Source of the DNA: Hymenobacter rigui
GTDB taxonomy: Bacteria; Bacteroidota; Bacteroidia; Cytophagales; Hymenobacteraceae
NCBI RefSeq assembly: GCF_003944715.1
Contig: NZ_RWIT01000005.1
Coordinates: 1 to 64,000, forward strand
DNA: 64,000 nucleotides
Direction: 5' to 3'
Shown: one piece after another, positions 1 to 64,000 of the stretch
Layout of the letters: each line of letters starts with the position of its first letter
How positions within the stretch are numbered: the first letter of the stretch is position 1
Notes under the pieces: model-generated
What the model saw: only the letters and a program-made list of their open reading frames with translations
Databases searched by the model: none
What the model was told of the DNA's origin: nothing
Made by a program: the position numbers and the translations under genes

Positions 1-2
1 TG

Positions 3-98
3 GAAGCGGCTCTGCACGAGGCCATCGGTTGGATTACTAGCCAAGATGCGCGCAACTGGTTTGACCACTGTGGGTATCACACTCAACCAGCTAAATGA
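3..98 (+). CDS. IS630-family transposase, C-terminal fragment (cut by window edge)
   Basis: The frame beginning at base 3 reads to a TGA at 96-98 and gives a 31-residue tail that includes WITSQDARNWFDHCGY. That pattern (W-I-T-x-x-D-A-x-x-W-F-x-x-C-G-Y) is typical of the C-terminus of IS630-type DDE transposases. The gene runs in from outside the window, so I cannot tell whether the element is intact. The AT-rich DNA just downstream, with TATATATA at about 124-131, would suit the TA target preference of this family, but I could not place the terminal inverted repeat. Confidence 0.6.
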   Translation, partial: EAALHEAIGWITSQDARNWFDHCGYHTQPAK

Positions 99-111
99 AC
101 GGACGAACCGT

Positions 112-369
112 TCACGAATCCGCTATATATATAGTGTCTCCCATCTGTACTTTACTCCGCAATTCAGGACTCATCACTGCCAAATCCTTTTGAACTCCGT
201 TAATATCTATTTGTATGTGAGTCACTTTCTTAAAATATTTATTCTTAACGACACCTCTGTATTCTGCTTTTATTTCATTCTGATATATTCTGTAATCAGC
301 AGTATGTGCATACGATGATAGAAAGTATACAACTGCTATAAACAATAGAAATACCGTTATTTTCATCAT
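112..369 (-). CDS. Small exported hypothetical protein
   Basis: An 85-residue protein starting ATGATGAAA. The first 21 or so residues form a hydrophobic segment that could be a signal peptide or membrane anchor. The rest is polar and beta-rich (EYRGVVKNKYFKKVTHIQIDI, then a hydrophilic tail), so it is probably exported. The gene is clearly AT-richer than its neighbours and lies next to an IS630 remnant, which suggests horizontal acquisition. I do not recognise a family with a known function. A 90-residue reading frame on the opposite strand is less convincing because it lacks a plausible start context or domain. Confidence 0.5.
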   Translation of the reverse strand: MMKITVFLLFIAVVYFLSSYAHTADYRIYQNEIKAEYRGVVKNKYFKKVTHIQIDINGVQKDLAVMSPELRSKVQMGDTIYIADS

Positions 370-398
370 ACTGTTGTATCATTTGTTAACGACGTAAA

Positions 399-1070
399 TT
401 ACTCTATTTCCTTCTTCTCCCGCCACCAAACCCGCAGAGCGGTGCGGAGCAGGATCAGCCAGAAAATGGCCCCGGCGAAGCCCGCCAGTACATCGGTGGC
501 GTAGTGTACGTGCAGGTACACGCGGGTGAGGCCGATGCACATGGCAAACGTCAGCAGCAGCGCTGCCCAGGCCGGGTGCCTTCGGTGCTGCCACAGCAGC
601 CAGGCCAGGCAGCCGTACAAGGCCAGTCCAATCATGGCGTGGCCGCTGGGAAAGCTCAGGCCGGGCTGGAAGATGAGGGCGGAAGACGGCCGCATCCGGT
701 GAAAGTGGGTTTTGAGCAACTGGTTGAGCACCGTGGCTCCTGCCACGGCCAGCAGTACCTCCAGCGCCTCGCGGTGGTGTCCGCGCCACCGCAGCAGCAC
801 CGGGATACCCGCCCCCGCCGCCACCAGCCACGGCAGCGAGGCAAAGAACGTGAGTCCCCGCACCGGGCCCGTAAGGCCGGGGCAGGCGGCGCGTAACGTA
901 TCCATCTGCGTAAATGCCCAGTTATCGAATTGCATGGAGTGCTCCACGAACACCACCCGCGTGAGATAGAAGAACAGCAGTGCTACGCCCACAAACACAC
1001 CGGCCACCATCAGCACTTCCAGAGTAAGCAGGCTAAGCAGGGCCGCCAACCGGGCCGTAAGGTTCTTCAT
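399..1070 (-). CDS. PAP2-superfamily membrane phosphatase
   Basis: A 223-residue integral membrane protein of the type 2 phosphatidic acid phosphatase family, which removes phosphate from lipid phosphates such as undecaprenyl-PP or phosphatidate. All three catalytic motifs are visible: K120-x6-RP (KTHFHRMRP), PSGH at 141-144, and the TR(x5)H(x3)D motif at about 182-193 (TRVYLHVHYATD). About six hydrophobic segments are present. The start ATG at 1070 leads straight into an N-terminal TM segment. A paralogue with the same motif spacing lies on the same strand at 1437-2153, on the other side of the tRNA gene. The true substrate cannot be read from the sequence. Confidence 0.85.
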   Translation of the reverse strand: MKNLTARLAALLSLLTLEVLMVAGVFVGVALLFFYLTRVVFVEHSMQFDNWAFTQMDTLRAACPGLTGPVRGLTFFASLPWLVAAGAGIPVLLRWRGHHREALEVLLAVAGATVLNQLLKTHFHRMRPSSALIFQPGLSFPSGHAMIGLALYGCLAWLLWQHRRHPAWAALLLTFAMCIGLTRVYLHVHYATDVLAGFAGAIFWLILLRTALRVWWREKKEIE

Positions 1071-1186
1071 GTAAGCACAGATTTTCGCTGACGAAGGTGG
1101 TTACGCAGATTTCAGGCCCCAGGATGGGGTATCCCCCGGCCCTCCTGACAAGCTGCGTAATCATCTGCAGCCAAAACCTGTGGCAA

Positions 1187-1219
1187 ACAAAAAAGCCGAC
1201 CCATTACTGGATCGGCTTT
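1187..1219 (-). terminator. Rho-independent terminator after tRNA-Leu
   Basis: The 8-bp inverted repeat aaagccga/tcggcttt, with a short extra cca/tgg pairing in the loop, lies directly 3' of the tRNA on the minus strand. It is followed on that strand by a run of T (aaaaaa on the plus strand). Confidence 0.75.
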
Positions 1220-1221
1220 CG

Positions 1222-1303
1222 TGCGCTCGGAGAGACTCGAACTCTCACACCGTTAGGAACTGCCGCCTGAAGACAGCGCGTCTACCAATTTCGCCACAAG
1301 CGC
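1222..1303 (-). tRNA. tRNA-Leu (anticodon CAG)
   Basis: An 82-nt cloverleaf on the minus strand. The acceptor stem is GCGCTTG/CGAGCGC. The anticodon arm CTGTC-TTCAGGC-GGCAG gives anticodon CAG, which reads CUG. The long variable arm (about 12 nt, between GGCAG and GAGAG) is that of a class II tRNA. The T arm GAGAG-TTCGAGT-CTCTC is canonical. CCA is not encoded; the discriminator base is A. It sits between the two PAP2 genes. Confidence 0.96.
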
Positions 1304-1436
1304 AGCACTCTTTTTATCGTCTGACCTCCGTGTGAGTGTCATTTGATGCTGCAAAGATAGGGGTGTTTTTCGACGCGTGTCAAGCTTTGACCCAAAAAAA
1401 GTCAGATTATTTTTCGTAAAAAATTTCGTTTCTACG

Positions 1437-2153
1437 CTATATAGGCTGTTTTTCAGCCAATTGCAGTCGATTTTTAAATCGTTTTTTTGCCTGGATTTCC
1501 AGTTGCTTCAGCACCGGAATGGCTACCACCAGCCACCCCAGCCCGGCCGTGAAGCCCGCCAGCACGTCGGTGGCGTAGTGCACTCTGAGGTACACCCGGG
1601 TAAGGCCGATGAGCAGAATGAGCAGGCTCAGGGCAGCAGCTACCCCGTAGCGCCAAGCCGGGCGGCGCACGTTGGTCCAGACCAGGTAAATCAGCAGCCC
1701 GTAGAATGAGGCCGAAATCATGGCGTGGCCACTGGGAAAGCTCAGGCCCGAGGCCGATACCAGCGGCAGCAGCGGCCGAGGTCGGTTATACAGCTGTTTC
1801 AGCACCAGATTCAGCGTGATGCTGCCCAGGGCTACTACCGGCACCAGCAGGGAGTACCATCGGTGCCGGCGCATCAGCAGAAACCAGTTAATGAGGAGGC
1901 AGCCCGCCGCCGTGATGAAGTTGCGGGAAGCCAGAAACGTGACGGCCTCCACCCAGTTTTGCCGATCGGGCCCCAGCAGCTGGCGCGTCCAGCGGAATGC
2001 CTCCGCATCGAAGGTGGCCGCGTCCTGATCAAATACTTCCCGGCTCAGGGCCAGAAATGCCACCACGCCCAGCGTACCCAGCAGCAGGGCCACGGCAAAC
2101 TCCGTCAGAAACAGCGTAGTTCCGGCCAGCAGCCGGCGAAAAGTACCCGTCAT
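1437..2153 (-). CDS. PAP2-superfamily membrane phosphatase (paralogue)
   Basis: A 238-residue type 2 phosphatidic acid phosphatase. Visible motifs are K119-x6-RP (KQLYNRPRP), PSGH at 140-143, and TRVYLRVHYATD for the third motif. The N-terminal segment and about five further TM helices make it an integral membrane enzyme. I chose the internal ATG at 2153 (MTGTFRRL) because it immediately precedes the first hydrophobic helix; an in-frame start at 2183 would add ten residues. It resembles the PAP2 protein at 399-1070 throughout the C-terminal half (SFPSGHAMI..., GLTRVYL.VHYATDVLAGF), so the two probably arose by duplication around the tRNA. It is divergent from the methyltransferase at 2259. 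Confidence 0.85.
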   Translation of the reverse strand: MTGTFRRLLAGTTLFLTEFAVALLLGTLGVVAFLALSREVFDQDAATFDAEAFRWTRQLLGPDRQNWVEAVTFLASRNFITAAGCLLINWFLLMRRHRWYSLLVPVVALGSITLNLVLKQLYNRPRPLLPLVSASGLSFPSGHAMISASFYGLLIYLVWTNVRRPAWRYGVAAALSLLILLIGLTRVYLRVHYATDVLAGFTAGLGWLVVAIPVLKQLEIQAKKRFKNRLQLAEKQPI

Positions 2154-2258
2154 ATTCCCCTGATACGGAAAGCGGGCCGCCACCGCTATGCAGGCGGCAG
2201 AAACCGTCGGCAGCTACTTTCGTTGAAACTGTACGCCTTTTGCCCTTCCCGACTCCCG

Positions 2259-2900
2259 ATGCCCCTGCCCGACTCCGGTTTTGATAGCGTGGCCGCATTT
2301 TACGATGCGCTGGCCCGGCTGGTATATGGTCCGGCGCTGCGGCGGGCCCAGCAGGCGGCGCTGGATGCGGGTCTGCCTACGGGCTCCGTTCAGATATTAA
2401 TAATTGGGGGCGGTACCGGCTGGGTGCTGGGCGAGGTATTGCGGCGCAGCCCTACGGCCCGCATTGTATATCTGGAGGCCTCGCCCCGCATGCTGGCTCT
2501 CAGCCAGGCGTGGCTGCATCAGCATCTGCCGCAGCACCTGGCGCAGGTAGAGTTTCGGCTGGGTACGGAAGCGACGCTGTTGCCACATGAGCGGTTTAAG
2601 GTAGTGCTGACGTTCTTTTTCCTGGATCTGTTTGAGCCGGTACGCCTACGCGCCATTGTGAAGCATCTGCGGATGGCCTTGGTCCCCGGCGGAGTGTGGC
2701 TACTAGCCGATTTCGCCGAGCCCCGCCGCTGGTGGCACCGCGCGCTGCTGTGGCTGATGTATCGTTTCTTCGGCCTGAGCACGGGCATTAGCGCCCGACA
2801 GCGGCCTCCCATCGAAGCAGAGCTGCGCCGGACCGAGCTGGCACCCACTCCGGCAGGCATTTTTTTTGGAGGTATGGTGGAAGCCAGTGTGTGGCGCTGA
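2259..2900 (+). CDS. Class I SAM-dependent methyltransferase
   Basis: A 213-residue cytosolic methyltransferase with a Rossmann fold. Motif I is ILIIGGGTGWVLGEVL (about residues 47-62), followed by the acidic end of strand 2 (IVYLEASPRMLALS) and motif IV/post-I (FKVVLTFFFLDLFEP). The C-terminal LRMALVPGGVWLLADF segment resembles the UbiE/COQ5 group. The substrate cannot be inferred. The frame is open upstream, but the added residues come from antisense of the PAP2 gene, so the start at 2259 is preferred. A TACTTTCG -7-like box lies about 45 nt upstream, suggesting its own promoter. Confidence 0.85.
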   Translation: MPLPDSGFDSVAAFYDALARLVYGPALRRAQQAALDAGLPTGSVQILIIGGGTGWVLGEVLRRSPTARIVYLEASPRMLALSQAWLHQHLPQHLAQVEFRLGTEATLLPHERFKVVLTFFFLDLFEPVRLRAIVKHLRMALVPGGVWLLADFAEPRRWWHRALLWLMYRFFGLSTGISARQRPPIEAELRRTELAPTPAGIFFGGMVEASVWR

Positions 2901-2910
2901 GGCAGTAGCT

Positions 2911-2992
2911 GTTCGTTGTCCGTTATCAGTTGTCAGTTGTCAGTAAAACTTATCCATCGACAACAGGCAACTGACAACTGACAATTAGCAAC
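2911..2992. repeat. Palindromic heptamer array (GTCAGTT / TGACAAC)
   Basis: The left arm is five degenerate 7-mers in register from 2911: GTTCGTT, GTCCGTT, ATCAGTT, GTCAGTT, GTCAGTA. The right arm, from 2958, is their inverse: CGACAAC, AGGCAAC, TGACAAC, TGACAAT, TAGCAAC. The arms could fold into a long imperfect hairpin between two co-directional genes. A single-arm relative of the same sequence lies at 46959-46986. Confidence 0.75.
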
Positions 2993-3043
2993 GGAAAGCC
3001 GTAGGTTCGCGTCTGTATCCATCCTCTACCTGTTTCTTTGATT

Positions 3044-4882
3044 ATGATGCGGAAATCTGCCGCCTTATTACTTCTGAGCTTGCCTCTGGCCCTGAGCCGC
3101 CCGGCACTTGCTCAGGCCCCCGTTCAATACAATGTGGCGTTTCCGAATGCCGTGCACCACGAAGCCCGCATAACGGTGACGTTCCGGGAGCTGCCGGCCG
3201 GGCCGCTGCAGGTGCGCATGGCCCGTTCCTCGCCGGGCCGGTATGCCCTGCACGAGTTTGCCAAAAACGTATATGATGTGCAGGCTACGGACTCTAAAGG
3301 CAACGCGCTGGCTGTGGGCAAACCCGACCCGTATGGGTGGACGGTGGCCGGCCACGATGGCACGGTGGTATTCACCTACACGCTGTTCGGCGACCGAACG
3401 GACGGCACCTACGCCGGTATCGACAGCCGCCACGCCCACCTGAATATGCCGGCCACGCTGGCCTATGCCCAGGGTCTGGAGCAGCGCCCCGCTGCCGTGC
3501 AGTTTCAGCTACCCGAGGGCTGGACGGTGGCTTCGCAGCTGAAGCCCGAAGCGGGCGGCACCTGGACGGCTCCGCACCTGCAATACCTCATGGACTCCCC
3601 TACCTCGCTGGGTCCTCAACAGATGCGGACCTGGCAGGAAGCCGGCCGCACCATTGAAATGCAGGTGCTGCACGATGGCACGCCGGCTGAGCTGGATGCC
3701 TACGTGGCCAACACCAAGAAGATTGTGAAGGAAGCCGCCGCAATTTTCGGGGGCCTGCCCGAATATGATTTCGGCCGCTACACCTTCATTGCCAACTACC
3801 TGCCCCAGACCAGCGGCGACGGGATGGAGCACCGCAACTCCACCTCCGTCACCAGCAACCGCCCCCTGCGCGGCAACGAGGCTATGGCCAACCTGAGCAC
3901 CGTGGCTCACGAATTCTTCCATAGCTGGAACGTGGAACGCCTGCGGCCCCAGGATCTGGAGCCGTTCGATTTTCAGCGGGCCAATATGAGCAGCAACCTG
4001 TGGTTTGCTGAGGGCTTCACGCAGTACTATGGCATGCTGCTGATGCGCCGCGCCGGTCTGCAAACCGACGACCAGTTCAGCCAGCAAACCCTCAGCGGTA
4101 TGGTGGATGCGATGCTGACCATGCCCGGACCCAAGCGGTACTCGCCGGTGTACATGAGTCAGCAGGCCCCCTTCGTGGATGCGGCCGCCGCCATTGACCC
4201 GAATAACCGCTCCAACACCTATCTGAGCTACTACTACATTGGGGCAGCCAACGCTTTGGCACTGGATCTGGAGCTGCGCAGCCGTTTCAAAACCGACCTC
4301 GACACCTATATGCGGGCTCTCTGGAAAGAGCACGGCGAGCAGCAGAACTACGCCCCCGCCAAACCCTACACCCTGCGCGACCTGCAGCGGGTGCTGGGCA
4401 CCGTGAGCAAGGATACCGCCTTTGCGGGGCAGTTTTTCCGCCAGCACATCATGGGCCATGAACTGCCTAAGTACGATGCGCTGCTGGCCCCGGCGGGCAT
4501 GCTGGTTCGTCCGGCCCGCGCCGGCCAGGCCACCTTGGGCGCCCGCCTGCAATTCAACCCCGACAGCACTGCTACCCTCGGCACCACTCTGCTGGGCAGC
4601 CCCCTCTACCAGGCCGGCCTCGACCGGGAAGATGTGGTGCTAAAAATAGATGGCCGCAAACCCACCAACGCCAAGGAAATGCAGACCCTGCTGGCTGCGC
4701 ATAAGCCCGGCGACGTGCTGCCGGTAGAAGTTCGCTCCCGCGGCCTGGTGCGCACCGCCTCTGTAACCCTGCAGGAGGATAACACGCTGGAAGTAGTTAC
4801 TTACGAGCAGGCCAAGCGCCCAGTCAGCAAAGCCCAGAAGAAATTCCGCGCTGACTGGCTGAACGGGAAAGCCAAAGGCTAA
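3044..4882 (+). CDS. M61-family (glycyl aminopeptidase-like) metallopeptidase with PDZ domain
   Basis: A 612-residue secreted zinc peptidase. A signal peptide (LLLLSLPLALSRPALAQ) ends near residue 24. An N-terminal beta domain precedes the catalytic core with HEFFHSWNVERLRP, whose HExxH starts near residue 289, and the downstream helix LWFAEGFTQYYG that carries the third zinc ligand Glu. A PDZ domain covers about 505-590 (LLGSPLYQAGLDREDVVLKIDG). This order is diagnostic of peptidase family M61, whose characterised member removes N-terminal Gly or Ala. I take ATG 3044 as the start because it precedes the signal peptide; the TTG six bases upstream is less likely. It probably acts in the periplasm. 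Confidence 0.92.
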   Translation: MMRKSAALLLLSLPLALSRPALAQAPVQYNVAFPNAVHHEARITVTFRELPAGPLQVRMARSSPGRYALHEFAKNVYDVQATDSKGNALAVGKPDPYGWTVAGHDGTVVFTYTLFGDRTDGTYAGIDSRHAHLNMPATLAYAQGLEQRPAAVQFQLPEGWTVASQLKPEAGGTWTAPHLQYLMDSPTSLGPQQMRTWQEAGRTIEMQVLHDGTPAELDAYVANTKKIVKEAAAIFGGLPEYDFGRYTFIANYLPQTSGDGMEHRNSTSVTSNRPLRGNEAMANLSTVAHEFFHSWNVERLRPQDLEPFDFQRANMSSNLWFAEGFTQYYGMLLMRRAGLQTDDQFSQQTLSGMVDAMLTMPGPKRYSPVYMSQQAPFVDAAAAIDPNNRSNTYLSYYYIGAANALALDLELRSRFKTDLDTYMRALWKEHGEQQNYAPAKPYTLRDLQRVLGTVSKDTAFAGQFFRQHIMGHELPKYDALLAPAGMLVRPARAGQATLGARLQFNPDSTATLGTTLLGSPLYQAGLDREDVVLKIDGRKPTNAKEMQTLLAAHKPGDVLPVEVRSRGLVRTASVTLQEDNTLEVVTYEQAKRPVSKAQKKFRADWLNGKAKG

Positions 4883-4912
4883 GCACTTCGCCGAAACAGC
4901 ACCGGCTCACAC

Positions 4913-4956
4913 CGACAACAGCCCCCGACATTTCATCGTGTTGGGGGCTGTTGTCG
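4913..4956. terminator. Bidirectional terminator between convergent genes
   Basis: A near-perfect 18-bp stem (cgacaacagcccccgaca with its complement) and an 8-nt loop between the ends of the M61 gene and the convergent GlgC-like gene. A short T-rich tract follows on the plus strand. Confidence 0.8.
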
Positions 4957-4975
4957 TTTCGCTCTTCGGGGTGTT

Positions 4976-6136
4976 CTATTCCTCGTCCTCTTTTTCGCCC
5001 AACACTTTTACCTGCTCGCCCCACCACCTGCGGCCTGCCGCTACCTGGTAGCCGGCATCTACGATTACCCGGCGCAGGTGCGCACCGACGGCAACGTGGC
5101 AGCCGGCCAGCACCACACATTCCTCAAGCACCGCCCCGGCTTCCACGGTCACATCGGGGCCGAGCACGCTGCGGCGCACGGTGCCGGCTACGTGGCAGCC
5201 GGGGGCAATCAGGCTATCCGCTACCTGCACGCCGGCTGCCAGCCGAGCCGGGGGCCGGGGCAGCGCCAGGGTATAGAGGGGCCAGTCGGGGTGGTCAAGA
5301 GGTACGCCCTGGTTATCGAGTAAGTCCATGTGGGCCTGCCAGTACGCTTGCGGAATGCCCACGTCGCGCCAGTAGCCTTGAAACGGAAATGCGTAAGCTT
5401 TTCCACCTTTTACCAGCGTGGGCAGCAGGAAGTCGCCAAAATCCTTGAGGTTGGTGTGCTGCTCGGCCAGTGCCGTGAGCGTGCTATCCAGCGTGGTCAT
5501 ATCGTAGAGAAATACCTCGGTGGTAATGGTATCCGACAGCGGCCGGGCTGGCTTGTAGGCAAAGCGCCGCACGCGCCCGGCCCGGGTGAGCACCACGTTG
5601 CCAAAGCGGGTGGCGTGGTCCTGGGGTGGCACGGCGGTGGTAACCATCGTTACCTGAGCCCGGCGGCGCAGGTGTTCGGCTATTATCGGCCCGAAATCCA
5701 GCGTGTAGAGGTGGTCAGCGGACAGTACCAGCAGCAGGTCGGGGGCGAATTGCCGGATTAAGGGCAGCTGCTGATACAGAGCGGCGGCGTTGCCCCCGGC
5801 AAAGCCCGCGCCTTCCGGACCCGTAACCGGGGGCAGCACGCGCAGGCCGCCGTAGGTGCGGTCCAGGTCCCAGGGTCGGCCCCCGCCCAGGTGGTCGTTA
5901 AGGGTATGCAGCTCGTAGGATTCCAGCACCCACACATCCGTCAGCCCCGAGTTTACGCAGTTGGACAGAGCAAAGTCGATGAGCCGGTAGGTGCCCGCAA
6001 TGGGCAACACCGGCTTGGCACGGCGCTGGGTAAGCAGCCCCATCCGGGAGCCTTTGCCCCCGGCCAGCACCAATACCAGCACTTTCTGGCCGTGCAGGCG
6101 GGTACCTCGGGCCTGGTTGAGAACGGGAGTTTGCAT
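4976..6136 (-). CDS. glgC: Glucose-1-phosphate adenylyltransferase-like nucleotidyltransferase
   Basis: A 386-residue protein. The N-terminal nucleotidyltransferase domain opens with VLVLAGGKGSRMGLLTQRRAKPVLPIAG, then YRLIDFALSNCVNSGL, both hallmarks of ADP-glucose pyrophosphorylase. LSADHLYTLDF supplies the metal-binding Asp region, and GYWRDVGIPQAYWQAHMDLL the conserved sugar-phosphate site. The C-terminus is a short left-handed beta-helix (GCHVAGTVRRSVLGPDVTVEAGAVLEECVVL). The enzyme would make ADP-glucose from ATP and glucose-1-phosphate for glycogen synthesis. The family is usually 400-430 residues, so this one is slightly short. No other glycogen genes are in the window, so the exact sugar specificity is an inference. 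Confidence 0.8.
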   Translation of the reverse strand: MQTPVLNQARGTRLHGQKVLVLVLAGGKGSRMGLLTQRRAKPVLPIAGTYRLIDFALSNCVNSGLTDVWVLESYELHTLNDHLGGGRPWDLDRTYGGLRVLPPVTGPEGAGFAGGNAAALYQQLPLIRQFAPDLLLVLSADHLYTLDFGPIIAEHLRRRAQVTMVTTAVPPQDHATRFGNVVLTRAGRVRRFAYKPARPLSDTITTEVFLYDMTTLDSTLTALAEQHTNLKDFGDFLLPTLVKGGKAYAFPFQGYWRDVGIPQAYWQAHMDLLDNQGVPLDHPDWPLYTLALPRPPARLAAGVQVADSLIAPGCHVAGTVRRSVLGPDVTVEAGAVLEECVVLAGCHVAVGAHLRRVIVDAGYQVAAGRRWWGEQVKVLGEKEDEE

Positions 6137-6218
6137 GAGCGGCTACGTCAGTCAGATACAGTCCTCTGCTTACGTAGCTCCCACGGCAACCGCCGAAACT
6201 ACCGGTACTTACCGGCGC

Positions 6219-6872
6219 TTATTCGCTCTGCATCAATCGCAGCACCACAGAGCCCACGAAGCACACCACGCCCAGAATCAGAATCCGCAGACCGTGTACC
6301 CGGTCCTGAGTGTTAAAGGCCGGTACCTTGCGGCCGTCGGGCAGCTGCTTGGTATGCGTGCGCAAATGCCAGCCGATGAAGATGGCCACCAGCCCGCCCA
6401 GCAGTGCCACTGCATAGCCGAACAGCACCCAGGCTTTCTGGGAAGGCTCGGGCTGGGCTAAGTCCTGTAACCGTTGCTGCCGCAGTTGCTCCAGTAGCAG
6501 GGGGCTGACTTCCTGCCCGCGCTGACGCAGGATACGGCGGGCCAGGGCCACATCGAAGCTGCTCCACTCATCAGCCTTCAGCAGCACATCCAGCAGCTCC
6601 TCGTCGGTAAAGCGAAACAGGTAGTGGTCGGCCGGGGCGGTGGCCGTCAGCTCCTCATCGGCGGCCATTTCCAGGGCCCGCACAGCTTCCACGTCCGCCG
6701 GCCGTACTTTCACCACGAAGTAGGAGTTGGTAGGATTAAACGCAAAAGATGGGTCGATGCGCGGCTGGTCCAGTAGCGTTTCGTAGAGAATACCATGCTG
6801 GTGCAACAGTTGCAGTAGCGGCTGGGCCACTTCCACGTTCGGAAAACGCTGATATGATTGAAATTCGCTCAT
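6219..6872 (-). CDS. DUF2007-like protein with two C-terminal TM helices
   Basis: A 217-residue protein of unknown function. The N-terminal soluble part (about 1-140) contains FVVKVRPADVEAVRALE, which resembles the ferredoxin-like fold of DUF2007 proteins (small proteins suggested to bind ligands or signal). Two hydrophobic helices follow at about 147-169 and 195-212, separated by a charged loop. The topology would leave the N-terminal domain in the cytoplasm. It is on the same strand as, and 82 nt upstream of, the GlgC-like gene, but a shared transcript is not evident. Domain assignment is tentative; the gene itself is well supported by length and codon use. Confidence 0.65.
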   Translation of the reverse strand: MSEFQSYQRFPNVEVAQPLLQLLHQHGILYETLLDQPRIDPSFAFNPTNSYFVVKVRPADVEAVRALEMAADEELTATAPADHYLFRFTDEELLDVLLKADEWSSFDVALARRILRQRGQEVSPLLLEQLRQQRLQDLAQPEPSQKAWVLFGYAVALLGGLVAIFIGWHLRTHTKQLPDGRKVPAFNTQDRVHGLRILILGVVCFVGSVVLRLMQSE

Positions 6873-7020
6873 GATAAAAGGATATGGCCGCCCAAGTTTG
6901 CGTTTTTTGCCCGGACGCGCACCACTTCCAGTGTCTTTGCTAGGCTGTAACTCAGACGGTCATGCAGTCTAAAAAACTTCCGGCCAGTCAGAAATGAGGT
7001 TACTCGCTTCAGCAGTAACG

Positions 7021-7058
7021 CAACAGGCCCCCGACGATTAACGCCGGGGACCTGTTGT
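7021..7058 (-). terminator. Hairpin downstream of the Bax-inhibitor gene
   Basis: caacaggcccccg pairs with ccggggacctgttg across a 10-nt loop. It lies 27 nt past the stop of the BI-1 gene on the minus strand. There is no clear U tract, so it may be a factor-dependent or attenuating hairpin. Confidence 0.5.
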
Positions 7059-7084
7059 GAATTGAGACGAAGAAGCTCTACCCG

Positions 7085-7813
7085 TTAGCGCCGACGGCCG
7101 AAAATGCGCAGCAGAAACAGGAACAGATTGACGAAATCAAGGTAGAGCGTAAGGGCTCCCAGCACGGCCGCTTTCCGGTCCGTTTCATCATCATGGATGC
7201 CCACAAAGGCTAGGGCTTTCATTTTCTGCGTGTCATAAGCAGTAAGAGCCACGAACAGCACCACCCCTACAAACGAGGTAATGGTGTACAGCAGCGAGTT
7301 CAGCCAGAACAGGTTTACTACGGAAGCAATGATGAGGCCCACTACCCCCATCATCAGGATATTGCCCCAGCGTGCAAGATTAGTGCGCGTGAAATAGCCG
7401 TACAGGCTCATCACCCCAAACGTAGCCGCCGATACGAAGAACGTGGACGCAATAGAATCGGCGGTGAACACCAAGAAGATAATACTGAGCGTAATGCCGT
7501 TCAGCACGGAATACGCCAGGAAAGCTCTGGTTACGGTACCGGATTCCATGTCAAACGCCCGGGCGGAAATGTAGCCGACTACAAACATTTCCAGCAGCAA
7601 CAACGCAAAAAAGACCAGGCGGTTGCCCACTACCAGCTCCACGATTTCGGGGGTTCCGCTAACAAGCAGTGCTACCCCGCCCGTCAGGGCCAGGGCCGCC
7701 GCCATCCAGCCGTACACCTGCCGCATAAAGGCACTCTGAATCTGGGAGGCTTCTTCAGCACTAATCTGAATAACAGGCTGGGCACTTGGTTCTTCGGGTA
7801 AAAGATTTTCCAT
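7085..7813 (-). CDS. Bax inhibitor-1/YccA-family membrane protein
   Basis: A 242-residue inner-membrane protein of the UPF0005/BI-1 family (TMBIM superfamily, with YccA and YetJ as bacterial members). Seven hydrophobic segments begin at FMRQVYGWMAAALALTGGVALLV. The conserved late motif ALTAYDTQKMKAL and the terminal GALTLYLDFVNLFLFLLRIFGRRR are family signatures. Members act as pH-sensitive calcium leak channels or modulate membrane proteases such as FtsH. The start was moved to ATG 7813 (MENLLPEEPS), which gives the usual family length; the upstream extension has no family support. A TACTTTGG box lies about 45 nt upstream on the minus strand. Confidence 0.9.
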   Translation of the reverse strand: MENLLPEEPSAQPVIQISAEEASQIQSAFMRQVYGWMAAALALTGGVALLVSGTPEIVELVVGNRLVFFALLLLEMFVVGYISARAFDMESGTVTRAFLAYSVLNGITLSIIFLVFTADSIASTFFVSAATFGVMSLYGYFTRTNLARWGNILMMGVVGLIIASVVNLFWLNSLLYTITSFVGVVLFVALTAYDTQKMKALAFVGIHDDETDRKAAVLGALTLYLDFVNLFLFLLRIFGRRR

Positions 7814-8028
7814 GAAGTAATGGACAGGGATAAAATGAAGAAAGAGATTGAGAGCATCCAAAGTACGAAGGATACCAGTGTCTGCAATAGCGCAGGGCCA
7901 CCTGCCCATGCTTCGAGCAACTTATTAGCCTTAGTGGGGTTCTTGTATCCATAAGCGCACTAGCGCGTGCCGCTGTGCGTTCGTACCTTAGCTGTCTATC
8001 CTTCACACTGCCCGGCAGTATTTTCCGT

Positions 8029-8598
8029 ATGCTTTCACACCTTTCTTTTTCAGGTGCGGCCGTCCTCTTGCTGGCTACTGCTGCCCAGGCTCAGACCTCT
8101 CCGGTAAAGCCCCGCCTGGGGTTGCGGCCCCACTACAGCCTGCAGGCCGGAGCCACATTTGCCGGGCGCTATGGCTCGGCCACGTATCTGAGCCCGATGG
8201 TTTCGGTGCCGGTTACGCAGCGGTTCTCAGTATTTGGGGGCGTTACGTACCTGCGGGCCATGCCGGGTCTGGCGTATGCGCCGTTCGGGGAGGCCGGCCG
8301 TTCATTACCAATGGCTACCAATCATTACCTCATCCAGGGCGGCGGCCAGTATGCTCTTTCGCCCCGCGTAACTCTTAGTGGCTCTGCCTGGAAAGACCTC
8401 TCCCCTGCTACCGGCCCGTTGGTGAGCCCTTACGCCGGTTTCGGGGGTAACATGGGTACCGGCGTAAACCTGCGCGCCGACTACCACATCACCGAGAACT
8501 TTTCGGTCTCGGGTGGGGTACGGGTCAGCAACGGCGCTACGGCCTACCCGGGCAGCTACTCGCCCCTGTTCGGACCGGGCAGCCCCATCGGATACTAG
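8029..8598 (+). CDS. Outer-membrane beta-barrel-like hypothetical protein
   Basis: A 189-residue exported protein. The signal peptide MLSHLSFSGAAVLLLATAAQAQ is followed by alternating polar/hydrophobic strands rich in Gly, Tyr and aromatic ends (GLRPHYSLQAGATFAGRYGSATYLSPMVSVPV, GVNLRADYHITENFSVSGGVRVS), consistent with a small beta-barrel. ATG 8029 was chosen because it starts the signal peptide; a TACCTTAG -7-like box lies about 45 nt upstream. No function is recognisable. It is followed by a terminator and stands alone. Confidence 0.65.
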   Translation: MLSHLSFSGAAVLLLATAAQAQTSPVKPRLGLRPHYSLQAGATFAGRYGSATYLSPMVSVPVTQRFSVFGGVTYLRAMPGLAYAPFGEAGRSLPMATNHYLIQGGGQYALSPRVTLSGSAWKDLSPATGPLVSPYAGFGGNMGTGVNLRADYHITENFSVSGGVRVSNGATAYPGSYSPLFGPGSPIGY

Positions 8599-8620
8599 AT
8601 TTTACGGACAATAAACTGCC

Positions 8621-8660
8621 ACGGGCAATCTGAACTTCCTTCGGATTGCCCGTTTGTTTT
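8621..8660 (+). terminator. Rho-independent terminator
   Basis: The 10-bp stem acgggcaatc/gattgcccgt is followed by a T-rich tract, 22 nt past the stop of the small barrel protein. Confidence 0.75.
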
Positions 8661-8701
8661 GGTGTTTCTTTGGGCTGATTTTCCGCCGCTTCCCTGTTTT
8701 C

Positions 8702-9718
8702 ATGGCCTCTGCTCCCCATTTCGTTCACAACCCGCAATTGCCCATCATCAAGCCCAACTACCCCGGCAACAAGATGATCGGGCGCGAATACTGCAACGGC
8801 GAGGAGCTGTACGAGCCCAGCTTCGGCACCGTATTCAAGTGGCAACTCAGCAAAAACCCGCAGAAAGAGGAGAAGAAGGCTGACACCTGGGTACCCGAAG
8901 TAGTAGATTGCTCGGCCTTCCTGGCCGGCCAGGAAGATGGACTGGTGTGGCTGGGACATGCCTCGTTTGTGCTGCGGGTGAGCTGTACAACCCTGCTGTT
9001 CGACCCAGTGCTGTTTTCCTCCCTGCGACTGCGCCGCCGCCACGCCCTGCCTTGCCGGCCCGAAGACATCATCAATATTGATTTCCTGCTGCTCAGCCAC
9101 GGCCACCGCGACCATCTGGACGAGAAATCGGTGCGGCAGCTGGCCCAGCAGAATCCGCCGCTGCGGGCTTTCGGACCGCTGGGCATGGCCGGGCTGCTGC
9201 GCGGTATGGCTCCGCAGCTGGCCGTGCAGGAAGCCGGCTGGTGGCAGCAGTTCAATTTGGGCCCGGATGCCCCGTTTGAGCTATTTTACCTGCCCGCCTC
9301 GCACTGGCACCGCCGGGGCCTGCTGGATCTGAACACGGTGCTCTGGGGCTCCTTCCTGCTGCGCCTGCCCGATGGCCGCACCATCTACTTCGCCGGCGAC
9401 ACCTCCATGGCGGGCCATTTCGAGGAGATTGAGCGGCAGTTTGGCCCCCTGGATATCGTGCTGATGCCGATTGGAGCCTATAAGCCGCCCTATATGATGC
9501 AGATGAGCCACGTTAACCCGCACGAAGCGGCCAAAGCGGCCAACCAGCTGCGCGCTGGCCACGTGGTGCCCATGCACTACGGTACCTTCGACCTCAGCGA
9601 CGAGCCAGCATCCGAGCCCATCCGGGAGCTGCAGATGGTGGCCGCCGGCGGTATGCTGCGCGGTGACCTGCACGTGCCAGCCGTGGGCGAAGTGCTGCAC
9701 TGGCAGGACTGGGAATAA
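8702..9718 (+). CDS. Metallo-beta-lactamase-fold hydrolase (NAPE-PLD/UlaG-like)
   Basis: A 338-residue cytosolic or periplasmic metal hydrolase. The metal-binding motif is LLSHGHRDHLD (HxHxDH), preceded by WLGHASFVLRV, and later YFAGDTSMAGHFEEI, MPIGAYKP and VVPMHYGTFDLSDEP. The segment LPASHWHRRGLLDLNTVLWGSF is typical of the group that includes N-acylphosphatidylethanolamine phospholipase D and RomA/UlaG-like proteins. A phospholipase D-type or lactonase activity is possible, but the substrate cannot be assigned. ATG 8702 (MASAPHF) was chosen over an upstream in-frame ATG whose leader overlaps the terminator at 8621-8660. Confidence 0.85.
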   Translation: MASAPHFVHNPQLPIIKPNYPGNKMIGREYCNGEELYEPSFGTVFKWQLSKNPQKEEKKADTWVPEVVDCSAFLAGQEDGLVWLGHASFVLRVSCTTLLFDPVLFSSLRLRRRHALPCRPEDIINIDFLLLSHGHRDHLDEKSVRQLAQQNPPLRAFGPLGMAGLLRGMAPQLAVQEAGWWQQFNLGPDAPFELFYLPASHWHRRGLLDLNTVLWGSFLLRLPDGRTIYFAGDTSMAGHFEEIERQFGPLDIVLMPIGAYKPPYMMQMSHVNPHEAAKAANQLRAGHVVPMHYGTFDLSDEPASEPIRELQMVAAGGMLRGDLHVPAVGEVLHWQDWE

Positions 9719-9756
9719 CTCTCGCCCGGGGCCTGCCCGCACAGAAGGTGCTCTTT

Positions 9757-9794
9757 TTCAAGCCCGTCAGCCCAGAGTTGACGGGCTGTTTTTA
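9757..9794 (+). terminator. Rho-independent terminator
   Basis: The stem agcccgtca/tgacgggct has a 9-nt loop and is followed by gttttta, 40 nt past the hydrolase stop. Confidence 0.8.
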
Positions 9795-9915
9795 TACTCT
9801 TCAAATGAGGTGAATGGATGAATAAGAGTAGTTTACTATTGCTTAACGGAGTGACATTAAATTAATTTAATACCATTTTAACCACAATTAAATCCTAACC
9901 CCACAACCTGGGCCG

Positions 9916-9923
9916 TATTTTTG
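9916..9923 (+). promoter_or_regulatory. -7 box TATTTTTG of the ABC/HlyD/TolC operon
   Basis: An exact match to the Bacteroidota -7 consensus TAnnTTTG at the end of an AT-rich stretch. It would place the transcript start near 9930, leaving a leader of about 165 nt before the ATG at 10094. No clear -33 TTG was found. Confidence 0.5.
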
Positions 9924-10093
9924 TGGTTGGAAAGAAACCCAGGCGGAAGAGCTGACAGTAAAAGGGCCGGGCTATCTGATGGCTTTCCGATACGCACCCC
10001 TTCTGTTGTCCTTCCGCCGTGTCAACTCACATCCGGATGGTACTGCCTCCGGCTGGTAGTTTGCCCGATTGCCCTCGTTCTTTATTCGCCCGT

Positions 10094-11107
10094 ATGGCCT
10101 CCAAAACCCTCAATTTACCGCCGCCTACCCCGTGGCAACGCCTTACCCGCATGCTCGACACCGAGCGGCGGGCCATCCGCTACATCCTGTACTACGCCAT
10201 TGTGACAGGCCTCATCAGCCTGACGCTGCCGCTGGGCACCCAGGCCGTATTCAACCTGGTATCCACGGGTGCGGTGTTCAGCTCCACCTACATCCTGATT
10301 GGGGTGGTGGTGCTGGGCGTGCTGCTGGGCGGGCTGCTGCTGGTAGGGCAGCTTACCCTGGTGGAAGCCATTGAGCAGCGCCTGTTTGCCAAGGCCGCCA
10401 TCGAGTTTGCCTACCGCCTGCCGCGCATCGAGCCCAAGGCGCTGGAAGGCGAAAACCCACCGGAGCTGGTGAACCGCTTTTTCGATATCCTGACGGTGCA
10501 GAAGGGCCTCACCAAGCTGTTGATTGATCTGATGTTTGCCGGCTTTCAGATTCTGTTTGCCGTGATTGTGCTGTCCTTCTACCACCCCGTTTTTATTGGG
10601 TTTGGCGTGGTGACGCTGCTCATGCTGGGACTGATTTACGTGGTGAACTACCGCCGGGCCCTGCGCACCAGCCTGGAGGAATCGTCGTACAAATACAAGA
10701 CGGTGGCCTGGCTGGAGAAGGTAGCCGGCAACCTGCCTCAGTTCCGGCACAATGCGCAGGAACAGCAGCGGGCCCTGCTGCGCACTGACGAGCTGACGGC
10801 TGACTACCTGCGGGCCCGCAATGGCCACTTTGGGGTATTGAAGTCGTATTTCGGCTGGGCCATTGCCCTGCGTACCATTCTCACAGCCGCCCTGCTTATT
10901 GCCGGTACGCTGTTCGTGGTGTCCCGGCAGATGACGCTGGGCCAGTTTGTAGCCGCCGAGGTGCTGATTGTGCAGATCAGCGCTTCTATTGAAAAACTGA
11001 TGACCGGGGTAAGCACGGTATTCGACATGCTGACCGGCGTGGAGAAGCTGGCCGTAGTGACGGATTTACCCATTGACGAGCATACAACCGACGAAACCCA
11101 TGCTTAA
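10094..11107 (+). CDS. ABC transporter transmembrane subunit lacking an ATPase domain
   Basis: A 337-residue protein that is only the exporter-type ABC transmembrane domain. Helices run from RAIRYILYYAIVTGLISLTLPLG through LIYVVNY to QFVAAEVLIVQISASIEKLMTGVSTVFDML. The region is like the TM half of the LapB/HlyB-type peptidase-less transporters, including PPELVNRFFDILTVQKGLTKLLIDL. After EKLAVVTDLPIDE, where a nucleotide-binding domain (Walker A, signature, Walker B) normally begins, the protein ends and the HlyD gene starts with an 8-nt overlap. An ATPase would have to be supplied in trans, or the protein has another role. The start at 10094 (MASKTLN) is preferred; GTG 10019 is an alternative. 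Confidence 0.85.
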   Translation: MASKTLNLPPPTPWQRLTRMLDTERRAIRYILYYAIVTGLISLTLPLGTQAVFNLVSTGAVFSSTYILIGVVVLGVLLGGLLLVGQLTLVEAIEQRLFAKAAIEFAYRLPRIEPKALEGENPPELVNRFFDILTVQKGLTKLLIDLMFAGFQILFAVIVLSFYHPVFIGFGVVTLLMLGLIYVVNYRRALRTSLEESSYKYKTVAWLEKVAGNLPQFRHNAQEQQRALLRTDELTADYLRARNGHFGVLKSYFGWAIALRTILTAALLIAGTLFVVSRQMTLGQFVAAEVLIVQISASIEKLMTGVSTVFDMLTGVEKLAVVTDLPIDEHTTDETHA

Positions 11108-12491
11108 CCTGTCGAATCAGGACATAGATGATACCGTGTGGGATGAGGAGCTGAAGCTTTCCCACCGTGAGCTGCTCGACCCCAAGGACAGCCGCCGGCT
11201 GGGGCGGATTCTGCTGGCCGTTGGGCTGGTGTTTCTGATTGTGCTGTTTCTGCCCTGGCGCCAGACCATTGAGGGCAGCGGCACGCTCACTACCCTGCGC
11301 CCCCAGGACCGCCCCCAAACCGTGCAGAACCAGATTGCCGGCCGTATTGAGCACTGGAACGTGCGCGAGGGCCAGCTGGTGAAGCGCGGGGATACCATCC
11401 TCACCATTTCGGAAATCAAGGACGAGTATTTCGACCCCAACCTGCCCCAGCGTCTGCGCGAGCAACTGACCGCCAAGCGGGGCGCGGTGGAAGCCTACCA
11501 GGCCAAAATCAACGCCACCGACCAGCAGATTGCGGCCCTCACCGCTACGCTGGAAGTCCAGCTGCAATCGGCCCGCAACAAGGTGGAGCAGGCCGAAAAC
11601 TACCTGAACATCGACCGGGCCGACCTGGTGGCCGCCACCAACTTCTACCAAACGGCTCAGTCCCGCCTGGCTCGCTACGAGGAAGGTTACAAAAACGGCC
11701 TGTTCTCCCTCACCGACATTGAAACCCGTCGCCTGAAGCTGCAGGAGGACCTGGCCAAGGTAACGGCCGCCCGCAACAAAGTGGCCAGCAGCCAGCAGGC
11801 CCTGGCCAACGCCCGCATCGAGCTGAGCAACCTGCGCGCCAAGTACGAGCAGGACGTGGCCAAAGCCCGCTCCGACCGGAGCTCCACCGAGTCGGCCAAG
11901 TCTACCTCGGAAGGTGAAGTGGCAGCCATGCGCAACAAGCTCAGCAACGTGGAAGTGCGCCGCGGCCTGTACGTGGTGCGCGCCCCCCAGAGCGGCTACG
12001 TGGTGCGCACGCTCAAAGCCGGCATCGGCGAAACCATCAAGGAGGGCGAATCCATTGCCACTCTGCAGCCCGACGCGCCCGTGTTGGCCGTGGAGATGTA
12101 CGTACGGGCTATGGACGTGCCCCTGATTCAGCGGGGCCGCCAGGTGCGGCTGCAGTTTGATGGCTGGCCGGCCGTGCAGTTTTCGGGCTGGCCCTCCGTA
12201 GCGGTGGGCACGTTTGGCGGCACCGTCTCGGTGATTGACGTGGTGAGCAGCACCAACGGCAAATACCGCCTGCTGGTGCGCCCCGACCGCCACCCCGAGC
12301 AGCCCGGCGACCAGGACCACCAGTGGCCGGCTCAGCTGCGGCTGGGTTCGGGCGTGTACGGCTGGGTGATTCTGGACTCGGTGCCCGTATGGTATGAAAT
12401 CTGGCGGCAGCTCAACGGCTTCCCGCCCAGCCTGCAGGCTGCCCCCGACGAAGCACCCATCAAAGAGACTGCCTCGAAGGACAAGAAATAG
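11100..12491 (+). CDS. HlyD-family membrane fusion (periplasmic adaptor) protein
   Basis: A 463-residue type I secretion adaptor. A short cytoplasmic head precedes one TM helix (about 41-58, ILLAVGLVFLIVLFLPW). A lipoyl half follows (GRIEHWNVREGQLVKRGDTILTI), then a long alpha-helical coiled-coil hairpin (about 120-290, rich in Q, A, R and L), the second lipoyl half (GLYVVRAPQSGYVVRTLKAGIGETIKEGESIATL) and a beta-barrel domain. It would bridge the inner-membrane ABC subunit at 10094-11107 and the TolC protein at 12497-14059. The start overlaps the end of the ABC gene by 8 nt, indicating translational coupling. Confidence 0.92.
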   Translation: MLNLSNQDIDDTVWDEELKLSHRELLDPKDSRRLGRILLAVGLVFLIVLFLPWRQTIEGSGTLTTLRPQDRPQTVQNQIAGRIEHWNVREGQLVKRGDTILTISEIKDEYFDPNLPQRLREQLTAKRGAVEAYQAKINATDQQIAALTATLEVQLQSARNKVEQAENYLNIDRADLVAATNFYQTAQSRLARYEEGYKNGLFSLTDIETRRLKLQEDLAKVTAARNKVASSQQALANARIELSNLRAKYEQDVAKARSDRSSTESAKSTSEGEVAAMRNKLSNVEVRRGLYVVRAPQSGYVVRTLKAGIGETIKEGESIATLQPDAPVLAVEMYVRAMDVPLIQRGRQVRLQFDGWPAVQFSGWPSVAVGTFGGTVSVIDVVSSTNGKYRLLVRPDRHPEQPGDQDHQWPAQLRLGSGVYGWVILDSVPVWYEIWRQLNGFPPSLQAAPDEAPIKETASKDKK

Positions 12492-12496
12492 TGTGT

Positions 12497-14059
12497 ATGC
12501 CGCTCCTGCCTAAACTCCGGCGTTTCGCCGCCGTGGTGCTCCCCTCTTTTTCCTCCGGCCGCGCAGCCTGGCTGCTGCTGTGCGGGCTGGCTATCAGCAC
12601 CGCCACGCTTGCCCAGGACCCCAGGCTGCCCGCGCAGAAGCCCGGTCTGGAGCCTGCGCCTTTGCAAACCCGCCAGCTGGCACAGGACCGTCCTCCAACG
12701 GATACGGCCCGGGTTTTCTCGCTGCAGGATCTGGCCGACCTCGTGTTCCTCCATCACCCGGTAGTGAAGCAAGCCGCCCTGCTTAGCGACGACGCCCGCG
12801 CCCAGGTGCAGCAGGCCCGGGGCGGTTTCGACCCCAAGCTGGGCTCCGGCTTCGACCGGAAATACTTCGGGGGCACCGATTACTATAACAACTGGTCCAA
12901 CGAGCTGAAAGTACCCATCTGGCCCGGGGGCATTGATTTGAAGGTAGGCTACGACCGGATGGTGGGCACCTACGTGAACCCCGAGTACCGCACCCCGCAG
13001 AAAGGCCTGGCCGTGGCGGGGCTGTCGGTGCCGCTGGGGCAGGGCTTGCTCATTGATGAGCGCCGCAGCACCCTGCGGCAGGCCCGCATCATGGTGGATG
13101 CCGCCGAGGCCGAGCGCGTGAAGCAAATCAACGAAGTGTGGCTGCGCGCCGCCCAGGACTACTGGAATTGGTACAACACCTACCAGCAGATGCTGCTGAT
13201 TCAGGAAGGCATTGAGCTGGCTGAAACCCGGTTTCGGGGCACCAGCCGCCGCGCCCAGCTCGGCGACCAGGCCCCCATCGACTCGGTGGAGGCCCAGATT
13301 ACGGTGCAGGACCGGCAGGTGCAGTTTGAGCAGCTGCGCGTGGAGCTGCAGAACGCCCGCCTGCTGCTGTCCAACCACCTCTGGAACAAGGATGGCCAGC
13401 CCGTGGAACTGCCCGCCTACGCCGTGCCCCAAACCCCGCCCCTCACCCCGCTCGACTCGGCCGGCTATGAGCAACTGCTGGATTTTGCCACCAACCGCCA
13501 CCCCACCCTGCTCAAGCTCGACGCCAAAATCCGGCAGCTAGGCGTGGAGGAGCGCTACCGCCGCGAGCTGCTAAAGCCCACCATCAACGTGAGCGGCTAC
13601 CTGCTCAGCCGCGGCGACTTTTACCGCCCCGAGGTGCCCGCCTACTACGATTTCGGCCGGGACAACTACAAGGTGGGCGTGGATTTCGCCTTCCCTCTGT
13701 TTCTGCGCAAGGAGCGGGGCAAGCTCTGGCAAACCCGCCTGAAGGTGCAGGATGCCAACCTGGAGCAGCAGAACAGCCGCCGCCAGATTGCCAACCAGGT
13801 AGGCACCAAGTACAACACCCTGAAAGCCTACGAGCGGCAGCTGGCCGTGCAGGCCCAGGCCATTGCCAACCAGCGCGTTCTGCTGGCCGCCGAGTCGCAG
13901 AAGTTTGAGCTGGGCGAAAGCACCATCTTCCTCGTCAACGCCCGCGAAACCAAGCTCATCGACCTGCGCCTGAAGCAGGAAAGCATGCGCGCCAGCTACG
14001 AGAAAGCCCTGGCCGAGCTGTACTACTACGCCGGCACCCGTACCGTGCGCCCCGAGTAG
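12497..14059 (+). CDS. TolC-family outer-membrane efflux protein
   Basis: A 520-residue outer-membrane channel. A signal peptide ends near AQDPRLPAQ, and two TolC-type repeats follow, each with long helices (VVKQAALLSDDARAQVQQARGGFDPKLG; later LKVQDANLEQQNSRRQIANQVGTKYNTLKAYERQLAVQAQA) joined by beta-strands with aromatic girdle residues. It lies 5 nt after the HlyD gene and completes a type I secretion-like set. The start at ATG 12497 avoids the GTG two codons upstream. Together with its two upstream neighbours it should export an unknown substrate; no substrate gene (RTX repeat or double-glycine leader) is visible nearby. Confidence 0.92.
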   Translation: MPLLPKLRRFAAVVLPSFSSGRAAWLLLCGLAISTATLAQDPRLPAQKPGLEPAPLQTRQLAQDRPPTDTARVFSLQDLADLVFLHHPVVKQAALLSDDARAQVQQARGGFDPKLGSGFDRKYFGGTDYYNNWSNELKVPIWPGGIDLKVGYDRMVGTYVNPEYRTPQKGLAVAGLSVPLGQGLLIDERRSTLRQARIMVDAAEAERVKQINEVWLRAAQDYWNWYNTYQQMLLIQEGIELAETRFRGTSRRAQLGDQAPIDSVEAQITVQDRQVQFEQLRVELQNARLLLSNHLWNKDGQPVELPAYAVPQTPPLTPLDSAGYEQLLDFATNRHPTLLKLDAKIRQLGVEERYRRELLKPTINVSGYLLSRGDFYRPEVPAYYDFGRDNYKVGVDFAFPLFLRKERGKLWQTRLKVQDANLEQQNSRRQIANQVGTKYNTLKAYERQLAVQAQAIANQRVLLAAESQKFELGESTIFLVNARETKLIDLRLKQESMRASYEKALAELYYYAGTRTVRPE

Positions 14060-14071
14060 GCCACCGGAAGT

Positions 14072-14177
14072 AAGCTGATAGCTTTTGGCTATTAGCTGTT
14101 AGCTTTGATGTTCTTTTCCACATCATCGGCCGGAAAGCCGCTGCTAACAGCTAACAGCCAAAAGCTATCAGCTTATT
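14072..14177. repeat. Palindromic heptamer array (TAGCTGT / GCTAACA)
   Basis: The left arm at 14072-14106 is five 7-mers (AAGCTGA, TAGCTTT, TGGCTAT, TAGCTGT, TAGCTTT). The right arm at 14143-14177 is the inverse (GCTAACA twice, GCCAAAA, GCTATCA, GCTTATT). The 33-nt arms at 14071-14103 and 14143-14175 differ by a single base and enclose a 39-nt loop. The array ends 2 nt before the ATG of the next gene, so the hairpin forms its leader or separates it from tolC. Confidence 0.85.
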
Positions 14178-14179
14178 CC

Positions 14180-15661
14180 ATGTCGCCTACACTTATCCTG
14201 AGCCTGATTGCGGGCTACTTCGTGGTGCTCATCATCATTGCCTACCTCACCTCGAGGAAGGCAACGAGTGAGTCGTTCTTCATTGCCAACCGCAATGCCC
14301 CCTGGTACATGGTGGCGTTTGCCATGATTGGCACCTCCCTGTCGGGGGTCACGTTCATTTCCATTCCCGGCATGGTGGCCTCCCAGAGCTGGAGCTACAT
14401 GGCCGTGGTGCTGGGCTACATTGTGGGCTACCTGGTCATCGGCACCGTGCTGATGCCTCTGTACTACCGCCTGCGGCTGGTGAGCATCTACACCTACCTG
14501 GAGCAGCGCTTTGGGTTCTGGAGCTACAAAACCGGGGCGCTGTTCTTCCTGATTTCCCGGGCCGTGGGCGCGGCGTTCCGGTTGTTTCTGGTGGCGGGCG
14601 TGCTGCAGTTTGCCGTGTTTGATGGACTGGGCGTACCGTTTGCCGTGACGGTGACGGTCAGCATCTTCCTCATTTACCTCTACACCTTCCGGGGCGGCCT
14701 CAAAACCATCCTCTGGACCGATACTTTCCAGACCATGGCCATGCTGGTGTGCGTGGCCGTGAGCATTTACCTGATGGCCGACGAGCTGAACCTGGGCTTT
14801 GCCGGGCTGGTGAAAACGGTGAAGGAAAGCACCATGTCGCAGATTTACTTCTCCGACCCCAAGGACGATAAGTTCTTCTGGAAGCAGTTTGCCTCGGGTG
14901 CCTTCATCACCATCGTGATGACCGGCCTCGACCAGGACATGATGCAGAAAAACCTGAGCTGCCGCTCCCTGCCCGACGCCCAGAAAAACATGTTCTGGTT
15001 TACGCTGGCCATTGTGGTGGTGAACGTGTTCTTCCTGTCGCTGGGGGTGCTGCTGTATAAGTTTGCCGCCGCCAAAGGCATTCAGCTGCCCATGAACCCA
15101 GCCACCGGCAAGGTTATCGGCGACAACGTGTTTCCGCTGCTGGCTACCAACCACTTCTCGCTGTTTGCCGGCATCGTGTTCATCCTGGGCATCATTGCCG
15201 TCACCTACGCTTCCGCCGACTCGGCCCTGACGGCCCTGACCACCTCCTTCTGCGTGGACATGCTCGACATCAAGCAGTATGACGAGGCCAAGCAGAAGCA
15301 GTTGCGCCAGGCCACGCACTTCGGCTTCAGCATCGTGCTGATTATTATCATCCTGATTTTCCGGGCCATCAACGACCAGAGCGTAATTACCTCCGTGTTT
15401 AAGGCGGCGGGCTACACCTACGGGCCGCTGCTGGGCCTGTTCTCGTTCGGCATCTTCACCAGCCGCGGCCTTACCGATAAGCTGGTGCTGCCCGTGTGCG
15501 TGGTGGCTCCGCTGCTCACATGGTTTATCAACAGCAACTCCAAAGCCTGGTGGGGCTACGAGTTTGGCTTTGAGATTCTGATGCTCAACGGCCTCATCAC
15601 CTTCCTGGGTTTGCTGGCAATTTCGCGCCCCCGCAACCTCGAATTGAACCCGGTAGCCTAG
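14180..15661 (+). CDS. Sodium:solute symporter (SSS/SLC5 family)
   Basis: A 493-residue inner-membrane symporter with about 13 hydrophobic helices. Family marks include the N-terminal LIAGYFVVLIIIAYLTSRKATSESFFIANRNAPW, ISIPGMVASQSWSYM, the loop YTFRGGLKTILWTDTFQTMAMLVCV and FITIVMTGLDQDMMQKNLSCRS. It would couple sodium entry to uptake of a sugar, amino acid or related solute; the ligand is not predictable. ATG 14180 was chosen: upstream in-frame codons are simply translated palindrome (14072-14177). A second symporter of this family lies at 22861-24540. Confidence 0.9.
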   Translation: MSPTLILSLIAGYFVVLIIIAYLTSRKATSESFFIANRNAPWYMVAFAMIGTSLSGVTFISIPGMVASQSWSYMAVVLGYIVGYLVIGTVLMPLYYRLRLVSIYTYLEQRFGFWSYKTGALFFLISRAVGAAFRLFLVAGVLQFAVFDGLGVPFAVTVTVSIFLIYLYTFRGGLKTILWTDTFQTMAMLVCVAVSIYLMADELNLGFAGLVKTVKESTMSQIYFSDPKDDKFFWKQFASGAFITIVMTGLDQDMMQKNLSCRSLPDAQKNMFWFTLAIVVVNVFFLSLGVLLYKFAAAKGIQLPMNPATGKVIGDNVFPLLATNHFSLFAGIVFILGIIAVTYASADSALTALTTSFCVDMLDIKQYDEAKQKQLRQATHFGFSIVLIIIILIFRAINDQSVITSVFKAAGYTYGPLLGLFSFGIFTSRGLTDKLVLPVCVVAPLLTWFINSNSKAWWGYEFGFEILMLNGLITFLGLLAISRPRNLELNPVA

Positions 15662-15679
15662 GGGTTGTTTAGGGAGGTG

Positions 15680-15687
15680 TACTTTTG
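15680..15687 (+). promoter_or_regulatory. -7 box TACTTTTG
   Basis: Matches TAnnTTTG and lies 19 nt after the symporter stop. It would start a transcript just upstream of the hairpin at 15704-15746 and read into the TonB-domain gene at 15775. Confidence 0.4.
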
Positions 15688-15703
15688 TGATAAGGGAAGC
15701 CAC

Positions 15704-15746
15704 AAAGAACGTCATGCTGAGCGCAGCCGAAGCATGACGTTCTTTT
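15704..15746 (+). terminator. Hairpin between symporter and TonB-domain gene
   Basis: aaagaacgtcatgct pairs with agcatgacgttctttt across gagcgcagccga. The GTCATGCTGAGC...GAAGCATGAC core is, from memory, a common dispersed intergenic sequence in Hymenobacter genomes, so it may be a repeat used as a terminator. If the -7 box at 15680 is real, the hairpin lies in the leader of the next gene. Confidence 0.6.
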
Positions 15747-15774
15747 GGTCCACTCCTACCAACCCGCCAACCCT

Positions 15775-16260
15775 ATGAAACATGCTTTCTTCATCTTCGG
15801 GCTTGTAGTTTTGGCCGCCGGAGCGGCACAGGCCCAGCAAACTCCGACACCGGCTCCTAAACAGCCCATTGAGCTGCAGCCGGGCCGAATGCAGGCCCAG
15901 GCCAGGCCCGCTGCCAACCGCCCCGATGCGCCCCCGCAGTTTCCGGGCGGGGCGCAGGGGTTAAGCACGTTTTTTCAGCAGAATCTAAAGTATCCGGAGG
16001 CAGCCAGCGTCAAGCAAATCAGCGGCAACGTGGTGATGACCTTCACTGTGGAAGCCGACGGCCACCTCACTAATCCCTCGGTGGTGCAGCCCCTCAGCCC
16101 CGAGTGCGACACGGAAGCACTCCGGGTACTGGGCCAGATGCCGGCCTGGAAACCGGCTACCCGCAAGGGCCAGCCCGTGGCCACCCAGGTGCGCCTACCC
16201 ATTCCCTTCGGCAACTCCGAGGGGCTGAAGGTAGAGCAGGGCAAGAATAAATTTGAATAA
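15775..16260 (+). CDS. Periplasmic TonB C-terminal domain protein
   Basis: A 161-residue exported protein. The signal peptide MKHAFFIFGLVVLAAGAAQAQ is followed by a short Pro-rich linker and a TonB C-terminal domain (about 60-145: QFPGGAQGLSTFFQQNLKYPEAASVKQISGNVVMTFTVEADGHLTNPSVVQPLSPECDTEALRVLGQMPAWKPATRKGQPV). It has no N-terminal TM anchor or long proline spacer, so it is not a classical TonB. Proteins of this shape are common in Bacteroidota, often as the tail of BlaR-like systems or as stand-alone periplasmic proteins. ATG 15775 starts the signal peptide. Confidence 0.8.
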   Translation: MKHAFFIFGLVVLAAGAAQAQQTPTPAPKQPIELQPGRMQAQARPAANRPDAPPQFPGGAQGLSTFFQQNLKYPEAASVKQISGNVVMTFTVEADGHLTNPSVVQPLSPECDTEALRVLGQMPAWKPATRKGQPVATQVRLPIPFGNSEGLKVEQGKNKFE

Positions 16261-16363
16261 AGAAGTGAGGAGATGGAAGCCAGGAGTTGGGAGGCAGGAA
16301 GTTCACGTAGAATTCTGCCCTGCAACTCCTAGCTTCTGTCTCCTCACTCTTAGCTCTTAACCA
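16261..16363. repeat. Palindromic heptamer array (AGGAGNN / NNACTCC)
   Basis: It starts at the base after the TAA of the TonB-domain gene. Left arm: AGAAGTG, AGGAGAT, GGAAGCC, AGGAGTT, GGGAGGC, AGGAAGT. Right arm from 16322: GCAACTC, CTAGCTT, CTGTCTC, CTCACTC, TTAGCTC, TTAACCA. The 7-nt register is kept through both arms, which are separated by about 19 nt. Confidence 0.75.
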
Positions 16364-16368
16364 ACAAA

Positions 16369-18219
16369 ATGGCAGCCAGAAGCGGAATGAATACCAGTGG
16401 CCAGGCGGGCGTTGACGTCCCCAAGGTCAAGCTTACCAAAGAGAATTTTAAACAGGGCCTGCGGATTTTCCGCTTCGTGCTGCCGTACAAAGGTGCCTTT
16501 ATAGCAGGCCTGCTGCTGTTGCTGCTGAGTAGTGCCTCAACAATGGTAATGCCCAAAATACTCAGCTATTTGGTGGCAATTGCCAATCATCAAACGGATA
16601 CGCTACCTTCCTATTTACCCAAAACTGTCACTGGTATTGCGCTGGTATTGTTCGGAGTGGTAGTGTTACAAGGTTTCTTTTCTTTCGGGCGAATTTTCTT
16701 TTTTACTCGTGTCAGCGAATTTACTGTGCGGGACATTCGCCGCACCCTGTACAAGAAACTGGTCACACTGCCCATTCCATTTTTTGAGCAGCGTCGGGTA
16801 GGTGAAATCACCTCACGCCTGACAGCTGATGTCACGACGATTCAGGAAACCTTTTCGCTGACAATTGCCGAGTTTCTGCGTCAGATTCTGACGCTGCTTG
16901 CTGGTGTCGCTTTCATCATGTGGAATTCCTGGCAGCTCTCATTGTTCATGTTAGCTACCTTTCCTCCTCTGGTACTCTTGGCTCTTTTGTTCGGCCGCAG
17001 CATCCGTACGTTTTCCAAGCAAACTCAAGATGAATTAGCAAAAACGAATGTCGTATTGGAAGAGACAATGCAGGGTATTAACTCCGTAAAAGCCTTTACT
17101 AGTGAGCAGCATGAGGTAAGTCGCTACGGTGCCGGCTTAAATCGAGCAGTGCAACTGGCTCTGAAGTCAGGGATGTACCGTGGTGCCTTCGTTTCTTTCA
17201 TTATTGTGGCCGTTTTCGGTGGAATCTTCCTTGTGCTCTGGCGCGGAGCTACGTTTGTAGAACTACCCGTATCGGACTCACGCCACCTCGAACTCAAGGA
17301 CCTCATTGAATTCATTCTTTACACCGTCTTTATTGGGGCCTCCGTGGGTGGTTTGGGCGAGATGTACGGCAAGATTCAGAGCAGCCTGGGCGCTTCGGAG
17401 CGGATTCTGGAAATTCTGGACGAAACCTCCGAGCCGGTACACCAGCCCCGGCCGGCTGGTGCGGCTCCATTGCAGGTACGCGGGGAAATCGACTACCAAA
17501 ACGTGCAGTTCCGCTACCCTACCCGCCCCGATCTGGCAGTACTCAAGGACATCAGCTTCCACATCAAAGCCGGCGAGAAAGTGGCGTTGGTGGGCCCTTC
17601 GGGAGCCGGCAAAAGTACCATCGTGCAACTGCTGATGCACCTGTATCCGCTCAGCAGCGGCAGCATCTCGGTGGATGGACGCAACATTGACGACCTGGAC
17701 CTTACCGAGCTGCGCCAGCACATCGGCATCGTACCGCAAGAAACTTTGCTGTTCGGTGGTACCATCGGCGAGAATATTCTCTACGGCCGGCCGGGTGCTT
17801 CCGAAGCCGATGTGGTGGACGCTGCCCGCCGGGCCAATGCCTGGCAGTTTATCCAGTCGTTCCCCGAGGGGCTGGATACGGTGGTGGGTGAGCGGGGCAT
17901 TAAGCTTTCGGGCGGGCAGCGCCAGCGCATTGCCATTGCCCGCGCCATCCTGAAAAACCCCGCCATTCTGCTCCTCGACGAAGCCACCTCCGCCCTCGAC
18001 TCGGAAAGCGAGAAGCTGGTGCAGCAGGCCATGGACGAGCTGATGCAGAACCGCACCAGCATCATCATTGCCCACCGCCTGAGCACCATCCGCAAAGTGG
18101 ACAAGATTCTGGTGATTGATGGCGGCCGTATCGTAGAGCAAGGCTCCCACGAAGAACTCAGCAACGACGACAACGGCCTCTACGCCAACCTGCTCAAACT
18201 GCAGTTCGAGCTGACCTAA
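16369..18219 (+). CDS. MsbA-like ABC exporter (fused permease/ATPase)
   Basis: A 616-residue half-transporter that would act as a homodimer. Six TM helices lie in about 35-345. The nucleotide-binding domain at about 365-610 has Walker A GPSGAGKST, Q-loop VPQETLLFGGTIGENILYG, signature LSGGQRQRIAIARAIL, Walker B ILLLDEATSALD, and the H-switch IIIAHRLSTI. It resembles lipid A or drug exporters. The base composition changes within the gene: a hand count gives 27/60 G+C at 16561-16620 (TM domain) and 36/60 at 17641-17700 (ATPase). The start ATG 16369 sits 6 nt after the heptamer array. Confidence 0.92.
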   Translation: MAARSGMNTSGQAGVDVPKVKLTKENFKQGLRIFRFVLPYKGAFIAGLLLLLLSSASTMVMPKILSYLVAIANHQTDTLPSYLPKTVTGIALVLFGVVVLQGFFSFGRIFFFTRVSEFTVRDIRRTLYKKLVTLPIPFFEQRRVGEITSRLTADVTTIQETFSLTIAEFLRQILTLLAGVAFIMWNSWQLSLFMLATFPPLVLLALLFGRSIRTFSKQTQDELAKTNVVLEETMQGINSVKAFTSEQHEVSRYGAGLNRAVQLALKSGMYRGAFVSFIIVAVFGGIFLVLWRGATFVELPVSDSRHLELKDLIEFILYTVFIGASVGGLGEMYGKIQSSLGASERILEILDETSEPVHQPRPAGAAPLQVRGEIDYQNVQFRYPTRPDLAVLKDISFHIKAGEKVALVGPSGAGKSTIVQLLMHLYPLSSGSISVDGRNIDDLDLTELRQHIGIVPQETLLFGGTIGENILYGRPGASEADVVDAARRANAWQFIQSFPEGLDTVVGERGIKLSGGQRQRIAIARAILKNPAILLLDEATSALDSESEKLVQQAMDELMQNRTSIIIAHRLSTIRKVDKILVIDGGRIVEQGSHEELSNDDNGLYANLLKLQFELT

Positions 18220-18255
18220 GGCACGGCGTTAGACGAATTCATTGAATTACATGAG

Positions 18256-18287
18256 ACGGGCGACGCAGTAGCGTTGCCCGTTTTTTA
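18256..18287 (+). terminator. Rho-independent terminator
   Basis: The 11-bp stem acgggcgacgc/gcgttgcccgt (one G-T pair) with a 4-nt loop, followed by TTTTTT. It lies 37 nt after the exporter stop. Confidence 0.85.
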
Positions 18288-18330
18288 TTTGACATTTTCT
18301 ATCTTATCTACTTATTCTATTCTTTCTCCT

Positions 18331-18897
18331 ATGCCCACTTTAACATATCCTCGCCGCCTCAGTCTTCAGCCTTTATACGGCATGCCAGCACTGGCCAGCG
18401 TGGCTTTGCTTCTCACGGCCCTGCTGTTGATGGTTGCCCCGCCACGTTTTTCCAATCAGCCGCGTATCCAGCTTCCAGTTATGAAATACACACCATTTAC
18501 CTGCCATTTGCTGGATGGTCCGGTTACAACTATTTATTTGACTGATCGGGGGCGTTTTTATATGCAGGAAAGTGATTCGCTCACGCAGGTCAAGCTCATG
18601 CAACAGCTGACAGCAGGCTATACTCTGCCTACCATACTTGGGCAGAACACTATCAACCTGAACCACTTTCGGCAGCCCGGCCTGGACCTGAAATTTCTAC
18701 CTCGGTGGTTACGTGCTCACAAGGAAGTAATCATGCGTGACCCTTATTACTATCCGGAATTTCACCCAATCTATCACACTGCCTTCATCCTAGAAGCTGA
18801 CCAGTGTACACCGTCTTTCCGCATAATGGAGTTGTTTCAGCGGCTTAAAGAACACGGTATTCATCATGTGTACCTAACCTACGTTTACCACCGTTAA
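18331..18897 (+). CDS. Divergent ExbD/TolR-like single-TM protein
   Basis: A 188-residue protein with one N-terminal TM helix (about 20-36, ASVALLLTALLLMVAPP) and a periplasmic domain. Features resembling ExbD are IQLPVMKY after the helix, the strand TTIYLTDRGRFYM, and the C-terminal AFILEADQCTPSFRIMELFQRLKEHGIHHVYLTYVY, which matches the ExbD pattern of a D-x-x-x-P-helix-G-I-strand ending. The membrane Asp needed for proton coupling in true ExbD is not visible. Base composition is low (23/60 G+C at 18481-18540), unlike its neighbours. ATG 18331 precedes the TM helix. No exbB gene is nearby. An alternative is a lineage-specific membrane protein. Confidence 0.5.
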   Translation: MPTLTYPRRLSLQPLYGMPALASVALLLTALLLMVAPPRFSNQPRIQLPVMKYTPFTCHLLDGPVTTIYLTDRGRFYMQESDSLTQVKLMQQLTAGYTLPTILGQNTINLNHFRQPGLDLKFLPRWLRAHKEVIMRDPYYYPEFHPIYHTAFILEADQCTPSFRIMELFQRLKEHGIHHVYLTYVYHR

Positions 18898-18901
18898 ACA
18901 T

Positions 18902-19516
18902 ATGACACACTACTATCATAGTATTGGGCTCCCACGTATCGAGCTGCTGCGGCCGGAGTTGGGGCTGTGGGGCGGGCTGTCGTTGCTGCTGAGCACTTTG
19001 TTTATGTCGTCGGCTAAGTTTGCGGATGATTTACCCGTTGTGCAGCTGCCGGGCAGTACTGAGTATTGCACCAGAGGCTTAACCGAAGTGCTGTTTACCT
19101 TCTCCCTGGATGCAGACCAACGGCTATACATGCACGCCAGCACCACTGAGCTTCAAACTAAAGCGCTGGATTTACTGGCACAGAACTACGGCCTGTGGCT
19201 ATCCACCGGGCAACTAACACAGCTGCAGCAGCTCCAGTATCTGGGCTCCGATGTACGTCAACTACCGGACTGGCTGGCTACCCCGGGTTGGCAGCGCAAA
19301 AAACCTACGCAAGGCATTCATTACTTCGCCGCAAACGACCAGCTGACGGCGTTGCTCCGGGTAGCCAACCGGGCTGCTTATGCCGTACACCGCCACCGCG
19401 CCATTGTGTGTCTGCGGCTGGATGCCCGGCTACCGGCCGCAGTGGTGATGCCGCTTTTCCGGCGGATTCAGGCGCTGGGCATTAACTATTTGGTATTGGT
19501 CACTGAATCTAAGTAA
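18902..19516 (+). CDS. Divergent ExbD/TolR-like single-TM protein (paralogue)
   Basis: A 204-residue protein, 4 nt after the preceding gene and presumably co-transcribed. The N-terminal helix GLWGGLSLLLSTLFMSSA is followed by DLPVVQLPGS (compare the LP motif after the ExbD helix). The C-terminus AIVCLRLDARLPAAVVMPLFRRIQALGINYLVLVTE closely follows the ExbD pattern (x-x-x-D-x-x-x-P...helix...GI...LVT). It keeps the same layout as its upstream paralogue but little identity. As there, the TM aspartate is missing, so motor function is doubtful. It may interact with another ExbB-like protein elsewhere or have a new role. Confidence 0.55.
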   Translation: MTHYYHSIGLPRIELLRPELGLWGGLSLLLSTLFMSSAKFADDLPVVQLPGSTEYCTRGLTEVLFTFSLDADQRLYMHASTTELQTKALDLLAQNYGLWLSTGQLTQLQQLQYLGSDVRQLPDWLATPGWQRKKPTQGIHYFAANDQLTALLRVANRAAYAVHRHRAIVCLRLDARLPAAVVMPLFRRIQALGINYLVLVTESK

Positions 19517-19552
19517 ATACCGGCTCTACCGCTGGTTTTTATCTTTGGCCTG

Positions 19553-20053
19553 ATGCAGCCTATTATTATCCCCGACGTTCAGATTACCTTTCCGGAGTTC
19601 CGCCAGATTCAGCAGTGGTATATGTTGCGGCAACGCTGGTGGCTTGTACCGCTAACCTTACTGTATCCCCTGTATTCCATTTGGGGGGGCAACGATAGTA
19701 GCTTCGGCCCTACTGGTAAGCTCATTGCCACGCTTCTCATGACAGCTGTTGTAACGGGTGCCATTATCTACAGCACCCGGTCTGCGCTGCAGCGCATGTT
19801 TGAGCAGACCCCGTATTTTTAGCACCCCACTACCTTCCGGCTGGATGATTCGGGTATTCATTTCAGTAATGCTATCATAAGCAGTGAGGCCATCTGGGCT
19901 ACTGTACACAGTGCCCGCCGGTTTGGTAAATGGTACGTGGTAACCAATAAAAACAAGCAAGGCTATCTGCTGGATAGCAGCCTGATTCAATCACCCGCCA
20001 CGGAGCAGGATTTGCGCGCCTTGCTTCAGCGCCATAGCATCACTATCCAATAG
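19553..20053 (+). pseudogene. YcxB-like membrane protein interrupted by an in-frame TAG
   Basis: From ATG 19553 the frame codes for a short soluble N-terminus, two TM helices (about 37-45 and 58-74) and ends in FEQTPYF at TAG 19820-19822. The same frame continues without another stop to 20051-20053 and encodes HPTTFRLDDSGIHF..., FGKWYVVTNKNKQGYLLDSSLI and ATEQDLRALLQRH, which is the YcxB-like C-terminal domain shared with the three genes that follow. The simplest reading is a nonsense mutation, for instance CAG to TAG, in an otherwise intact 166-residue gene. Readthrough or a sequencing error would also fit. Confidence 0.75.
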
Positions 20054-20070
20054 ATTACTGTACAGCATTG

Positions 20071-20559
20071 ATGCAACTCACCATTTCCGATGTCCGGCTG
20101 TCGTTCTGGCAGTACCTGCTTTTGTCCTTGCGTTTTACCTTCCAGACCCGGCCGCTTATGCTGGTCATGCTGCTTCCGGTTGCCGGCACCTTGGCGGCGT
20201 TGGGGTTGTCGGGCTTTAGCTGGCAGTCAATAGCGGACCTCTGGCATGGTGCCCCGTTTGCTTTACTGTTTTCCGTGGCCCTGCCCGTATTGCTAATCTG
20301 GCCCACGTGGCAGCAGTACCGGCGGAGCGCCTTTCTGCAGGAAGCTGTTACCTATGTCTTGGACGATGACGAAGTGCAGGTAATTACCCCGTCGTCGCAC
20401 ACCAGGCTGGATTGGGCAGCCATTGTGAAGCTCCAGCACTTTGGCCACTGGCTGCTGCTCCAAACGTCGGTGCAAACGGCTTTTTTCCTGGATTTGCGGC
20501 AGGTGCAGGCCCCGGCCACGCCGGCCGATGTACTCAACTTCTTTCGGGAAACAACCTGA
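20071..20559 (+). CDS. YcxB-like membrane protein
   Basis: A 162-residue protein. Two hydrophobic helices (about 28-48 and 67-84) are followed by a YcxB-like C-terminal domain: VTYVLDDDEVQVITPSSHTRLDWAAIVKLQHFGHWLLLQTSVQTAFFLDLRQVQAPATPADVLNFF. The pattern W-x-x-I/L-x-x-x-x-x-x-x-x-W-L-L-L and (F/Y)xLDLRxV is shared by all tandem copies. YcxB proteins are of unknown function. ATG 20071 is used; a TTG directly before it is unlikely. It lies 17 nt after the interrupted copy and overlaps the next gene by 1 nt (TGATG), so translation is probably coupled. Confidence 0.75.
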   Translation: MQLTISDVRLSFWQYLLLSLRFTFQTRPLMLVMLLPVAGTLAALGLSGFSWQSIADLWHGAPFALLFSVALPVLLIWPTWQQYRRSAFLQEAVTYVLDDDEVQVITPSSHTRLDWAAIVKLQHFGHWLLLQTSVQTAFFLDLRQVQAPATPADVLNFFRETT

Positions 20560-21158
20560 TGCCTTCCATCACCTTCCCCGCCGCCCCGCCTACCTTCCAG
20601 GAGTACCAGCTGATTCACCAGACACAGGAGCGGCAGCGGATTTCTGGAAATACAACTCCGGCACCAGTTGCTAAAAGTATACTTCGCCAAACGGCCGAAT
20701 GGTTCGGCTGTGTGATGCTGGCGATTCTGCTTTTCAAACTCCTGATTTCGAATTTCAACTGGTCCGAATGGCGAGACTGGCTTTTATCCGGCAAACCGCT
20801 AATTGCTGTTGTAGTGCTTGGGGGCATTACCCTTTTCGCTAATGCAATAGGCGAATTGTGGAGTCGCCTGAGGTACTACCGTGCTTTTCGGGAGCAAGCA
20901 TCTTCTCAGCCGTTAAGTATCGATATTGAGTCTATTGGCATAACGGTGCAATGGCCCCACCAAAATTGGCAATTTCTACCCTGGCACTCCCTTACCCGCG
21001 TGCAGCAGGTGGGCGACTGGCTCCTGCTCTACCCCGGCCCTGATTTTGCCTATTACCTGGATTTGCGCCGGGTACCGGAGCCGTACAACACCGCGGATGT
21101 GCTGGCCCTCGTCGGGTGGCGCGACATGAGCGTGCCGGGCGCTACCTTCGCCTCCTGA
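20559..21158 (+). CDS. YcxB-like membrane protein
   Basis: A 199-residue protein with TM helices at about 50-62 and 84-99 and the same C-terminal domain: PLSIDIESIGITVQWPHQNWQFLPWHSLTRVQQVGDWLLLYPGPDFAYYLDLRRVPEPYNTADVLALV. Its start codon shares one base with the stop of the preceding gene (TGATG), and its own stop does the same with the next gene. The N-terminal 45 residues are longer and more polar than in the paralogues. Function unknown; the tandem duplication suggests dosage or partner diversification, perhaps heteromeric assemblies. Confidence 0.75.
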   Translation: MPSITFPAAPPTFQEYQLIHQTQERQRISGNTTPAPVAKSILRQTAEWFGCVMLAILLFKLLISNFNWSEWRDWLLSGKPLIAVVVLGGITLFANAIGELWSRLRYYRAFREQASSQPLSIDIESIGITVQWPHQNWQFLPWHSLTRVQQVGDWLLLYPGPDFAYYLDLRRVPEPYNTADVLALVGWRDMSVPGATFAS

Positions 21159-21691
21159 TGAAACCCACTTCACTTACGCTGACCGGCGTGCAGCTCACGG
21201 CCGATGAGTTTGTAGCCGTAAACTTCCGGCTCTGGCGGGCCCGCCCGCGCACCCGCCTCAACCACTGGATTCTGGGCGCGGCCGTGCTGCTGCTGGCCGT
21301 GAGCGTGGGGTTGGATGGGTACGCGAATGGTCGGCTCACGCAGCCTGCCACGCTGGTACCGCTGGCCGTGGGCGTGCTGTACGCCTGCCTGCGCTTTGGG
21401 CTGGTGCGCTACCAGCTGCGGCGTGGCTACGCCCGCAACCAAGCCCTGCAGCAGCCTACCGATTTTACGCTTACCAACACCGAAATCATCGGCCGCAATA
21501 CGCTGGGTCAGTTTTCCGGCAAATGGACGCTGATTCGGCAGGCCGTGTGGGTGCAGCCGCACTGGCTCCTGCTCTATCCTACCGAAGCCGCCTGCTACTA
21601 CCTCGACCTGCGCCGCCTACAAGCCCCCGCCACGGCCGCCGATGTGGCCGCGCTACTGGAGCGTCACCAGATTGCGCAGCAACACCGGTAA
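21158..21691 (+). CDS. YcxB-like membrane protein
   Basis: A 177-residue protein, last of the tandem series, starting at a TGATG overlap. Two helices (about 38-54 and 64-82) are followed by FTLTNTEIIGRNTLGQFSGKWTLIRQAVWVQPHWLLLYPTEAACYYLDLRRLQAPATAADVAALL. Higher in G+C than the first copies, it uses codons like the host genome. Four neighbouring copies in a row (one broken) is an unusual expansion of a family normally found singly. Confidence 0.75.
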   Translation: MKPTSLTLTGVQLTADEFVAVNFRLWRARPRTRLNHWILGAAVLLLAVSVGLDGYANGRLTQPATLVPLAVGVLYACLRFGLVRYQLRRGYARNQALQQPTDFTLTNTEIIGRNTLGQFSGKWTLIRQAVWVQPHWLLLYPTEAACYYLDLRRLQAPATAADVAALLERHQIAQQHR

Positions 21692-21802
21692 CTGCAGCCA
21701 AGTGGACAGTAGCCCGTCTGTAGGCCGGCATTCTGCACCCGTTACCCGGGCAGATTTGCCTACTTTCGCCCCGTATTCCCAACGCCATTTTTCTCCTTAC
21801 GA

Positions 21803-22696
21803 ATGATTACTTCGACTTTTCTCAAGTCCGGTTCCCGCACCCTGAGCGCCACCCTGCTGGTAAGCGGCCTGCTGCTGAGCGCCGCCGCCGAGGCTCAGAT
21901 CAGCACGCCCCAGGCCAGCCCCAAAAGCACCATCCAGCAGCGCGTGGGCCTCACCGATGTTACCCTCACCTACTCCCGCCCCAGCCTGCGCGGCCGCGTG
22001 GCGTTCGGCAACCTGGTGCCCTTCAGCAAGCGGTGGCGCACCGGCGCTAACGCCACCACCAGCCTTAAATTCTCCGACGACGTAACCATTGAGGGCAAAA
22101 AGGTGCCGGCAGGCGAGTACGGCCTCTACACCATCCCCGGCAAAACCGAGTGGATTGTGGTGCTGAACAAGAGCACCAAAATGGGTGCCGACGTGGACGC
22201 CTTCAAGGACGATGAGGACGTAGCCCGCTTCACCATCAAAACCTACAAGGTGCCCACCAAGGTGGAAACCTTCACCATCAACTTCACTGACCTCACCCCC
22301 GCCACCGCCAACGTGGACATCCAGTGGGAAATGACCGGGGCCAAGTTCAAAATCACCACCGACGTGGAGCCCAAGGTGATGGCGCAGATTGACGAGAAAG
22401 TCATCAAGAACGCCAGCCCCAGCAACGGCGACCTGGCCGCCGCCGCCGTGTACTACCTCGACAACAACAAGGACCTGAAGCAGGCGCTGGCCTGGATGCA
22501 GAAGGCCAACGAGAAGGACCCCAAGTTCTGGAACCTGCTTACGGAAGCCAAAATCCGCATGAAGATGAAGGATTACAAAGGCACCATCACGGCCGCCGAG
22601 CAATCCAAGAAACTGGCCCTCGACGCCAAAAACGCCGACTACGTGAAGATGAACGAGGACCTGATCATGGAAGCCAAGAAAGCCGGCAAGCTGTAA
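21803..22696 (+). CDS. DUF2911-domain exported protein
   Basis: A 297-residue secreted protein. A signal peptide (about 1-32) is followed by the DUF2911 domain (about 45-190): QRVGLTDVTLTYSRPSLRGRVAFGNLVPFSKRWRTGANATTSLKFSDDVTIEGKKVPAGEYGLYTIPG, with the W-R-T-G-A-N motif typical of the family. The C-terminal 90 residues look like a TPR-type helical repeat (AAAVYYLDNNKDLKQALAWMQKANEKDPKFWNLLTEAKIRMKMKDYKGTI). No enzymatic role is established for DUF2911. A TACTTTCG -7-like box lies about 40 nt upstream of ATG 21803. The gene stands alone. Confidence 0.85.
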   Translation: MITSTFLKSGSRTLSATLLVSGLLLSAAAEAQISTPQASPKSTIQQRVGLTDVTLTYSRPSLRGRVAFGNLVPFSKRWRTGANATTSLKFSDDVTIEGKKVPAGEYGLYTIPGKTEWIVVLNKSTKMGADVDAFKDDEDVARFTIKTYKVPTKVETFTINFTDLTPATANVDIQWEMTGAKFKITTDVEPKVMAQIDEKVIKNASPSNGDLAAAAVYYLDNNKDLKQALAWMQKANEKDPKFWNLLTEAKIRMKMKDYKGTITAAEQSKKLALDAKNADYVKMNEDLIMEAKKAGKL

Positions 22697-22708
22697 GACG
22701 GCACAAGT

Positions 22709-22858
22709 CTAAAAAGTTAGTTCCCCTCCTTGGAAAGGAGGGGCTAGGGGTGGTTGACCTCGCGTTAGAACGGATTTTAGAACTAGTTCTAGTCACTGTT
22801 CAGGAATAATCAACCACCCCTAACCCCTCCTTTCCAAGGAGGGGAACTAACTTTTTAG
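22709..22858. repeat. Palindromic intergenic repeat, copy A
   Basis: A 49-nt arm (22709-22757) is repeated in inverse at 22810-22858 with one mismatch, separated by a 52-nt core. Each arm itself holds a small hairpin (cccctccttggaaaggaggg). A reverse-oriented copy of the whole element lies at 25522-25665. The element ends 2 nt before the stop codon of the symporter gene. Confidence 0.85.
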
Positions 22859-22860
22859 CT

Positions 22861-24540
22861 CTAGCCCTCCGATTTTCCCAACAAACTCCCGCCCACCACC
22901 ACGGCGCAGCCGATGATGTTGAACCAGAGGTAGCCGATGTCGGTAGCAAAGAATAGGGTGAGCACCACGGCCTGGGCTACCACGGCGGCCCAGAATACGG
23001 CCCGGCCGCCTACCGCTTTCAGGAAGAAGGCCACCATGAAAATGCCCAGAATGGTGCCGTAGAACAACGAGCCCAGGATGTTGACGGCCTGAATCAGGTT
23101 TTCGAGGCGGGCGGCGAAGGTGGCAAACCCGATACCCAGCACGCCCCAGCTCACGGCCGCCGCCCGGGAGGCCCGCACGTAGTGCAGTTCGGGCATATGG
23201 GGCCGGCGCGGTTTGTACAAATCCACCACCGTGGTAGAGGCCAGGGCGTTGAGGCCGGCGGCGGCCGAGCCCAGCGCGGCGCTCAGCACCACGGCCACCA
23301 GCAGCCCTACTAGCCCCTGGGGCAGGTAATTGAGCACGAAGGTGAGGAACACGTAGTCGGTGTCCTTGGCTTCGGTGGCGGGGCGGGCCTGCTTGAGCAG
23401 CTGCTGAGCCTGCTGGCGCAGCCCGAGGTTGGCGGCCTGGGTGGCCTGCAGGTGGGTTTCGGCGGCGGCAATGGCCGTGGGGTCCTGGGCCTGCAGGGCC
23501 TGCACGAGGCGGCTGGTAGCGTGGCGGCGCACCTCAAACAGGGTGGCGTGCTCCCGCTCCAGCTCCCGCAGTCGGGGGCCGTATTGCTCGGAGTGGGCCA
23601 CCTCCATGTATACCGGCCGGTTGAAGGTAAGCGGGGCCGGGTTGAACTGGTAGAATACGAACAGCAGCACGCCCAGCAGCAGAATGCCAAACTGCATCGG
23701 AATCTTGAGCAAACCGTTCATCAGCAGGCCCAGGCGGCTCTCGGTGATGTTGCGGCCGGTGAGGTAGCGTTGCACCTGGCTCTGGTCGGTGCCGAAGTAC
23801 GAGAGGGCTAGGAACAGCCCGCCCGTCATGCCCGACCAGAAGTTGTACCGGTCGGTGGGGTCGAAATGGAAGTCGATGAGGTTGAGCTTGCCCTGGTGGC
23901 CGGCCACGCGCAGCGCGTCGGTGAAGCCGACTTCGGCCGGCATGTAGTGCACCAGCAAATAGCCCGCCACCAGCAGCCCCACGAATATCACGGCCACCTG
24001 GCCCTGCTGCGTCACCATCACGGCCCGGGTGCCGCCCGAGACGGTGTAGGCAATCATGACAGTGCCCAGCAGCCACACCGTCAGCTGAATATCCCAGCCC
24101 AGAATGGCCGACAGCACCAGCGCCGGCGCGTACAAACTCAGGCCGTTACTAAGCCCGCGCTGCACCAGAAACAGTAGCGCCGCGAAGGTGCGGGTGCGCC
24201 GGTCGAAGCGGCCTTCCAGGTACTCGTAGGCCGTAAACACCTTGAGCCGGTGGTAGATGGGCACCACGAAAATGGCAATGAGCACCATGGCCACCGGCAG
24301 CCCCAGGTAGAACTGGATGAAGCGCATGCCGTCGTCGTAGGCCTGGCCGGGGGTGCTCAGGAAAGTAATGGCCGAGGCCTGGGTAGCCATGATGCTGAGC
24401 CCGATGGCCCACCACGAGGCCTGCCGCCCGCCCAGCAAATAGCCGTCCAAGGACTCGCCGGCGCGGCGGGTGCGCCAAGTGCCGTAGCCCACAATGAACA
24501 GCAGCGTTCCGCCCAGAATCAGCCAGTCGAGCCCGCTCAT
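22861..24540 (-). CDS. Sodium:solute symporter (SSS family) with long internal loop
   Basis: A 559-residue inner-membrane symporter. N-terminal MSGLDWLILGGTLLFIVGYGTWRTRRAGESLDGYLLGGRQASWWAIGLSIMATQASAITFLSTPGQAYDDGM is characteristic of the family, as are GTDQSQVQRYLTGRN and the late ASTTVVDLYKP. A hydrophilic loop of about 90 residues (HSEQYGPRLRELEREHATLFEVRRH... to KDTDY), helical and charged, interrupts the TM array near 310-410. The start at 24540 overlaps by 4 nt (ATGA) with the small TM protein upstream. Substrate unknown. Confidence 0.9.
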   Translation of the reverse strand: MSGLDWLILGGTLLFIVGYGTWRTRRAGESLDGYLLGGRQASWWAIGLSIMATQASAITFLSTPGQAYDDGMRFIQFYLGLPVAMVLIAIFVVPIYHRLKVFTAYEYLEGRFDRRTRTFAALLFLVQRGLSNGLSLYAPALVLSAILGWDIQLTVWLLGTVMIAYTVSGGTRAVMVTQQGQVAVIFVGLLVAGYLLVHYMPAEVGFTDALRVAGHQGKLNLIDFHFDPTDRYNFWSGMTGGLFLALSYFGTDQSQVQRYLTGRNITESRLGLLMNGLLKIPMQFGILLLGVLLFVFYQFNPAPLTFNRPVYMEVAHSEQYGPRLRELEREHATLFEVRRHATSRLVQALQAQDPTAIAAAETHLQATQAANLGLRQQAQQLLKQARPATEAKDTDYVFLTFVLNYLPQGLVGLLVAVVLSAALGSAAAGLNALASTTVVDLYKPRRPHMPELHYVRASRAAAVSWGVLGIGFATFAARLENLIQAVNILGSLFYGTILGIFMVAFFLKAVGGRAVFWAAVVAQAVVLTLFFATDIGYLWFNIIGCAVVVGGSLLGKSEG

Positions 24541-24677
24541 GCAAACGCCCGGGTCAGGTACACGAACAGCCCGATTTCCAGCGCCAGCGCGCCCAGCACT
24601 AGCCAGTACCACACCCGCCACGAGGGCAGCAGCGGCGGCAAATCAGATTCAGGTTCGGAAGTTGCAGAGTGCGGCAC
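24537..24677 (-). CDS. Small single-TM protein translationally coupled to the symporter
   Basis: About 46 residues from a GTG at 24677 (an in-frame ATG at 24815 would give 92 residues, but the extra part is compositionally unlike a protein and G+C-skewed). The content is a short Glu/Asp/Pro-rich leader, then LLPSWRVWYWLVLGALALEIGLFVYLTRAFA, a single helix with an amphipathic start and RAFA end. The stop TGA overlaps the symporter ATG by 4 nt. Similar small proteins occur beside SSS symporters in Bacteroidota, as far as I recall, and may be an accessory subunit; this is inferred from position. Confidence 0.5.
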   Translation of the reverse strand: MPHSATSEPESDLPPLLPSWRVWYWLVLGALALEIGLFVYLTRAFA

Positions 24678-24823
24678 GGCGGAAAGGGAATTACGGACGA
24701 AAGATAACGCAGGAAAGCGTAGCTTCCAGTAATGCGCCGGCCGCCCAACCATGGGGCGAAGCCTTTGCTTCGCGTCGGCGTGGGCTGTATGCTCCAGTGC
24801 CGCGCGTGAGGCCAACAGGCATG

Positions 24824-25486
24824 TTATTTGACGTTCTGCGGTGCGCGAAGCAAAGGCTTCGCGCTACGGCCGGGCCGCAGCCAGCCGGTAGCCAGTTCCC
24901 AGAGGCAGGTGAGCAGCAGGCCCAAGGCAGCCCCGGCCACCACGTCGCTAAGCCAGTGATACTCCAGCACCACCCGGCCCAGGCACACCAGCCCCAGCCA
25001 GCCCAGCAGCCAAGGCCGCGCCCTGGGAAACCGCAGGGCCCACGGCAGCAGCAGCCCCGCCGTACCGGCCGCGTGCCCCGAAGGAAACGCATCAAACTGC
25101 CCCGCTGACTGCCAGAAATCCGCGTTGGCAGCTAAGTGCCCGAACACCTGCCACGGCCGGGGCCGGTGGAAATACGCAGCCAGCAGGTTGCGCAGTCCCT
25201 GGCTGCTAATCATTGTCAGCAAAGCCACCAGCCAGATGGTGCAGTGGGGCCAGCGCCGCAGCCGGGCCACCGCAAACAGCAGCAGCAGCGCCGGCCACAG
25301 CCACAATGGTAGCAGCGGGGCGGTGGCCGCATCGTGCGCCTGCATGAAGCCCGCAAAAAACGGCCGCAGCGGCGCGCCGTGCTGGTGCAGCAGCCCGGCC
25401 AACGGCTCGTCCACGGTTAGGATCAGTAGCAGAATGAGCGGCACTGAGGCCAATGTGATGAGTAATAACCGCAGATATAGTCGCAT
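24824..25486 (-). CDS. PAP2-superfamily membrane phosphatase
   Basis: A 220-residue third PAP2-type phosphatase in the window. Motif 1 is a close variant (LLAAYFHRPRP, lacking the initial Lys at the canonical place), motif 2 is PSGHAAG and motif 3 is GRVVLEYHWLSDVVAG (H and D kept). Helices fill the rest. ATG 25486 (MRLYLRLL) is preferred over one seven codons upstream. It lies 146 nt upstream of the small TM/symporter pair on the same strand and within the segment bounded by the two inverted repeat copies. Confidence 0.8.
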   Translation of the reverse strand: MRLYLRLLLITLASVPLILLLILTVDEPLAGLLHQHGAPLRPFFAGFMQAHDAATAPLLPLWLWPALLLLFAVARLRRWPHCTIWLVALLTMISSQGLRNLLAAYFHRPRPWQVFGHLAANADFWQSAGQFDAFPSGHAAGTAGLLLPWALRFPRARPWLLGWLGLVCLGRVVLEYHWLSDVVAGAALGLLLTCLWELATGWLRPGRSAKPLLRAPQNVK

Positions 25487-25521
25487 AGGAGCACTGTAAC
25501 TTGACACGTGAGTTAGAGCCA

Positions 25522-25665
25522 GAAACTAGTTCCCCTCCTTGGAAAGGAGGGGTTAGGGGTGGTTGATGAACGCTGGAACGATACTAGAGCTAGTTCTAAA
25601 ATCCGTTCTAACGCGAGGTCAACCACCCCTAGCCCCTCCTTTCCAAGGAGGGGAACTAGCTTTCT
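25522..25665. repeat. Palindromic intergenic repeat, copy B (inverted relative to A)
   Basis: Arms of about 45 nt (25522-25566 and 25619-25665) with one mismatch and one indel. The core 25567-25618 is the reverse complement of the copy A core for about 33 nt (cctcgcgttagaacgg... in copy A). The two copies therefore flank the 22.86-25.49 kb segment in opposite orientation. Confidence 0.85.
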
Positions 25666-25714
25666 AGCTTTAGCCCGCAGCCTGAAATAGGGAGTCTGGT
25701 TTCAAAGCTGCGCG

Positions 25715-28252
25715 CTACTTGCCCAACGACACCATATTGGTCAGTATGCGGTAGGCACCGGGGACGCCGGCGGGCAGCTCGCGGAACAGCGAGAGGCCGG
25801 TGTAGATGTAATGGCCTTTGCCGTAATCGGCTACCAGGATGGCGCTTTGCTTGGCTGTTTCGCCGGGGTCCTGGCTGCTCAGCACGGTTTGGTACTTGGG
25901 GTCCCACTGGCTGGGGTAGTAGAGGCCCTGCTCCTGCACCCAGCCTTCAAAATCCTTGCTCGTGATTTTGTTGGGCGTGTTGAGCAACGGCTGGCCGGGG
26001 TTGAGGAAGGTGACGGGGGCGTTTTCCACCGTCACCCGGTCGGTGCTGAGGGTGAGCGGGTACGGGCCAATTTGCGGCAGCACGGTGCCGCGGTTCACCA
26101 CGTACTGCACCACCAGGTTGCCGCCCTGCTCCACATACTTCAGCAGCGTGGGCTGCAGGGTTTTGAGGCGGTCCAGGGTATTGTAGGCGCGCACGCCCAG
26201 CACCACGGCATCGAAGCGGCGCAGATTCTGGTCGGTGATGTCCTCGGGCTTGAGCAGGGTAACGGTGTAGCCAATCTGGCGCAACGCGTCGGGCACCTCG
26301 TCGCCAGCCCCCATCAGGTAGCCGATTTCCTGGCCTTTGCGCCGCAGGTCCAGCTTCACCAGCGGGGCCACGGCTTCGGGGAACAGGGTTTGGGTGGGAA
26401 TGTGGGAGTAGGCAATGGTCTGGTAGCCGCGCGAGTAGGCCTGCCCATCCACGGTAGCCACGGCCCGCAGCTCCGATTTGCCTTCCGCGGCACCCGCGCC
26501 GGGCTGCACCCGGAACTGCACGGTCTGCTCGGCATCTTTGGCAGCCAGCTCGAAGGGGATGCTGGCGGGCTCGGCGGTCCAGCCTTTGGGCAGGCTCAGG
26601 GCCAGGGTGCCTTTCACGCCCGCCTTGCCGGCCCGCAGCGTCACGGGCACCGTTTTGGGCTGGTTATCGGCAAACACGTAAGCCCGCCCGCCGATGTTTA
26701 CGGCCACTGGCGGCACCACCGTCAGCGGGCGGTACTTCTCCCCTTCCACCGGGTCGGTGCTCTTGTATTGGACTGGGATATATAAGGTTAATAACTGACC
26801 TTCAATTGTAAGCTGAATTTTAGTAGTTGCTGCACTTAGCTCTGGCTGACCACGGTCAATTTGATTAGCCACTGTATACATGCCGACGGAGCCTTTCTCG
26901 TATAGCCAGTATGGTGCGCTTATTGGTGTTCTTACTGGTAATACAGCCCTTTTACGAAAGGAAAATAATTGATTAGGTAGAAGTATCTTACTGATTGTAG
27001 TATCCGCATCAATTTTACCACCTGTGGTTAAGACACCGAGAGAAGACAACCCAATCTTTATGTTACGGCTTATAATATTTACTGTCAAAGAGGAGGTTTG
27101 TCCGGGAGAAGTTTCAGACTCAAGGGCAACAACTTCCACATACAACCCCAAACAAGCTTGAATCAAGGCATCTATTGCTTTTAGTTTCTCTTGTCGCCAG
27201 AAGTTCAAATAACGCTGCTCCTCTTCTTTTGAGGGAAAAGGTATTTTATTCATCGCCAATTCTATTGCCTGCAGCCCCGCCACACTCGCCGACGGATTAG
27301 CTGGATCGTACTTGCGGATTACCTCGTCAATCATCTTGCCCACGGCTGCGCCGCCGGGCACCCGGTTCCAGGTCATATCCACGCCGTCGAACAGGTCGGT
27401 TTTGGCGGGCTCGCCTTTCAGCAGCTGGAAATACTCTGGGGCCTCGCCGCGCTGAGCGCTGCTGCCGAAGCCCTGGCTGCGGTGCTGGGAGCGGCTGCGG
27501 GCGGCAATTTCGCCGTAGCTCTGGCCCAGCAGCGGGTTGAAGCCACCGGCATCGAGCTTGAAGTACTGGCTCATGTCCTCGCCGGCTTTCACGAAGAAGC
27601 TGCCGGTATTCCACAGCAGGCGCTTGGCCTGCCAGGGCTGCACGTATTGGAGCTGCTCGGGGAAGCGCTTGGGGTCGGCGGCGGCCGAGAAGGCCTCGAT
27701 GGCCAGCATGGCCGAGGCCGTGTGGTGACCGTGGCCGGCCCGGGCATCGGGCGGGAAGCGGGTAATCATGACGTCGGGACGGCGCTGACGGATCACCCAC
27801 ACCATATCGGCCAGCACCTGCTCCTTATCCCAGATGGTGAAGGTTTCCTCAGGTGTTTTGCTGAAGCCGAAGTCGTTGGCGCGGGTGAAGAACTGCCGGC
27901 CCCCATCGATGCGGCGGGCCGCCAGCAGCTCCTGCGTCCGGATGACGCCCAGCCCCTCGCGCAGCTCCGGGCCGATGAGGTTCTGGCCCCCGTCGCCGCG
28001 GGTGCAGCTGAGGTAGCCGGTTTCCACCAGGCGGCCGTTGGCCAGGTAGGCAATCAGGCGGGTGTTCTCGTCATCGGGGTGGGCGGCCACGTACAGGGCC
28101 GAGCCCAGCACGTTCAGCTTCTTCAGCCCTAGCAGAATCTCCGACGACGACCAGGTTTTGGGGGCCTGGGCGTGGGCTTTGGGAATTGAAAATTGAAAAT
28201 TGAAAATTAAAAGTGCCGTGAGGGCAGCGCGGAGAGCAGGACGAAGGGGCAT
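25715..28252 (-). CDS. PIG-L/LmbE-type deacetylase with C-terminal ThuA/GATase-like domain
   Basis: An 845-residue exported protein. A signal peptide (residues 1-29) is followed by a LmbE-type N-acetylglucosaminyl deacetylase domain: AHPDDE (about 57-62, zinc ligands His58 and Asp61), then GHGHHTAS. Beta-rich middle domains follow (NPCBM-associated-like, about 400-640), and the C-terminus (about 650-840) resembles a glutamine amidotransferase-like/ThuA fold (AVVLGVRAYNTLDRLKTLQPTLLKYVEQGG). Two oddities: three AATTGAA repeats code part of the signal peptide (28184-28211), and 26770-27270 is AT-rich (24/60 G+C at 27061-27120 against 42/60 at 27421-27480). Start ATG 28252. Confidence 0.85.
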   Translation of the reverse strand: MPLRPALRAALTALLIFNFQFSIPKAHAQAPKTWSSSEILLGLKKLNVLGSALYVAAHPDDENTRLIAYLANGRLVETGYLSCTRGDGGQNLIGPELREGLGVIRTQELLAARRIDGGRQFFTRANDFGFSKTPEETFTIWDKEQVLADMVWVIRQRRPDVMITRFPPDARAGHGHHTASAMLAIEAFSAAADPKRFPEQLQYVQPWQAKRLLWNTGSFFVKAGEDMSQYFKLDAGGFNPLLGQSYGEIAARSRSQHRSQGFGSSAQRGEAPEYFQLLKGEPAKTDLFDGVDMTWNRVPGGAAVGKMIDEVIRKYDPANPSASVAGLQAIELAMNKIPFPSKEEEQRYLNFWRQEKLKAIDALIQACLGLYVEVVALESETSPGQTSSLTVNIISRNIKIGLSSLGVLTTGGKIDADTTISKILLPNQLFSFRKRAVLPVRTPISAPYWLYEKGSVGMYTVANQIDRGQPELSAATTKIQLTIEGQLLTLYIPVQYKSTDPVEGEKYRPLTVVPPVAVNIGGRAYVFADNQPKTVPVTLRAGKAGVKGTLALSLPKGWTAEPASIPFELAAKDAEQTVQFRVQPGAGAAEGKSELRAVATVDGQAYSRGYQTIAYSHIPTQTLFPEAVAPLVKLDLRRKGQEIGYLMGAGDEVPDALRQIGYTVTLLKPEDITDQNLRRFDAVVLGVRAYNTLDRLKTLQPTLLKYVEQGGNLVVQYVVNRGTVLPQIGPYPLTLSTDRVTVENAPVTFLNPGQPLLNTPNKITSKDFEGWVQEQGLYYPSQWDPKYQTVLSSQDPGETAKQSAILVADYGKGHYIYTGLSLFRELPAGVPGAYRILTNMVSLGK
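28184..28211. repeat. Heptamer array (AATTGAA) inside a coding region
   Basis: Three perfect AATTGAA copies at 28184-28204, then AATTAAA. It lies within the signal-peptide codons of the PIG-L gene (IFNFQFSI). Confidence 0.7.
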
Positions 28253-28587
28253 GGAACAGGGCAGTTGAGGGAGCCGGGCGGTAAAGATAGGCGGCCTGGG
28301 CGGGAGGTTGCAGGCCATGGCCGCTACAACCGCCAAACTCCTGCAACCTCCCACTCATACCTGCACTTGCGGCCTGAAGCATCTCATCATGTAGCATAAT
28401 GGCGCTGCTACAGCGCTGCAGCCCTACTACAATTTCAACACATCCGCACGGCACTGACAAGATAAACTCGTCTGCTTCGGCAACGATTCTTAGGTAGCCT
28501 TCGTCAGTACTCTACATTTTCGGCGTGCTTATTGTCGCGGACCGATTCTGCTTTCTTACTCGTTTCTGCTCCTGATTTTCCTTTCGC
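28253..28587. other. Divergent intergenic region
   Basis: 335 nt between divergent genes. It contains a stem from gggaggttgcagg (28304-28316) to cctgcaacctccc (about 28341-28353), a short stem around 28400-28430, and the likely promoter area of the subtilase gene (CTTTCG just before ATG 28588). No RNA gene or other feature was recognised. Confidence 0.5.
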
Positions 28588-30234
28588 ATGGCATTTCCCC
28601 TCCCCTCCCGGCTGCGGCTGCTGGGTCTTTCGTTGCTGTTTCCGGTGCTGGTTTCGGCCCAGACTACGCCCCCGGCTTCTCCTTCGCCAGCTCCGGCGGC
28701 CCCGGCCTCCCCCCAATGGTACCTGCTCGATGCTCAGCAGGATGGCGGGGTAATGGGCATCAGCGCAAACCGGGCGTACCGGGAGCTGCTGCGGGATAAG
28801 GTATCTACGCCGGTGCTGGTAGCCGTTATTGACGCCGGCATCGACACGGCCCACGCCGACCTGAAGCGCATCATGTGGCACAACCCCCGGGAAATAGCCG
28901 GCAATGGCGTAGATGACGACAAAAACGGCTACACCGACGACGTATGGGGCTGGAACTTCCTGGGTGGCCCCGATGGCCGCAACATCAACCAGGAAGCCCT
29001 GGAAGAAACCCGCCTGCTGGCCCGCCTGAAACCGTTGTACCAGGGCAAAACCCGCACCGCAGTACCGGCAGCCAAGCGCCCGGAGTACGACCTGTATGTG
29101 AAGGTGAAAAAGGCCTACGATGATAAGGTGAAGGAGAATACCCAACGCTTGCAGGAGTATGGCCAGGCCTACGCCGAAAATGCGCAGGGCGCTGAAGGCC
29201 TTAAGCAAACCCTGGGCGTATCCCGGCTGGATACGGCCACCCTGCGCAACCCGCCCACCCAGGATGCGGAGCTGCGCCAGGTAACCCGGGGCCTGTACCA
29301 GACGCTCCTCCAGACGGGCTTTGCTTCCTTGGATGATGTGCTGATGGAAATGAAAAAGGGCCTGCAGGAAACCAAGGACCAGATGGACTACGGCCTCAAC
29401 CTGAGCTACAACCCTCGCCCCATTGTGGGTGACCGGCCAGACGACGTGAAGCAGCGCGACTACGGCAACCGGGACGTAGCCGGCCCCGACCCCATGCACG
29501 GCACCCACGTAGCCGGCATCATCGGGGCCGACCGGGAAAACAACGCGGGCATTCTGGGCGTAGCGCCCAACGTGCAGATTATGTCGGTACGGGCTATTCC
29601 GGACGGGGATGAGCGGGACAAGGACGTGGCCAATGCCATCCGCTACGCCGTGGACAACGGGGCCCAGATTATCAATATGAGCTTCGGCAAGTACTTCTCG
29701 CCCCAGCGCCCGGCCGTGGAGGAAGCCATCCGCTATGCCAATACCAAAGGCGTGCTGCTCATCCATTCCGCCGGCAACGAAAACAACAACCTAGACCAGG
29801 TAACGCAGTATCCTTCCCCCACCTTCCAGAACGGCCAGTCCGTTCCGAACATGATAACCGTAGGAGCCTCGGCCAGCACCAACGATGAAACCCTGGCCGC
29901 CGACTTCTCCAACTACGGCAAGCTGCGGGTGGATGTGTTTGCCCCCGGCAACCAGATTTACTCTACCCTGCCCGGCAGCAAATACGGCAACCTCAGCGGC
30001 ACCAGCATGGCCTCGCCGGTGGTTACGGGCATTGCGGCTACCCTCAAATCGTACTTTCCACAGCTGACGGCGGCGCAGCTTAAGCGCCTTATTCTGGAGT
30101 CGGCCCAGCCCATCCATACCAAAGTGCGGCAGCCCGGCAGCAACAAGCTCGTGGACTTCTCTACCCTATCGCGCACGGGCGGCATCGTGAACCTGTACCG
30201 GGCCGTGCAGCTGGCCCAGCAACCCATGCCGTAG
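28588..30234 (+). CDS. S8-family (subtilisin-like) serine peptidase with long Asp-His insert
   Basis: A 548-residue secreted protease. The signal peptide ends near VSAQ. The catalytic triad is Asp82 (VAVIDAGIDTAHADL), His304 (HGTHVAGIIGAD) and Ser473 (GTSMASPVVTGIA); the oxyanion Asn is in SAGNENNN. About 220 residues separate Asp and His, far more than the 30-40 of subtilisin; the insert (about 130-290) is charged and helical (LYVKVKKAYDDKVKENTQRLQEY...). This arrangement is known from Bacteroidota S8 peptidases. No T9SS sorting domain is seen at the C-terminus. Confidence 0.92.
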   Translation: MAFPLPSRLRLLGLSLLFPVLVSAQTTPPASPSPAPAAPASPQWYLLDAQQDGGVMGISANRAYRELLRDKVSTPVLVAVIDAGIDTAHADLKRIMWHNPREIAGNGVDDDKNGYTDDVWGWNFLGGPDGRNINQEALEETRLLARLKPLYQGKTRTAVPAAKRPEYDLYVKVKKAYDDKVKENTQRLQEYGQAYAENAQGAEGLKQTLGVSRLDTATLRNPPTQDAELRQVTRGLYQTLLQTGFASLDDVLMEMKKGLQETKDQMDYGLNLSYNPRPIVGDRPDDVKQRDYGNRDVAGPDPMHGTHVAGIIGADRENNAGILGVAPNVQIMSVRAIPDGDERDKDVANAIRYAVDNGAQIINMSFGKYFSPQRPAVEEAIRYANTKGVLLIHSAGNENNNLDQVTQYPSPTFQNGQSVPNMITVGASASTNDETLAADFSNYGKLRVDVFAPGNQIYSTLPGSKYGNLSGTSMASPVVTGIAATLKSYFPQLTAAQLKRLILESAQPIHTKVRQPGSNKLVDFSTLSRTGGIVNLYRAVQLAQQPMP

Positions 30235-30254
30235 CCGCTGTTTTTCGCTGCCGA

Positions 30255-30315
30255 CGCAACTCTGCCCCCGTTACTGAGTCCGTAAAACAGGACCAGTGGC
30301 GGGGGCAGAGTTGCG
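30255..30315. terminator. Hairpin after the subtilase gene
   Basis: cgcaactctgcccccg...ttactg pairs with cagtgg...cgggggcagagttgcg (arms of about 21 nt) across a 17-nt loop. It lies 20 nt past the stop. There is no T tract, so it may be a terminator acting with Rho or a pausing/stability element. Confidence 0.5.
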
Positions 30316-30389
30316 TGGGTCGGGGTTCCGGCCGGGCTCAACTATCCGAAGCCGCTGGCGTACGTTCTTCTGCACCCGTAGCCCTGCTT

Positions 30390-31349
30390 ATGCTCATACC
30401 CCAACTCATGTTCCTCCGAAAAATGCGTCCAGCTACCACACCGCCCACGTCTTCACCAGCTCCCATCGTTCCTCCGCCCGTGCACGACCGGGGCTGGTGG
30501 CGGCGGCAGATTGTGAATACGCTGCTGATGGTAACGGGCGTAATGTCGGCGGGCTTTGGGCTGGAAAGCTTTCTGCTGCCGGGTGGCTTCCTGGATGGCG
30601 GCGTAACGGGTATTTCACTGCTGCTGGTACAGGTGTTTGGCCTGCCGCTGCCCGTGCTCATTGTGGTGCTCAATGTGCCCTTCGTGTTTATGGCCTGGCG
30701 GCAGCTCGACCCCGGCGTGGCCATCCGGACGCTCATTGGCATTGTTGCGCTGGCCATTGTGCTGGCCGTGTTTCCCTTCCCCATCATCACCCAGGATAAG
30801 CTGCTGGTTTCCGTATTCGGCGGATTCTTTCTGGGAGCGGGCATTGGTATGGCCATGCGCGGCGGCGGCGTGCTCGATGGCACTGAAATCATGGCCATTT
30901 ACCTGAGCAAAAAGTCCAGCATGACCATTGGGGACATCGTGCTGGTATTCAACATTCTTATTTTTGGGGTAGCGGCCTATATTCTGTCCATCGAAACGGC
31001 CCTGTACTCCATTCTGGCCTACCTGGCTGCCGCCAAAACCATTGATTTTGTAATCGACGGTCTGGAAGAATACACCGGCGTCACCATCATGTCGGGTCAG
31101 GCTGATGCCATCCGGCGCATGATTACCGAGAAGCTGGGCCGGGGTGCCACCGTATACAGCGGCAAAGGCGGTTATGGCACCCACGGCCACCAGCCCAATG
31201 CCATTGATATTGTATTCACGGTCATCACCCGTCTGGAGCTTACCCAGCTTAAAACCGAGGTAGAGCTTCTGGACCCCAACGCCTTCATGGTGATGCACAG
31301 CGTGAAGGAAACCAAAGGCGGCATGATCAAGAAACGTCCCTTGCACTAG
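30390..31349 (+). CDS. YitT-family membrane protein (DUF161/DUF2179)
   Basis: A 319-residue protein with about six TM helices and a C-terminal cytoplasmic DUF2179 domain. The family has the signature SAGFGLESFLLPGGFLDGGVTGISLLL and the late segment RGATVYSGKGGYGTHGHQPNAIDIVFTVITRLELTQLKTEVELLDPNAFM. No biochemical role is established; members have been proposed to be transporters. The start is uncertain: in-frame ATGs at 30390, 30408 and 30423 all precede a Pro-rich stretch and the first TM helix. It follows the hairpin at 30255-30315. Confidence 0.85.
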   Translation: MLIPQLMFLRKMRPATTPPTSSPAPIVPPPVHDRGWWRRQIVNTLLMVTGVMSAGFGLESFLLPGGFLDGGVTGISLLLVQVFGLPLPVLIVVLNVPFVFMAWRQLDPGVAIRTLIGIVALAIVLAVFPFPIITQDKLLVSVFGGFFLGAGIGMAMRGGGVLDGTEIMAIYLSKKSSMTIGDIVLVFNILIFGVAAYILSIETALYSILAYLAAAKTIDFVIDGLEEYTGVTIMSGQADAIRRMITEKLGRGATVYSGKGGYGTHGHQPNAIDIVFTVITRLELTQLKTEVELLDPNAFMVMHSVKETKGGMIKKRPLH

Positions 31350-31351
31350 CC

Positions 31352-31448
31352 GTGAATGGGTGAATGAAGAGATGGGAGAATAGTTGACTACCCATTGATG
31401 CTGCAGCTGTCATCCGGCACCTTATCCCTTCATTCAACATTTTTCCAT
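31352..31448. repeat. Palindromic octamer array (GTGAATGG / TCATTCAA)
   Basis: The left arm at 31352-31383 has four 8-mers: GTGAATGG, GTGAATGA, AGAGATGG, GAGAATAG. The right part at about 31417-31444 has TTATCCCT, TCATTCAA, CATTTTTC. It begins 2 nt after the YitT stop and runs up to the MOSC promoter. It is more degenerate than the heptamer arrays. Confidence 0.55.
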
Positions 31449-31457
31449 CTTTGCAGC

Positions 31458-32288
31458 ATGGCTGCTCCCTTCCTGCTCTCCGACCTCTACATCTATCCGG
31501 TAAAATCCCTCGGCGGCATCCGCCTCACAGAGGCGCACATTGAGCCCCGCGGCCTGCGCCACGACCGGCGGTGGCTGATTGTGGATGAGAAAAACCGGTT
31601 CATGACGCAGCGGCAGACGGCCGCCATGGCTCACCTGAAAGTATCACCGGCCTACAACGGCTTCCTGCTCAGCCACCAGCAACGCCCCGAGCTGCTGCCC
31701 CTGTACGTTCCGTTTGCTGCCACGCCCGAGAAAACCCTGTTTGTCACCATCTGGGATGATATGGTATTTGCCTGGCGGGCCAAACCCGAGTGTGACGAAT
31801 GGCTCAGTGAAGCCCTGGGTCAGCCCTGCAAGCTGGTGTACATGTCGGATATGGTGCGGCGCGACGTAGAGCCCGAGCGTAACCCCGAGGGCCAGCTGGT
31901 GAGCTTTGCCGATGGCTACCCCTTCCTGCTTATCGGGCAGGAGTCTCTAGCCGATTTGAACGCCCGGCTGGCCACGCCCGTGGGCATGGAGCGGTTCCGG
32001 CCGAACCTCGTGTTCAGCGGGGGTGAACCATTTGCCGAAGATGGCTGGGAGCAGTTCACCATCGGCGACGCAACCTTCCGGGCCGTGCGCGGCTGCGGCC
32101 GGTGCGTCCTCACCACCATTGACCCCGCCACCGCCCAGAAAAGCCCGCAGGGTGAGCCGCTACGCACCCTGGCCGGTTACCGCACCGAGGACAGCAAAGT
32201 GCTGTTCGGCCAGAATGTTACCGGCCCCGGCCGTGGCACCTTACGTGTTGGCGACCAAGTACATATCATTATCCGAAAAAATCAGTAG
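31458..32288 (+). CDS. MOSC-domain protein (mARC/YcbX-like)
   Basis: A 276-residue protein with an N-terminal MOSC beta-barrel (LLSDLYIYPVKSLGGIRLTEAHIEPRGLRHDRRWLIVDEKNRFMTQR) and a C-terminal MOSC domain containing FRPNLVFSGGEPFAEDGWEQFTIGDATFRAVRGCGRCVLTTIDPATA. The Cys in GCGRCVLTT is the likely molybdenum ligand as in mARC and YcbX, which reduce N-hydroxylated compounds. ATG 31458 is used because CATCTTTG, close to the -7 consensus, ends 5 nt upstream and would give a leaderless or nearly leaderless mRNA. No redox partner gene is adjacent. Confidence 0.85.
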   Translation: MAAPFLLSDLYIYPVKSLGGIRLTEAHIEPRGLRHDRRWLIVDEKNRFMTQRQTAAMAHLKVSPAYNGFLLSHQQRPELLPLYVPFAATPEKTLFVTIWDDMVFAWRAKPECDEWLSEALGQPCKLVYMSDMVRRDVEPERNPEGQLVSFADGYPFLLIGQESLADLNARLATPVGMERFRPNLVFSGGEPFAEDGWEQFTIGDATFRAVRGCGRCVLTTIDPATAQKSPQGEPLRTLAGYRTEDSKVLFGQNVTGPGRGTLRVGDQVHIIIRKNQ

Positions 32289-32577
32289 CCCGCAATTGCT
32301 ATCTACAGCTACGTCCACGCGCAGGTAGCCAGATTGTTATTTCCGCACTTGAGAGGCCTTTACGGAAGCATTATCTTATACACCTGTCAATCAAAACAGC
32401 TAAAGTTTAGCAAAATGATAATTGTGTTTTGCCAAGCTCAACAGAATCGTATATTTTTACCGGATCAATTGAATCTTGTTTAATACAAACTCAATGAATA
32501 GTAGCTGCTATTCCCACGGTCTGTTTTGGGGCAGCGGCGTATTCTTGTAGTTCTGCTCGTTCTATCAGTCCCGCTTC

Positions 32578-33384
32578 ATGCCCGCAACACATCGTTTATT
32601 CACGTCCTTTCTGGCATTGCTGCTTGCCTTTGTGTTGCCGGTGCTTGCACAGGCAGAAGACAACAACGCGCTGCAGCTGCTTCAGGAGCCCTGGAATGAG
32701 CTGTTGCAGCACCACGTCACTACCGATGGACGCCTGGATTACGAAGGCCTGCAGGAGGATGAAGACAAGCTGCTGGGCTACCTCCAGAGTCTGCGCAAAG
32801 TGAAACCCGACCCGCAGTCCTGGAGCGCCAACGATACGAAGGCCTTCTGGCTGAACACCTACAACGCGGCAGCAGCCTACCTGATTGTAGGCTACTACCC
32901 GGTAGCCAGCATCAATGATATCCGGGTGAAAGTAGTAGGCGGCCAGAAGTCGCCCTGGGAAGCGCCAGTGGTGAATGTAGGCGGCCAGATGTACTCGCTG
33001 AATCAGATTGAGCGGGAAATGCTGCGCAACCAGTTTCATGATGCCCGGGTACACTTCGGGCTGATGAACGGCGCGGCTTCCTCGCCCGCCGTACTGGCCG
33101 AAGCCTACGATGGGCAACGCCTGGACCAGCAGCTGGATGCCCAGGCCCGGCGCTTCCTCAACGACCCCACTTTCAACCAGCTCACTCCGCAGCATGTGCA
33201 GCTTTCGGGGCTGTTTGAGGCCTATGGCACTGAGTTTGGCAGCGAAGCACAGCTGCTGGAGTTTGTGAATCGCTACGCCCGCGTACCCGTGCTACCAACC
33301 GCCAAAGTGGAGTATCTATCCTTCAGCTGGGCTCTGAATGACCGTACCGGTCTGAGCAACTCCCAGGCTTTGGGCAAGCACTAA
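32578..33384 (+). CDS. DUF547-domain exported protein
   Basis: A 268-residue protein with a signal peptide (ending VLAQAED). The DUF547 core includes WNELLQHHVTTDGRLDYEGLQ, KAFWLNTYNAAAAYLIVGYYP, INDI, NQIEREMLRNQFHDARVHFGLMNGAASSP and a family-typical C-terminal F-x-Y...LNDR. Function is unknown across the family, although it is widespread in Bacteroidota and plants. It follows a 289-nt gap with a TATTCTTG box at about 32540. A terminator at 33408-33449 follows it. Confidence 0.85.
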   Translation: MPATHRLFTSFLALLLAFVLPVLAQAEDNNALQLLQEPWNELLQHHVTTDGRLDYEGLQEDEDKLLGYLQSLRKVKPDPQSWSANDTKAFWLNTYNAAAAYLIVGYYPVASINDIRVKVVGGQKSPWEAPVVNVGGQMYSLNQIEREMLRNQFHDARVHFGLMNGAASSPAVLAEAYDGQRLDQQLDAQARRFLNDPTFNQLTPQHVQLSGLFEAYGTEFGSEAQLLEFVNRYARVPVLPTAKVEYLSFSWALNDRTGLSNSQALGKH

Positions 33385-33407
33385 TACAAAATCCGGAACC
33401 TGGCCAA

Positions 33408-33449
33408 CCCGCGCCCCGTACCGCCTAGCGGTGTGGGGCGCGGGCTTTT
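33408..33449 (+). terminator. Rho-independent terminator
   Basis: A 17-bp stem (cccgcgccccgtaccgc with gcggtgtggggcgcggg) followed by CTTTT, 24 nt past the DUF547 stop. Confidence 0.8.
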
Positions 33450-33481
33450 CCGGCTGCACACCAACCTCCCCTATTGAAGCT

Positions 33482-34159
33482 ATGAATCTTCTCTACGTTC
33501 TGGACTTTTTGCGCGAACTGGCTGCCCACAACAACAAAGCCTGGATGGATGAGCACCGGGCCATGTACCAGCGGGCCCGCGCCGAGTACACCACCTTCAT
33601 TGCCCAGCTGCTCCGCGACGCTTCCGTTGACCTTGAGCCCCACCTGCGTGGCCTTACCCCCTCGGACGTAATGTTCCGCATCAATAAAAACGACCGGTTC
33701 CAACAGAGTGACGAGCCCTACAAGCGCCACATGGGCGCGGGGCTGAAGGCGGGCGGGCGGCACAGCCCTTGGGCCGGCTACTTTATTGCGCTGGAGCCCG
33801 GCGGTGAAACCTACATTGGGGCGGGCCGCTGGATGCCCGAGCCTCAGCAGCTGGCCCGTATCCGCCAGGAAATTCACTACAACGCGCCCGCCTTCCACGC
33901 CATCCGGCAGGATGCGACCCTGCTACGGCACTTTCCGCTGGGCCTGGACATGTCACAAAGCCTGAAAACCGCGCCCAAAGGCTATGATAAAACCGACCCC
34001 GATATTGAATGGCTCCGGCTGAAGAGCTACTTTGTCTGGCAGTCATTTACCGATGCGGAGGTAGCCCGCCCCGATTTTACGGAACGGGTACTGACTGGCT
34101 GGCAGGCGGCCAAACCCCTCGTTGAGTTTCTCAACGAAGCCATGCGCGCCGAGGAGTAG
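33482..34159 (+). CDS. DUF2461-family protein
   Basis: A 225-residue cytosolic protein of the DUF2461 family (TIGR02453-like). Motifs include DFLRELAAHNNKAWMDEHRAMYQRAR near the N-terminus, SDVMFRINKNDRFQQSDEPYKRHMGA (R-I-x-x-D-x-R-F pattern) and GYFIALEPGGETYIGAGRWMPE. No function is established. ATG 33482 is chosen to match the family N-terminus. Its TAG stop is followed immediately by the 13-copy TGCTTAG array; the stop codon itself reads as the last three bases of a further heptamer. Confidence 0.85.
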   Translation: MNLLYVLDFLRELAAHNNKAWMDEHRAMYQRARAEYTTFIAQLLRDASVDLEPHLRGLTPSDVMFRINKNDRFQQSDEPYKRHMGAGLKAGGRHSPWAGYFIALEPGGETYIGAGRWMPEPQQLARIRQEIHYNAPAFHAIRQDATLLRHFPLGLDMSQSLKTAPKGYDKTDPDIEWLRLKSYFVWQSFTDAEVARPDFTERVLTGWQAAKPLVEFLNEAMRAEE

Positions 34160-34387
34160 TGCTTAGTGCTTAGTGCTTAGTGCTTAGTGCTTAGTGCTTA
34201 GTGCTTAGTGCTTAGTGCTTAGTGCTTAGTGCTTAGTGCTTAGTGCTTAGTGTGTATGAAAGAGGCCCCACCGGGTTACGGCGGGGCCTCTTTTTTGCGG
34301 CTTTTTTTGATTCTAAGCATCAAGCACTACCAGCTGAGCACTGGGCACTAAGCACTAACAACTAAGCACTAACAACTAAGCACTAAA
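34160..34387. repeat. Inverted heptamer arrays (13 x TGCTTAG; degenerate CACTAAG) around a terminator
   Basis: 34160-34250 is 13 perfect tandem TGCTTAG copies (91 nt), beginning at the base after the DUF2461 stop. From 34311 to 34387, eleven degenerate 7-mers in unbroken register follow (TTCTAAG, CATCAAG, CACTACC, AGCTGAG, CACTGGG, CACTAAG, CACTAAC, AACTAAG and so on), the reverse complement class of the left arm. The last copies overlap the stop codon of the convergent kinase gene. Between the arms is a terminator hairpin (34262-34296). Confidence 0.9.
34262..34296 (+). terminator. Rho-independent terminator inside the heptamer palindrome
   Basis: gaggcccc pairs with ggggcctc (with inner pairing ccgggtt...) followed by TTTTTT. 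It terminates the DUF2461 transcript. Confidence 0.85.
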
Positions 34388-35006
34388 ACAGCCCGAATAG
34401 CGTGCTGTTAATCTTCTCGATGATGACGCTCAGATCTTCGGGGTTGTTTACGTAATCCAGGTTGTTTACATCTACAATCAGCAGACGGCCGTGGTCGTAG
34501 CTCCGGATCCAATCCTCGTAGTGCTCATTCAGGTGCTTGAGGTATTCGATTTTGATGTTGTTTTCGTAGTCCCGGTTGCGCTTTTCAATCTGCGACACCA
34601 GCTTGGGCAAATCGGCCCGCAGGTAAAGCAGCAGGTCGGGCGGGTTCACCATGCTGATCATGGAGTTAAACAGGCTGAGGTAGTTCTGGTAGTCACGCTC
34701 CGCCATTAGCCCCGACTGGTTCAGGTTGGCGGCGAAGATGTGCGCATCCTCGTAAATAGTGCGGTCCTGAATAACGCCCTTGTTGGTTTTCTGCAGCTGC
34801 TTGATGCGCTGCGTCTGCTGGAAGCGGCTGTTCAGGAAGTATACCTGCAGGTGAAATGCCCAGCGCGGCATATCGTCGTAGAAATCCTTCAGGTACGGAT
34901 TGTGGTCCACATCTTCCAGAAATACCTCCCAGTTGAAGTGATGGGCCAGTTTATTGGCCAGCGTGGTTTTGCCAGCCCCAATGTTGCCGACTATTGCAAT
35001 GTGCAT
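34383..35006 (-). CDS. Deoxynucleoside kinase
   Basis: A 207-residue cytosolic kinase of the dNK/dGK-dAK family (deoxynucleoside salvage, transferring phosphate from ATP to a deoxynucleoside). P-loop GNIGAGKTT at 6-14, the conserved LEDVDHNPYLKDFYDDMPRWAFHLQVYFLNSRF segment (substrate-binding Glu and the LID helix), IQDRTIYEDAHIFAANL (D-R-S/T motif) and LLLYLRADLPKLVSQIEKRNRDYE are all present. ATG 35006 gives the usual length; upstream residues read through a hydrophobic stretch without support. The stop codon overlaps the heptamer array. Confidence 0.92.
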   Translation of the reverse strand: MHIAIVGNIGAGKTTLANKLAHHFNWEVFLEDVDHNPYLKDFYDDMPRWAFHLQVYFLNSRFQQTQRIKQLQKTNKGVIQDRTIYEDAHIFAANLNQSGLMAERDYQNYLSLFNSMISMVNPPDLLLYLRADLPKLVSQIEKRNRDYENNIKIEYLKHLNEHYEDWIRSYDHGRLLIVDVNNLDYVNNPEDLSVIIEKINSTLFGLF

Positions 35007-35122
35007 GAGCGAAGTGCAGAAGAAAAATAGAGGCGTAAAAATACAGATACCTATGAAACCCAACGCTACTTCCTGCCGACCGTAGAACAATAGCCCCCGC
35101 CCTATATTTCATCTGCATAACC

Positions 35123-35587
35123 ATGGATACCCTTAACCTGGAACCTCTCGGAACGCTGCCCGATGCCAACGGGGCCGTTTTGGTGGAACTGCTGCATAAC
35201 CCGGCCCGCAAACTTCTGTACGTCCGCTGGTTTGGTAACCTCACCGGACGCGAAGTGATTTATGTAGCCCGTGAGTCGCTGAAGCTACAAACCACAATGC
35301 ATTTTGCCTTGGTGCTCAACGACAAGACCAATGCCACCGGCGACTGGGTTGAGGCGATGGAATGGCTGGAATATGAGTGGCTGCCTCAGATCATGACCGG
35401 GGGCCTGCGGGCCATTGCCTACGTTTTCTCCCCGGATATGCACAACCAGCTGGCGAGCATGGAATTTTTTGAGCGGGTACGCCAGTACATCCCCATTCAG
35501 ATGTTTCATGACAGGCCCTCGGCGTGGCAGTGGCTGCAAAGGCAGCCCCCAATGCGGTCCACCCTGGCTCCTGCTCCACAGGTCTGA
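35123..35587 (+). CDS. STAS/SpoIIAA-like hypothetical protein
   Basis: A 154-residue cytosolic protein of unknown function. The layout is strand, helix, strand, with a core LLYVRWFGNLTGREVIYVARESLKL and FALVLNDKTNATGDWVEAMEWLEYEWLPQI, resembling the SpoIIAA/STAS-like fold seen in small Bacteroidota proteins. Such proteins may act as phosphatase-regulated anti-anti-sigma-like proteins, but the sequence does not show a phosphorylatable Ser in a clear loop. TATATTTC (-7-like) lies about 20 nt before ATG 35123. It is divergent from the kinase gene. Confidence 0.55.
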   Translation: MDTLNLEPLGTLPDANGAVLVELLHNPARKLLYVRWFGNLTGREVIYVARESLKLQTTMHFALVLNDKTNATGDWVEAMEWLEYEWLPQIMTGGLRAIAYVFSPDMHNQLASMEFFERVRQYIPIQMFHDRPSAWQWLQRQPPMRSTLAPAPQV

Positions 35588-35601
35588 TGATGCCCGCAAC
35601 G

Positions 35602-35640
35602 TACAAGGCCTGCCTACAGCAGTTGTAGGCAGGCCTTGTG
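35602..35640. terminator. Hairpin between convergent genes
   Basis: acaaggcctgcctac pairs with gtaggcaggccttgt (15 bp) with a 7-nt loop. It is shared by the gene ending at 35587 and the convergent one ending at 35663. No T tract. Confidence 0.65.
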
Positions 35641-35662
35641 CATTAGGCAGGAGAAATTTCTG

Positions 35663-36340
35663 TTATTCGCGCATCACGTCCTTCACGTCGCGGGCTTTTT
35701 CCAGGGTGCGGAACTCGCCCTGCAGACTCCGGATGCGCAGACGCTCTTCCAGCGGCAGTTGATCGCGTACTTGGTCATAGCGGGCGTTCAGGCGGGTAAG
35801 CACGGCGCTGGCAGCGCTCCAGTCGGCCTGAGTCCAGTTCTTCTTGTCGCCGCGCATGGTTTCAATAAGACGGAAGTACAGGTCGGGCAGTTCCGTCGCT
35901 CGGGCCTTGCTGATGTTTACATCTTCGTTCAGCAGGCGGCGCTGGGCTTGGTCGGCGGTGGCGGGGCGGCGGGCGGCGGCATCCAGACTATCCTGGCGGG
36001 TAGCCCAGCGCTGATAGCGCACCTTCTGGGTGGTGTATTCCTTTTTACCTTCTACCGTGAGGCTGTCCACGGCCCGGTCGATGCGCCGGCTCTGGCGGTC
36101 AAACTCATCGGTAATGCGGGGCAGCTCGCGGCGGGCCGTGGTGGCCGCCCGCTCCACCTTGTCGTTTACCCAGTCGCTGAAATCAGCCAGGTCACGCTCC
36201 AGTCCGGCGGAGGTAGCTGTACCGGTAGAAGATTTGGTGGTCGTGGTGGTTGTTTTTTTGGGTGTCTGCTGTGCCGAGGCGGCCGTGGCTGCCAGCAGAC
36301 TGGCCGCTGTAAACAGTGTATAAGCGAAAGAGCGTTTCAT
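35663..36340 (-). CDS. Exported hypothetical protein, helical and charged
   Basis: A 225-residue protein with a signal peptide (SFAYTLFTAASLLAATAASAQ), a Thr/Lys-rich linker (KKTTTTTTKSSTGT) and a long charged helical domain (DLADFSDWVNDKVERAATTARRELPRITDEFDRQSRRIDRAVDSL..., ending in RFRTLEKARDVKDVMRE-type helices). Probably periplasmic, with coiled-coil character. No family recognised. ATG 36340 starts the signal peptide; upstream in-frame codons lie over the region before the GNAT gene. Confidence 0.65.
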   Translation of the reverse strand: MKRSFAYTLFTAASLLAATAASAQQTPKKTTTTTTKSSTGTATSAGLERDLADFSDWVNDKVERAATTARRELPRITDEFDRQSRRIDRAVDSLTVEGKKEYTTQKVRYQRWATRQDSLDAAARRPATADQAQRRLLNEDVNISKARATELPDLYFRLIETMRGDKKNWTQADWSAASAVLTRLNARYDQVRDQLPLEERLRIRSLQGEFRTLEKARDVKDVMRE

Positions 36341-36500
36341 GGGCAGATGCTTAGGGGAAGGTGGGTGATAGGAGAAAAGCAACAGGAACGGCTCCCCGCT
36401 CCGAACCTGTATACCGATGCAGGCAATTTCCGACCCAAAAACGAGTAAAAGGGGCAGGTGGGTTCGGTTTTGCCGCAGATAATGCCGTTTTTTGCCTGCT

Positions 36501-37013
36501 ATGTCCGTCATTCCTGCTTCCACAATCCGTATCCAGCCCGCTACCCTGGCCGATATTCCGACCATCATGCAGCTGGCGGAAGCCACCTGGGAACCTACTT
36601 ACCGCTTCATTATTTCGCGGGAGCAGATTGATTACATGTACCGGGTAATTTACACCTCGGCCTCGCTGGAGCGGCAGATGACGGAGCAGGGCCACACGTT
36701 TCTGTTGGTGTACGTAGATGACCAGCCCAGCGGTTATGCTTCCTTCTCGGAGCAGGCCGAAGCCGGCGTGTATAAGCTGCACAAGATATACGTACTGCCG
36801 ACTTACCAAGGTCAGGGCCTCGGCCAGCAGCTGATTATGGCCGTAGAACAGGCGGTGCGTATGGAAGGGGCTCACACTCTGGATCTGAACGTAAACCGCC
36901 ATAATCCGGCTCTGAGCTTTTACGAGCATCTGGGTTTCCAGCGGCAGCGGGAAGAGGATATTGCCATCGGCCCCTACTGGATGAACGACTACGTGATGCG
37001 GAAGGCCCTGTAG
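36501..37013 (+). CDS. GNAT-family N-acetyltransferase
   Basis: A 170-residue cytosolic acetyltransferase. The acetyl-CoA binding motif A is present (HKIYVLPTYQGQGLGQQLIMAVEQA, with R/Q-x-x-G-x-G/A), preceded by VYVDDQPSGYASFSEQAEAGVYKL, and motif B ALSFYEHLGFQRQREEDI. The substrate (amine of a metabolite, antibiotic or protein N-terminus) is not predictable. ATG 36501 starts MSVIPASTI; a TTG nine bases upstream is less likely. Confidence 0.88.
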   Translation: MSVIPASTIRIQPATLADIPTIMQLAEATWEPTYRFIISREQIDYMYRVIYTSASLERQMTEQGHTFLLVYVDDQPSGYASFSEQAEAGVYKLHKIYVLPTYQGQGLGQQLIMAVEQAVRMEGAHTLDLNVNRHNPALSFYEHLGFQRQREEDIAIGPYWMNDYVMRKAL

Positions 37014-37090
37014 GCGAATCTGCCCTGCTTACCGTTGCTGCATATTCCTTCTGTAACTTTCACCTTCATCACCCATATTATTCCAGCCCT

Positions 37091-37369
37091 ATGGCAACCA
37101 AACTTACCGTCCTGAGCAATGGCTCTCTGCGCGTTGATGGCAACGATTTTGAACTGGTAGACGCCCAGGGCAAGCCCTACGGCCTGGCCGGCCGGGAGCG
37201 AATCAGCATCTGCCGCTGCGGCCTCTCGAAAAACAAGCCGTTCTGCGACGGTTCGCACAAGGGCCACTTCGAGCACAACGCCGAAGCCTTCGACCTGCCC
37301 GCGCCCAAGCCGGCTGCTCCGGTAACGCCCCCGGCCGCCCCCGATGCCGCCGCGGCCCCGCTGGCGTAA
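37091..37369 (+). CDS. CDGSH-type [2Fe-2S] iron-sulfur protein
   Basis: A 92-residue protein. The CDGSH motif is CRCGLSKNKPFCDGSHKGHF (C-x-C-x2-S-x3-P-x-C-D-G-S-H), with 3 Cys and 1 His ligating a labile [2Fe-2S] cluster; this places it near the mitoNEET/MiNT group. The Pro/Ala-rich tail (PAPKPAAPVTPPAAPDAAAAPLA) is probably disordered. Probable redox or iron-sulfur transfer role. ATG 37091 is clear. It is convergent with the ACBP gene, separated by the heptamer palindrome. Confidence 0.88.
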   Translation: MATKLTVLSNGSLRVDGNDFELVDAQGKPYGLAGRERISICRCGLSKNKPFCDGSHKGHFEHNAEAFDLPAPKPAAPVTPPAAPDAAAAPLA

Positions 37370-37383
37370 CTGCCTGCCCCAAT

Positions 37384-37467
37384 AAGCCACAAGCCCTCAG
37401 CGGCAAGCTGCAAGCCTCAAAAGGAACTTGCAGCTTGCCGCTGAGGGCTTGTGGCTTAAAGCTGAAA
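37384..37467. repeat. Palindromic heptamer array (AAGCNNC / GCTTGNN)
   Basis: Left arm at 37384-37418: AAGCCAC, AAGCCCT, CAGCGGC, AAGCTGC, AAGCCTC. Right arm at 37426-37467: ACTTGCA, GCTTGCC, GCTGAGG, GCTTGTG, GCTTAAA, GCTGAAA. The short loop (aaaagga) makes a nearly continuous hairpin of about 80 nt between convergent genes. Confidence 0.85.
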
Positions 37468-37471
37468 AAGC

Positions 37472-37723
37472 TTAGAACAGCGAGTTCACGAAGTCCACGT
37501 ACTCCTGACGGGCGTCGTCCTGGGTTTTGCCGCGCTGGCCAGCCCAGGCATCGTACTTGGCAATGGCTTTGAAATCGAACCCGCCGGGCCGGTCGCCGCT
37601 TACGTCACCTTCACTGCCCTGCTTGTAGAGGGCGTAGAGCTTCAGCAGCGTCATGTTGTCGGGTTTGGCGGGCAGCTCCTTGCTGCGGGCGGCAGCGGCT
37701 TCAAATTCTTCGATGGTGGCCAT
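37472..37723 (-). CDS. Acyl-CoA-binding protein
   Basis: An 83-residue ACBP-family protein. The four-helix fold is recognisable: EFEAAAARSKELPAKPDNMTLLKLYALYKQGSEGDVSGDRPGGFDFKAIAKYDAWAGQRGKTQDDARQEYVDFV, with the conserved KPDNMTLLKLYALYKQ and KYDAWxxxxG patterns. It would bind and buffer long-chain acyl-CoA. ATG 37723 gives the exact family length. An octamer array (37724-37747) abuts the start codon. Confidence 0.92.
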   Translation of the reverse strand: MATIEEFEAAAARSKELPAKPDNMTLLKLYALYKQGSEGDVSGDRPGGFDFKAIAKYDAWAGQRGKTQDDARQEYVDFVNSLF

Positions 37724-37747
37724 ATGGTGAGGTGGTGAAATGGTGAG
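37724..37747. repeat. Octamer array abutting the ACBP start codon
   Basis: ATGGTGAG, GTGGTGAA, ATGGTGAG on the plus strand; on the gene strand this is a CTCACC-type repeat directly before the ATG. The same 8-mer class (TGGTGAGT) recurs at 63535-63558. Confidence 0.6.
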
Positions 37748-37870
37748 TAAGCCGTTCCGGAGAAACGAACGGCTGGCAAAAGATACGGATTGCCCGGAAT
37801 TTAGTAGGCATGCAGCATTTAATTGTACTGTATCTTCCTCCCGCATCTCCCATTTTTCATCCCCTATTCT

Positions 37871-39163
37871 ATGCTTTCACCTGTACGCCTGGCCCTGCTG
37901 GCGGGCTCGCTGCTGCTGGCTACCGCCGCGCAGGCCCAGAAAACCTACCTGCACTGCGGCCGCCTGCTGGATATGCGCACTGAGCGCGCCCGCTCCGAAA
38001 TGACTGTGGTAGTGGAAAACGGCCGCATTGTGGCCGTAGAGCCAGGTTACGCCATGCCCACCGGGGCGCAGGACAAGGTAGTGGACCTGAAAAACCGCAC
38101 CGTGCTGCCCGGCCTCATCGACTGCCATGTGCACCTGGAGGGCGAAACTAGCAAGGACAACTACCTCAAGGAATTCACCCAGAATCCGGCCGATGTGGCG
38201 TTTGGCTCCCTAGAGCACGCCCGCAAAACCCTGTTGGCGGGCTTCACCACGGTGCGCGACCTAGGCGGCTCGGGCGTGAACATTGCCCTGCGCAACGCCA
38301 TCAACCGGGGGCAGGTGGTGGGGCCGCGCATCTTCACGGCGGGCAAAGCCATATCGGGCACCGGCGGCCACATGGACCCCACCAACGGCTACCGCCTCGA
38401 CCTGATGGGTATGCCCGGCCCGCCCGACGGCGTGGCCAACGGCCCCGACCAGGGCCGCCAGGCCGTGCGCGAGCAGTACAAGCGCGGGGCCGACCTCATC
38501 AAGATTGCCAGCACCGGCGGCGTACTCAGCGTAGCCAAGGACGGTTCGGCCCCGCAGTTTACCGAGGAGGAAATCAGGGCCGTGGTAGAGGCGGCCCGGG
38601 ATTTGGGGCTGAACGTGGCCTGCCACGCCCACGGGGCCGAGGGCATGAAGCGGGCCATCCGGGCCGGCGTAACCAGCATCGAGCACGGCACCCTGATGGA
38701 CGACGAGACCATGAAGCTGATGAAGAAATACGGCACCTGGTACGTACCCACCATCACGGCCGGCAAATCGGTAGCCGACTCGGCCAAGATTCCCAACTAC
38801 TACCCGCCGCTGGTAACGCCCAAGGCCCTGGCCATTGGCCCGAAGCTGCAGGGCACGTTTGGGCGGGCTTACAAGGCGGGCGTCAAAATTGCGTTTGGTA
38901 CCGATGCCTCCGTGTACCGCCATGGCGTGAATGCCCTGGAGTTCCGCTACATGGTGGAAGCCGGCATGCCCGCCTATGAGGCCCTGCGCAGCGCCACTGT
39001 ATCGGCGGCCGAGCTGCTGGGCCAGACCGGCAGCCTGGGTACCCTGGAACCTGGCAAGCTGGCCGACGTGGTAGCCGTGGAGGGCGACCCGGTGCAAGAT
39101 ATAGACGCCATGCAGCGGGTACGCTTTGTGATGAAGCAGGGTACCGTGTACCGGCAGGAGTAG
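37871..39163 (+). CDS. Exported amidohydrolase
   Basis: A 430-residue metal-dependent hydrolase with a signal peptide (LSPVRLALLAGSLLLATAAQAQ). The amidohydrolase motifs are DCHVHLEG (HxH), DLGGSGVNIALRNAI, KIASTGGVLS (the position of the carboxylated Lys region), NVACHAHGAEGMKRAIRAGVTSIEHGTLMD, and FGTDASVYRHGVN (catalytic Asp), closing with GTLEPGKLADVVAVEGDP. It resembles prolidase or imidazolonepropionase-like exported amidohydrolases that cleave X-Pro dipeptides. ATG 37871 precedes the signal peptide. Confidence 0.92.
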   Translation: MLSPVRLALLAGSLLLATAAQAQKTYLHCGRLLDMRTERARSEMTVVVENGRIVAVEPGYAMPTGAQDKVVDLKNRTVLPGLIDCHVHLEGETSKDNYLKEFTQNPADVAFGSLEHARKTLLAGFTTVRDLGGSGVNIALRNAINRGQVVGPRIFTAGKAISGTGGHMDPTNGYRLDLMGMPGPPDGVANGPDQGRQAVREQYKRGADLIKIASTGGVLSVAKDGSAPQFTEEEIRAVVEAARDLGLNVACHAHGAEGMKRAIRAGVTSIEHGTLMDDETMKLMKKYGTWYVPTITAGKSVADSAKIPNYYPPLVTPKALAIGPKLQGTFGRAYKAGVKIAFGTDASVYRHGVNALEFRYMVEAGMPAYEALRSATVSAAELLGQTGSLGTLEPGKLADVVAVEGDPVQDIDAMQRVRFVMKQGTVYRQE

Positions 39164-39246
39164 CGCACTGTGGGAGCAGCCGGCGACAAACTCATCTGCA
39201 CCCTTCCCAAGAGGGCCTTCATAGACCGGGTACATTCCTGCCTGCT

Positions 39247-39860
39247 ATAAAGAAGACGCTTCCTGACGAGCTAACCCAGAATTGCCTAAAGCACAAGCTC
39301 ACGCTGGCTCTGGCCGAAAGCTGCACCTGCGGCGGGCTGCCGCTCAGCTGGCCCCGGCTACCGGCGTGAGCGAGGTGCTGCTGGGCTCAGTGGTAACCTA
39401 CCACCCCGAGGTCAAGCAGCAGCTGCTGGGGGTGAAGAAGACTACCCTGGCTACCTACTCGGCCGAGAGCCAGCAGACCACCAACGAGATGGCCCTGGGC
39501 CTGCACCGCCAGCTACCCGCCGCCGGTGTGTACGTGGCCGTAACGGGCCTGTGCGGCCCCGGCAAATCGGAAACGTCCGAAAAGCCGGTGGGCACGGTCT
39601 TCGTCACCATCCTGTTTCAGGGCAAAGCCCACGAGTACCGGGAGCAGTTCACCGGCACCGGCGACGCCGTCCGCCAGCGCGCCACCGAATTTATCTATGA
39701 AAAGCTGCTAATGATTCTGTCGAAACATATTCGGCAGCACAGTAAGCCGAAAATGCAGGCCCCACTACGCATAAACGTGCCGTTCAAAGGCACTCTGGCG
39801 TGGTGGGGCCTACGTTTTGGCTTGCTGCGCTGCCGATATGCTTTGGATATGTCATACTGA
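39247..39860 (+). pseudogene. Decayed CinA C-terminal-type (nicotinamide-nucleotide amidase) gene
   Basis: From 39247 a frame with ATA instead of ATG reads KKTLPDELTQNCLKHKLTLALAESCTCGGL, the start of a CinA C-terminal (PncC) protein. At about 39342 the homology jumps to the other frame (AAQLAPATGVSEVLLGSVVTYHPEVKQQLLGV...), consistent with one lost base in CTGGCC. Further down, the usual G-L/I-A-G-P-x-G-G-x segment reads GLCGPGKSETSEKPVGTVFV with several substitutions. The intact family member would deamidate nicotinamide mononucleotide. Start loss, a frameshift and motif erosion together argue for a pseudogene rather than a sequencing error. Confidence 0.75.
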
Positions 39861-40333
39861 GTGGACTTGACAAGCTCAGTACGCCTGCCAGAGCTCTTCC
39901 ATAAGACTTTGATCCAGCAGGAAAAGTTGGCAATACCATCAGCATATCAACACGGCACCAATTACGCATCAATGTAGCACATAAAAATTATACTATCCCT
40001 GATTGGGAAAAACAGTTTAGATAGTTTTAAAATGACACAGATCATATACTTCCCTGCCATGTCATCTACCTGTACTTCGGCCTCTTTATTCAACACCAAT
40101 ATCCAAATTTTGAGATTCGCAGATAAAAGCAAGCATTATGAAATTGTTAAAATTCAACGATTTACACGCTACACTCACCCAGTAAACAATTGCTTTGACG
40201 GGAGAATGATAAAATAACATAGAATAAATCCGGTCATTCAATATAAACAGTATATAACTTCCAAAATGAGCAAGGTACCTTTGGCAAGCTCAACAAGCAG
40301 GCGATTTTTTCTTTCTTTAATTATATTTTACAT
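39861..40333. other. AT-rich intergenic region upstream of the adhesin
   Basis: 473 nt without a convincing gene, clearly AT-richer than its surroundings. A short hairpin (actgag...ctcagt, about 39858-39881) of the dispersed GTCATNCTGAG type lies at the left. A strong -7 box is at 40276-40283. A 61-codon frame at 40032-40217 has no recognisable features. Confidence 0.55.
40276..40283 (+). promoter_or_regulatory. -7 box TACCTTTG of the adhesin gene
   Basis: An exact TAnnTTTG match. The transcript would start near 40290 and leave a leader of about 44 nt before ATG 40334. Confidence 0.6.
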
Positions 40334-43300
40334 ATGACAACACCACTACCTCAGTCAGTGGCGCGTTGGTTGGTGCTGGCCGGCTTGGTGGCGGGCAGCC
40401 GCGGGGGGCTCGCGCAGGGAGCACCACCCTGCAGCGGCACCTACACCAGCAGCGGCGTCAATGCGGGCAGTTCCTCCGGCTTGTTCGGCGAGTACTACCC
40501 CGGCACGTTCCAGACCCAGACAGGCTTTGCGGCCACCAGCCCGGTTACGTTTTTCACCACTACCACGCCGGGCCAGTCGCGGATTGATGCCACGCTGAAC
40601 TTTCAGAACACCGGCAGCGGTGCCACCGGCACCGGCTACAACGCGTTTGGCGTCAGCCAGCCGCCCGCCAGCGGTACAGCCACCGTGCCCACTCAGTTCA
40701 GTGCCCGGCACCGGGGCAGCGTGTACCTAAAAGCCGGCGGTACTTATACCCTCACACTACGCGCCGATGATGCGGCCTACGTGTTTTTGGGTCGGGAAGC
40801 CACGCTGAGCCAACCCACGCCCAACAACGCGTTTCTGCAAATAGCGGGCACGCGCACTGCCACTGCCGCCGCTAGCCGGACATTTACAGCCCCGGTAACG
40901 GGCCTTTATGACCTGCAGGTGCTGTACGAGCAACGCGACGGCAACAGCGAGCTGCGCCTTTCCTACGCCGGCGGTCCTGACAACCTCTCGGCCCGCGTAA
41001 TTCCGGCGTCTGACCTGTGTGCGGGCCCTTCAGGACGCGACTACGCGGTAAACCTAGCTCCTTCCACATCCAACGTCACCAACGGTAACCTGTACAACAA
41101 CGGTACCCGGGCCGCGCTGAACCCGGGCATTGTGGCAGCCACGGGCTTCGACCCCGATGGCACCGTTCCGTCGTACACCATTACCTCGCTGCCCACCCAA
41201 GGCCAGTTGCAGTACAACGTGAATGCAACCGGGGCAGCCAACTACCAGCCCGTATCCGTGCCCTTCACGGTGGCCTCGGCCGATCTGGGACGACTGGCTT
41301 ATGTGGCACCCGCCTACACGGTTCCTCCAGGTACGTACTCGTTCCAGTTCCGCGCCAACGACAACAGCGGGGCTGCTGGCAACACGGCCACGTACTCGCT
41401 GCCAGTGTTGGATGCCACCGCCAACCTGGGGGTAACGCTCAGCTCACCCAGCACCGCGCCACAGGGCAGTTTAGTGTTCTTTACGGCCACCATCAGCAAC
41501 GCCGGTCCGGCCAACGCGTCGGCCGTAACAGCTACCATTCAGCTGCCGACGGGCCTGACGGGGGTAACGCTGTCGAACAGCGGCACCTATAACGCCAGCA
41601 CGGGCGTGGCCACGTTCCCGGCGTTTGCCCTGAATAACGCGGCCAATACTACCCGCAGCATTGCCTTCACCATGACGGGCCAGCCCGTGACGGGTACTGC
41701 TTCGGCTTCGGACCCCAACTTCCCCGACCCCGATACCAACAACAACCAGGGCACCTCCTACACGGCACCGACGCAGGTGGCCGACGTGGCAGTGGCCCTG
41801 AACGGACCGACCCGGGTAATCACCAACCAGACGATTACCTACACGGCTGTGACCACCAACCTGGGTCCCAGCACGGCCACCAGCGTAGCCCCGCGCGCCG
41901 CCCTGCCGGCCAACCTGACGGGCGTGGTCGTGTCGAACGGCGGGGTGTACAACGCCTCCTCGGGCCAGGTAAGCTGGCCTACTGTGAATACCCTGGCCGT
42001 GGGCCAGTTCCTGGCTTACACGGTACGCTTTAACGCCCCGGCCACGGCTGGCACCACGGTGTCGGCCTCGGCTTCGGCTACCAGCGCCACGGCCAACGGC
42101 GACCCGGCCACGGGCAATAACGACGGCTCCAACGGCCAGGCCCAGATTACCACGGACGTTATCAGCACCACGGCTGCGGCCACCGAGTGCGTGGATGTGG
42201 AGTCGCCGACACCTACGTTCCAGACTATCCCTAACACCTACTACCCCGGCGTGGGCACGGCGGCCGAAGGCGGCACCACCCTCACCCTGGGCCCCGTGCT
42301 GAGCACGGGCAGCCAAACACCCATTGCCGCCGGCGACCTGGTGGTAATTATGCAGATGCAGGCCGCGGAGCTGAACACCACTAACACGGATGCTTACGGC
42401 GACGGTATTGCCGGCAACGCGCTGGCGGCCGGCAACCTGCAGAACGCCAACTTCCGGGCGGGTCTGTATGAGTACGGCGTGGTAGCCAGCGTAAGCGGCT
42501 CTACCGTAACGCTGCGCAACCCGCTCATCAACTCCTACACTTCCGCCGATGCTACGGCCTCACAGGGCCAGCAGCGCTTCCAGGTGATTCGGGTGCCCCG
42601 CAACTTCAACCTCACGCTCTCGGGCAACGTGACCGGTCCGCGCTGGAACGGCCGCACCGGTGGTGTGGTGGTGCTGGATGTGAACGGCACGCTGAACATG
42701 AACGGCTACGCCATTGACATGGCGGGCAAGGGCTTCCGCGGTGGCGCAGGGCAGCAGCTAACCGGTGCCGCCGGCGTTACCGACTCCGACTACCGCCACA
42801 GCAATACCCTGACCACCAGCGCCAACAAAGGCGAAGGCACTGCGGGCACGCCCCGCTACCTCAACGACGCCGACCAGTTTGTTGCCTTCCGGGCCGGCAC
42901 GGCTACCACGCCCTTCCTCGATACGCAGGTCAGTGGCCTGCTGCCGGCCTCCGTAACGGATGGCTACCCCAACGGCGACCGGGCCCGCGGCGGCCCCGGC
43001 AACGCCGGCGGCGGTGGTACCGATGGTAACCCGGCCAGCAACGACCAGAACACCGGCGGCGGCGGCGGCGGCAACGCCGGCCGCGGCGGCCAGGGCGGCA
43101 ACGCCTGGAACTCCAATGACCCCTTCGGCGGCTACGGTGGGGCCGACTTCACCCAGGCCACGCCCAGCCGCGTGATTATGGGCGGCGGCGGCGGGGCCGG
43201 CACTACCAACAACGGTACGGTGCAGCGCGCTACCGGCACCGGCAGCACCCCCACCAACCCTGTAGTACCCGAAAACGCCGGGATTCCCGGTCCGGCCACT

Positions 43301-46300
43301 ACCAATGCCAGCGGGGTGAACATCAGCGGCTTTGCCAGCTCCGGCGCAGCCGGCGGGGGTATTGTGCTGGTGCGGGCCGGCAACTTCAGTGGCACCGGTA
43401 CCATTAACGTGAACGGGGCCGATATGCCCTACGTGGCCCAGAACGATGGTTCGGGCGGCGGCGGGGCCGGCGGCTCGGCCGTGGTGCTGGTGAATGCCTC
43501 CAACGGCAACGTGAACAGCCCCATCCTGGACGGCCTGACGATTCTGGCCAACGGGGGCCAGGGCGGCCGCAACACCGGAGGCGGCTCGCCGCACGGCCCG
43601 GGCGGCGGCGGGGCCGGCGGCGCTATCTTCGCTTCCTCCCGCCTCAACGCGGCTACGGCTTCCAACGCGGCTTCCAACGGTACTACTTTCGGCTTTGAGT
43701 CATATGGCTCGGGCGTGGGTGGGGCCGACCAGGGACAGGCCCAGACGGGCATCACCCGGGCCGATGTGCCCAACCAGATTGCCGGCTGCCCGGCCGACGT
43801 GGTGACCACACTTACTTCCTCCGCCACCACGGCAGCCCCCGGTACGCCCATTACCTTCACCCTAACTATGGTGAACAACGGCCCCGGTACGTCCCTGAAC
43901 GTGGTGCCCACCATCACGGTGGCTCCCAACCTGCCAGCCGGTGCCTTCAGCAGCCTGGGCGGCGGTACCTACGACCCCGCCACCGGCATCGTGACCTTCC
44001 CGGCCACGGCTTCGCTGGCCAGCGGCACTACCCTGACCTACGCCGTTACGTTCTCCATGCCCGCTCAGACGATTACGGGTAAGAGCATTTCGACGGCCGA
44101 CGGCGACAGTGACCCGCGGACGGCCAACAACGACGGCACGCTACCCGCCGCCAACGTGCGCGTGGAGCCCGTGTTTGACATTGCCGGCCGTGTTTTCGAC
44201 GACGTGAACTACGGCGGCGGCGCTGGTCGCCCCTACGCCACGGCCGAAGCTAGTGCCCTGGCCTCGGGCGTATCGCCGGACGGCGACGGCTCGGCCACCG
44301 GCGCGGCCGGGGTAACGGTTGAACTCTATAACAACACCGGTACGCTGGTAGCCACTACCACCAGCGGCTCCGATGGTCTGTATGGCTTCTCGGGCATTGT
44401 ATCCAGCAGTGGCACTACCTACACGGTGCGCGTGGTGAACAGCACGGTGCGCTCGGCCCGGAGCCCGCAAACTGCCGGCCTGTTGCCGGTACAAACGTTC
44501 CGCACTCAGGCCGATGACCTCGCTCGGGTAGGTGGCGAAGCGCCGCAGCTAGTTGACGCCGCCGCCAACACCGGCAGCCAGTCGCTGGCCGCCCTCACCA
44601 GCACAACGCAGACGCCGCAGTCGGTAGCCACGGTTACCTTCGGCAGCTCGGCCCAGATCAACGGGGTGGATTTTGGCTTCAACTTCTCCACCATCGTGAA
44701 CACGCTCAGCACGGGTCAGGGCTCGTTGCGGCAGTTTATCCGCAACACTAATGCTCTGCCCAACCTGCTGCTCGACCAGGCCGCTGCCGCCGGCAACGAC
44801 CCGGCCGCCGGCGTGGAAACCAGCATCTTCATGATTGCCGACGGCCAGGCCCACCCCGGCCTACGCGCCGGCCTCGTGAACCAACTGACCGCCCTGGGCG
44901 GCGGCAGCCAGGTAGCCAGCATTGCCCTCAACACGGCCCGCGACGGCCAGCTACCAGCCCTCACCGACGAGCGCACGGTACTGGACGGCGCCAGCCAGAC
45001 GCGCAACGTGGGCAACACCAACGCCACCACCCTCGGCATCGGGGGCACGGTAGGCGGTTCGGCAACGGCTGCCACAACACTGGGCCAAGTGAGCGGCCCC
45101 GAGGTACAGGTGGTGGGTGCGCCCGGCACCAGCGGCTCGGAGTACGGCCTCACCCTGGCCGCCGCCAACCTGACGGTGAGCAACCTGGCCGTGTACGGCT
45201 TTGGCAACACGGCCGGCAACGTAACTGGAGCCGATGTGTACGTAACCGGCAACGCCATTACGGGTACGGTGCTCACGGGCAACGTGCTGGGTACGGCTGC
45301 CAACGCCTTCCAGGACCCCGGCAGCGCCACCCGCAGCCCGGGCAGCGGCATCTACCTGGCTAACTTCAGCTCGGCTACGGTGGGCGCAGTGGCCGCTACC
45401 ATCAGCAACAACCTCATTGGTTTCCACGGCGGCAGCGGCGTGGAAAGCCAGGCCAGCGGCTCGCCCTCCACCCTGCTCATCAGCAACAACGAGGTGCGCG
45501 GCAACGGCCTAAGCAACACCGACGCCGACGGGATTCATCTAGGCAACTACGGTGGGCTGGTGCAGGGCAACCTGCTGGCGGCCAACCAGGGCCAGGGCAT
45601 CGACTTGGCTGGCAGCACCGGCAGCAGCACCATCAGTGGCAACACCATCAGCGGCAACGGCGTAGGCGGAACGGCTACGGCGGGCATCCGGCTGGCGGGT
45701 ACGGCCAATATCGTGCTGCAGAACGTGATTAGCCAGAACACGGGCGCCGGGGTATTGGCCATGGCCACTACCAGTGTGAACACCATCAGCCAGAACAGCA
45801 CCTTCGATAACGGCACACTGGGCATCGACCTGCTCAGCAGCGCCGATAACCAGCAGGCCGGCTCCAGCCCCTACGTCAGCCGCAACGACAACACCGATGC
45901 GGATACCGGCGGCAATGCGCTGCTGAACTTCCCGGTGCTCACGCAGGCGGTATCTACTGCCAGCAACGGTAACCTGGTCCTCACGGGCTATTCACCCACC
46001 GGAGCCCTGATTGAGTTCTTTATAGCCGATGCCAACGCCGACGGATTCGGGGAAGGCCGCACTTACCTGTTCTCGCGCACCGAGGGCACCGGCGGCAATA
46101 CCACTAACACCGACCGGGGTACCGGCAGCAGCGGCTACAGCGGCCTCATCAACGGCGTGGACCACGGCTCAGAAAGCAGCGCCAGCCGCTTCCTATTCCA
46201 GATTCCGGTATCGTCGCTGCCGGCCAACGTGCAAACGGCACTCAACAATGGCACCCTGCGCATTACGGCCACAGCTACCGTCACCGCGGGCAGCAACCGG

Positions 46301-46897
46301 GCAACCTCGGAGTTTTCGGGTAACATTCTGGTGCGGCCCAACACGCCGCTGCCCGTTACCCTCACTGAGTTTGTGGCCCGGGCCGCCGGTCAGGATGGGC
46401 GCCTGAGCTGGCAGACCGCCCAGGAGCTGAACAACGCCTACTTCGTGGTAGAGCGTAGCTTCGATGGCAGCAGCTACACCGAAATTGGGCGCGTAGCCGG
46501 TGCCGGCACCACCAGCCAGGCCCGCAGCTACAGCTTCCTCGATGCCGGTGCCGGCCGTTTGGCCCCGGCCGCGCTGGCCTACTACCGCCTGCGCCAAGTG
46601 GATACCGACGGCACGGCCGCCTTCAGCCAGGTGCAGACCGTGCGGTTTGCCGGTGCCACGGCCGTGCGCGTGTACCCCGTACCCGCCTCCACCGTTGCGA
46701 CCCTCGACCTGCTGGCCCTGCCCCTGGGCAGTTACCAGGTACAGGTAACGGATGCCACCGGCCGCCTGGTTCTGCGTACCAGCACGGCCGGCCACACCGA
46801 GCTGCCGCTGCCCGTGCAGCAGTGGGCCCGGGGCGTGTACTTCATCCGCATCAGCGGCGGTACTACCACTCACTCACTGCGCTTCACCCGGGAATAA
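40334..46897 (+). CDS. Giant T9SS-secreted adhesin-like protein
   Basis: A 2187-residue exported protein. After a signal peptide (1-28) come a PA14-like domain (about 50-215, GLFGEYYPGTFQT... GLYDLQVLYEQRDGNSELRLSY), a cadherin-like/Ig-like stretch (235-355), two DUF11 repeats (362-480, 483-610), a beta-rich region and a Gly/Asn-rich segment (about 885-1097), a third DUF11 (1155-1275), a CNA-B/SdrD-like domain (1281-1392), a right-handed beta-helix (about 1450-1920), an Fn3-like domain (2005-2107) and a T9SS C-terminal sorting domain (2111-2187: VRVYPVPAS..., ARGVYFIRISGG). It should be exported by type IX secretion, anchored to the surface, and act in adhesion or surface structure. Confidence 0.92.
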   Translation: MTTPLPQSVARWLVLAGLVAGSRGGLAQGAPPCSGTYTSSGVNAGSSSGLFGEYYPGTFQTQTGFAATSPVTFFTTTTPGQSRIDATLNFQNTGSGATGTGYNAFGVSQPPASGTATVPTQFSARHRGSVYLKAGGTYTLTLRADDAAYVFLGREATLSQPTPNNAFLQIAGTRTATAAASRTFTAPVTGLYDLQVLYEQRDGNSELRLSYAGGPDNLSARVIPASDLCAGPSGRDYAVNLAPSTSNVTNGNLYNNGTRAALNPGIVAATGFDPDGTVPSYTITSLPTQGQLQYNVNATGAANYQPVSVPFTVASADLGRLAYVAPAYTVPPGTYSFQFRANDNSGAAGNTATYSLPVLDATANLGVTLSSPSTAPQGSLVFFTATISNAGPANASAVTATIQLPTGLTGVTLSNSGTYNASTGVATFPAFALNNAANTTRSIAFTMTGQPVTGTASASDPNFPDPDTNNNQGTSYTAPTQVADVAVALNGPTRVITNQTITYTAVTTNLGPSTATSVAPRAALPANLTGVVVSNGGVYNASSGQVSWPTVNTLAVGQFLAYTVRFNAPATAGTTVSASASATSATANGDPATGNNDGSNGQAQITTDVISTTAAATECVDVESPTPTFQTIPNTYYPGVGTAAEGGTTLTLGPVLSTGSQTPIAAGDLVVIMQMQAAELNTTNTDAYGDGIAGNALAAGNLQNANFRAGLYEYGVVASVSGSTVTLRNPLINSYTSADATASQGQQRFQVIRVPRNFNLTLSGNVTGPRWNGRTGGVVVLDVNGTLNMNGYAIDMAGKGFRGGAGQQLTGAAGVTDSDYRHSNTLTTSANKGEGTAGTPRYLNDADQFVAFRAGTATTPFLDTQVSGLLPASVTDGYPNGDRARGGPGNAGGGGTDGNPASNDQNTGGGGGGNAGRGGQGGNAWNSNDPFGGYGGADFTQATPSRVIMGGGGGAGTTNNGTVQRATGTGSTPTNPVVPENAGIPGPATTNASGVNISGFASSGAAGGGIVLVRAGNFSGTGTINVNGADMPYVAQNDGSGGGGAGGSAVVLVNASNGNVNSPILDGLTILANGGQGGRNTGGGSPHGPGGGGAGGAIFASSRLNAATASNAASNGTTFGFESYGSGVGGADQGQAQTGITRADVPNQIAGCPADVVTTLTSSATTAAPGTPITFTLTMVNNGPGTSLNVVPTITVAPNLPAGAFSSLGGGTYDPATGIVTFPATASLASGTTLTYAVTFSMPAQTITGKSISTADGDSDPRTANNDGTLPAANVRVEPVFDIAGRVFDDVNYGGGAGRPYATAEASALASGVSPDGDGSATGAAGVTVELYNNTGTLVATTTSGSDGLYGFSGIVSSSGTTYTVRVVNSTVRSARSPQTAGLLPVQTFRTQADDLARVGGEAPQLVDAAANTGSQSLAALTSTTQTPQSVATVTFGSSAQINGVDFGFNFSTIVNTLSTGQGSLRQFIRNTNALPNLLLDQAAAAGNDPAAGVETSIFMIADGQAHPGLRAGLVNQLTALGGGSQVASIALNTARDGQLPALTDERTVLDGASQTRNVGNTNATTLGIGGTVGGSATAATTLGQVSGPEVQVVGAPGTSGSEYGLTLAAANLTVSNLAVYGFGNTAGNVTGADVYVTGNAITGTVLTGNVLGTAANAFQDPGSATRSPGSGIYLANFSSATVGAVAATISNNLIGFHGGSGVESQASGSPSTLLISNNEVRGNGLSNTDADGIHLGNYGGLVQGNLLAANQGQGIDLAGSTGSSTISGNTISGNGVGGTATAGIRLAGTANIVLQNVISQNTGAGVLAMATTSVNTISQNSTFDNGTLGIDLLSSADNQQAGSSPYVSRNDNTDADTGGNALLNFPVLTQAVSTASNGNLVLTGYSPTGALIEFFIADANADGFGEGRTYLFSRTEGTGGNTTNTDRGTGSSGYSGLINGVDHGSESSASRFLFQIPVSSLPANVQTALNNGTLRITATATVTAGSNRATSEFSGNILVRPNTPLPVTLTEFVARAAGQDGRLSWQTAQELNNAYFVVERSFDGSSYTEIGRVAGAGTTSQARSYSFLDAGAGRLAPAALAYYRLRQVDTDGTAAFSQVQTVRFAGATAVRVYPVPASTVATLDLLALPLGSYQVQVTDATGRLVLRTSTAGHTELPLPVQQWARGVYFIRISGGTTTHSLRFTRE

Positions 46898-46916
46898 CTC
46901 GCTCGAAGCAGCAATT

Positions 46917-46955
46917 AAAAAACGGCCTTCCGCAATGCGGAAGGCCGTTTTTTTG
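46917..46955 (+). terminator. Rho-independent terminator after the adhesin
   Basis: aaaacggccttccg pairs with cggaaggccgtttt around a 4-nt loop, followed by a T run; strong. It ends the adhesin transcript. Confidence 0.92.
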
Positions 46956-46958
46956 TTT

Positions 46959-46986
46959 TTAGTTGTTCGTTATCAGTTGTCAGTTG
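46959..46986. repeat. Heptamer array (TCAGTTG), single arm
   Basis: TTAGTTG, TTCGTTA, TCAGTTG, TCAGTTG in register. Same sequence class as the left arm at 2911-2945. Confidence 0.65.
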
Positions 46987-47066
46987 CTCTTTCCTTATTG
47001 TCGGTTTTCCGGTGCATCCGCTCATTGGAGCACCCTGTTTCGGCATGATCGGGCACCAATCACCCA

Positions 47067-48110
47067 TTATCCCTCCAGCGCCTTATTCGGGGCCAGGAGC
47101 ATGATTTTCAGGTTGAGGCGCACCACGTCGCCCATGCTGCGGCAGCGGCTGAACTGCTGGGTGCGATGGTGCTGGTTGAGCTGCTGCTTCAGCTGCTCCA
47201 CTTTCTCCGGGGGCGACACTTCGTCGTGGCGCAGGCAGTCGATAAGGTCTTTGAGGCGGCGGCGCTCCGAGCGTACCCGGCGGGCCATAAGGGTGCGCTC
47301 CTCGGTCTGGTACTGGCGGATACTCTCGGGCGTAAGCAGCTGGCCGCATAGCAGCACTACGGCTCGGTTATCCTTGAAAAACTGAGGCAGGTACATGTTC
47401 TTTTTCCCCTCGTAGCACTGCTGGTCGAAATCGATGGCCCGGACGCGGTACTGCTCATCCTCAAAATCGGGCGTCACGTCGATGACGTAGTTGTAAGCGC
47501 GCATATCACCCAACAGGCGGGCAAAGCACCGCTCATTGAATTTCACGAATTCCTTGGCAATGCGCACCTGGTTGAGATGGGGCCGCTGCAGATGCTCCCG
47601 GATAAAGTCGTCGCCGGGAATGCCGGCAATGTGCTCCTCAATCAGCGAGTCGCCGTGCACCAGGTAGTTCATGCTGTTGGGGCTGAGCAGGTGCTCCAGC
47701 TCCAGGCCGTACACGCGCGAGGCATCGGCCCGCTTCACGTAGAAGTAGTCGTAGTTGTCGTTGAGCTGGTTCACGATGCGCACCCGGAACGGGTGGCTGT
47801 TGCCGAAGCGGCAGTAATCAATCCGGTCGGCCACCAGGTGGTCGGTGAAGGATAAGTCGCCGGCGGTTTTGAGCAGGGCGTACACCTGGGCCAAGCCTTC
47901 GCTCAGCTCCCGCAGGGCCTGGGGCTCGTAGTACACCGTTTCCCAGAGCGTGTCGCGGCCCTGGCGGTTGAGCAGCGGGAAGGAACCCGTAAAGCGCGTG
48001 AGCTCCTGGTACGTCACGGGCAGGTGCGTTTCCCGGTCGTACTGATGCAGGTACTCACGCAGCCGGGGCCGGATGGCGTAGGTAATCTTCTTCTTGGAAA
48101 TGAGCGTCAC
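47067..48110 (-). CDS. Conserved hypothetical protein
   Basis: A 347-residue soluble protein without TM segments or signal peptide. It contains SHPFRVRIVNQLNDNYDYFYVKRADASRVYGLELEHLLSPNSMNYLV, LIEEHIAGIPGDDFIREHL, and MRAYNYVIDVTPDFEDEQYRVRAIDFDQQCYEG, which has the look of a kinase-like or aminoglycoside phosphotransferase-type fold (a late D-x-D-x-x within AIDFD). That call is only a suggestion. The C-terminus is a basic coiled coil (RRVRSERRRLKDLIDCL..., VEQLKQQLNQH). GTG 48110 is used as start; a TATTATTG box lies about 45 nt upstream on the minus strand. Confidence 0.5.
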   Translation of the reverse strand: MTLISKKKITYAIRPRLREYLHQYDRETHLPVTYQELTRFTGSFPLLNRQGRDTLWETVYYEPQALRELSEGLAQVYALLKTAGDLSFTDHLVADRIDYCRFGNSHPFRVRIVNQLNDNYDYFYVKRADASRVYGLELEHLLSPNSMNYLVHGDSLIEEHIAGIPGDDFIREHLQRPHLNQVRIAKEFVKFNERCFARLLGDMRAYNYVIDVTPDFEDEQYRVRAIDFDQQCYEGKKNMYLPQFFKDNRAVVLLCGQLLTPESIRQYQTEERTLMARRVRSERRRLKDLIDCLRHDEVSPPEKVEQLKQQLNQHHRTQQFSRCRSMGDVVRLNLKIMLLAPNKALEG

Positions 48111-48259
48111 GGAAGGAAGCCGGAGTTGGTGGTGGTCAATAATACGACGTTCCGGTAGCACCGGAGGAGCAGCGACGTAGGCAACCCGCAAAAAATCAGC
48201 ACGTCAAGCAGCCGGTTTGTACCTTCGTCTTTCGCCTTCCCAACCGTCAGGCCTGTGTC

Positions 48260-49510
48260 ATGAAAAAACTGCTACTCACCCTTTTTATCGTGCTGTTGTG
48301 CCCGGTGTTGTCGCCGGGTTGGGGCTTTTTCGGTCACCGTACCATCACGCAGCTGGCCGTGTATTCGTTGCCTTCGTCCATGCGCGGCTTTTACTACCGC
48401 AACATGGGCAAGCTCATCAAGCTGAGCACTGCCGCCGATGAACGCCGTGACCAGGACCCGCTGGAAGCTGGCCGGCACTTCATCGACATTGACCACTACG
48501 GCGACGACCCGTTTGGCCTGATGCCCAAGGTGTGGGAGAAAGCCGTAGCCAAGTACACCGCCGACACGCTGCGCAAGTACGGTACGCTGCCCTGGGCGGT
48601 AATGGAAACCAAGGAAAAGCTCACGGAAGCCTTTAAGCAGCGTGATACTACGGCTATTCTGGTCTTATCCGCCGACCTGGGCCATTACGTGGCCGATGCC
48701 TACGTGCCGCTGCATACCACCGAGAATTACGACGGCCAGCTCACCAAGCAGGAAGGCCTGCACTCCTTGTGGGAAAGCAAGCTGCCGGAGCGCAACATCG
48801 GCAAGTACAAGCTCAACAATGAGCCTGGCCGCTATGAGAAGGACCCGCTGAAGGACATCTGGCAGGTGATTCAGGAATCGTACGGCTTCCTGGGCGACAC
48901 CTTCGATAAAGAGGAAGAAGTAACCCGCAAATACACGCCCGAAACCAAGTACGTGTTCAGCCACAAGTACGGCAAAACCCGCCGCTCCTACTCTGATGCC
49001 TTTGCCGACTCCTACCACGAGAAAGTGGGCGGCGAAGTGGCGTTCCGGCTGAAGCTGGCTCCTACCATGGTAGCCTCCATGTGGATGACGGCCTGGAAAG
49101 ACGCCGGCTCCCCCGACCTGGATGCCCTCATGAAAAAGGGCCCGAACAAGGAGGAAAAGGAAAAGCTGGACGCGGAGCTGGATGCCTGGAAGGATAACCT
49201 GCTGGTAGAGCAGGGCCTGCTCCTTTCGATGCAGAAAATGCAGGCCGAAGTCCGCCCCGACCTGATTAATGCCGCCCGCGACATGGCCCCGCTGCCCGCC
49301 GATGCCGAAGCCAGCAAAGCGGCTCCCACGCCCGCCGCAGCAGTGCCCGGTGCCCCGGCCGCACCGGCTGGCACTACCAAAATCAAGACGAAAACCAAGC
49401 CGGCCGATGGCCCGGTGCAAAAGGAAAAGGCCAAAACCGACAAGCCTGCCAAGACCAAGAAAAAAACCGCTTCCGATGGCTGGGACACGCCTTCGGGCTC
49501 GGGCTGGTAA
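48260..49510 (+). CDS. Zinc-dependent phospholipase C/S1-P1 nuclease-like protein
   Basis: A 416-residue exported protein. A signal peptide (MKKLLLTLFIVLLCPVLSPGWG) runs into WGFFGHRTITQLAVYSL, the Trp-His zinc-site start of the family. Other zinc ligands appear in RHFIDIDHYG, SADLGHYVADAYVPLHTTENYDGQ and GLHSLWESKLPE. It would hydrolyse phospholipids or nucleic acids outside the cytoplasm; which is not decidable here. The C-terminal 95 residues are Ala/Pro/Lys-rich low complexity (TKIKTKTKPADGPVQKEKAKTDKP...), possibly a disordered tail. A TACCTTCG -7-like box lies about 42 nt upstream. Confidence 0.85.
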   Translation: MKKLLLTLFIVLLCPVLSPGWGFFGHRTITQLAVYSLPSSMRGFYYRNMGKLIKLSTAADERRDQDPLEAGRHFIDIDHYGDDPFGLMPKVWEKAVAKYTADTLRKYGTLPWAVMETKEKLTEAFKQRDTTAILVLSADLGHYVADAYVPLHTTENYDGQLTKQEGLHSLWESKLPERNIGKYKLNNEPGRYEKDPLKDIWQVIQESYGFLGDTFDKEEEVTRKYTPETKYVFSHKYGKTRRSYSDAFADSYHEKVGGEVAFRLKLAPTMVASMWMTAWKDAGSPDLDALMKKGPNKEEKEKLDAELDAWKDNLLVEQGLLLSMQKMQAEVRPDLINAARDMAPLPADAEASKAAPTPAAAVPGAPAAPAGTTKIKTKTKPADGPVQKEKAKTDKPAKTKKKTASDGWDTPSGSGW

Positions 49511-49614
49511 CCGGTAAGCTGGCAGCAACCGTACATTTGGCGTGCGGCTTCGCGGAAGCGGGGCCGCACGTCTGCGTTATCTGCCTGCTGTCCTTACCTG
49601 TCTGCCCTACCCGT

Positions 49615-50352
49615 ATGAAGTCGTATCTGCTTTGCCTGCCGTTCCTGTGTCTGCTGCCGGCCTGCGGGCAGCGCGCCCCCGAAACGGCCGCGCCGGCTCC
49701 GCCGCCCACCGCCCCGCCGGTACCGGGCCCCGACCTCAAAGCCCTGACCGATACTACGGCCGTAGCCCTGCTGACCGCCTACGGCCGCCAGTACCCGGGC
49801 CACGAGGTGCTGCTGCAAACCCGCCACGGCAACATGCGCATCCGGCTCTATGACGATACCCCGCTGCACACGGCCAACTTCCTGCTGCTGGCGCGCAAGG
49901 GCTATTTCGACCAGACGGTGTTTAACCGGGTAGTGAAGGACTTCGCCATTCAGGGCGGCACCTCCGACCACCTGACCACGCGCCTGAATAAGTACCGCCT
50001 GCCGCCAGAAATCCGGGCCGGGCATTTCCATAAGCGCGGCGCCCTGGCCATGGCCCGCTACGACGACGAGCAGAACCCCGGCCGTCTGTCTTCCAGCCAC
50101 GATTTTTACATTGTGCAGGGCAAGAAGCTCACCCCCTACGAAGCCCAGTCCAGCACCAACCGGGAGCTGACGCCCGCCCAGCTGCGCACCTACGCTACCC
50201 AGGGCGGCACCCCCAGCCTCGACGGGCAATACACCGTGTTCGGGGAGGTGGTAGAAGGCCTGGATGTCATCGACAAAATTGCTGATGAGCCCGTCGGCAC
50301 CGACAACTGGCCCGTGCAGGACGTGGACATCAAGGTGAAGGTGCTGCAATAA
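49615..50352 (+). CDS. Cyclophilin-type peptidyl-prolyl isomerase lipoprotein
   Basis: A 245-residue lipoprotein: LLPAC lipobox within MKSYLLCLPFLCLLPAC, then a Pro/Ala linker. The cyclophilin domain (about 65-245) shows VLLQTRHGNMRIRLYDDTPLHTANFLLLARKGYFDQTVFNRVVKDFAIQGGTSD and later FGEVVEGLDVIDKIADEPVG. The catalytic Arg of VFNRVVKDFAIQGG is retained. Family inserts (about 150-205) are larger than in cytosolic PpiB. It folds proline-containing exported proteins. ATG 49615 precedes the lipobox; the upstream GC-rich codons lack support. Confidence 0.9.
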   Translation: MKSYLLCLPFLCLLPACGQRAPETAAPAPPPTAPPVPGPDLKALTDTTAVALLTAYGRQYPGHEVLLQTRHGNMRIRLYDDTPLHTANFLLLARKGYFDQTVFNRVVKDFAIQGGTSDHLTTRLNKYRLPPEIRAGHFHKRGALAMARYDDEQNPGRLSSSHDFYIVQGKKLTPYEAQSSTNRELTPAQLRTYATQGGTPSLDGQYTVFGEVVEGLDVIDKIADEPVGTDNWPVQDVDIKVKVLQ

Positions 50353-50378
50353 AAACGCGGGCACGCAACGCCTGTAGT

Positions 50379-50738
50379 TTACCGCATCACCTCAATCAGC
50401 CGGGCGTGGTTCACGTCGCCGGGCTGCTCGTGGAGGAGTTCCAGGGCTTCGGCGCGGGAGTAGGTTTCGATGGTGGTAGAGAAAGTACCCGGGGCGGGTA
50501 GCGTGGCAGGCGGCTCAGTCACGGGCTGACGGGCAGCGGCCAGCTCCACCGCGTCGGGGCGCACTCGTTGCACGCGGTACAGGTAAAACTGCGGCTTGGC
50601 ACTTCCCGGCGACTGAAACTGTACCACATACACGTCGCCCACCTGGGGTTGCTTTACCAGTTCTTGCACGTTGGGCCGGCAGGCCGTCAGTAAGGCTGCA
50701 AGCAGGCAGCTACCAAGTAAGCGGGCGTAGTTCAGCAT
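50379..50738 (-). CDS. Small lipoprotein of unknown function
   Basis: A 119-residue lipoprotein with lipobox LLTAC within the first 20 residues, then a beta-rich body (VGDVYVVQFQSPGSAKPQFYLYRVQRVRPDAVELAA) and a helical C-terminal end (SRAEALELLHEQPGDVNHARLIEVMR). No domain recognised. It lies 26 nt from the end of the convergent cyclophilin gene. ATG 50738 precedes the lipobox. Confidence 0.65.
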   Translation of the reverse strand: MLNYARLLGSCLLAALLTACRPNVQELVKQPQVGDVYVVQFQSPGSAKPQFYLYRVQRVRPDAVELAAARQPVTEPPATLPAPGTFSTTIETYSRAEALELLHEQPGDVNHARLIEVMR

Positions 50739-50772
50739 ACCGCAAGATAGCCGGCCCCGGCTCAACTGTCCA

Positions 50773-50812
50773 CAAAAAAAGCCGACCCGAGCAATGCCCG
50801 GGTCGGCTTTTC
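50773..50812 (-). terminator. Rho-independent terminator of the M13 gene
   Basis: On the minus strand aaaagccgacccggg pairs with cccgggtcggctttt-type arms and is followed by a T7 tract (aaaaaaa on the plus strand at 50774-50780). It ends transcription of the peptidase gene at 50850-52964. Confidence 0.85.
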
Positions 50813-50820
50813 ACGTTGCT

Positions 50821-50848
50821 GATGTTGCTAAAAGCTAGTGGCTAACAG
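50821..50848. repeat. Heptamer array (CTANNNG), single arm
   Basis: GATGTTG, CTAAAAG, CTAGTGG, CTAACAG in register, ending 2 nt before the stop codon of the M13 peptidase gene. Same class as the array at 14143-14177. Confidence 0.6.
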
Positions 50849-50849
50849 C

Positions 50850-52964
50850 TTACCAGACGCGGGCACGGTCAGCCTGCGCACGCACCATTTTGGCGTCGTC
50901 CTTGCAGCCGAAGGCCTCAAAGAACTCCGGCATATTCATGAGCGGGCCCACCGTGCGGTATTGCGCCGGCGAGTGGGGGTCCGTCATTACCTGCTGACGC
51001 AGGTACTCGGGGCGGGCATTGGTGCGCCACACCTGGGCCCAGGCCAGGAAGAAGCGTTGCTCGGGCGTGAAGCCATCAAACTTGGGGCGGGCACCGGAAG
51101 CGTACTGCTTGGCCAGCTGCTTTTCCAAAGCCGAGTAGGCCAGGGCCAGGCCACCGAAGTCGGCCAGGTTTTCACCCATGGTCAGCTTACCGTTCACGTA
51201 CACCGAGTCCAGCGGCGAGAAGGCCGAGTACTGCTTGCCCACCATATCGGCGCGCTGCGTGAATTTGTCGGCATCTTCCTTGGTCCACCAGTCGCGCAGG
51301 TTGCCCTGGGCATCGTACTGGCGGCCCTGGTCGTCGAAGCCGTGGGTGATTTCGTGGCCGATTACCGCGCCCATGCCACCATAGTTCACCGCGTCGTCGG
51401 CGTTGGGGTCGAAGAACGGGGGCTGCATGATGCCGGCCGGGAACACAATTTCATTCATCGACGGGTTGTAGTAGGCATTCACCGTGGGCGGCGTCATGCC
51501 CCACTCCTGCCGGTCGATGGGCTTGCCAAACTTGCTGGCGTTGTCGTTGCTGGACCACTCCCGGGCAGCCAGCACGTTTTTCAGGTACGACTCCCGCGAA
51601 ATGGTCAGGGCTGAGTAGTCCTTCCACTTATCGGGGTAGCCGATTTTCACGGTGAAGGCAGCCAGCTTCTTCTGAGCCTCGGCCTTGGTTACGTCGCTCA
51701 TCCAGTCCAGCTTCTGGATGTGCTCACCCATGGCTTCCTTGATGTTGTTCACCATTTCCATGGCCTTGGCTTTGGTAGCCGGCGTGAAGGCCTTTTCTAC
51801 GTACACCTGCCCGAAAGCCTCACCCAGCGCACCGTCGGTGGAGCGCAACATGCGCTTCCAGCGGGGCTGCTGCTTTTTGGCCCCCGTGAGCACCTGCGCA
51901 AACCGGAACGATTCGTCGCCGTAAGCTTTTGGCAGCGCCGAGGTGAGCGAGGTAACCAGGTGCCAGCGCATGTAGGTTTTCAGGTCGCCGATGGGCTCCT
52001 GCTTCAGCATGGTGCTAACTTCCTTGAAGAAAGCGGGCTGACCTACAATAACCGTTTTGGCGGCTCCCAGATTCATTTTGCGCAGCGTGCCGGGTACATC
52101 CAGGTTGGGGAACTGCTTGGCGGCTTCGGCCACCGTCATTTTGTTGTAGTTGGCGTTGGGGTCGCGCAGGTCCACGCGGCTTTTGCTGGCTTTGGCCAAG
52201 CGGGTTTCCACGCGCAGTACCGTGGCCGCATTTTTGGCCGCCGTAGCCTCATTATCCCCCAACATTTTGAAGGTGTTGGTGAGGTAGGTGGTGTAGGCCG
52301 CGCGGATGCCTTTGGAGCGGGCATCGTCCTTGAGGTAGTAGTCCCGGTCGGGCAGGCTCAGGCCGCCCTGAAACAGGTTTACGGCGTATTCGTCGCTTTT
52401 CTTGTCGTCCTGGCCTACGTATCCGTTGTAAAACGCACCGGTGGCAATTTTCTGGGCGTGCACAATTTCATTCTGCAGGCCTTTCAGATCCTTCACCGCG
52501 TTGACGCGGGCCAGCTCCGGCTGCAGGTATTTCAGCCCGGCCTTCTCAATAGCCATCGAGTCCATGGCCGAGGCATAGTAGTCGCCTACTTTCTGGGCGT
52601 TGGTGCCTTTGGCTGCGGTGGTGTTGGCAGCGGCCTCATCCAGAATCTGCCGCATCACGGCGTTGTTCTTATCGGCCAGCTCATTAAAAGCCCCCCAGCG
52701 CACCTCAGCGGCTGGAATAGGGTTGTTTTTCAGCCAGTTGCCGGATGCATACTGAAAGAAGTCGTCGCAGGGATTCACCGATTTATCGATGTTAGCGACG
52801 TTAAGGCCCGTACCCGCGGGGTCGGGTGCCGGGGCGGGCGTGGTCATAGTTGGCGTGGTGGTAGCAGCGGCCGTAGGTGCGGCCGTTTTGCTGGAAGCGC
52901 AGCCCGCCAGCGAGAGGCCAGCGGCCGCCAGCGCCGCCAGCTTCATATTCGTGGTACTTTTCAT
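50850..52964 (-). CDS. M13 (neprilysin-like) metallopeptidase lipoprotein
   Basis: A 704-residue zinc endopeptidase. The lipobox LAGC at about 19-22 is followed by a Thr/Ala/Pro linker (about 25-55). The PepO-like domain begins CDDFFQYASGNWLKNNPIPAAEVRWGAFNEL. The zinc motif is HEITHGFDDQGRQYD, with the downstream ENLADFGGLALAY (third ligand Glu) and the terminal CKDDAKMVRAQADRARVW, the usual M13 C-terminal motif. The protein probably cleaves short peptides at the outer face of the periplasm or cell surface. ATG 52964 is clear. Confidence 0.95.
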   Translation of the reverse strand: MKSTTNMKLAALAAAGLSLAGCASSKTAAPTAAATTTPTMTTPAPAPDPAGTGLNVANIDKSVNPCDDFFQYASGNWLKNNPIPAAEVRWGAFNELADKNNAVMRQILDEAAANTTAAKGTNAQKVGDYYASAMDSMAIEKAGLKYLQPELARVNAVKDLKGLQNEIVHAQKIATGAFYNGYVGQDDKKSDEYAVNLFQGGLSLPDRDYYLKDDARSKGIRAAYTTYLTNTFKMLGDNEATAAKNAATVLRVETRLAKASKSRVDLRDPNANYNKMTVAEAAKQFPNLDVPGTLRKMNLGAAKTVIVGQPAFFKEVSTMLKQEPIGDLKTYMRWHLVTSLTSALPKAYGDESFRFAQVLTGAKKQQPRWKRMLRSTDGALGEAFGQVYVEKAFTPATKAKAMEMVNNIKEAMGEHIQKLDWMSDVTKAEAQKKLAAFTVKIGYPDKWKDYSALTISRESYLKNVLAAREWSSNDNASKFGKPIDRQEWGMTPPTVNAYYNPSMNEIVFPAGIMQPPFFDPNADDAVNYGGMGAVIGHEITHGFDDQGRQYDAQGNLRDWWTKEDADKFTQRADMVGKQYSAFSPLDSVYVNGKLTMGENLADFGGLALAYSALEKQLAKQYASGARPKFDGFTPEQRFFLAWAQVWRTNARPEYLRQQVMTDPHSPAQYRTVGPLMNMPEFFEAFGCKDDAKMVRAQADRARVW

Positions 52965-53040
52965 AGGGGGTATTAGCAGGAAAGTAGAAGGTGGGACATG
53001 AAACGGAAAGCCAAGGTAAAAGAAATTCCCCGCTGCTGGG

Positions 53041-53167
53041 TGGATTGGTGGTTGGGTGGTTGGGGAGGATGAGTGGTTGGGTTGCTGAATGAGCGAACGG
53101 GTAGAAAACCGTTCAACAATTCAACCATACAACAGTCCAACCACCTAACCACCCATTCAACCATTAC
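53041..53167. repeat. Palindromic octamer array (TGGTTGGG / NNCAACCA)
   Basis: Left arm at 53041-53080: TGGATTGG, TGGTTGGG, TGGTTGGG, GAGGATGA, GTGGTTGG (phase taken from 53041, approximate). Right arm at 53112-53167: TTCAACAA, TTCAACCA, TACAACAG, TCCAACCA, CCTAACCA, CCCATTCA, ACCATTAC. It lies between the divergent M13 and xseA genes and ends 14 nt before the xseA start. Confidence 0.7.
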
Positions 53168-53180
53168 CTTTACATCTGCA

Positions 53181-54665
53181 ATGCCGCTCTACAACCGCCG
53201 CCCCGAGCCGGGCCTTCCTGCTACCAAAAACCTGCCGCCCGCTGCTATGCCCCTGAGCGAGCTGCTGGCCCGGGTGCGCCAGACGCTGAGTGAGCGGTTT
53301 GCCGACTCGTACTGGGTAGTGGCTGAAATTGCCGACCTCACCCTGCCCCGCTCCTACGGCGCACATTGCTACCTCACCCTCACCGACCAGCACACCACCG
53401 GCCGGGGGGCTCAGCTGAAGGCCCAGGCCCGCGCCACCATCTGGAGTGCCCGCTATCAGCAGCTGGCGGCGGCATTTGAGGAGCACACGGGCCTGACGCT
53501 GCGTACGGGCCTGAAAATTATGCTGCGCGTGCAGGTGAAGTTTCACGAGCAGTTTGGCCTGAGCCTCGATGTACTGGCCCTCGACCCCACCTACACCGTG
53601 GGCGACCTGGCCCGCCTGCGCCTCGAAACGCTGCGCAAGCTGCAGGCTCAGGATCTGCTGGAGCGCCAGAAACGCCTGACGCTGCCCCTGGGTATCCAGC
53701 GGGTGGCCGTTGTTTCCTCGCCTACGGCCGCCGGCTGGCAGGATTTCGTGCATCAGCTACAGGAAGCCCCCTACGATTTCGCTCTGACCCTCTTCCCAGC
53801 TCTGATGCAGGGTGATGACTCCCCGGCCAGCATCCGGGCGGCGCTGGACAGCATCCGGCCCCGCCGCCGGGAGTTTGACGCGGTGGTCATTATCCGGGGC
53901 GGGGGCTCCAAAACCGATTTGCTGGCCTTCGACGACTACGGCCTGGCCGCTGCGGTGGGCTCGTTTCCGCTGCCCGTGCTTACCGGCATCGGCCACGAGC
54001 GGGACGAGGCGGTGGTGGACCTGACTGCGCATATTGCCCTGAAAACCCCTACGGCCGTTGCCGCTTTCCTGATTGAGCGGCTGGCCCGACTGGAAGCGGC
54101 GCTGGAAGGCTACGGCGGCCGCATCCGGGAGCTGGCGCAGGCCCGGGTGCAGCTGGAAACGGCTCACCTCAGCCGGGTGCTTCGGCAGACGCAGGTGGCC
54201 GCCCAGACCCAGCTGCAAACCCACCGCAACACGCTGCACCAGCGCATTCGGGTGGCGGCGGCCACGCCCCGCGCCCAACTGCGACACCAGGAGCAGCAGC
54301 TTACCCGCCGCCGCCACCAGATGCACCGCGCCGCCCGCAGAGCCCTGCGGCAGCAGGAGCAGCTGCTGCGTACCCGGGGCCGGGCGCTGGCCGGCCGCTT
54401 CCGCCGCCTGCACCGCCGCCGCCGCGAGCAGCTGCTCCGGCAGCAGCACGTGGTTCAGCTGGCCGCAGTCCGGTTGCTGCACCGCGTTGAGCTGCACCTC
54501 ACCCGGCTGGAAACAGCGCCGGCCGCGGGCACTGTGCGCCTGCTCACGCCCAAAGGCCGCCCCTTTGCCGGCCCGCTGCGCCCCGGCCAGGAGGTGCTGC
54601 TGCGCCTCCCCGACGCGGTGGTGCCGGCGCGCATTGGCGGGCAGCTGCCCTTGTTTCTTCCTTAA
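53181..54665 (+). CDS. xseA: Exodeoxyribonuclease VII large subunit
   Basis: A 494-residue XseA. The N-terminal OB-fold (about 20-120, LSELLARVRQTLSERFADSYWVVAEIADLTLPR...HCYLTLTD) is followed by the catalytic core (about 155-450), with RVAVVSSPTAAGWQDFV, VVIIRGGGSKTDLLAFDDYGLAAAV and TGIGHERDEAVVDL, all family hallmarks. The long Arg/Gln-rich coiled coil (about 300-440) contacts the small subunit. The enzyme degrades single-stranded DNA from either end with XseB. TACCTTTA lies about 15 nt before ATG 53181; upstream in-frame codons are the octamer array. xseB follows 15 nt downstream. Confidence 0.95.
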   Translation: MPLYNRRPEPGLPATKNLPPAAMPLSELLARVRQTLSERFADSYWVVAEIADLTLPRSYGAHCYLTLTDQHTTGRGAQLKAQARATIWSARYQQLAAAFEEHTGLTLRTGLKIMLRVQVKFHEQFGLSLDVLALDPTYTVGDLARLRLETLRKLQAQDLLERQKRLTLPLGIQRVAVVSSPTAAGWQDFVHQLQEAPYDFALTLFPALMQGDDSPASIRAALDSIRPRRREFDAVVIIRGGGSKTDLLAFDDYGLAAAVGSFPLPVLTGIGHERDEAVVDLTAHIALKTPTAVAAFLIERLARLEAALEGYGGRIRELAQARVQLETAHLSRVLRQTQVAAQTQLQTHRNTLHQRIRVAAATPRAQLRHQEQQLTRRRHQMHRAARRALRQQEQLLRTRGRALAGRFRRLHRRRREQLLRQQHVVQLAAVRLLHRVELHLTRLETAPAAGTVRLLTPKGRPFAGPLRPGQEVLLRLPDAVVPARIGGQLPLFLP

Positions 54666-54680
54666 GTTTTACTCGTACCT

Positions 54681-54908
54681 ATGTCGCCCCAAAACCTTAC
54701 ATACCGGCAGGCCATCGAAGAGCTGGAAACCATTCTGCGCGCGCTGGAAACCGATGCCGTGGACGTGGACGACCTCACGGCCCGCGTGCAGCGCTCCGCC
54801 GAGCTGATTCGTTTGTGCAAGCAGAAGCTCCGCTCCGCCGAATCGGCCATTGACCAGGTATTTGAAAACCTGGAAGAAGAGGAGGACGAAGAATATCCGA
54901 CAGAGTAG
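54681..54908 (+). CDS. xseB: Exodeoxyribonuclease VII small subunit
   Basis: A 75-residue XseB, a two-helix protein: LTYRQAIEELETILRALETDAVDVDDLTARVQRSAELIRLCKQKLRSAESAIDQVF matches the family over its length, and the acidic tail (LEEEEDEEYPTE) is typical. It binds the coiled coil of XseA. It lies 15 nt after xseA, in the usual operon order. Confidence 0.95.
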   Translation: MSPQNLTYRQAIEELETILRALETDAVDVDDLTARVQRSAELIRLCKQKLRSAESAIDQVFENLEEEEDEEYPTE

Positions 54909-54946
54909 AAGCGGAGTATTAAACTCACTTGGCGTAGGATATCTTT

Positions 54947-54954
54947 TATATTTG
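54947..54954 (+). promoter_or_regulatory. -7 box TATATTTG of the first small-protein gene
   Basis: An exact TAnnTTTG match with a TTG at 54929-54931 as a possible -33 element (15-nt spacing, slightly short). It would give a leader of about 27 nt for the gene at 54988. Confidence 0.65.
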
Positions 54955-54987
54955 GGTTCACTTGCACCCTACTCTCTTCCCACACCT

Positions 54988-55335
54988 ATGACCAACGACG
55001 ACCTGCAACAAGCCAGCGCCTGGACGCGCAACTACCGGAACCAGCACCCCGGCGGCGTAAAGGGCCACTGCCTGTCAGCCGCGACGCTACAAGCCATTCT
55101 GAGCCAGCCCAACTGCGCGGGCGTACGCGCTTACTACGGCCTCGATGATACGGGGGCACCCAAGCTGATTCTGGTGGGCTATGATGCCAACGACAACGAC
55201 ATTCTGGACGGTCCGTCGGTAGCGGCCCGAGGCGCGGAAAGGCAGGAAGCTACGGGGGGCAGCAGTTTTCAGATTGATGTTAACCCGCCTCCCTGCCCCC
55301 CCTGCTGCAGCATTGACAACCCACTGAACAGCTAG
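54988..55335 (+). CDS. Small Cys-tailed protein, copy 1 of a duplicated module
   Basis: A 115-residue protein without signal peptide or TM helix. It shares a scaffold with the product of 56221-56529: AxxWTRNYR near 11-17, a helix AATLQAILSQ, C43-x-G-V-R47-x-Y49, LILVGYDAND, and a tail CPPCC ending NPLNS. The conserved Cys43, Gly45, Arg47, Tyr49 and the Cys cluster suggest metal binding, disulfide formation or lipid/tail processing, but no function is known to me. It is followed after 13 nt by a membrane-protein gene. Similar small proteins with a Cys-x-x-Cys-Asx-Pro-Leu tail are, from memory, common in Bacteroidota. Confidence 0.7.
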   Translation: MTNDDLQQASAWTRNYRNQHPGGVKGHCLSAATLQAILSQPNCAGVRAYYGLDDTGAPKLILVGYDANDNDILDGPSVAARGAERQEATGGSSFQIDVNPPPCPPCCSIDNPLNS

Positions 55336-55348
55336 TTAAGGCAACTCA

Positions 55349-56035
55349 ATGCCTACGTGGTTCATAACCTTTTGCAAAGTAACCGACCTGCTGGTATACT
55401 GGACATTGCTGGTGCCTTTCGTCTTAGCTCATCGGCGCCGTACGCAGCTTACGGGTGGGTTGGTTACGTTGCGTTTTGTGCCACTGTTTCTGTTTGTTAT
55501 CTATTGCCTCATGCAGGTTGCTATTGCCCTATGGCAGTATAACCTGCCATTGGTTCATCTGAATACTATCGGTGAAGCGCTGCTTTATATGAAAGTATAT
55601 CATGATGAGTTTGTAGACGAGAAAACGAAACGCTCTATCCGCGTCATTGCCGTAATATTCCTTGTGTTTGCAGCGCTGGATTCCTTTTGGCTGGAAGGGT
55701 TTGGGCGCATCAATTCTTACACCAACCTGGCCGAGAGTATCATCATCATCAGCCTGGGGCTACTCTACTTTGAACGCACCTTAATCGGCAGGCGTCGTAC
55801 TCAGCTTCAGAGGGTTCCGTTGTTTGTGGCTACCATCGGCATTATTCTGTACCTCTCGGGTACGGTGGTATTATACTTGGCCACCAACCACTTTATTCAG
55901 CTCAATGACGAGTATAACACCCGGCTCATGTACTTAATCAACTCGGTACTGGTGCTCGTGCTGGGGCTACTGTTTTCACGCGCTTTCATACTGGTCAAGC
56001 CGCAACCTCAACCACATACATTGTCTGCACGGTAG
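55349..56035 (+). CDS. Polytopic membrane protein (about seven TM), copy 1
   Basis: A 228-residue integral membrane protein with about seven hydrophobic segments and short loops. It is homologous to the protein at 56635-57351; the best conserved stretch is GRINSYTNLAESIIIISLGLLYFERTL followed by LFVATIGIILYLSGTVVLYL. There is no recognised family; the fold could be a sensor of the 7TM type. It is co-directional with its small partner 13 nt upstream, and part of the cluster that ends in a kinase. ATG 55349 is clear. Confidence 0.7.
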   Translation: MPTWFITFCKVTDLLVYWTLLVPFVLAHRRRTQLTGGLVTLRFVPLFLFVIYCLMQVAIALWQYNLPLVHLNTIGEALLYMKVYHDEFVDEKTKRSIRVIAVIFLVFAALDSFWLEGFGRINSYTNLAESIIIISLGLLYFERTLIGRRRTQLQRVPLFVATIGIILYLSGTVVLYLATNHFIQLNDEYNTRLMYLINSVLVLVLGLLFSRAFILVKPQPQPHTLSAR

Positions 56036-56145
56036 CGCTTCCAGTACCTTGAACATTTTATATTTTTAATTTTTACACTAAAGCTCCTAATAACAAGTAA
56101 ACAACCGCTTTATGATTGGTTATGTAGTATTTAATGACCCTTATT

Positions 56146-56153
56146 CAACTTTG
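56146..56153 (+). promoter_or_regulatory. -7-like box CAACTTTG before the second small-protein gene
   Basis: Seven of eight bases match TAnnTTTG, in a 185-nt AT-rich gap between the two modules. It suggests the second module has its own promoter. Confidence 0.4.
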
Positions 56154-56220
56154 CATTACATCTAATAATTATGATATTTCACCTAGCTTACTCACCTATT
56201 CACTTTACCTACATTCCTGC

Positions 56221-56529
56221 ATGTCCCTCACACCTACCGACGGCGAGTTCATTGACCTGAACGATGCCAAATCCTACACCAAATCATTCCGGGAAACGTA
56301 TTCCGGCCAGTCGAAAGCACAGTTCTTCGGCACTGCCAACCTGAAAGACATTACCGACCAGGAAGACTGCGTTGGCATTCGTATTTACAACGCCATTGTG
56401 AACGGGCAGACCTGCTACGTGCTGGTAGGCGCTACCGCCAGCGGCGACGACCTCGCCAACGGGCTGCTACTGGCCTGCGGTCCGGTTTGCCCGGGTGTCT
56501 GCGACACAAGCAGCCCGCTCTATTCCTGA
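56221..56529 (+). CDS. Small Cys-tailed protein, copy 2
   Basis: A 102-residue paralogue of the protein at 54988-55335. Shared features are AKSYTKSFRE, ANLKDITDQ, C50-x-G-I-R54-x-Y56, YVLVGATAS and a Cys-rich tail (CGPVCPGVC) ending SPLYS. No TM or signal peptide. A terminator (56547-56578) follows, so it may be transcribed separately from the membrane gene that comes next, unlike copy 1. ATG 56221 was chosen; codons upstream in frame are AT-rich leader. The unusual spelling of both C-termini (CPxxC...PL-x-S) points to a shared recognition or processing step. Confidence 0.7.
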   Translation: MSLTPTDGEFIDLNDAKSYTKSFRETYSGQSKAQFFGTANLKDITDQEDCVGIRIYNAIVNGQTCYVLVGATASGDDLANGLLLACGPVCPGVCDTSSPLYS

Positions 56530-56546
56530 GCTGGCCCGCAACCAGG

Positions 56547-56578
56547 AAAGCCTCATCGGAACCCGGTGAGGCTTTTTT
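56547..56578 (+). terminator. Rho-independent terminator after small protein copy 2
   Basis: aagcctca pairs with tgaggctt across 12 nt, followed by TTTTTT. Confidence 0.85.
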
Positions 56579-56590
56579 GCTATCAACGGG

Positions 56591-56598
56591 TATTTTTC
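56591..56598 (+). promoter_or_regulatory. -7-like box TATTTTTC of membrane protein copy 2
   Basis: Seven of eight matches to TAnnTTTG, just past the terminator at 56547-56578; would start transcription near 56605, about 30 nt before GTG 56635. Confidence 0.45.
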
Positions 56599-56634
56599 CG
56601 GATATTCGCTGCCCTCACGTGTACGCCGGCTTCA

Positions 56635-57351
56635 GTGAATCATTCTCTACTTTATCTGGGAATATCAACCGACTTCATCCTCCGGTTTTCCAAGCTTCTG
56701 GGCGTGGCGGCATCATTCACCAGCCTGATACCGGCATGGTACGGCATCCGGCGCTGGCAGCAGCTTACGCCTGCCATACGCTATATCGCCTGGTTTGTCA
56801 TCGTGCCCGGCGCAGTGCTGGGTATCGGGGCTGAGGTAGGCCGCTGGGTCTTTCGCTACAATCTGGTTATCCTGTCTGCTGTCACGCTTTGCGAGACGGT
56901 GCTGCTGGCGGGGGCCTACGCGCGGGCTCTGCACTCGCCCAGAATACGCTGGTGGTTTAAAAGGGCCGTCGGGCTTTTCCTGCTGGTAGCGTGCGTAGAG
57001 ACGGGCTTATCGGTACATTTCAGCAGGCCCATCAATAATTACAGCCATTTTCTCCAGACGTTTATCTGCATCGGGCTGGCATTTGCGTATTTCGAGCAGC
57101 TACTGCGGGAGTTGCCCAACATTCATCTGGAGCGGGACCCCATGTTTCTGGTGAGTGTGGGAGTCTGCCTGTATTACACCGGCAGCATCACTATTTTCAT
57201 GCTGGAGCCCTACATGCAGAAACAGCATACTACCCTGCAGCTTTGGATAATGTTTATTATTCAGTCGGCCCTATACATGTTGCTGAATGGCTTTATTATG
57301 CTGGCCTTACACTACGAAGGGCACGTTGCCCAGCGGCAACGGCTCCTGTAA
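56635..57351 (+). CDS. Polytopic membrane protein (about seven TM), copy 2
   Basis: About 238 residues from GTG 56635. The open frame extends upstream to 56566, but that start lies inside a terminator. It is homologous to the membrane protein at 55349-56035: RPINNYSHFLQTFICIGLAFAYFEQLL and MFLVSVGVCLYYTGSITIFML align with the copy 1 segments. Like copy 1 it has no recognised family. It is 101 nt upstream of the histidine kinase gene, which has one TM helix and no sensor domain of its own, so a role in delivering a signal to that kinase is plausible. Confidence 0.65.
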   Translation: MNHSLLYLGISTDFILRFSKLLGVAASFTSLIPAWYGIRRWQQLTPAIRYIAWFVIVPGAVLGIGAEVGRWVFRYNLVILSAVTLCETVLLAGAYARALHSPRIRWWFKRAVGLFLLVACVETGLSVHFSRPINNYSHFLQTFICIGLAFAYFEQLLRELPNIHLERDPMFLVSVGVCLYYTGSITIFMLEPYMQKQHTTLQLWIMFIIQSALYMLLNGFIMLALHYEGHVAQRQRLL

Positions 57352-57451
57352 TCGGGGTGAGCCGGTTGGGTGTTTACGCGTTATTTTGTTTATTGCTGAA
57401 ATACTATAACACAATCCTTACTGCGCTACCGGCTACGCCGGCTGCTTCCCG

Positions 57452-58264
57452 ATGAATAGTTGGCTGTTTCCTGTGTTGCTGGCTACGCCGGTGCTGCTTT
57501 TGCTGGCGCTGGGCATTGTGGGCTTTGTGCTGCGCTATCAGCGGCGGCTGCTGCGCCAGCAGGAAGAAATGCGCCAGATGCACGAAAATGCCCAGCAGCA
57601 AGCCCTGGAAGCCGCTCTGCTGGCGCAGGAGGAGGAGCGCCGCCGCATTGCCGCCGACCTGCACGATGGGGTGGGCACTACGCTGGCCATTGTAAAGCTG
57701 CACCTGAATACCCTCAACCAGCCCGACCTCACTGGGGAAGCCACCATTCTGCTGGACCAGGCTATTAACGAAGTACGCCGTATTTCGCGCAACCTGCTGC
57801 CGGCGGCGCTGCAGAAGTTCGGGCTGTCGTTTGCGCTGGAAGCCCTGGCCCGCACCATGCCGGCCGATGGCCCCACCCACGTGGAAGTAGAGCAGCACGG
57901 CACCCCCCGCCGCCTCGACCCCAAGCAGGAACTGATTGTGTACCGGGTGGTGCAGGAGCTGCTGGGCAACGGCCTGCGCCACGCTCACGCCAGCCTGATT
58001 CGTATTGAGGTGGAGTATGGTCCCGATTTTATGGCCCTGCGCTACTCCGATAACGGCGTGGGCTTTGACCCCACCGTGCCGGACCAGCCACCGCTACCCG
58101 GCACCCGCACCGGCCTGGGACTCACCAACCTACGCAGCCGGGTAGGCGTATTACGCGGAACCCTCCGCCACGAATCGGCGCCGGGACAGGGCACCCAGGT
58201 TTGGATTTCCTTGCCCCTGCCGTATCTTGTTACCAACCAGGCTACTAGCCTCTCCTTTGCATGA
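57452..58264 (+). CDS. HisKA_3 (NarX/LytS-like) sensor histidine kinase without sensor domain
   Basis: A 270-residue kinase. One N-terminal TM helix (about 4-28) and a short coiled linker precede the dimerisation helix with phospho-His71 in DLHDGVGT. The HATPase_c domain shows VVQELLGNGLRHAHAS (N box), YSDNGVGFD (G1) and GTRTGLGLTNLRSRVG (G2). No periplasmic or PAS/GAF domain is present, so input must come from a partner, presumably the membrane proteins upstream. The ATGA overlap (58261-58264) couples it to the response regulator. Confidence 0.88.
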   Translation: MNSWLFPVLLATPVLLLLALGIVGFVLRYQRRLLRQQEEMRQMHENAQQQALEAALLAQEEERRRIAADLHDGVGTTLAIVKLHLNTLNQPDLTGEATILLDQAINEVRRISRNLLPAALQKFGLSFALEALARTMPADGPTHVEVEQHGTPRRLDPKQELIVYRVVQELLGNGLRHAHASLIRIEVEYGPDFMALRYSDNGVGFDPTVPDQPPLPGTRTGLGLTNLRSRVGVLRGTLRHESAPGQGTQVWISLPLPYLVTNQATSLSFA

Positions 58265-58686
58265 GCACTCCTTCCATTCGCTTGGCTGTCGTCGACGACC
58301 ATATTCTCTTTCGAAAAGGCCTGCGGGCGCTCATCAGCGGTTTTCCGGGTATGGAAGTGCTGTTTGAAGCCGGCGACGGGCAGGAGCTGCTGGAACGGCT
58401 GGATCAGGGCACCGTACCGGATGTGATTCTGATGGACCTGCAGATGCCGGTGCTGGATGGCCTGCAAACCGTACGGCTGCTGCGGGCTCAGTACCCGCAG
58501 GTACGATCTATCATCATTTCCATGCACGATGAGCCGGAGCTGATTGACTCCCTGCGGGCCGAAGGTGCCCACGGCTATCTGCTCAAAAATGCCAGCCCCG
58601 AAGAAGTGCTGGGCGCCATTCAGCAGGCCGTTGATACCAGCCCCGGCTCCGGTACGGCGTGGGCCATTCTGAAGGCTTCGTTCTGA
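58261..58686 (+). CDS. Receiver-only response regulator
   Basis: A 141-residue protein that is a NarL-type receiver domain: VVDDHILFRKGL with the acidic pair D12 and D13, phosphoacceptor D59 in DVILMDLQMPVLDG, and K in YLLKNAS. NarL/FixJ regulators are about 210 residues with a LuxR-type HTH after this point; here the protein ends in AVDTSPGSGTAWAILKASF and no HTH coding region is seen before the terminator. It may be truncated or work through a partner. It overlaps the kinase gene by 4 nt. Confidence 0.9.
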   Translation: MSTPSIRLAVVDDHILFRKGLRALISGFPGMEVLFEAGDGQELLERLDQGTVPDVILMDLQMPVLDGLQTVRLLRAQYPQVRSIIISMHDEPELIDSLRAEGAHGYLLKNASPEEVLGAIQQAVDTSPGSGTAWAILKASF

Positions 58687-58730
58687 CCGGTTAGCCAGGC
58701 ACCCAAACAAACCAATACTTACCCTGCGAC

Positions 58731-58775
58731 TACAAAAAAGCCCTTCCCGCATACACGGGAAGGGCTTTTTTGTAG
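58731..58775. terminator. Bidirectional terminator
   Basis: tacaaaaaagcccttcccg pairs with cgggaagggcttttttgta, with A and T runs at both ends. It serves the response regulator and the convergent TonB-dependent receptor. Confidence 0.9.
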
Positions 58776-58792
58776 CATATTATTCAACCGGG

Positions 58793-61540
58793 CTACAGGC
58801 CCACCGACATACCGATGGTGAACGTGCGGCCTTTGTTGAAGAAAGCCTGCAGCAGGTTGGGGTCTACCACGTTGCTGCTGTTGCGGTTCGATACATCCGT
58901 GAAGTAGTACTGGTTCAGCACGTTCAGCACGGAAGCCCGGAAACCTACGCGTACCTTCTCGTGGTACATAGGGCGCAGGTCGTAACCAAAGTGCATGTCC
59001 ACGTTCTTGCTGGTGGGCAGGCGGTAGGCATCGGTGCGGGAGTTTTCCTCCAGGATGCTTTCGGGGTTGAAGGCCGCATAGTATTTCGAGAATACCAGCA
59101 GGGAAGGCCGCACGTAGAAGCCCCGGATGGGCTCGTAGCGCAGGCCCAGCTGGAATTGGTTCTGGGCAGCATCCCCCACGTGTACGCCATCCAGGTACAC
59201 TGGCTGATCCACGGGGTTCACCTGAACGCCGGCTTCCGTTACCTGGTTCAGCAGGCCTTTGCCCGTCCAGCGCCAGTCGCCGATGGCAATGGCGGCATTC
59301 AGCTGCAGGCTGCGGCTGATTTCCTGGGCTACGCTCATTTCCACGCCCATGTGGCGGGCATTCACGTTGCGCACCGTGTTGTACACAATGTCGGAGCCGT
59401 TGTTGGTGACAGAGTTGCTGCTCTTGTTGGCCCACAGAATGTAGTACGCGTTCAGCGTGGCCTTCAGGCTGGGGTAGCTAATGCCGTACCCCAGCTCTAC
59501 CGACGTGATACCTTCGGGCTTCACATTGCGGTACAGCACGCCCTGCGCGTTATACACCTGGTTGAAGAACGGCACCTTGCTGTTGTAGCCGACGTTCATG
59601 AACAGGTTATTCCGCTCCGTTACGTTGTAGTTGGCACCGGCTTTCAGGCTGTAACCCGTGAAATCGGCCCAGGGCGTTTCCAGGAAATGCCCGTCGGCGG
59701 CCGTGTACGTCTGCCCGTTGATGGTCTGGGTCTGGTTAAAAGCCACGTCGTAGCTCTGGCCATCCACCGTTACCTGCTTGGGCCGGAAGTAGTCGATGCG
59801 CTTGTAGCGGATTTCCGATACAGTGCCGCTCACCACCGCCGACAGTACCGGCGTTTTGTACTCCAGCTGCGCGTAGCCGCCCAGCCACTGGGTTTTGCCA
59901 TCGTAGTTGAAGCCGATTTTATCCCCCTTGTACAGCTTGGTCGTTGGGTCGATGTTACGGTCACCCGCGTTGGTGATGCTGGTGTTCAGGTAGGTGTGGT
60001 CGCCGCCCAGCAGGTCGCGCACCTCGCGGTAGTGCAGGCCCTTGTACAGGCGCCCATCCACCCCCGCCGACAGGGTAATTTTGTCGCCGAGTGAGTAGTC
60101 GGCTCCCACTACGCCGCCGTACCAGCGGTGGCTGTTCACGCTGTTTACCAGAAACTGCGAAGAGCGCCGCGTGGGGTTTTTGCTCAGGTCGTAGTTGTTC
60201 TCGTAAATCCGCTGGAAGTCCGTCTGCAGCGTCGTGGAATTCTGCAGAATGGTCCCAGAGTTGGCCGAGGTCAGGCCGCTGACCCCGCCCCCGTTGCCAA
60301 ACGAGGCATAGGCCACCGCGCTGATGAACAGCTTGCTGTTCACCTGCCAGTAGTCGTTGAGGTTGATCTGGGGCTTGTGGTAGTAGTTGCTCCGCTCGTT
60401 CAGGGTTTCTTCACCCTGATACACCTTATTGCCGCTGGCATCAGTAGTATAGCGGTTCAGCTTTCCCCAGTACGGGTTGAACTGGAACCCTCTGTTGCCG
60501 TTGGCCAGCGGTGCCGCGCCAATTTCCTGCGCCTTCTCGGTGGAGAACAGGCCTACCTGCTGGGCAAAGATGCGCTGCCCGTGGCTTTGCGGGGAGCCCA
60601 GCCCGGTGAGGGACAGGCGGTGGTTGCCCAGCTTCTTGCTGATGTTGCCGAAGTACGTCCAAGCATCGTCGAAGGCGTGGTCCACCCACCCATCGGAAGT
60701 GCGGCGGGAGCCGTAGAACGTGAAGGCCCAGTCGCCTTTCCGCATACCGCTGCTCAGCATCAGGGAGTATTTCTGGTAGTTGTTGGAGCCGGTTTCGATG
60801 CGGGCCAGAGCTGCTTTCTTATCATCGAAGCCCCTGGTAAGCACGTTGATGGTACCGCCCACGGAAGGCACCGATATTTTAGAAGCCGAGAGGCCGCGCT
60901 GCACCTGCAGGCTCTTGGTTACGTCGCCCAGGTCCCAGTTCGACCAGAATACCTGGCCGGTTTCCATGTCGTTGACGGGTACACCGTTCACCAGCACGGC
61001 CACGTTGCGCTGGTCGAAGCCCCGGATGTTGATGCGCGAGTCGCCGGTGCCGCCGCCGCCCTGGGTGGCGTACACGCCGGGCGTCTCGTTGAGAATCATC
61101 GGCAGGTCACGGTTCGAGAGGGTTTCGCGCAGCTTCACCTCATTCACGGCCGCAAATGCCACCGGAGTGGAGCGCTCTACGGCTACCCCCAGCGAGCCAA
61201 CTACCTGCACCTCGTTAAGAGTAGCGTTGTCGGAGGTGAGGCTGAAGGTGGCCGTGGTGTTCTGGTTGTTCACCGTTACCTGCTGCTCCAGCACTTTGTA
61301 GCCGATAAAGGAAGCCCGCACCGTGTACGTGCCCGATTTCAGACCGGGTACGCTGTAGGAGCCGTTTTCCTCGGCACCGCCCCCGGTGTTTACCCCATTC
61401 CCGACTACCTGCACGGTAGCCCCCGGCAAAGCCTCGCCCGTCAGTTTGTCCAGCACGCGCCCTTTGATGGAATACGTGGCCTGAGCCACCGCTCCCACCG
61501 AAGTAGTCATTAGAACTCCAGCAAGTAAAAAATGCTTCAT
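58793..61540 (-). CDS. TonB-dependent receptor with carboxypeptidase-like N-terminal domain
   Basis: A 915-residue outer-membrane receptor. Signal peptide (about 1-20), a carboxypeptidase-D-like beta domain (about 24-105, YSIKGRVLDKLTGEALPGATVQVV), the plug (about 115-235, with NDMETGQVFWSNWDLGDVTKSLQVQRG and GGTINVLTRG), then a large 22-strand-type barrel ending TFTIGMSVGL. It is probably for uptake of a siderophore, oligosaccharide or vitamin; the substrate is unknown and no SusD partner is adjacent. ATG 61540 precedes the signal peptide. A terminator (58731-58775) follows it. Confidence 0.92.
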   Translation of the reverse strand: MKHFLLAGVLMTTSVGAVAQATYSIKGRVLDKLTGEALPGATVQVVGNGVNTGGGAEENGSYSVPGLKSGTYTVRASFIGYKVLEQQVTVNNQNTTATFSLTSDNATLNEVQVVGSLGVAVERSTPVAFAAVNEVKLRETLSNRDLPMILNETPGVYATQGGGGTGDSRINIRGFDQRNVAVLVNGVPVNDMETGQVFWSNWDLGDVTKSLQVQRGLSASKISVPSVGGTINVLTRGFDDKKAALARIETGSNNYQKYSLMLSSGMRKGDWAFTFYGSRRTSDGWVDHAFDDAWTYFGNISKKLGNHRLSLTGLGSPQSHGQRIFAQQVGLFSTEKAQEIGAAPLANGNRGFQFNPYWGKLNRYTTDASGNKVYQGEETLNERSNYYHKPQINLNDYWQVNSKLFISAVAYASFGNGGGVSGLTSANSGTILQNSTTLQTDFQRIYENNYDLSKNPTRRSSQFLVNSVNSHRWYGGVVGADYSLGDKITLSAGVDGRLYKGLHYREVRDLLGGDHTYLNTSITNAGDRNIDPTTKLYKGDKIGFNYDGKTQWLGGYAQLEYKTPVLSAVVSGTVSEIRYKRIDYFRPKQVTVDGQSYDVAFNQTQTINGQTYTAADGHFLETPWADFTGYSLKAGANYNVTERNNLFMNVGYNSKVPFFNQVYNAQGVLYRNVKPEGITSVELGYGISYPSLKATLNAYYILWANKSSNSVTNNGSDIVYNTVRNVNARHMGVEMSVAQEISRSLQLNAAIAIGDWRWTGKGLLNQVTEAGVQVNPVDQPVYLDGVHVGDAAQNQFQLGLRYEPIRGFYVRPSLLVFSKYYAAFNPESILEENSRTDAYRLPTSKNVDMHFGYDLRPMYHEKVRVGFRASVLNVLNQYYFTDVSNRNSSNVVDPNLLQAFFNKGRTFTIGMSVGL

Positions 61541-61720
61541 GAAAAAGGGAAATACGACCCGCAAAGGAAATTAAGGGTGTAAAGGTACGGGTTTGAGAGA
61601 TAGTGCGTAAGCGGGGTGAGCGGGTTATTTGTCTACTTATTTTTTGATATTTTCAGCCTCCTTTCTATCCCCCGGCCGGGTACCAGAGCAACCTGCCCGG
61701 CTTTTCCTTCTGTACTTTTT

Positions 61721-63133
61721 ATGCGCTATCTGATAGCTGCCTGTGGCCTTACATTGTGGCTCAGTTCCGCCACGCTGGCCCAAACCGTCGAAATTTCCCT
61801 GACCGGCCAGGTTTTGGCCCCGGTTGCCGTACCGTTTCATTTTGAGCGTCTGGTAGATGCCCGCCCCGACCGCAGCCGCCTGGGCAAGGTGTACCGCGGC
61901 CTGGATAACCGGCCGGTATCGGCCAATTTCAGCCAACCGTTATCAGATGAGCTTACCCCACTGCTTCGGCAGGCCCTGCCTGCCGGCCCGGCTACCCGGC
62001 CGTTGCTGGTGCGCATCCATACGCTGAGCATCGGCGAAACCATCCGGCCCACCTCCGAAACCGCCGAGGCCGAGCTGGTGCTGGACTTTCTGGAACCTGT
62101 TGGCCCGGATGGATACCGGGTACTGCTCAGCACCGGGGATATGCTGGAAAACAAAGGTGTGGACGTTACCCGTCGCCACGCCGCCAATATTCAGAAGCTG
62201 CTGGAGCAGAGCGTGCGGCAGCTCAGCACCCTGCCCGCTGCCCCGCCAACCGGCACCCCAACCCTAACGTGGGAGCAGGTGCAGACCGGACAGGATGGTG
62301 CCGCTACCGTGCGCTATGCCGTACAAACCGGCCCGCCCCAGAAAGGTGTGTATCGCACCTTTGAGGAGTTCCGCAATAATGCGCCCGGTGGTGCAGAGGG
62401 GCCTTTTGAGATTGAGAAAACCGCCCGGCGCAAAAAAGAGTGGGCCGGCACCGACGACATTCAGCCTTACTACCTGTACCTGGATGCTCAGCACCCCAAG
62501 CGGCCCATAACCAAAGCCTGGGGCATCAGCGACGGACAGACGATGTACATCCGTTACCGCAACCATTACTTCCCGCTGGAGACGGCCGGCGCTGACTACG
62601 CGTTTACCGGTTTCCGCAACCCCGAGCCCGACGAAATGATGACCCGGGCGGTAATGGGCTCGGCGTTTGGCCTGGCCGGGGCCGCGTTGGCGGCTGCTAC
62701 GCTGCCCGATGGCAGCACTCCGCAACGGTATGAGCTGCACCTTACCACCGGCCGCGTGGTAGCCCGCTCCGTGCCCACCATCGGGGCCGATGGATTTGCG
62801 CGGGAGGATACGGCGGCCGTGTACGTGTACCGTCGCCCGGATAGTCGGCCAGATCAACCGATTACCGTGCTGGTTGGCGGCCGCAACGTGGGTGAGCTGC
62901 TCCCGGGCAGCTACCTGGCTCTGAGCTGGCGGGACCGGCGCAGCGAAATGACCCTGTGTGCCCGTGGACCAAAAGAGCAGTGCAAATCATTTGTGCCAGA
63001 TTTCTCTACTACAACTTATCTTGAGTGCAGCTTCACGAGCGGAACTGAGGATGCCCCTGCTTTCTCAGTTGTCCCGGCGAAGGAGGGTATTTTCTATCTG
63101 AAGAAGTTTCGTGCCAGGCAGCGGGCCAGATAG
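61721..63133 (+). CDS. Exported hypothetical protein
   Basis: A 470-residue protein with a signal peptide (CGLTLWLSSATLAQ). The N-terminal half (VPFHFERLVDARPDRSRLGKVYRGLDNRPVSANFSQPL...) resembles exported proteins of unknown function in Bacteroidota. Around residue 310 a small glycine-zipper-like segment occurs (AVMGSAFGLAGAALAAATL), possibly membrane-associated. A TACTTTTT box lies directly before ATG 61721, so the mRNA may be nearly leaderless. No domain recognised. Confidence 0.6.
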   Translation: MRYLIAACGLTLWLSSATLAQTVEISLTGQVLAPVAVPFHFERLVDARPDRSRLGKVYRGLDNRPVSANFSQPLSDELTPLLRQALPAGPATRPLLVRIHTLSIGETIRPTSETAEAELVLDFLEPVGPDGYRVLLSTGDMLENKGVDVTRRHAANIQKLLEQSVRQLSTLPAAPPTGTPTLTWEQVQTGQDGAATVRYAVQTGPPQKGVYRTFEEFRNNAPGGAEGPFEIEKTARRKKEWAGTDDIQPYYLYLDAQHPKRPITKAWGISDGQTMYIRYRNHYFPLETAGADYAFTGFRNPEPDEMMTRAVMGSAFGLAGAALAAATLPDGSTPQRYELHLTTGRVVARSVPTIGADGFAREDTAAVYVYRRPDSRPDQPITVLVGGRNVGELLPGSYLALSWRDRRSEMTLCARGPKEQCKSFVPDFSTTTYLECSFTSGTEDAPAFSVVPAKEGIFYLKKFRARQRAR

Positions 63134-63175
63134 GTGCCTGCGACAGACACACAGCCGATGCCGCGCGAAAATTCC

Positions 63176-63532
63176 TTACCCTAGCTCAGTGCTGGGGTCC
63201 CAGAAGCGGGTTTTGAAATCCTGCACCTGGTCGTCCTGCACGGGTACGCCCTCGGCCTCCAGGGCCGCCTGCATGGCCGTGGGGGTAGCAAAATGCTGCT
63301 TACCGGTAAGCAGGCCGTTGCGGTTGATAACGCGGTGGGCAGGCACGTACTCGTTGGCTGTATGAGCGGCCATCATGGCCCAACCTACCATGCGCGCGCC
63401 GTGCCGTGCCCCCAGGTAATGGGCAATGGCACCGTAGGTAGTCACGCGCCCCTCGGGCACCAGCCGCACCACCTCGTGCACGTCCTGGAAAAAGTTGCGG
63501 TGCGCTTCGGTGGGGTTGCGGGGGATGGACAC
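63176..63532 (-). CDS. Alkyltransferase-like (ATL) DNA-binding protein
   Basis: A 118-residue protein of the MGMT DNA-binding domain family. The reactive-site motif of alkyltransferases (PCHRV) reads VPAHRVINRNG, with Ala in place of Cys, so it cannot accept an alkyl group itself; this is the mark of ATL proteins, which bind O6-alkylguanine and signal repair. The helix-turn-helix and arginine finger region are present (VPEGRVTTYGAIAHYLGARHGARMVGWAM). The start is GTG 63532 (VSIPRNP). An octamer array lies immediately upstream. Confidence 0.85.
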   Translation of the reverse strand: MSIPRNPTEAHRNFFQDVHEVVRLVPEGRVTTYGAIAHYLGARHGARMVGWAMMAAHTANEYVPAHRVINRNGLLTGKQHFATPTAMQAALEAEGVPVQDDQVQDFKTRFWDPSTELG

Positions 63533-63534
63533 AG

Positions 63535-63637
63535 TGGTGAGTTTGTGAGATGGTGAGTTTAACGTTCTGCCAGACTTGAATGTGCAAGTAGCGCAAGCGG
63601 AATAGCAAACTCACTATTTCATCATCTCACAATTTCA
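63535..63637. repeat. Palindromic octamer array (TGGTGAGT / NNATTTCA)
   Basis: Left arm from 63535: TGGTGAGT, TTGTGAGA, TGGTGAGT. Right arm 63606-63637: CAAACTCA, CTATTTCA, TCATCTCA, CAATTTCA. It begins 2 nt before the ATL start codon and lies in a divergent intergenic region. Confidence 0.65.
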
Positions 63638-63792
63638 CTGCCCCTTGCTGCCGCGCAACCCGGCGGTGTTTTCTGTGTCTTACCCCCATCATTCCCCTCT
63701 GGCTGCGGCGTCAACCAAAACCCGCTGGTTCGCGTTGTGGCAGTTGCTCCCATTCTTTTGCTCCCGAATGGGATTCCACCCGAAGTACCTCC

Positions 63793-64000
63793 ATGCAAAC
63801 CCAGGAACACCCTACCCCCGACGTAACCGAAACCCGCTCCGGTAGTACCGGCCGCCGCATCCTCTGGCTGCTGGTGGCGCTGGCCGTGGTGGGTGCGCTG
63901 GCGTTTATCAAGATAAAATACTTCCCCTCGCAAAGCCCCGACGCCAAAGGTGGCGGTGGTAAAGGCGCGGCAGGTGGTGGTAAAGGCGGCCCCGGCGGAC
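63793..64000 (+). CDS. N-terminus of an RND-type periplasmic adaptor (partial)
   Basis: An ATG at 63793 opens a frame that runs off the window end (69 codons visible). It encodes a short polar N-terminus, one TM helix (RRILWLLVALAVVGALAFIKIKYF) and a Gly/Lys-rich linker (DAKGGGGKGAAGGGKGG...), the usual start of Hymenobacter-type RND efflux membrane fusion proteins. The adaptor domains themselves lie beyond the window, so the family call rests on this start only. Confidence 0.6.
   Translation, partial: MQTQEHPTPDVTETRSGSTGRRILWLLVALAVVGALAFIKIKYFPSQSPDAKGGGGKGAAGGGKGGPGG

Follow-up and report, generated by a model that had tools for sequence, protein, structure and literature searches.

The locus described here raises the question of what feeds a histidine kinase in which no sensor domain is recognised, and what part is played by the two small proteins and two membrane proteins encoded just before it. 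It lies in a window of 64,000 nucleotides from Hymenobacter rigui, the whole stretch of DNA that was analysed. The gene order on the + strand is exonuclease VII genes, s1, m1, s2, m2, histidine kinase and receiver. The ORF s1 (54988..55335) encodes a small soluble protein (S) of 115 aa with a CPPCC tail and no signal peptide by rule, and m1 (55349..56035) a seven-helix membrane protein (M) of 228 aa. The second S paralogue, s2 (56221..56529, 102 aa), is contained in a longer ORF from 56134, where its start may lie. The second M paralogue, m2 (56566..57351), is an ORF of 261 aa from a GTG; its true start is uncertain because family similarity begins only near 56665, residue 34 of the ORF. The kinase (57452..58264, +) contains HisKA_3 and HATPase_c domains, and the response regulator (58261..58686, +), which shares its first 4 bases with the end of the kinase gene, a Response_reg domain; all three exceed their Pfam cut-offs, as in a two-component system. 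Hydropathy gave the kinase a single N-terminal membrane helix (residues 8-26, 57473..57529), along with a weaker second segment that the rule marked inside HisKA_3. A sequence-only reading of the DNA had described just such a one-helix, sensor-less kinase with a receiver-only regulator. Among the six HisKA_3 matches of the genome the window kinase is the only short one, with a frame of 284 aa compared to 620-1063. The genome holds two S matches and two M matches, every one in this locus, and the relatives of s1 and of the other window genes, where named, are all from Hymenobacter.

Directly upstream of s1 (53073-54908) are the exonuclease VII genes XseB (by Pfam) and XseA (by eye), in whose place many relatives have a gene of about 500 aa. 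On the other side, a TonB-dependent receptor-like gene (by eye; 58793-61564, - strand) is convergent to the operon, and several relatives also carry genes of similar size after it.

The four proteins lie where the sequence-only reading had placed them and bear the motifs it had quoted. s1 and s2 share CAGVRAY/CVGIRIY, WTRNYR/YTKSFR and the tails CPPCCSIDNPLNS/CPGVCDTSSPLYS, and m1 and m2 share GRINSY/RPINNY and LYLSG/LYYTG. The local score of s1 with s2 was 111, far above that of 500 shuffles (mean 26.6, s.d. 4.5, maximum 51), and that of m1 with m2 was 181 (500 shuffles: mean 38.0, s.d. 6.1, maximum 61). The resemblance is not due to chance, and both are homologous pairs. In gene trees, m1 and s1 each fell into a 13-member clade of first-position genes from other clusters (support 0.995 and 0.94, respectively). 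The m2 gene grouped with M genes of S-M-M-M clusters (support 0.99) and s2 with the S genes of the same clusters (0.87), so that both cluster with paralogues of other Hymenobacter loci, apart from m1 and s1. Because m2 and s2 group outside m1 and s1, the two units are, as judged from these trees, old paralogous S-M units standing side by side. The earlier proposal of a tandem duplication thus holds as regards two adjacent homologous units, but not as a recent copy. The proteins had also been said to belong to no described family, which is borne out for Pfam-A and NCBIfam: neither S nor M of the window matched a family at the cut-off, NCBIfam giving a single below-cut-off match for m1 and none for m2. 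At E 0.01, Pfam matched none of 41 diverse S proteins; on 37 diverse M proteins no Pfam family came above cut-off, and three scattered matches, one member each, were obtained at E 0.01.

Concerning the M protein, the AF2 model of m1 displayed seven membrane helices (pLDDT 95.7, pTM 0.91), and the hydropathy rule marked six segments in m1 and seven in m2, in agreement with the roughly seven segments proposed earlier. The best fold matches of the model were rhodopsins and GPCRs, and positive charges are found on the predicted inner loops. M is thus predicted to be a rhodopsin/GPCR-like seven-helix bundle with its N-terminus outside and its C-terminus inside. Microbial rhodopsins carry a retinal-binding lysine in helix 7. 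In 174 of 199 non-redundant M proteins the helix-7 columns lacked Lys, leaving no conserved Lys for retinal, and none of the 37 diverse M matched the microbial rhodopsin profile PF01036 at E 0.01. In CREST seven-helix hydrolases, as outlined in PMC3146951, core helices 2, 3 and 7 bear the motifs SxxxH, Asp and HxxxH; this identity was rejected for M, in which no helix-7 column had His at 45% or more.

The arrangement can be compared with known seven-helix inputs. Sensory rhodopsin II of haloarchaea is described as a seven-helix protein whose signal is taken up by the membrane helices of its transducer HtrII, a separate protein (PMC12917780, PMC5292967), and M would likewise be a seven-helix protein with a separate membrane-helix partner feeding a two-component pathway. 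M differs from sensory rhodopsin II in the missing lysine and profile match; its partner, unlike HtrII, is a one-helix protein that includes the kinase, and the small protein S is added. BtsS, by the account in PMC10653868, is a pyruvate-binding kinase of the LytS type with seven transmembrane helices. M is predicted to share with BtsS the form of a seven-helix receptor, N-terminus outside, that controls a kinase, but the seven helices of BtsS lie within the kinase as there described, whereas M is a separate protein with several effector classes. A seven-helix unit also serves as kinase input in HisKA_7TM (PF16927). That unit is fused to its kinase, whereas M is separate, and 37 of 37 M were without a match to the profile at E 0.01; the hhalign score of M with HisKA_7TM (22.1) was in no clear excess over two reversed controls (18.2 and 16.5) and 12 permutations (12.5-21.5). 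Judged by profile and key residues, M belongs to neither the sensory rhodopsin nor the BtsS family. Titles and abstract starts in the open-licence literature gave no description of the S-M pair, which is weak evidence of absence.

We then consider how constantly S and M occur together. Within Hymenobacter, M was matched in 89 of 101 genomes. Nearly all of the 60 genus loci fetched were chosen by their M match, so the nearness of S to M in them is not an unbiased count: with the window included (61 loci), M was directly downstream of 74 of 81 S genes, another S followed 4, and neither followed 3. The gene next after 107 genus M genes was a kinase in 53 cases, M in 27, S in 21 and another gene in 6, three of the last being kinases of another class (L079, L080, L084). 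Common orders are S-M-S-M-kinase-regulator, S-M-M-M-kinase-regulator and S-M-kinase-regulator. Arrays with one S and three M before one kinase are present in other Hymenobacter (L051-L055, L057-L059, L061, L064), and an M without S or kinase directly follows a Mur-ligase-like gene (by eye) at L073:7624-8346 and L075:7129-7857.

On the level of the phylum, profile searches of 296 genomes matched S in 36 and M in 52. Of the 293 genomes outside the genus, 34 had S, 49 had M and 30 had both (Fisher p 8e-24, uncorrected for relatedness), and at 35 of 46 S places a same-strand M lay no more than 500 bp downstream. We fetched 60 outside-genus loci, 44 chosen by S and 16 by M. With refined profiles, M was next to 48 of 51 S genes; one S was at a contig end and two had neither S nor M next to them in the locus map, one of which (L139) does have an M in an overlapping frame. 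Of the 68 outside-genus M genes, 52 have a kinase next, 7 another M, 1 an S and 8 some other gene. Five of these eight encode proteins of 265-684 aa (L133, L143, L149, L182, L188), and the four that were run against Pfam are all kinases.

We also built a pattern on seven S proteins and scanned 84,980 species genomes of bacteria and archaea for S only; this yielded 158 relatives, the best 80 of which were kept as loci. In these best 80 of 158, M was directly downstream in 75, with a median gap of 4 bp. According to record titles, the best 80 of 158 come from Bacteroidota, Ignavibacteria, KSB1, Calditrichota, Marinimicrobia, Zixibacteria and Gemmatimonadota. Pedobacter antarcticus ATCC 51969 (L263) is among the carriers of the operon. 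As for the five loci without a called M, S lies close to the end of the sequence in L211, L220 and L240, and L242 and L234 have, by eye, an M-like frame before the kinase, which overlapping frames had masked. After M in the 75 loci we found a kinase within 1.1 kb in 68, a contig end in 5 and a PAS-LuxR protein in 2. The S-M module is real and widespread, and spans several phyla, not Bacteroidota alone. Both the conserved neighbourhood of S and M and the company of kinases, which the sequence-only reading had put forward for checking, are therefore present in most loci.

Such linkage could be seen in a shared inherited operon whose genes have no joint function, as neighbouring genes of related species are not independent and the counts above are uncorrected for phylogeny. 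Taking into account that flanking genes vary between lineages, that the effector class has changed (see below) and that the linkage extends across several phyla, we regard this explanation as exceedingly improbable. The short distance from the end of S to M, with the median gap of 4 bp, would also suit an assembly partner. S might then act on M as a chaperone or assembly factor, or else M might be an enzyme or transporter read by the kinase; the M genes of L073 and L075, which stand without S or kinase, agree with this. One S can, on the other hand, serve several M genes, and no enzyme or transporter family of Pfam matches M above the cut-off, making this a very improbable reading. In one family of the same bacterial class, S-M-kinase-regulator follows AccA and DnaB genes by Pfam (L152:5720-8935), with equal gene lengths in several relatives.

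The proteins encoded after M, here called effectors, share a feature regardless of class. Among those of at least 200 aa just after M in three locus sets (n=179), 172 had one predicted membrane helix, 5 had two and 2 had none, and one of the latter is a wrong frame in L061, whose kinase is intact by tblastn. The first membrane helix starts at residue 11 (median). By Pfam, the effectors are HisKA_3 kinases, HisKA kinases, one kinase of the LytS type, and PAS-LuxR proteins. HisKA_3 kinases bearing PAS follow M at L132, L140, L217 and L249. HisKA kinases do so at L080, L133, L143, L215 and L233 above the cut-off, and at L149, L078, L083 and L084 a few bits below it. The LytS-type kinase is that of L182, where a LytTR regulator accompanies it. 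At L208:3998-5832 and L228:3995-6102, both from Zixibacteria, S-M precedes a one-helix protein with PAS and a LuxR-type HTH (GerE), and no kinase was recognised in place after S-M.

The helix itself was also compared. Six Hymenobacter HisKA-group kinases had 22-27 identities with genus HisKA_3 partners over 39-42 residues around the helix. Their helix-region scores were 97-132, compared to null maxima of 70-88 (300 shuffles each) and to 46-79 for the remainder of the protein; L078, L081 and L083 of the HisKA group were left out of the HisKA_3 set, and L079 and L081 had been placed in the HisKA group by likeness to other members rather than by Pfam. In Hymenobacter the membrane helix thus stays alike despite a change of kinase class. 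The likeness was weaker for 10 effectors outside the genus, in a comparison that counted L078, L081 and L083 among the HisKA_3 set: the best score was above all 200 shuffles in six, whereas L207, L208 and L209 were equalled by 1-3 of 200 shuffles and L228 by 63 of 200. The sequence-only reading had considered a multi-part signalling system with S or M as input or output. The linkage supports a multi-part system; the partner can be something other than a HisKA_3 kinase, and because the effector varies while S-M and the membrane helix stay constant, input is likelier than output.

The core of the S protein, in 161 non-redundant members, comprises C.GIR.Y, an LVGVD strand and a CPPxC tail. CPxxC occurs in 101 of 132 tails, and the loop cysteine tends to accompany it (p 6e-4, uncorrected for relatedness). 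A strict three-cysteine site was rejected on account of many exceptions. A modified-peptide precursor was considered and set aside, no modifying enzymes having been noticed adjoining S in the locus maps. Genes just 5' of M that the S profile missed often resemble, by eye, remote S proteins (L076, L077, L086, L088, L177, L178, L187, L189, L190); those at L073, L075 and L170 are unrelated to S. Two S domains occur in a single protein at L050:7255-9496, L071:7749-8492, L072:7542-8285 and L140:5381-6133, and several of these proteins have an N-terminus like that of a lipoprotein.

The location of S bears on whether S itself is the sensor. A precedent is HbpS of streptomycetes, presented in PMC4991794 as a secreted protein acting on the kinase of the HbpS-SenS-SenR system, which resembles our loci in having a small extra protein with a membrane kinase and a regulator. 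If S were likewise a secreted or periplasmic ligand-binding sensor, M would be only an anchor or relay. Nine of the 161 S proteins are lipoprotein-like and 14 have another signal or anchor, numbers that are lower bounds, as the rule is crude and misses some. The other 138 had no export signal by rule, unlike HbpS as so presented, and a separate seven-helix protein stands between S and the kinase. Furthermore, in 110 of 161 no more than 16 residues separate the first possible start from the S domain, which leaves no room for a signal peptide. We consider a role of S as the sensor improbable.

A further precedent is LiaF, introduced in PMC3543457 as an accessory membrane inhibitor of LiaRS in a three-component system of Bacillus subtilis. 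Like LiaF, M may be seen as an accessory membrane protein whose gene accompanies those of a HisKA_3-type kinase and a NarL-type regulator. The window kinase is similar to HisKA_3 kinases of the LiaS type, its NCBIfam match to LiaS (E 7e-22) lying far below the cut-off. M could then be an accessory regulator that restrains a membrane-sensing kinase and is tuned by S, with no ligand of its own. The effectors, unlike those of LiaFSR, include PAS kinases and a PAS-LuxR protein, which are no known membrane-stress sensors. M is, in the AF2 model, a full seven-helix bundle of another family than LiaF, S is added, and no Pfam family, that of LiaF included, came above the cut-off in 37 M. This reading seems unlikely to us, if less so than a sensor role for S.

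We favour, as the probable explanation, that signalling proteins without a sensor of their own are served by S-M as a detachable receptor, which acts via the membrane helix of the effector. M would be a seven-helix receptor that packs against the single N-terminal helix of the effector (57473..57529 being the proposed contact in the window) and shifts it, and the shift would change the activity of the kinase or, at the two Zixibacteria loci, of a membrane-tethered DNA-binding protein. S would be M's own partner and would either set the stimulus or carry it. We infer that S and M form a complex, that M contacts the helix and that the signal runs from S-M to the effector. That the module is a bacterial counterpart of the receptor-transducer pairs, a retinal-free rhodopsin-fold receptor with a small partner that docks on one helix of three kinase classes and a tethered transcription factor in several phyla, has in our estimate about an even chance. 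If S-M is the receptor for them, a likely input can be assigned to a group of sensor-less kinases of Bacteroidota and neighbouring phyla, and a role to two protein families that are absent from Pfam. The exchange of kinase class under a similar membrane helix would then be a natural experiment in which one receptor drives different outputs.

In the window, two S-M units would feed one HisKA_3 kinase, which would phosphorylate the receiver-only regulator. This regulator is a protein of 141 aa in which the receiver is the only domain above the Pfam cut-off. No HTH was found on the same strand within the regulator or close by, setting it apart from NarL-type DNA-binding regulators, and as it has no DNA-binding domain it would have to act by protein contact. 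A regulator was found by rule in 51 of 60 genus loci with M. Of these 51, 43 were 131-162 aa long with no same-strand HTH in or near them, 4 longer ones also had none, and 4 had an HTH, the HTH seeds being the last 68 residues of 114 regulators from elsewhere, taken without a separate check. The short receiver-only form is common in the genus and is therefore not one broken gene. Regulators elsewhere are mostly 205-242 aa. A short regulator of 138 aa is also present in Pontibacter (L236:3992-6300), and the short form may therefore predate Hymenobacter.
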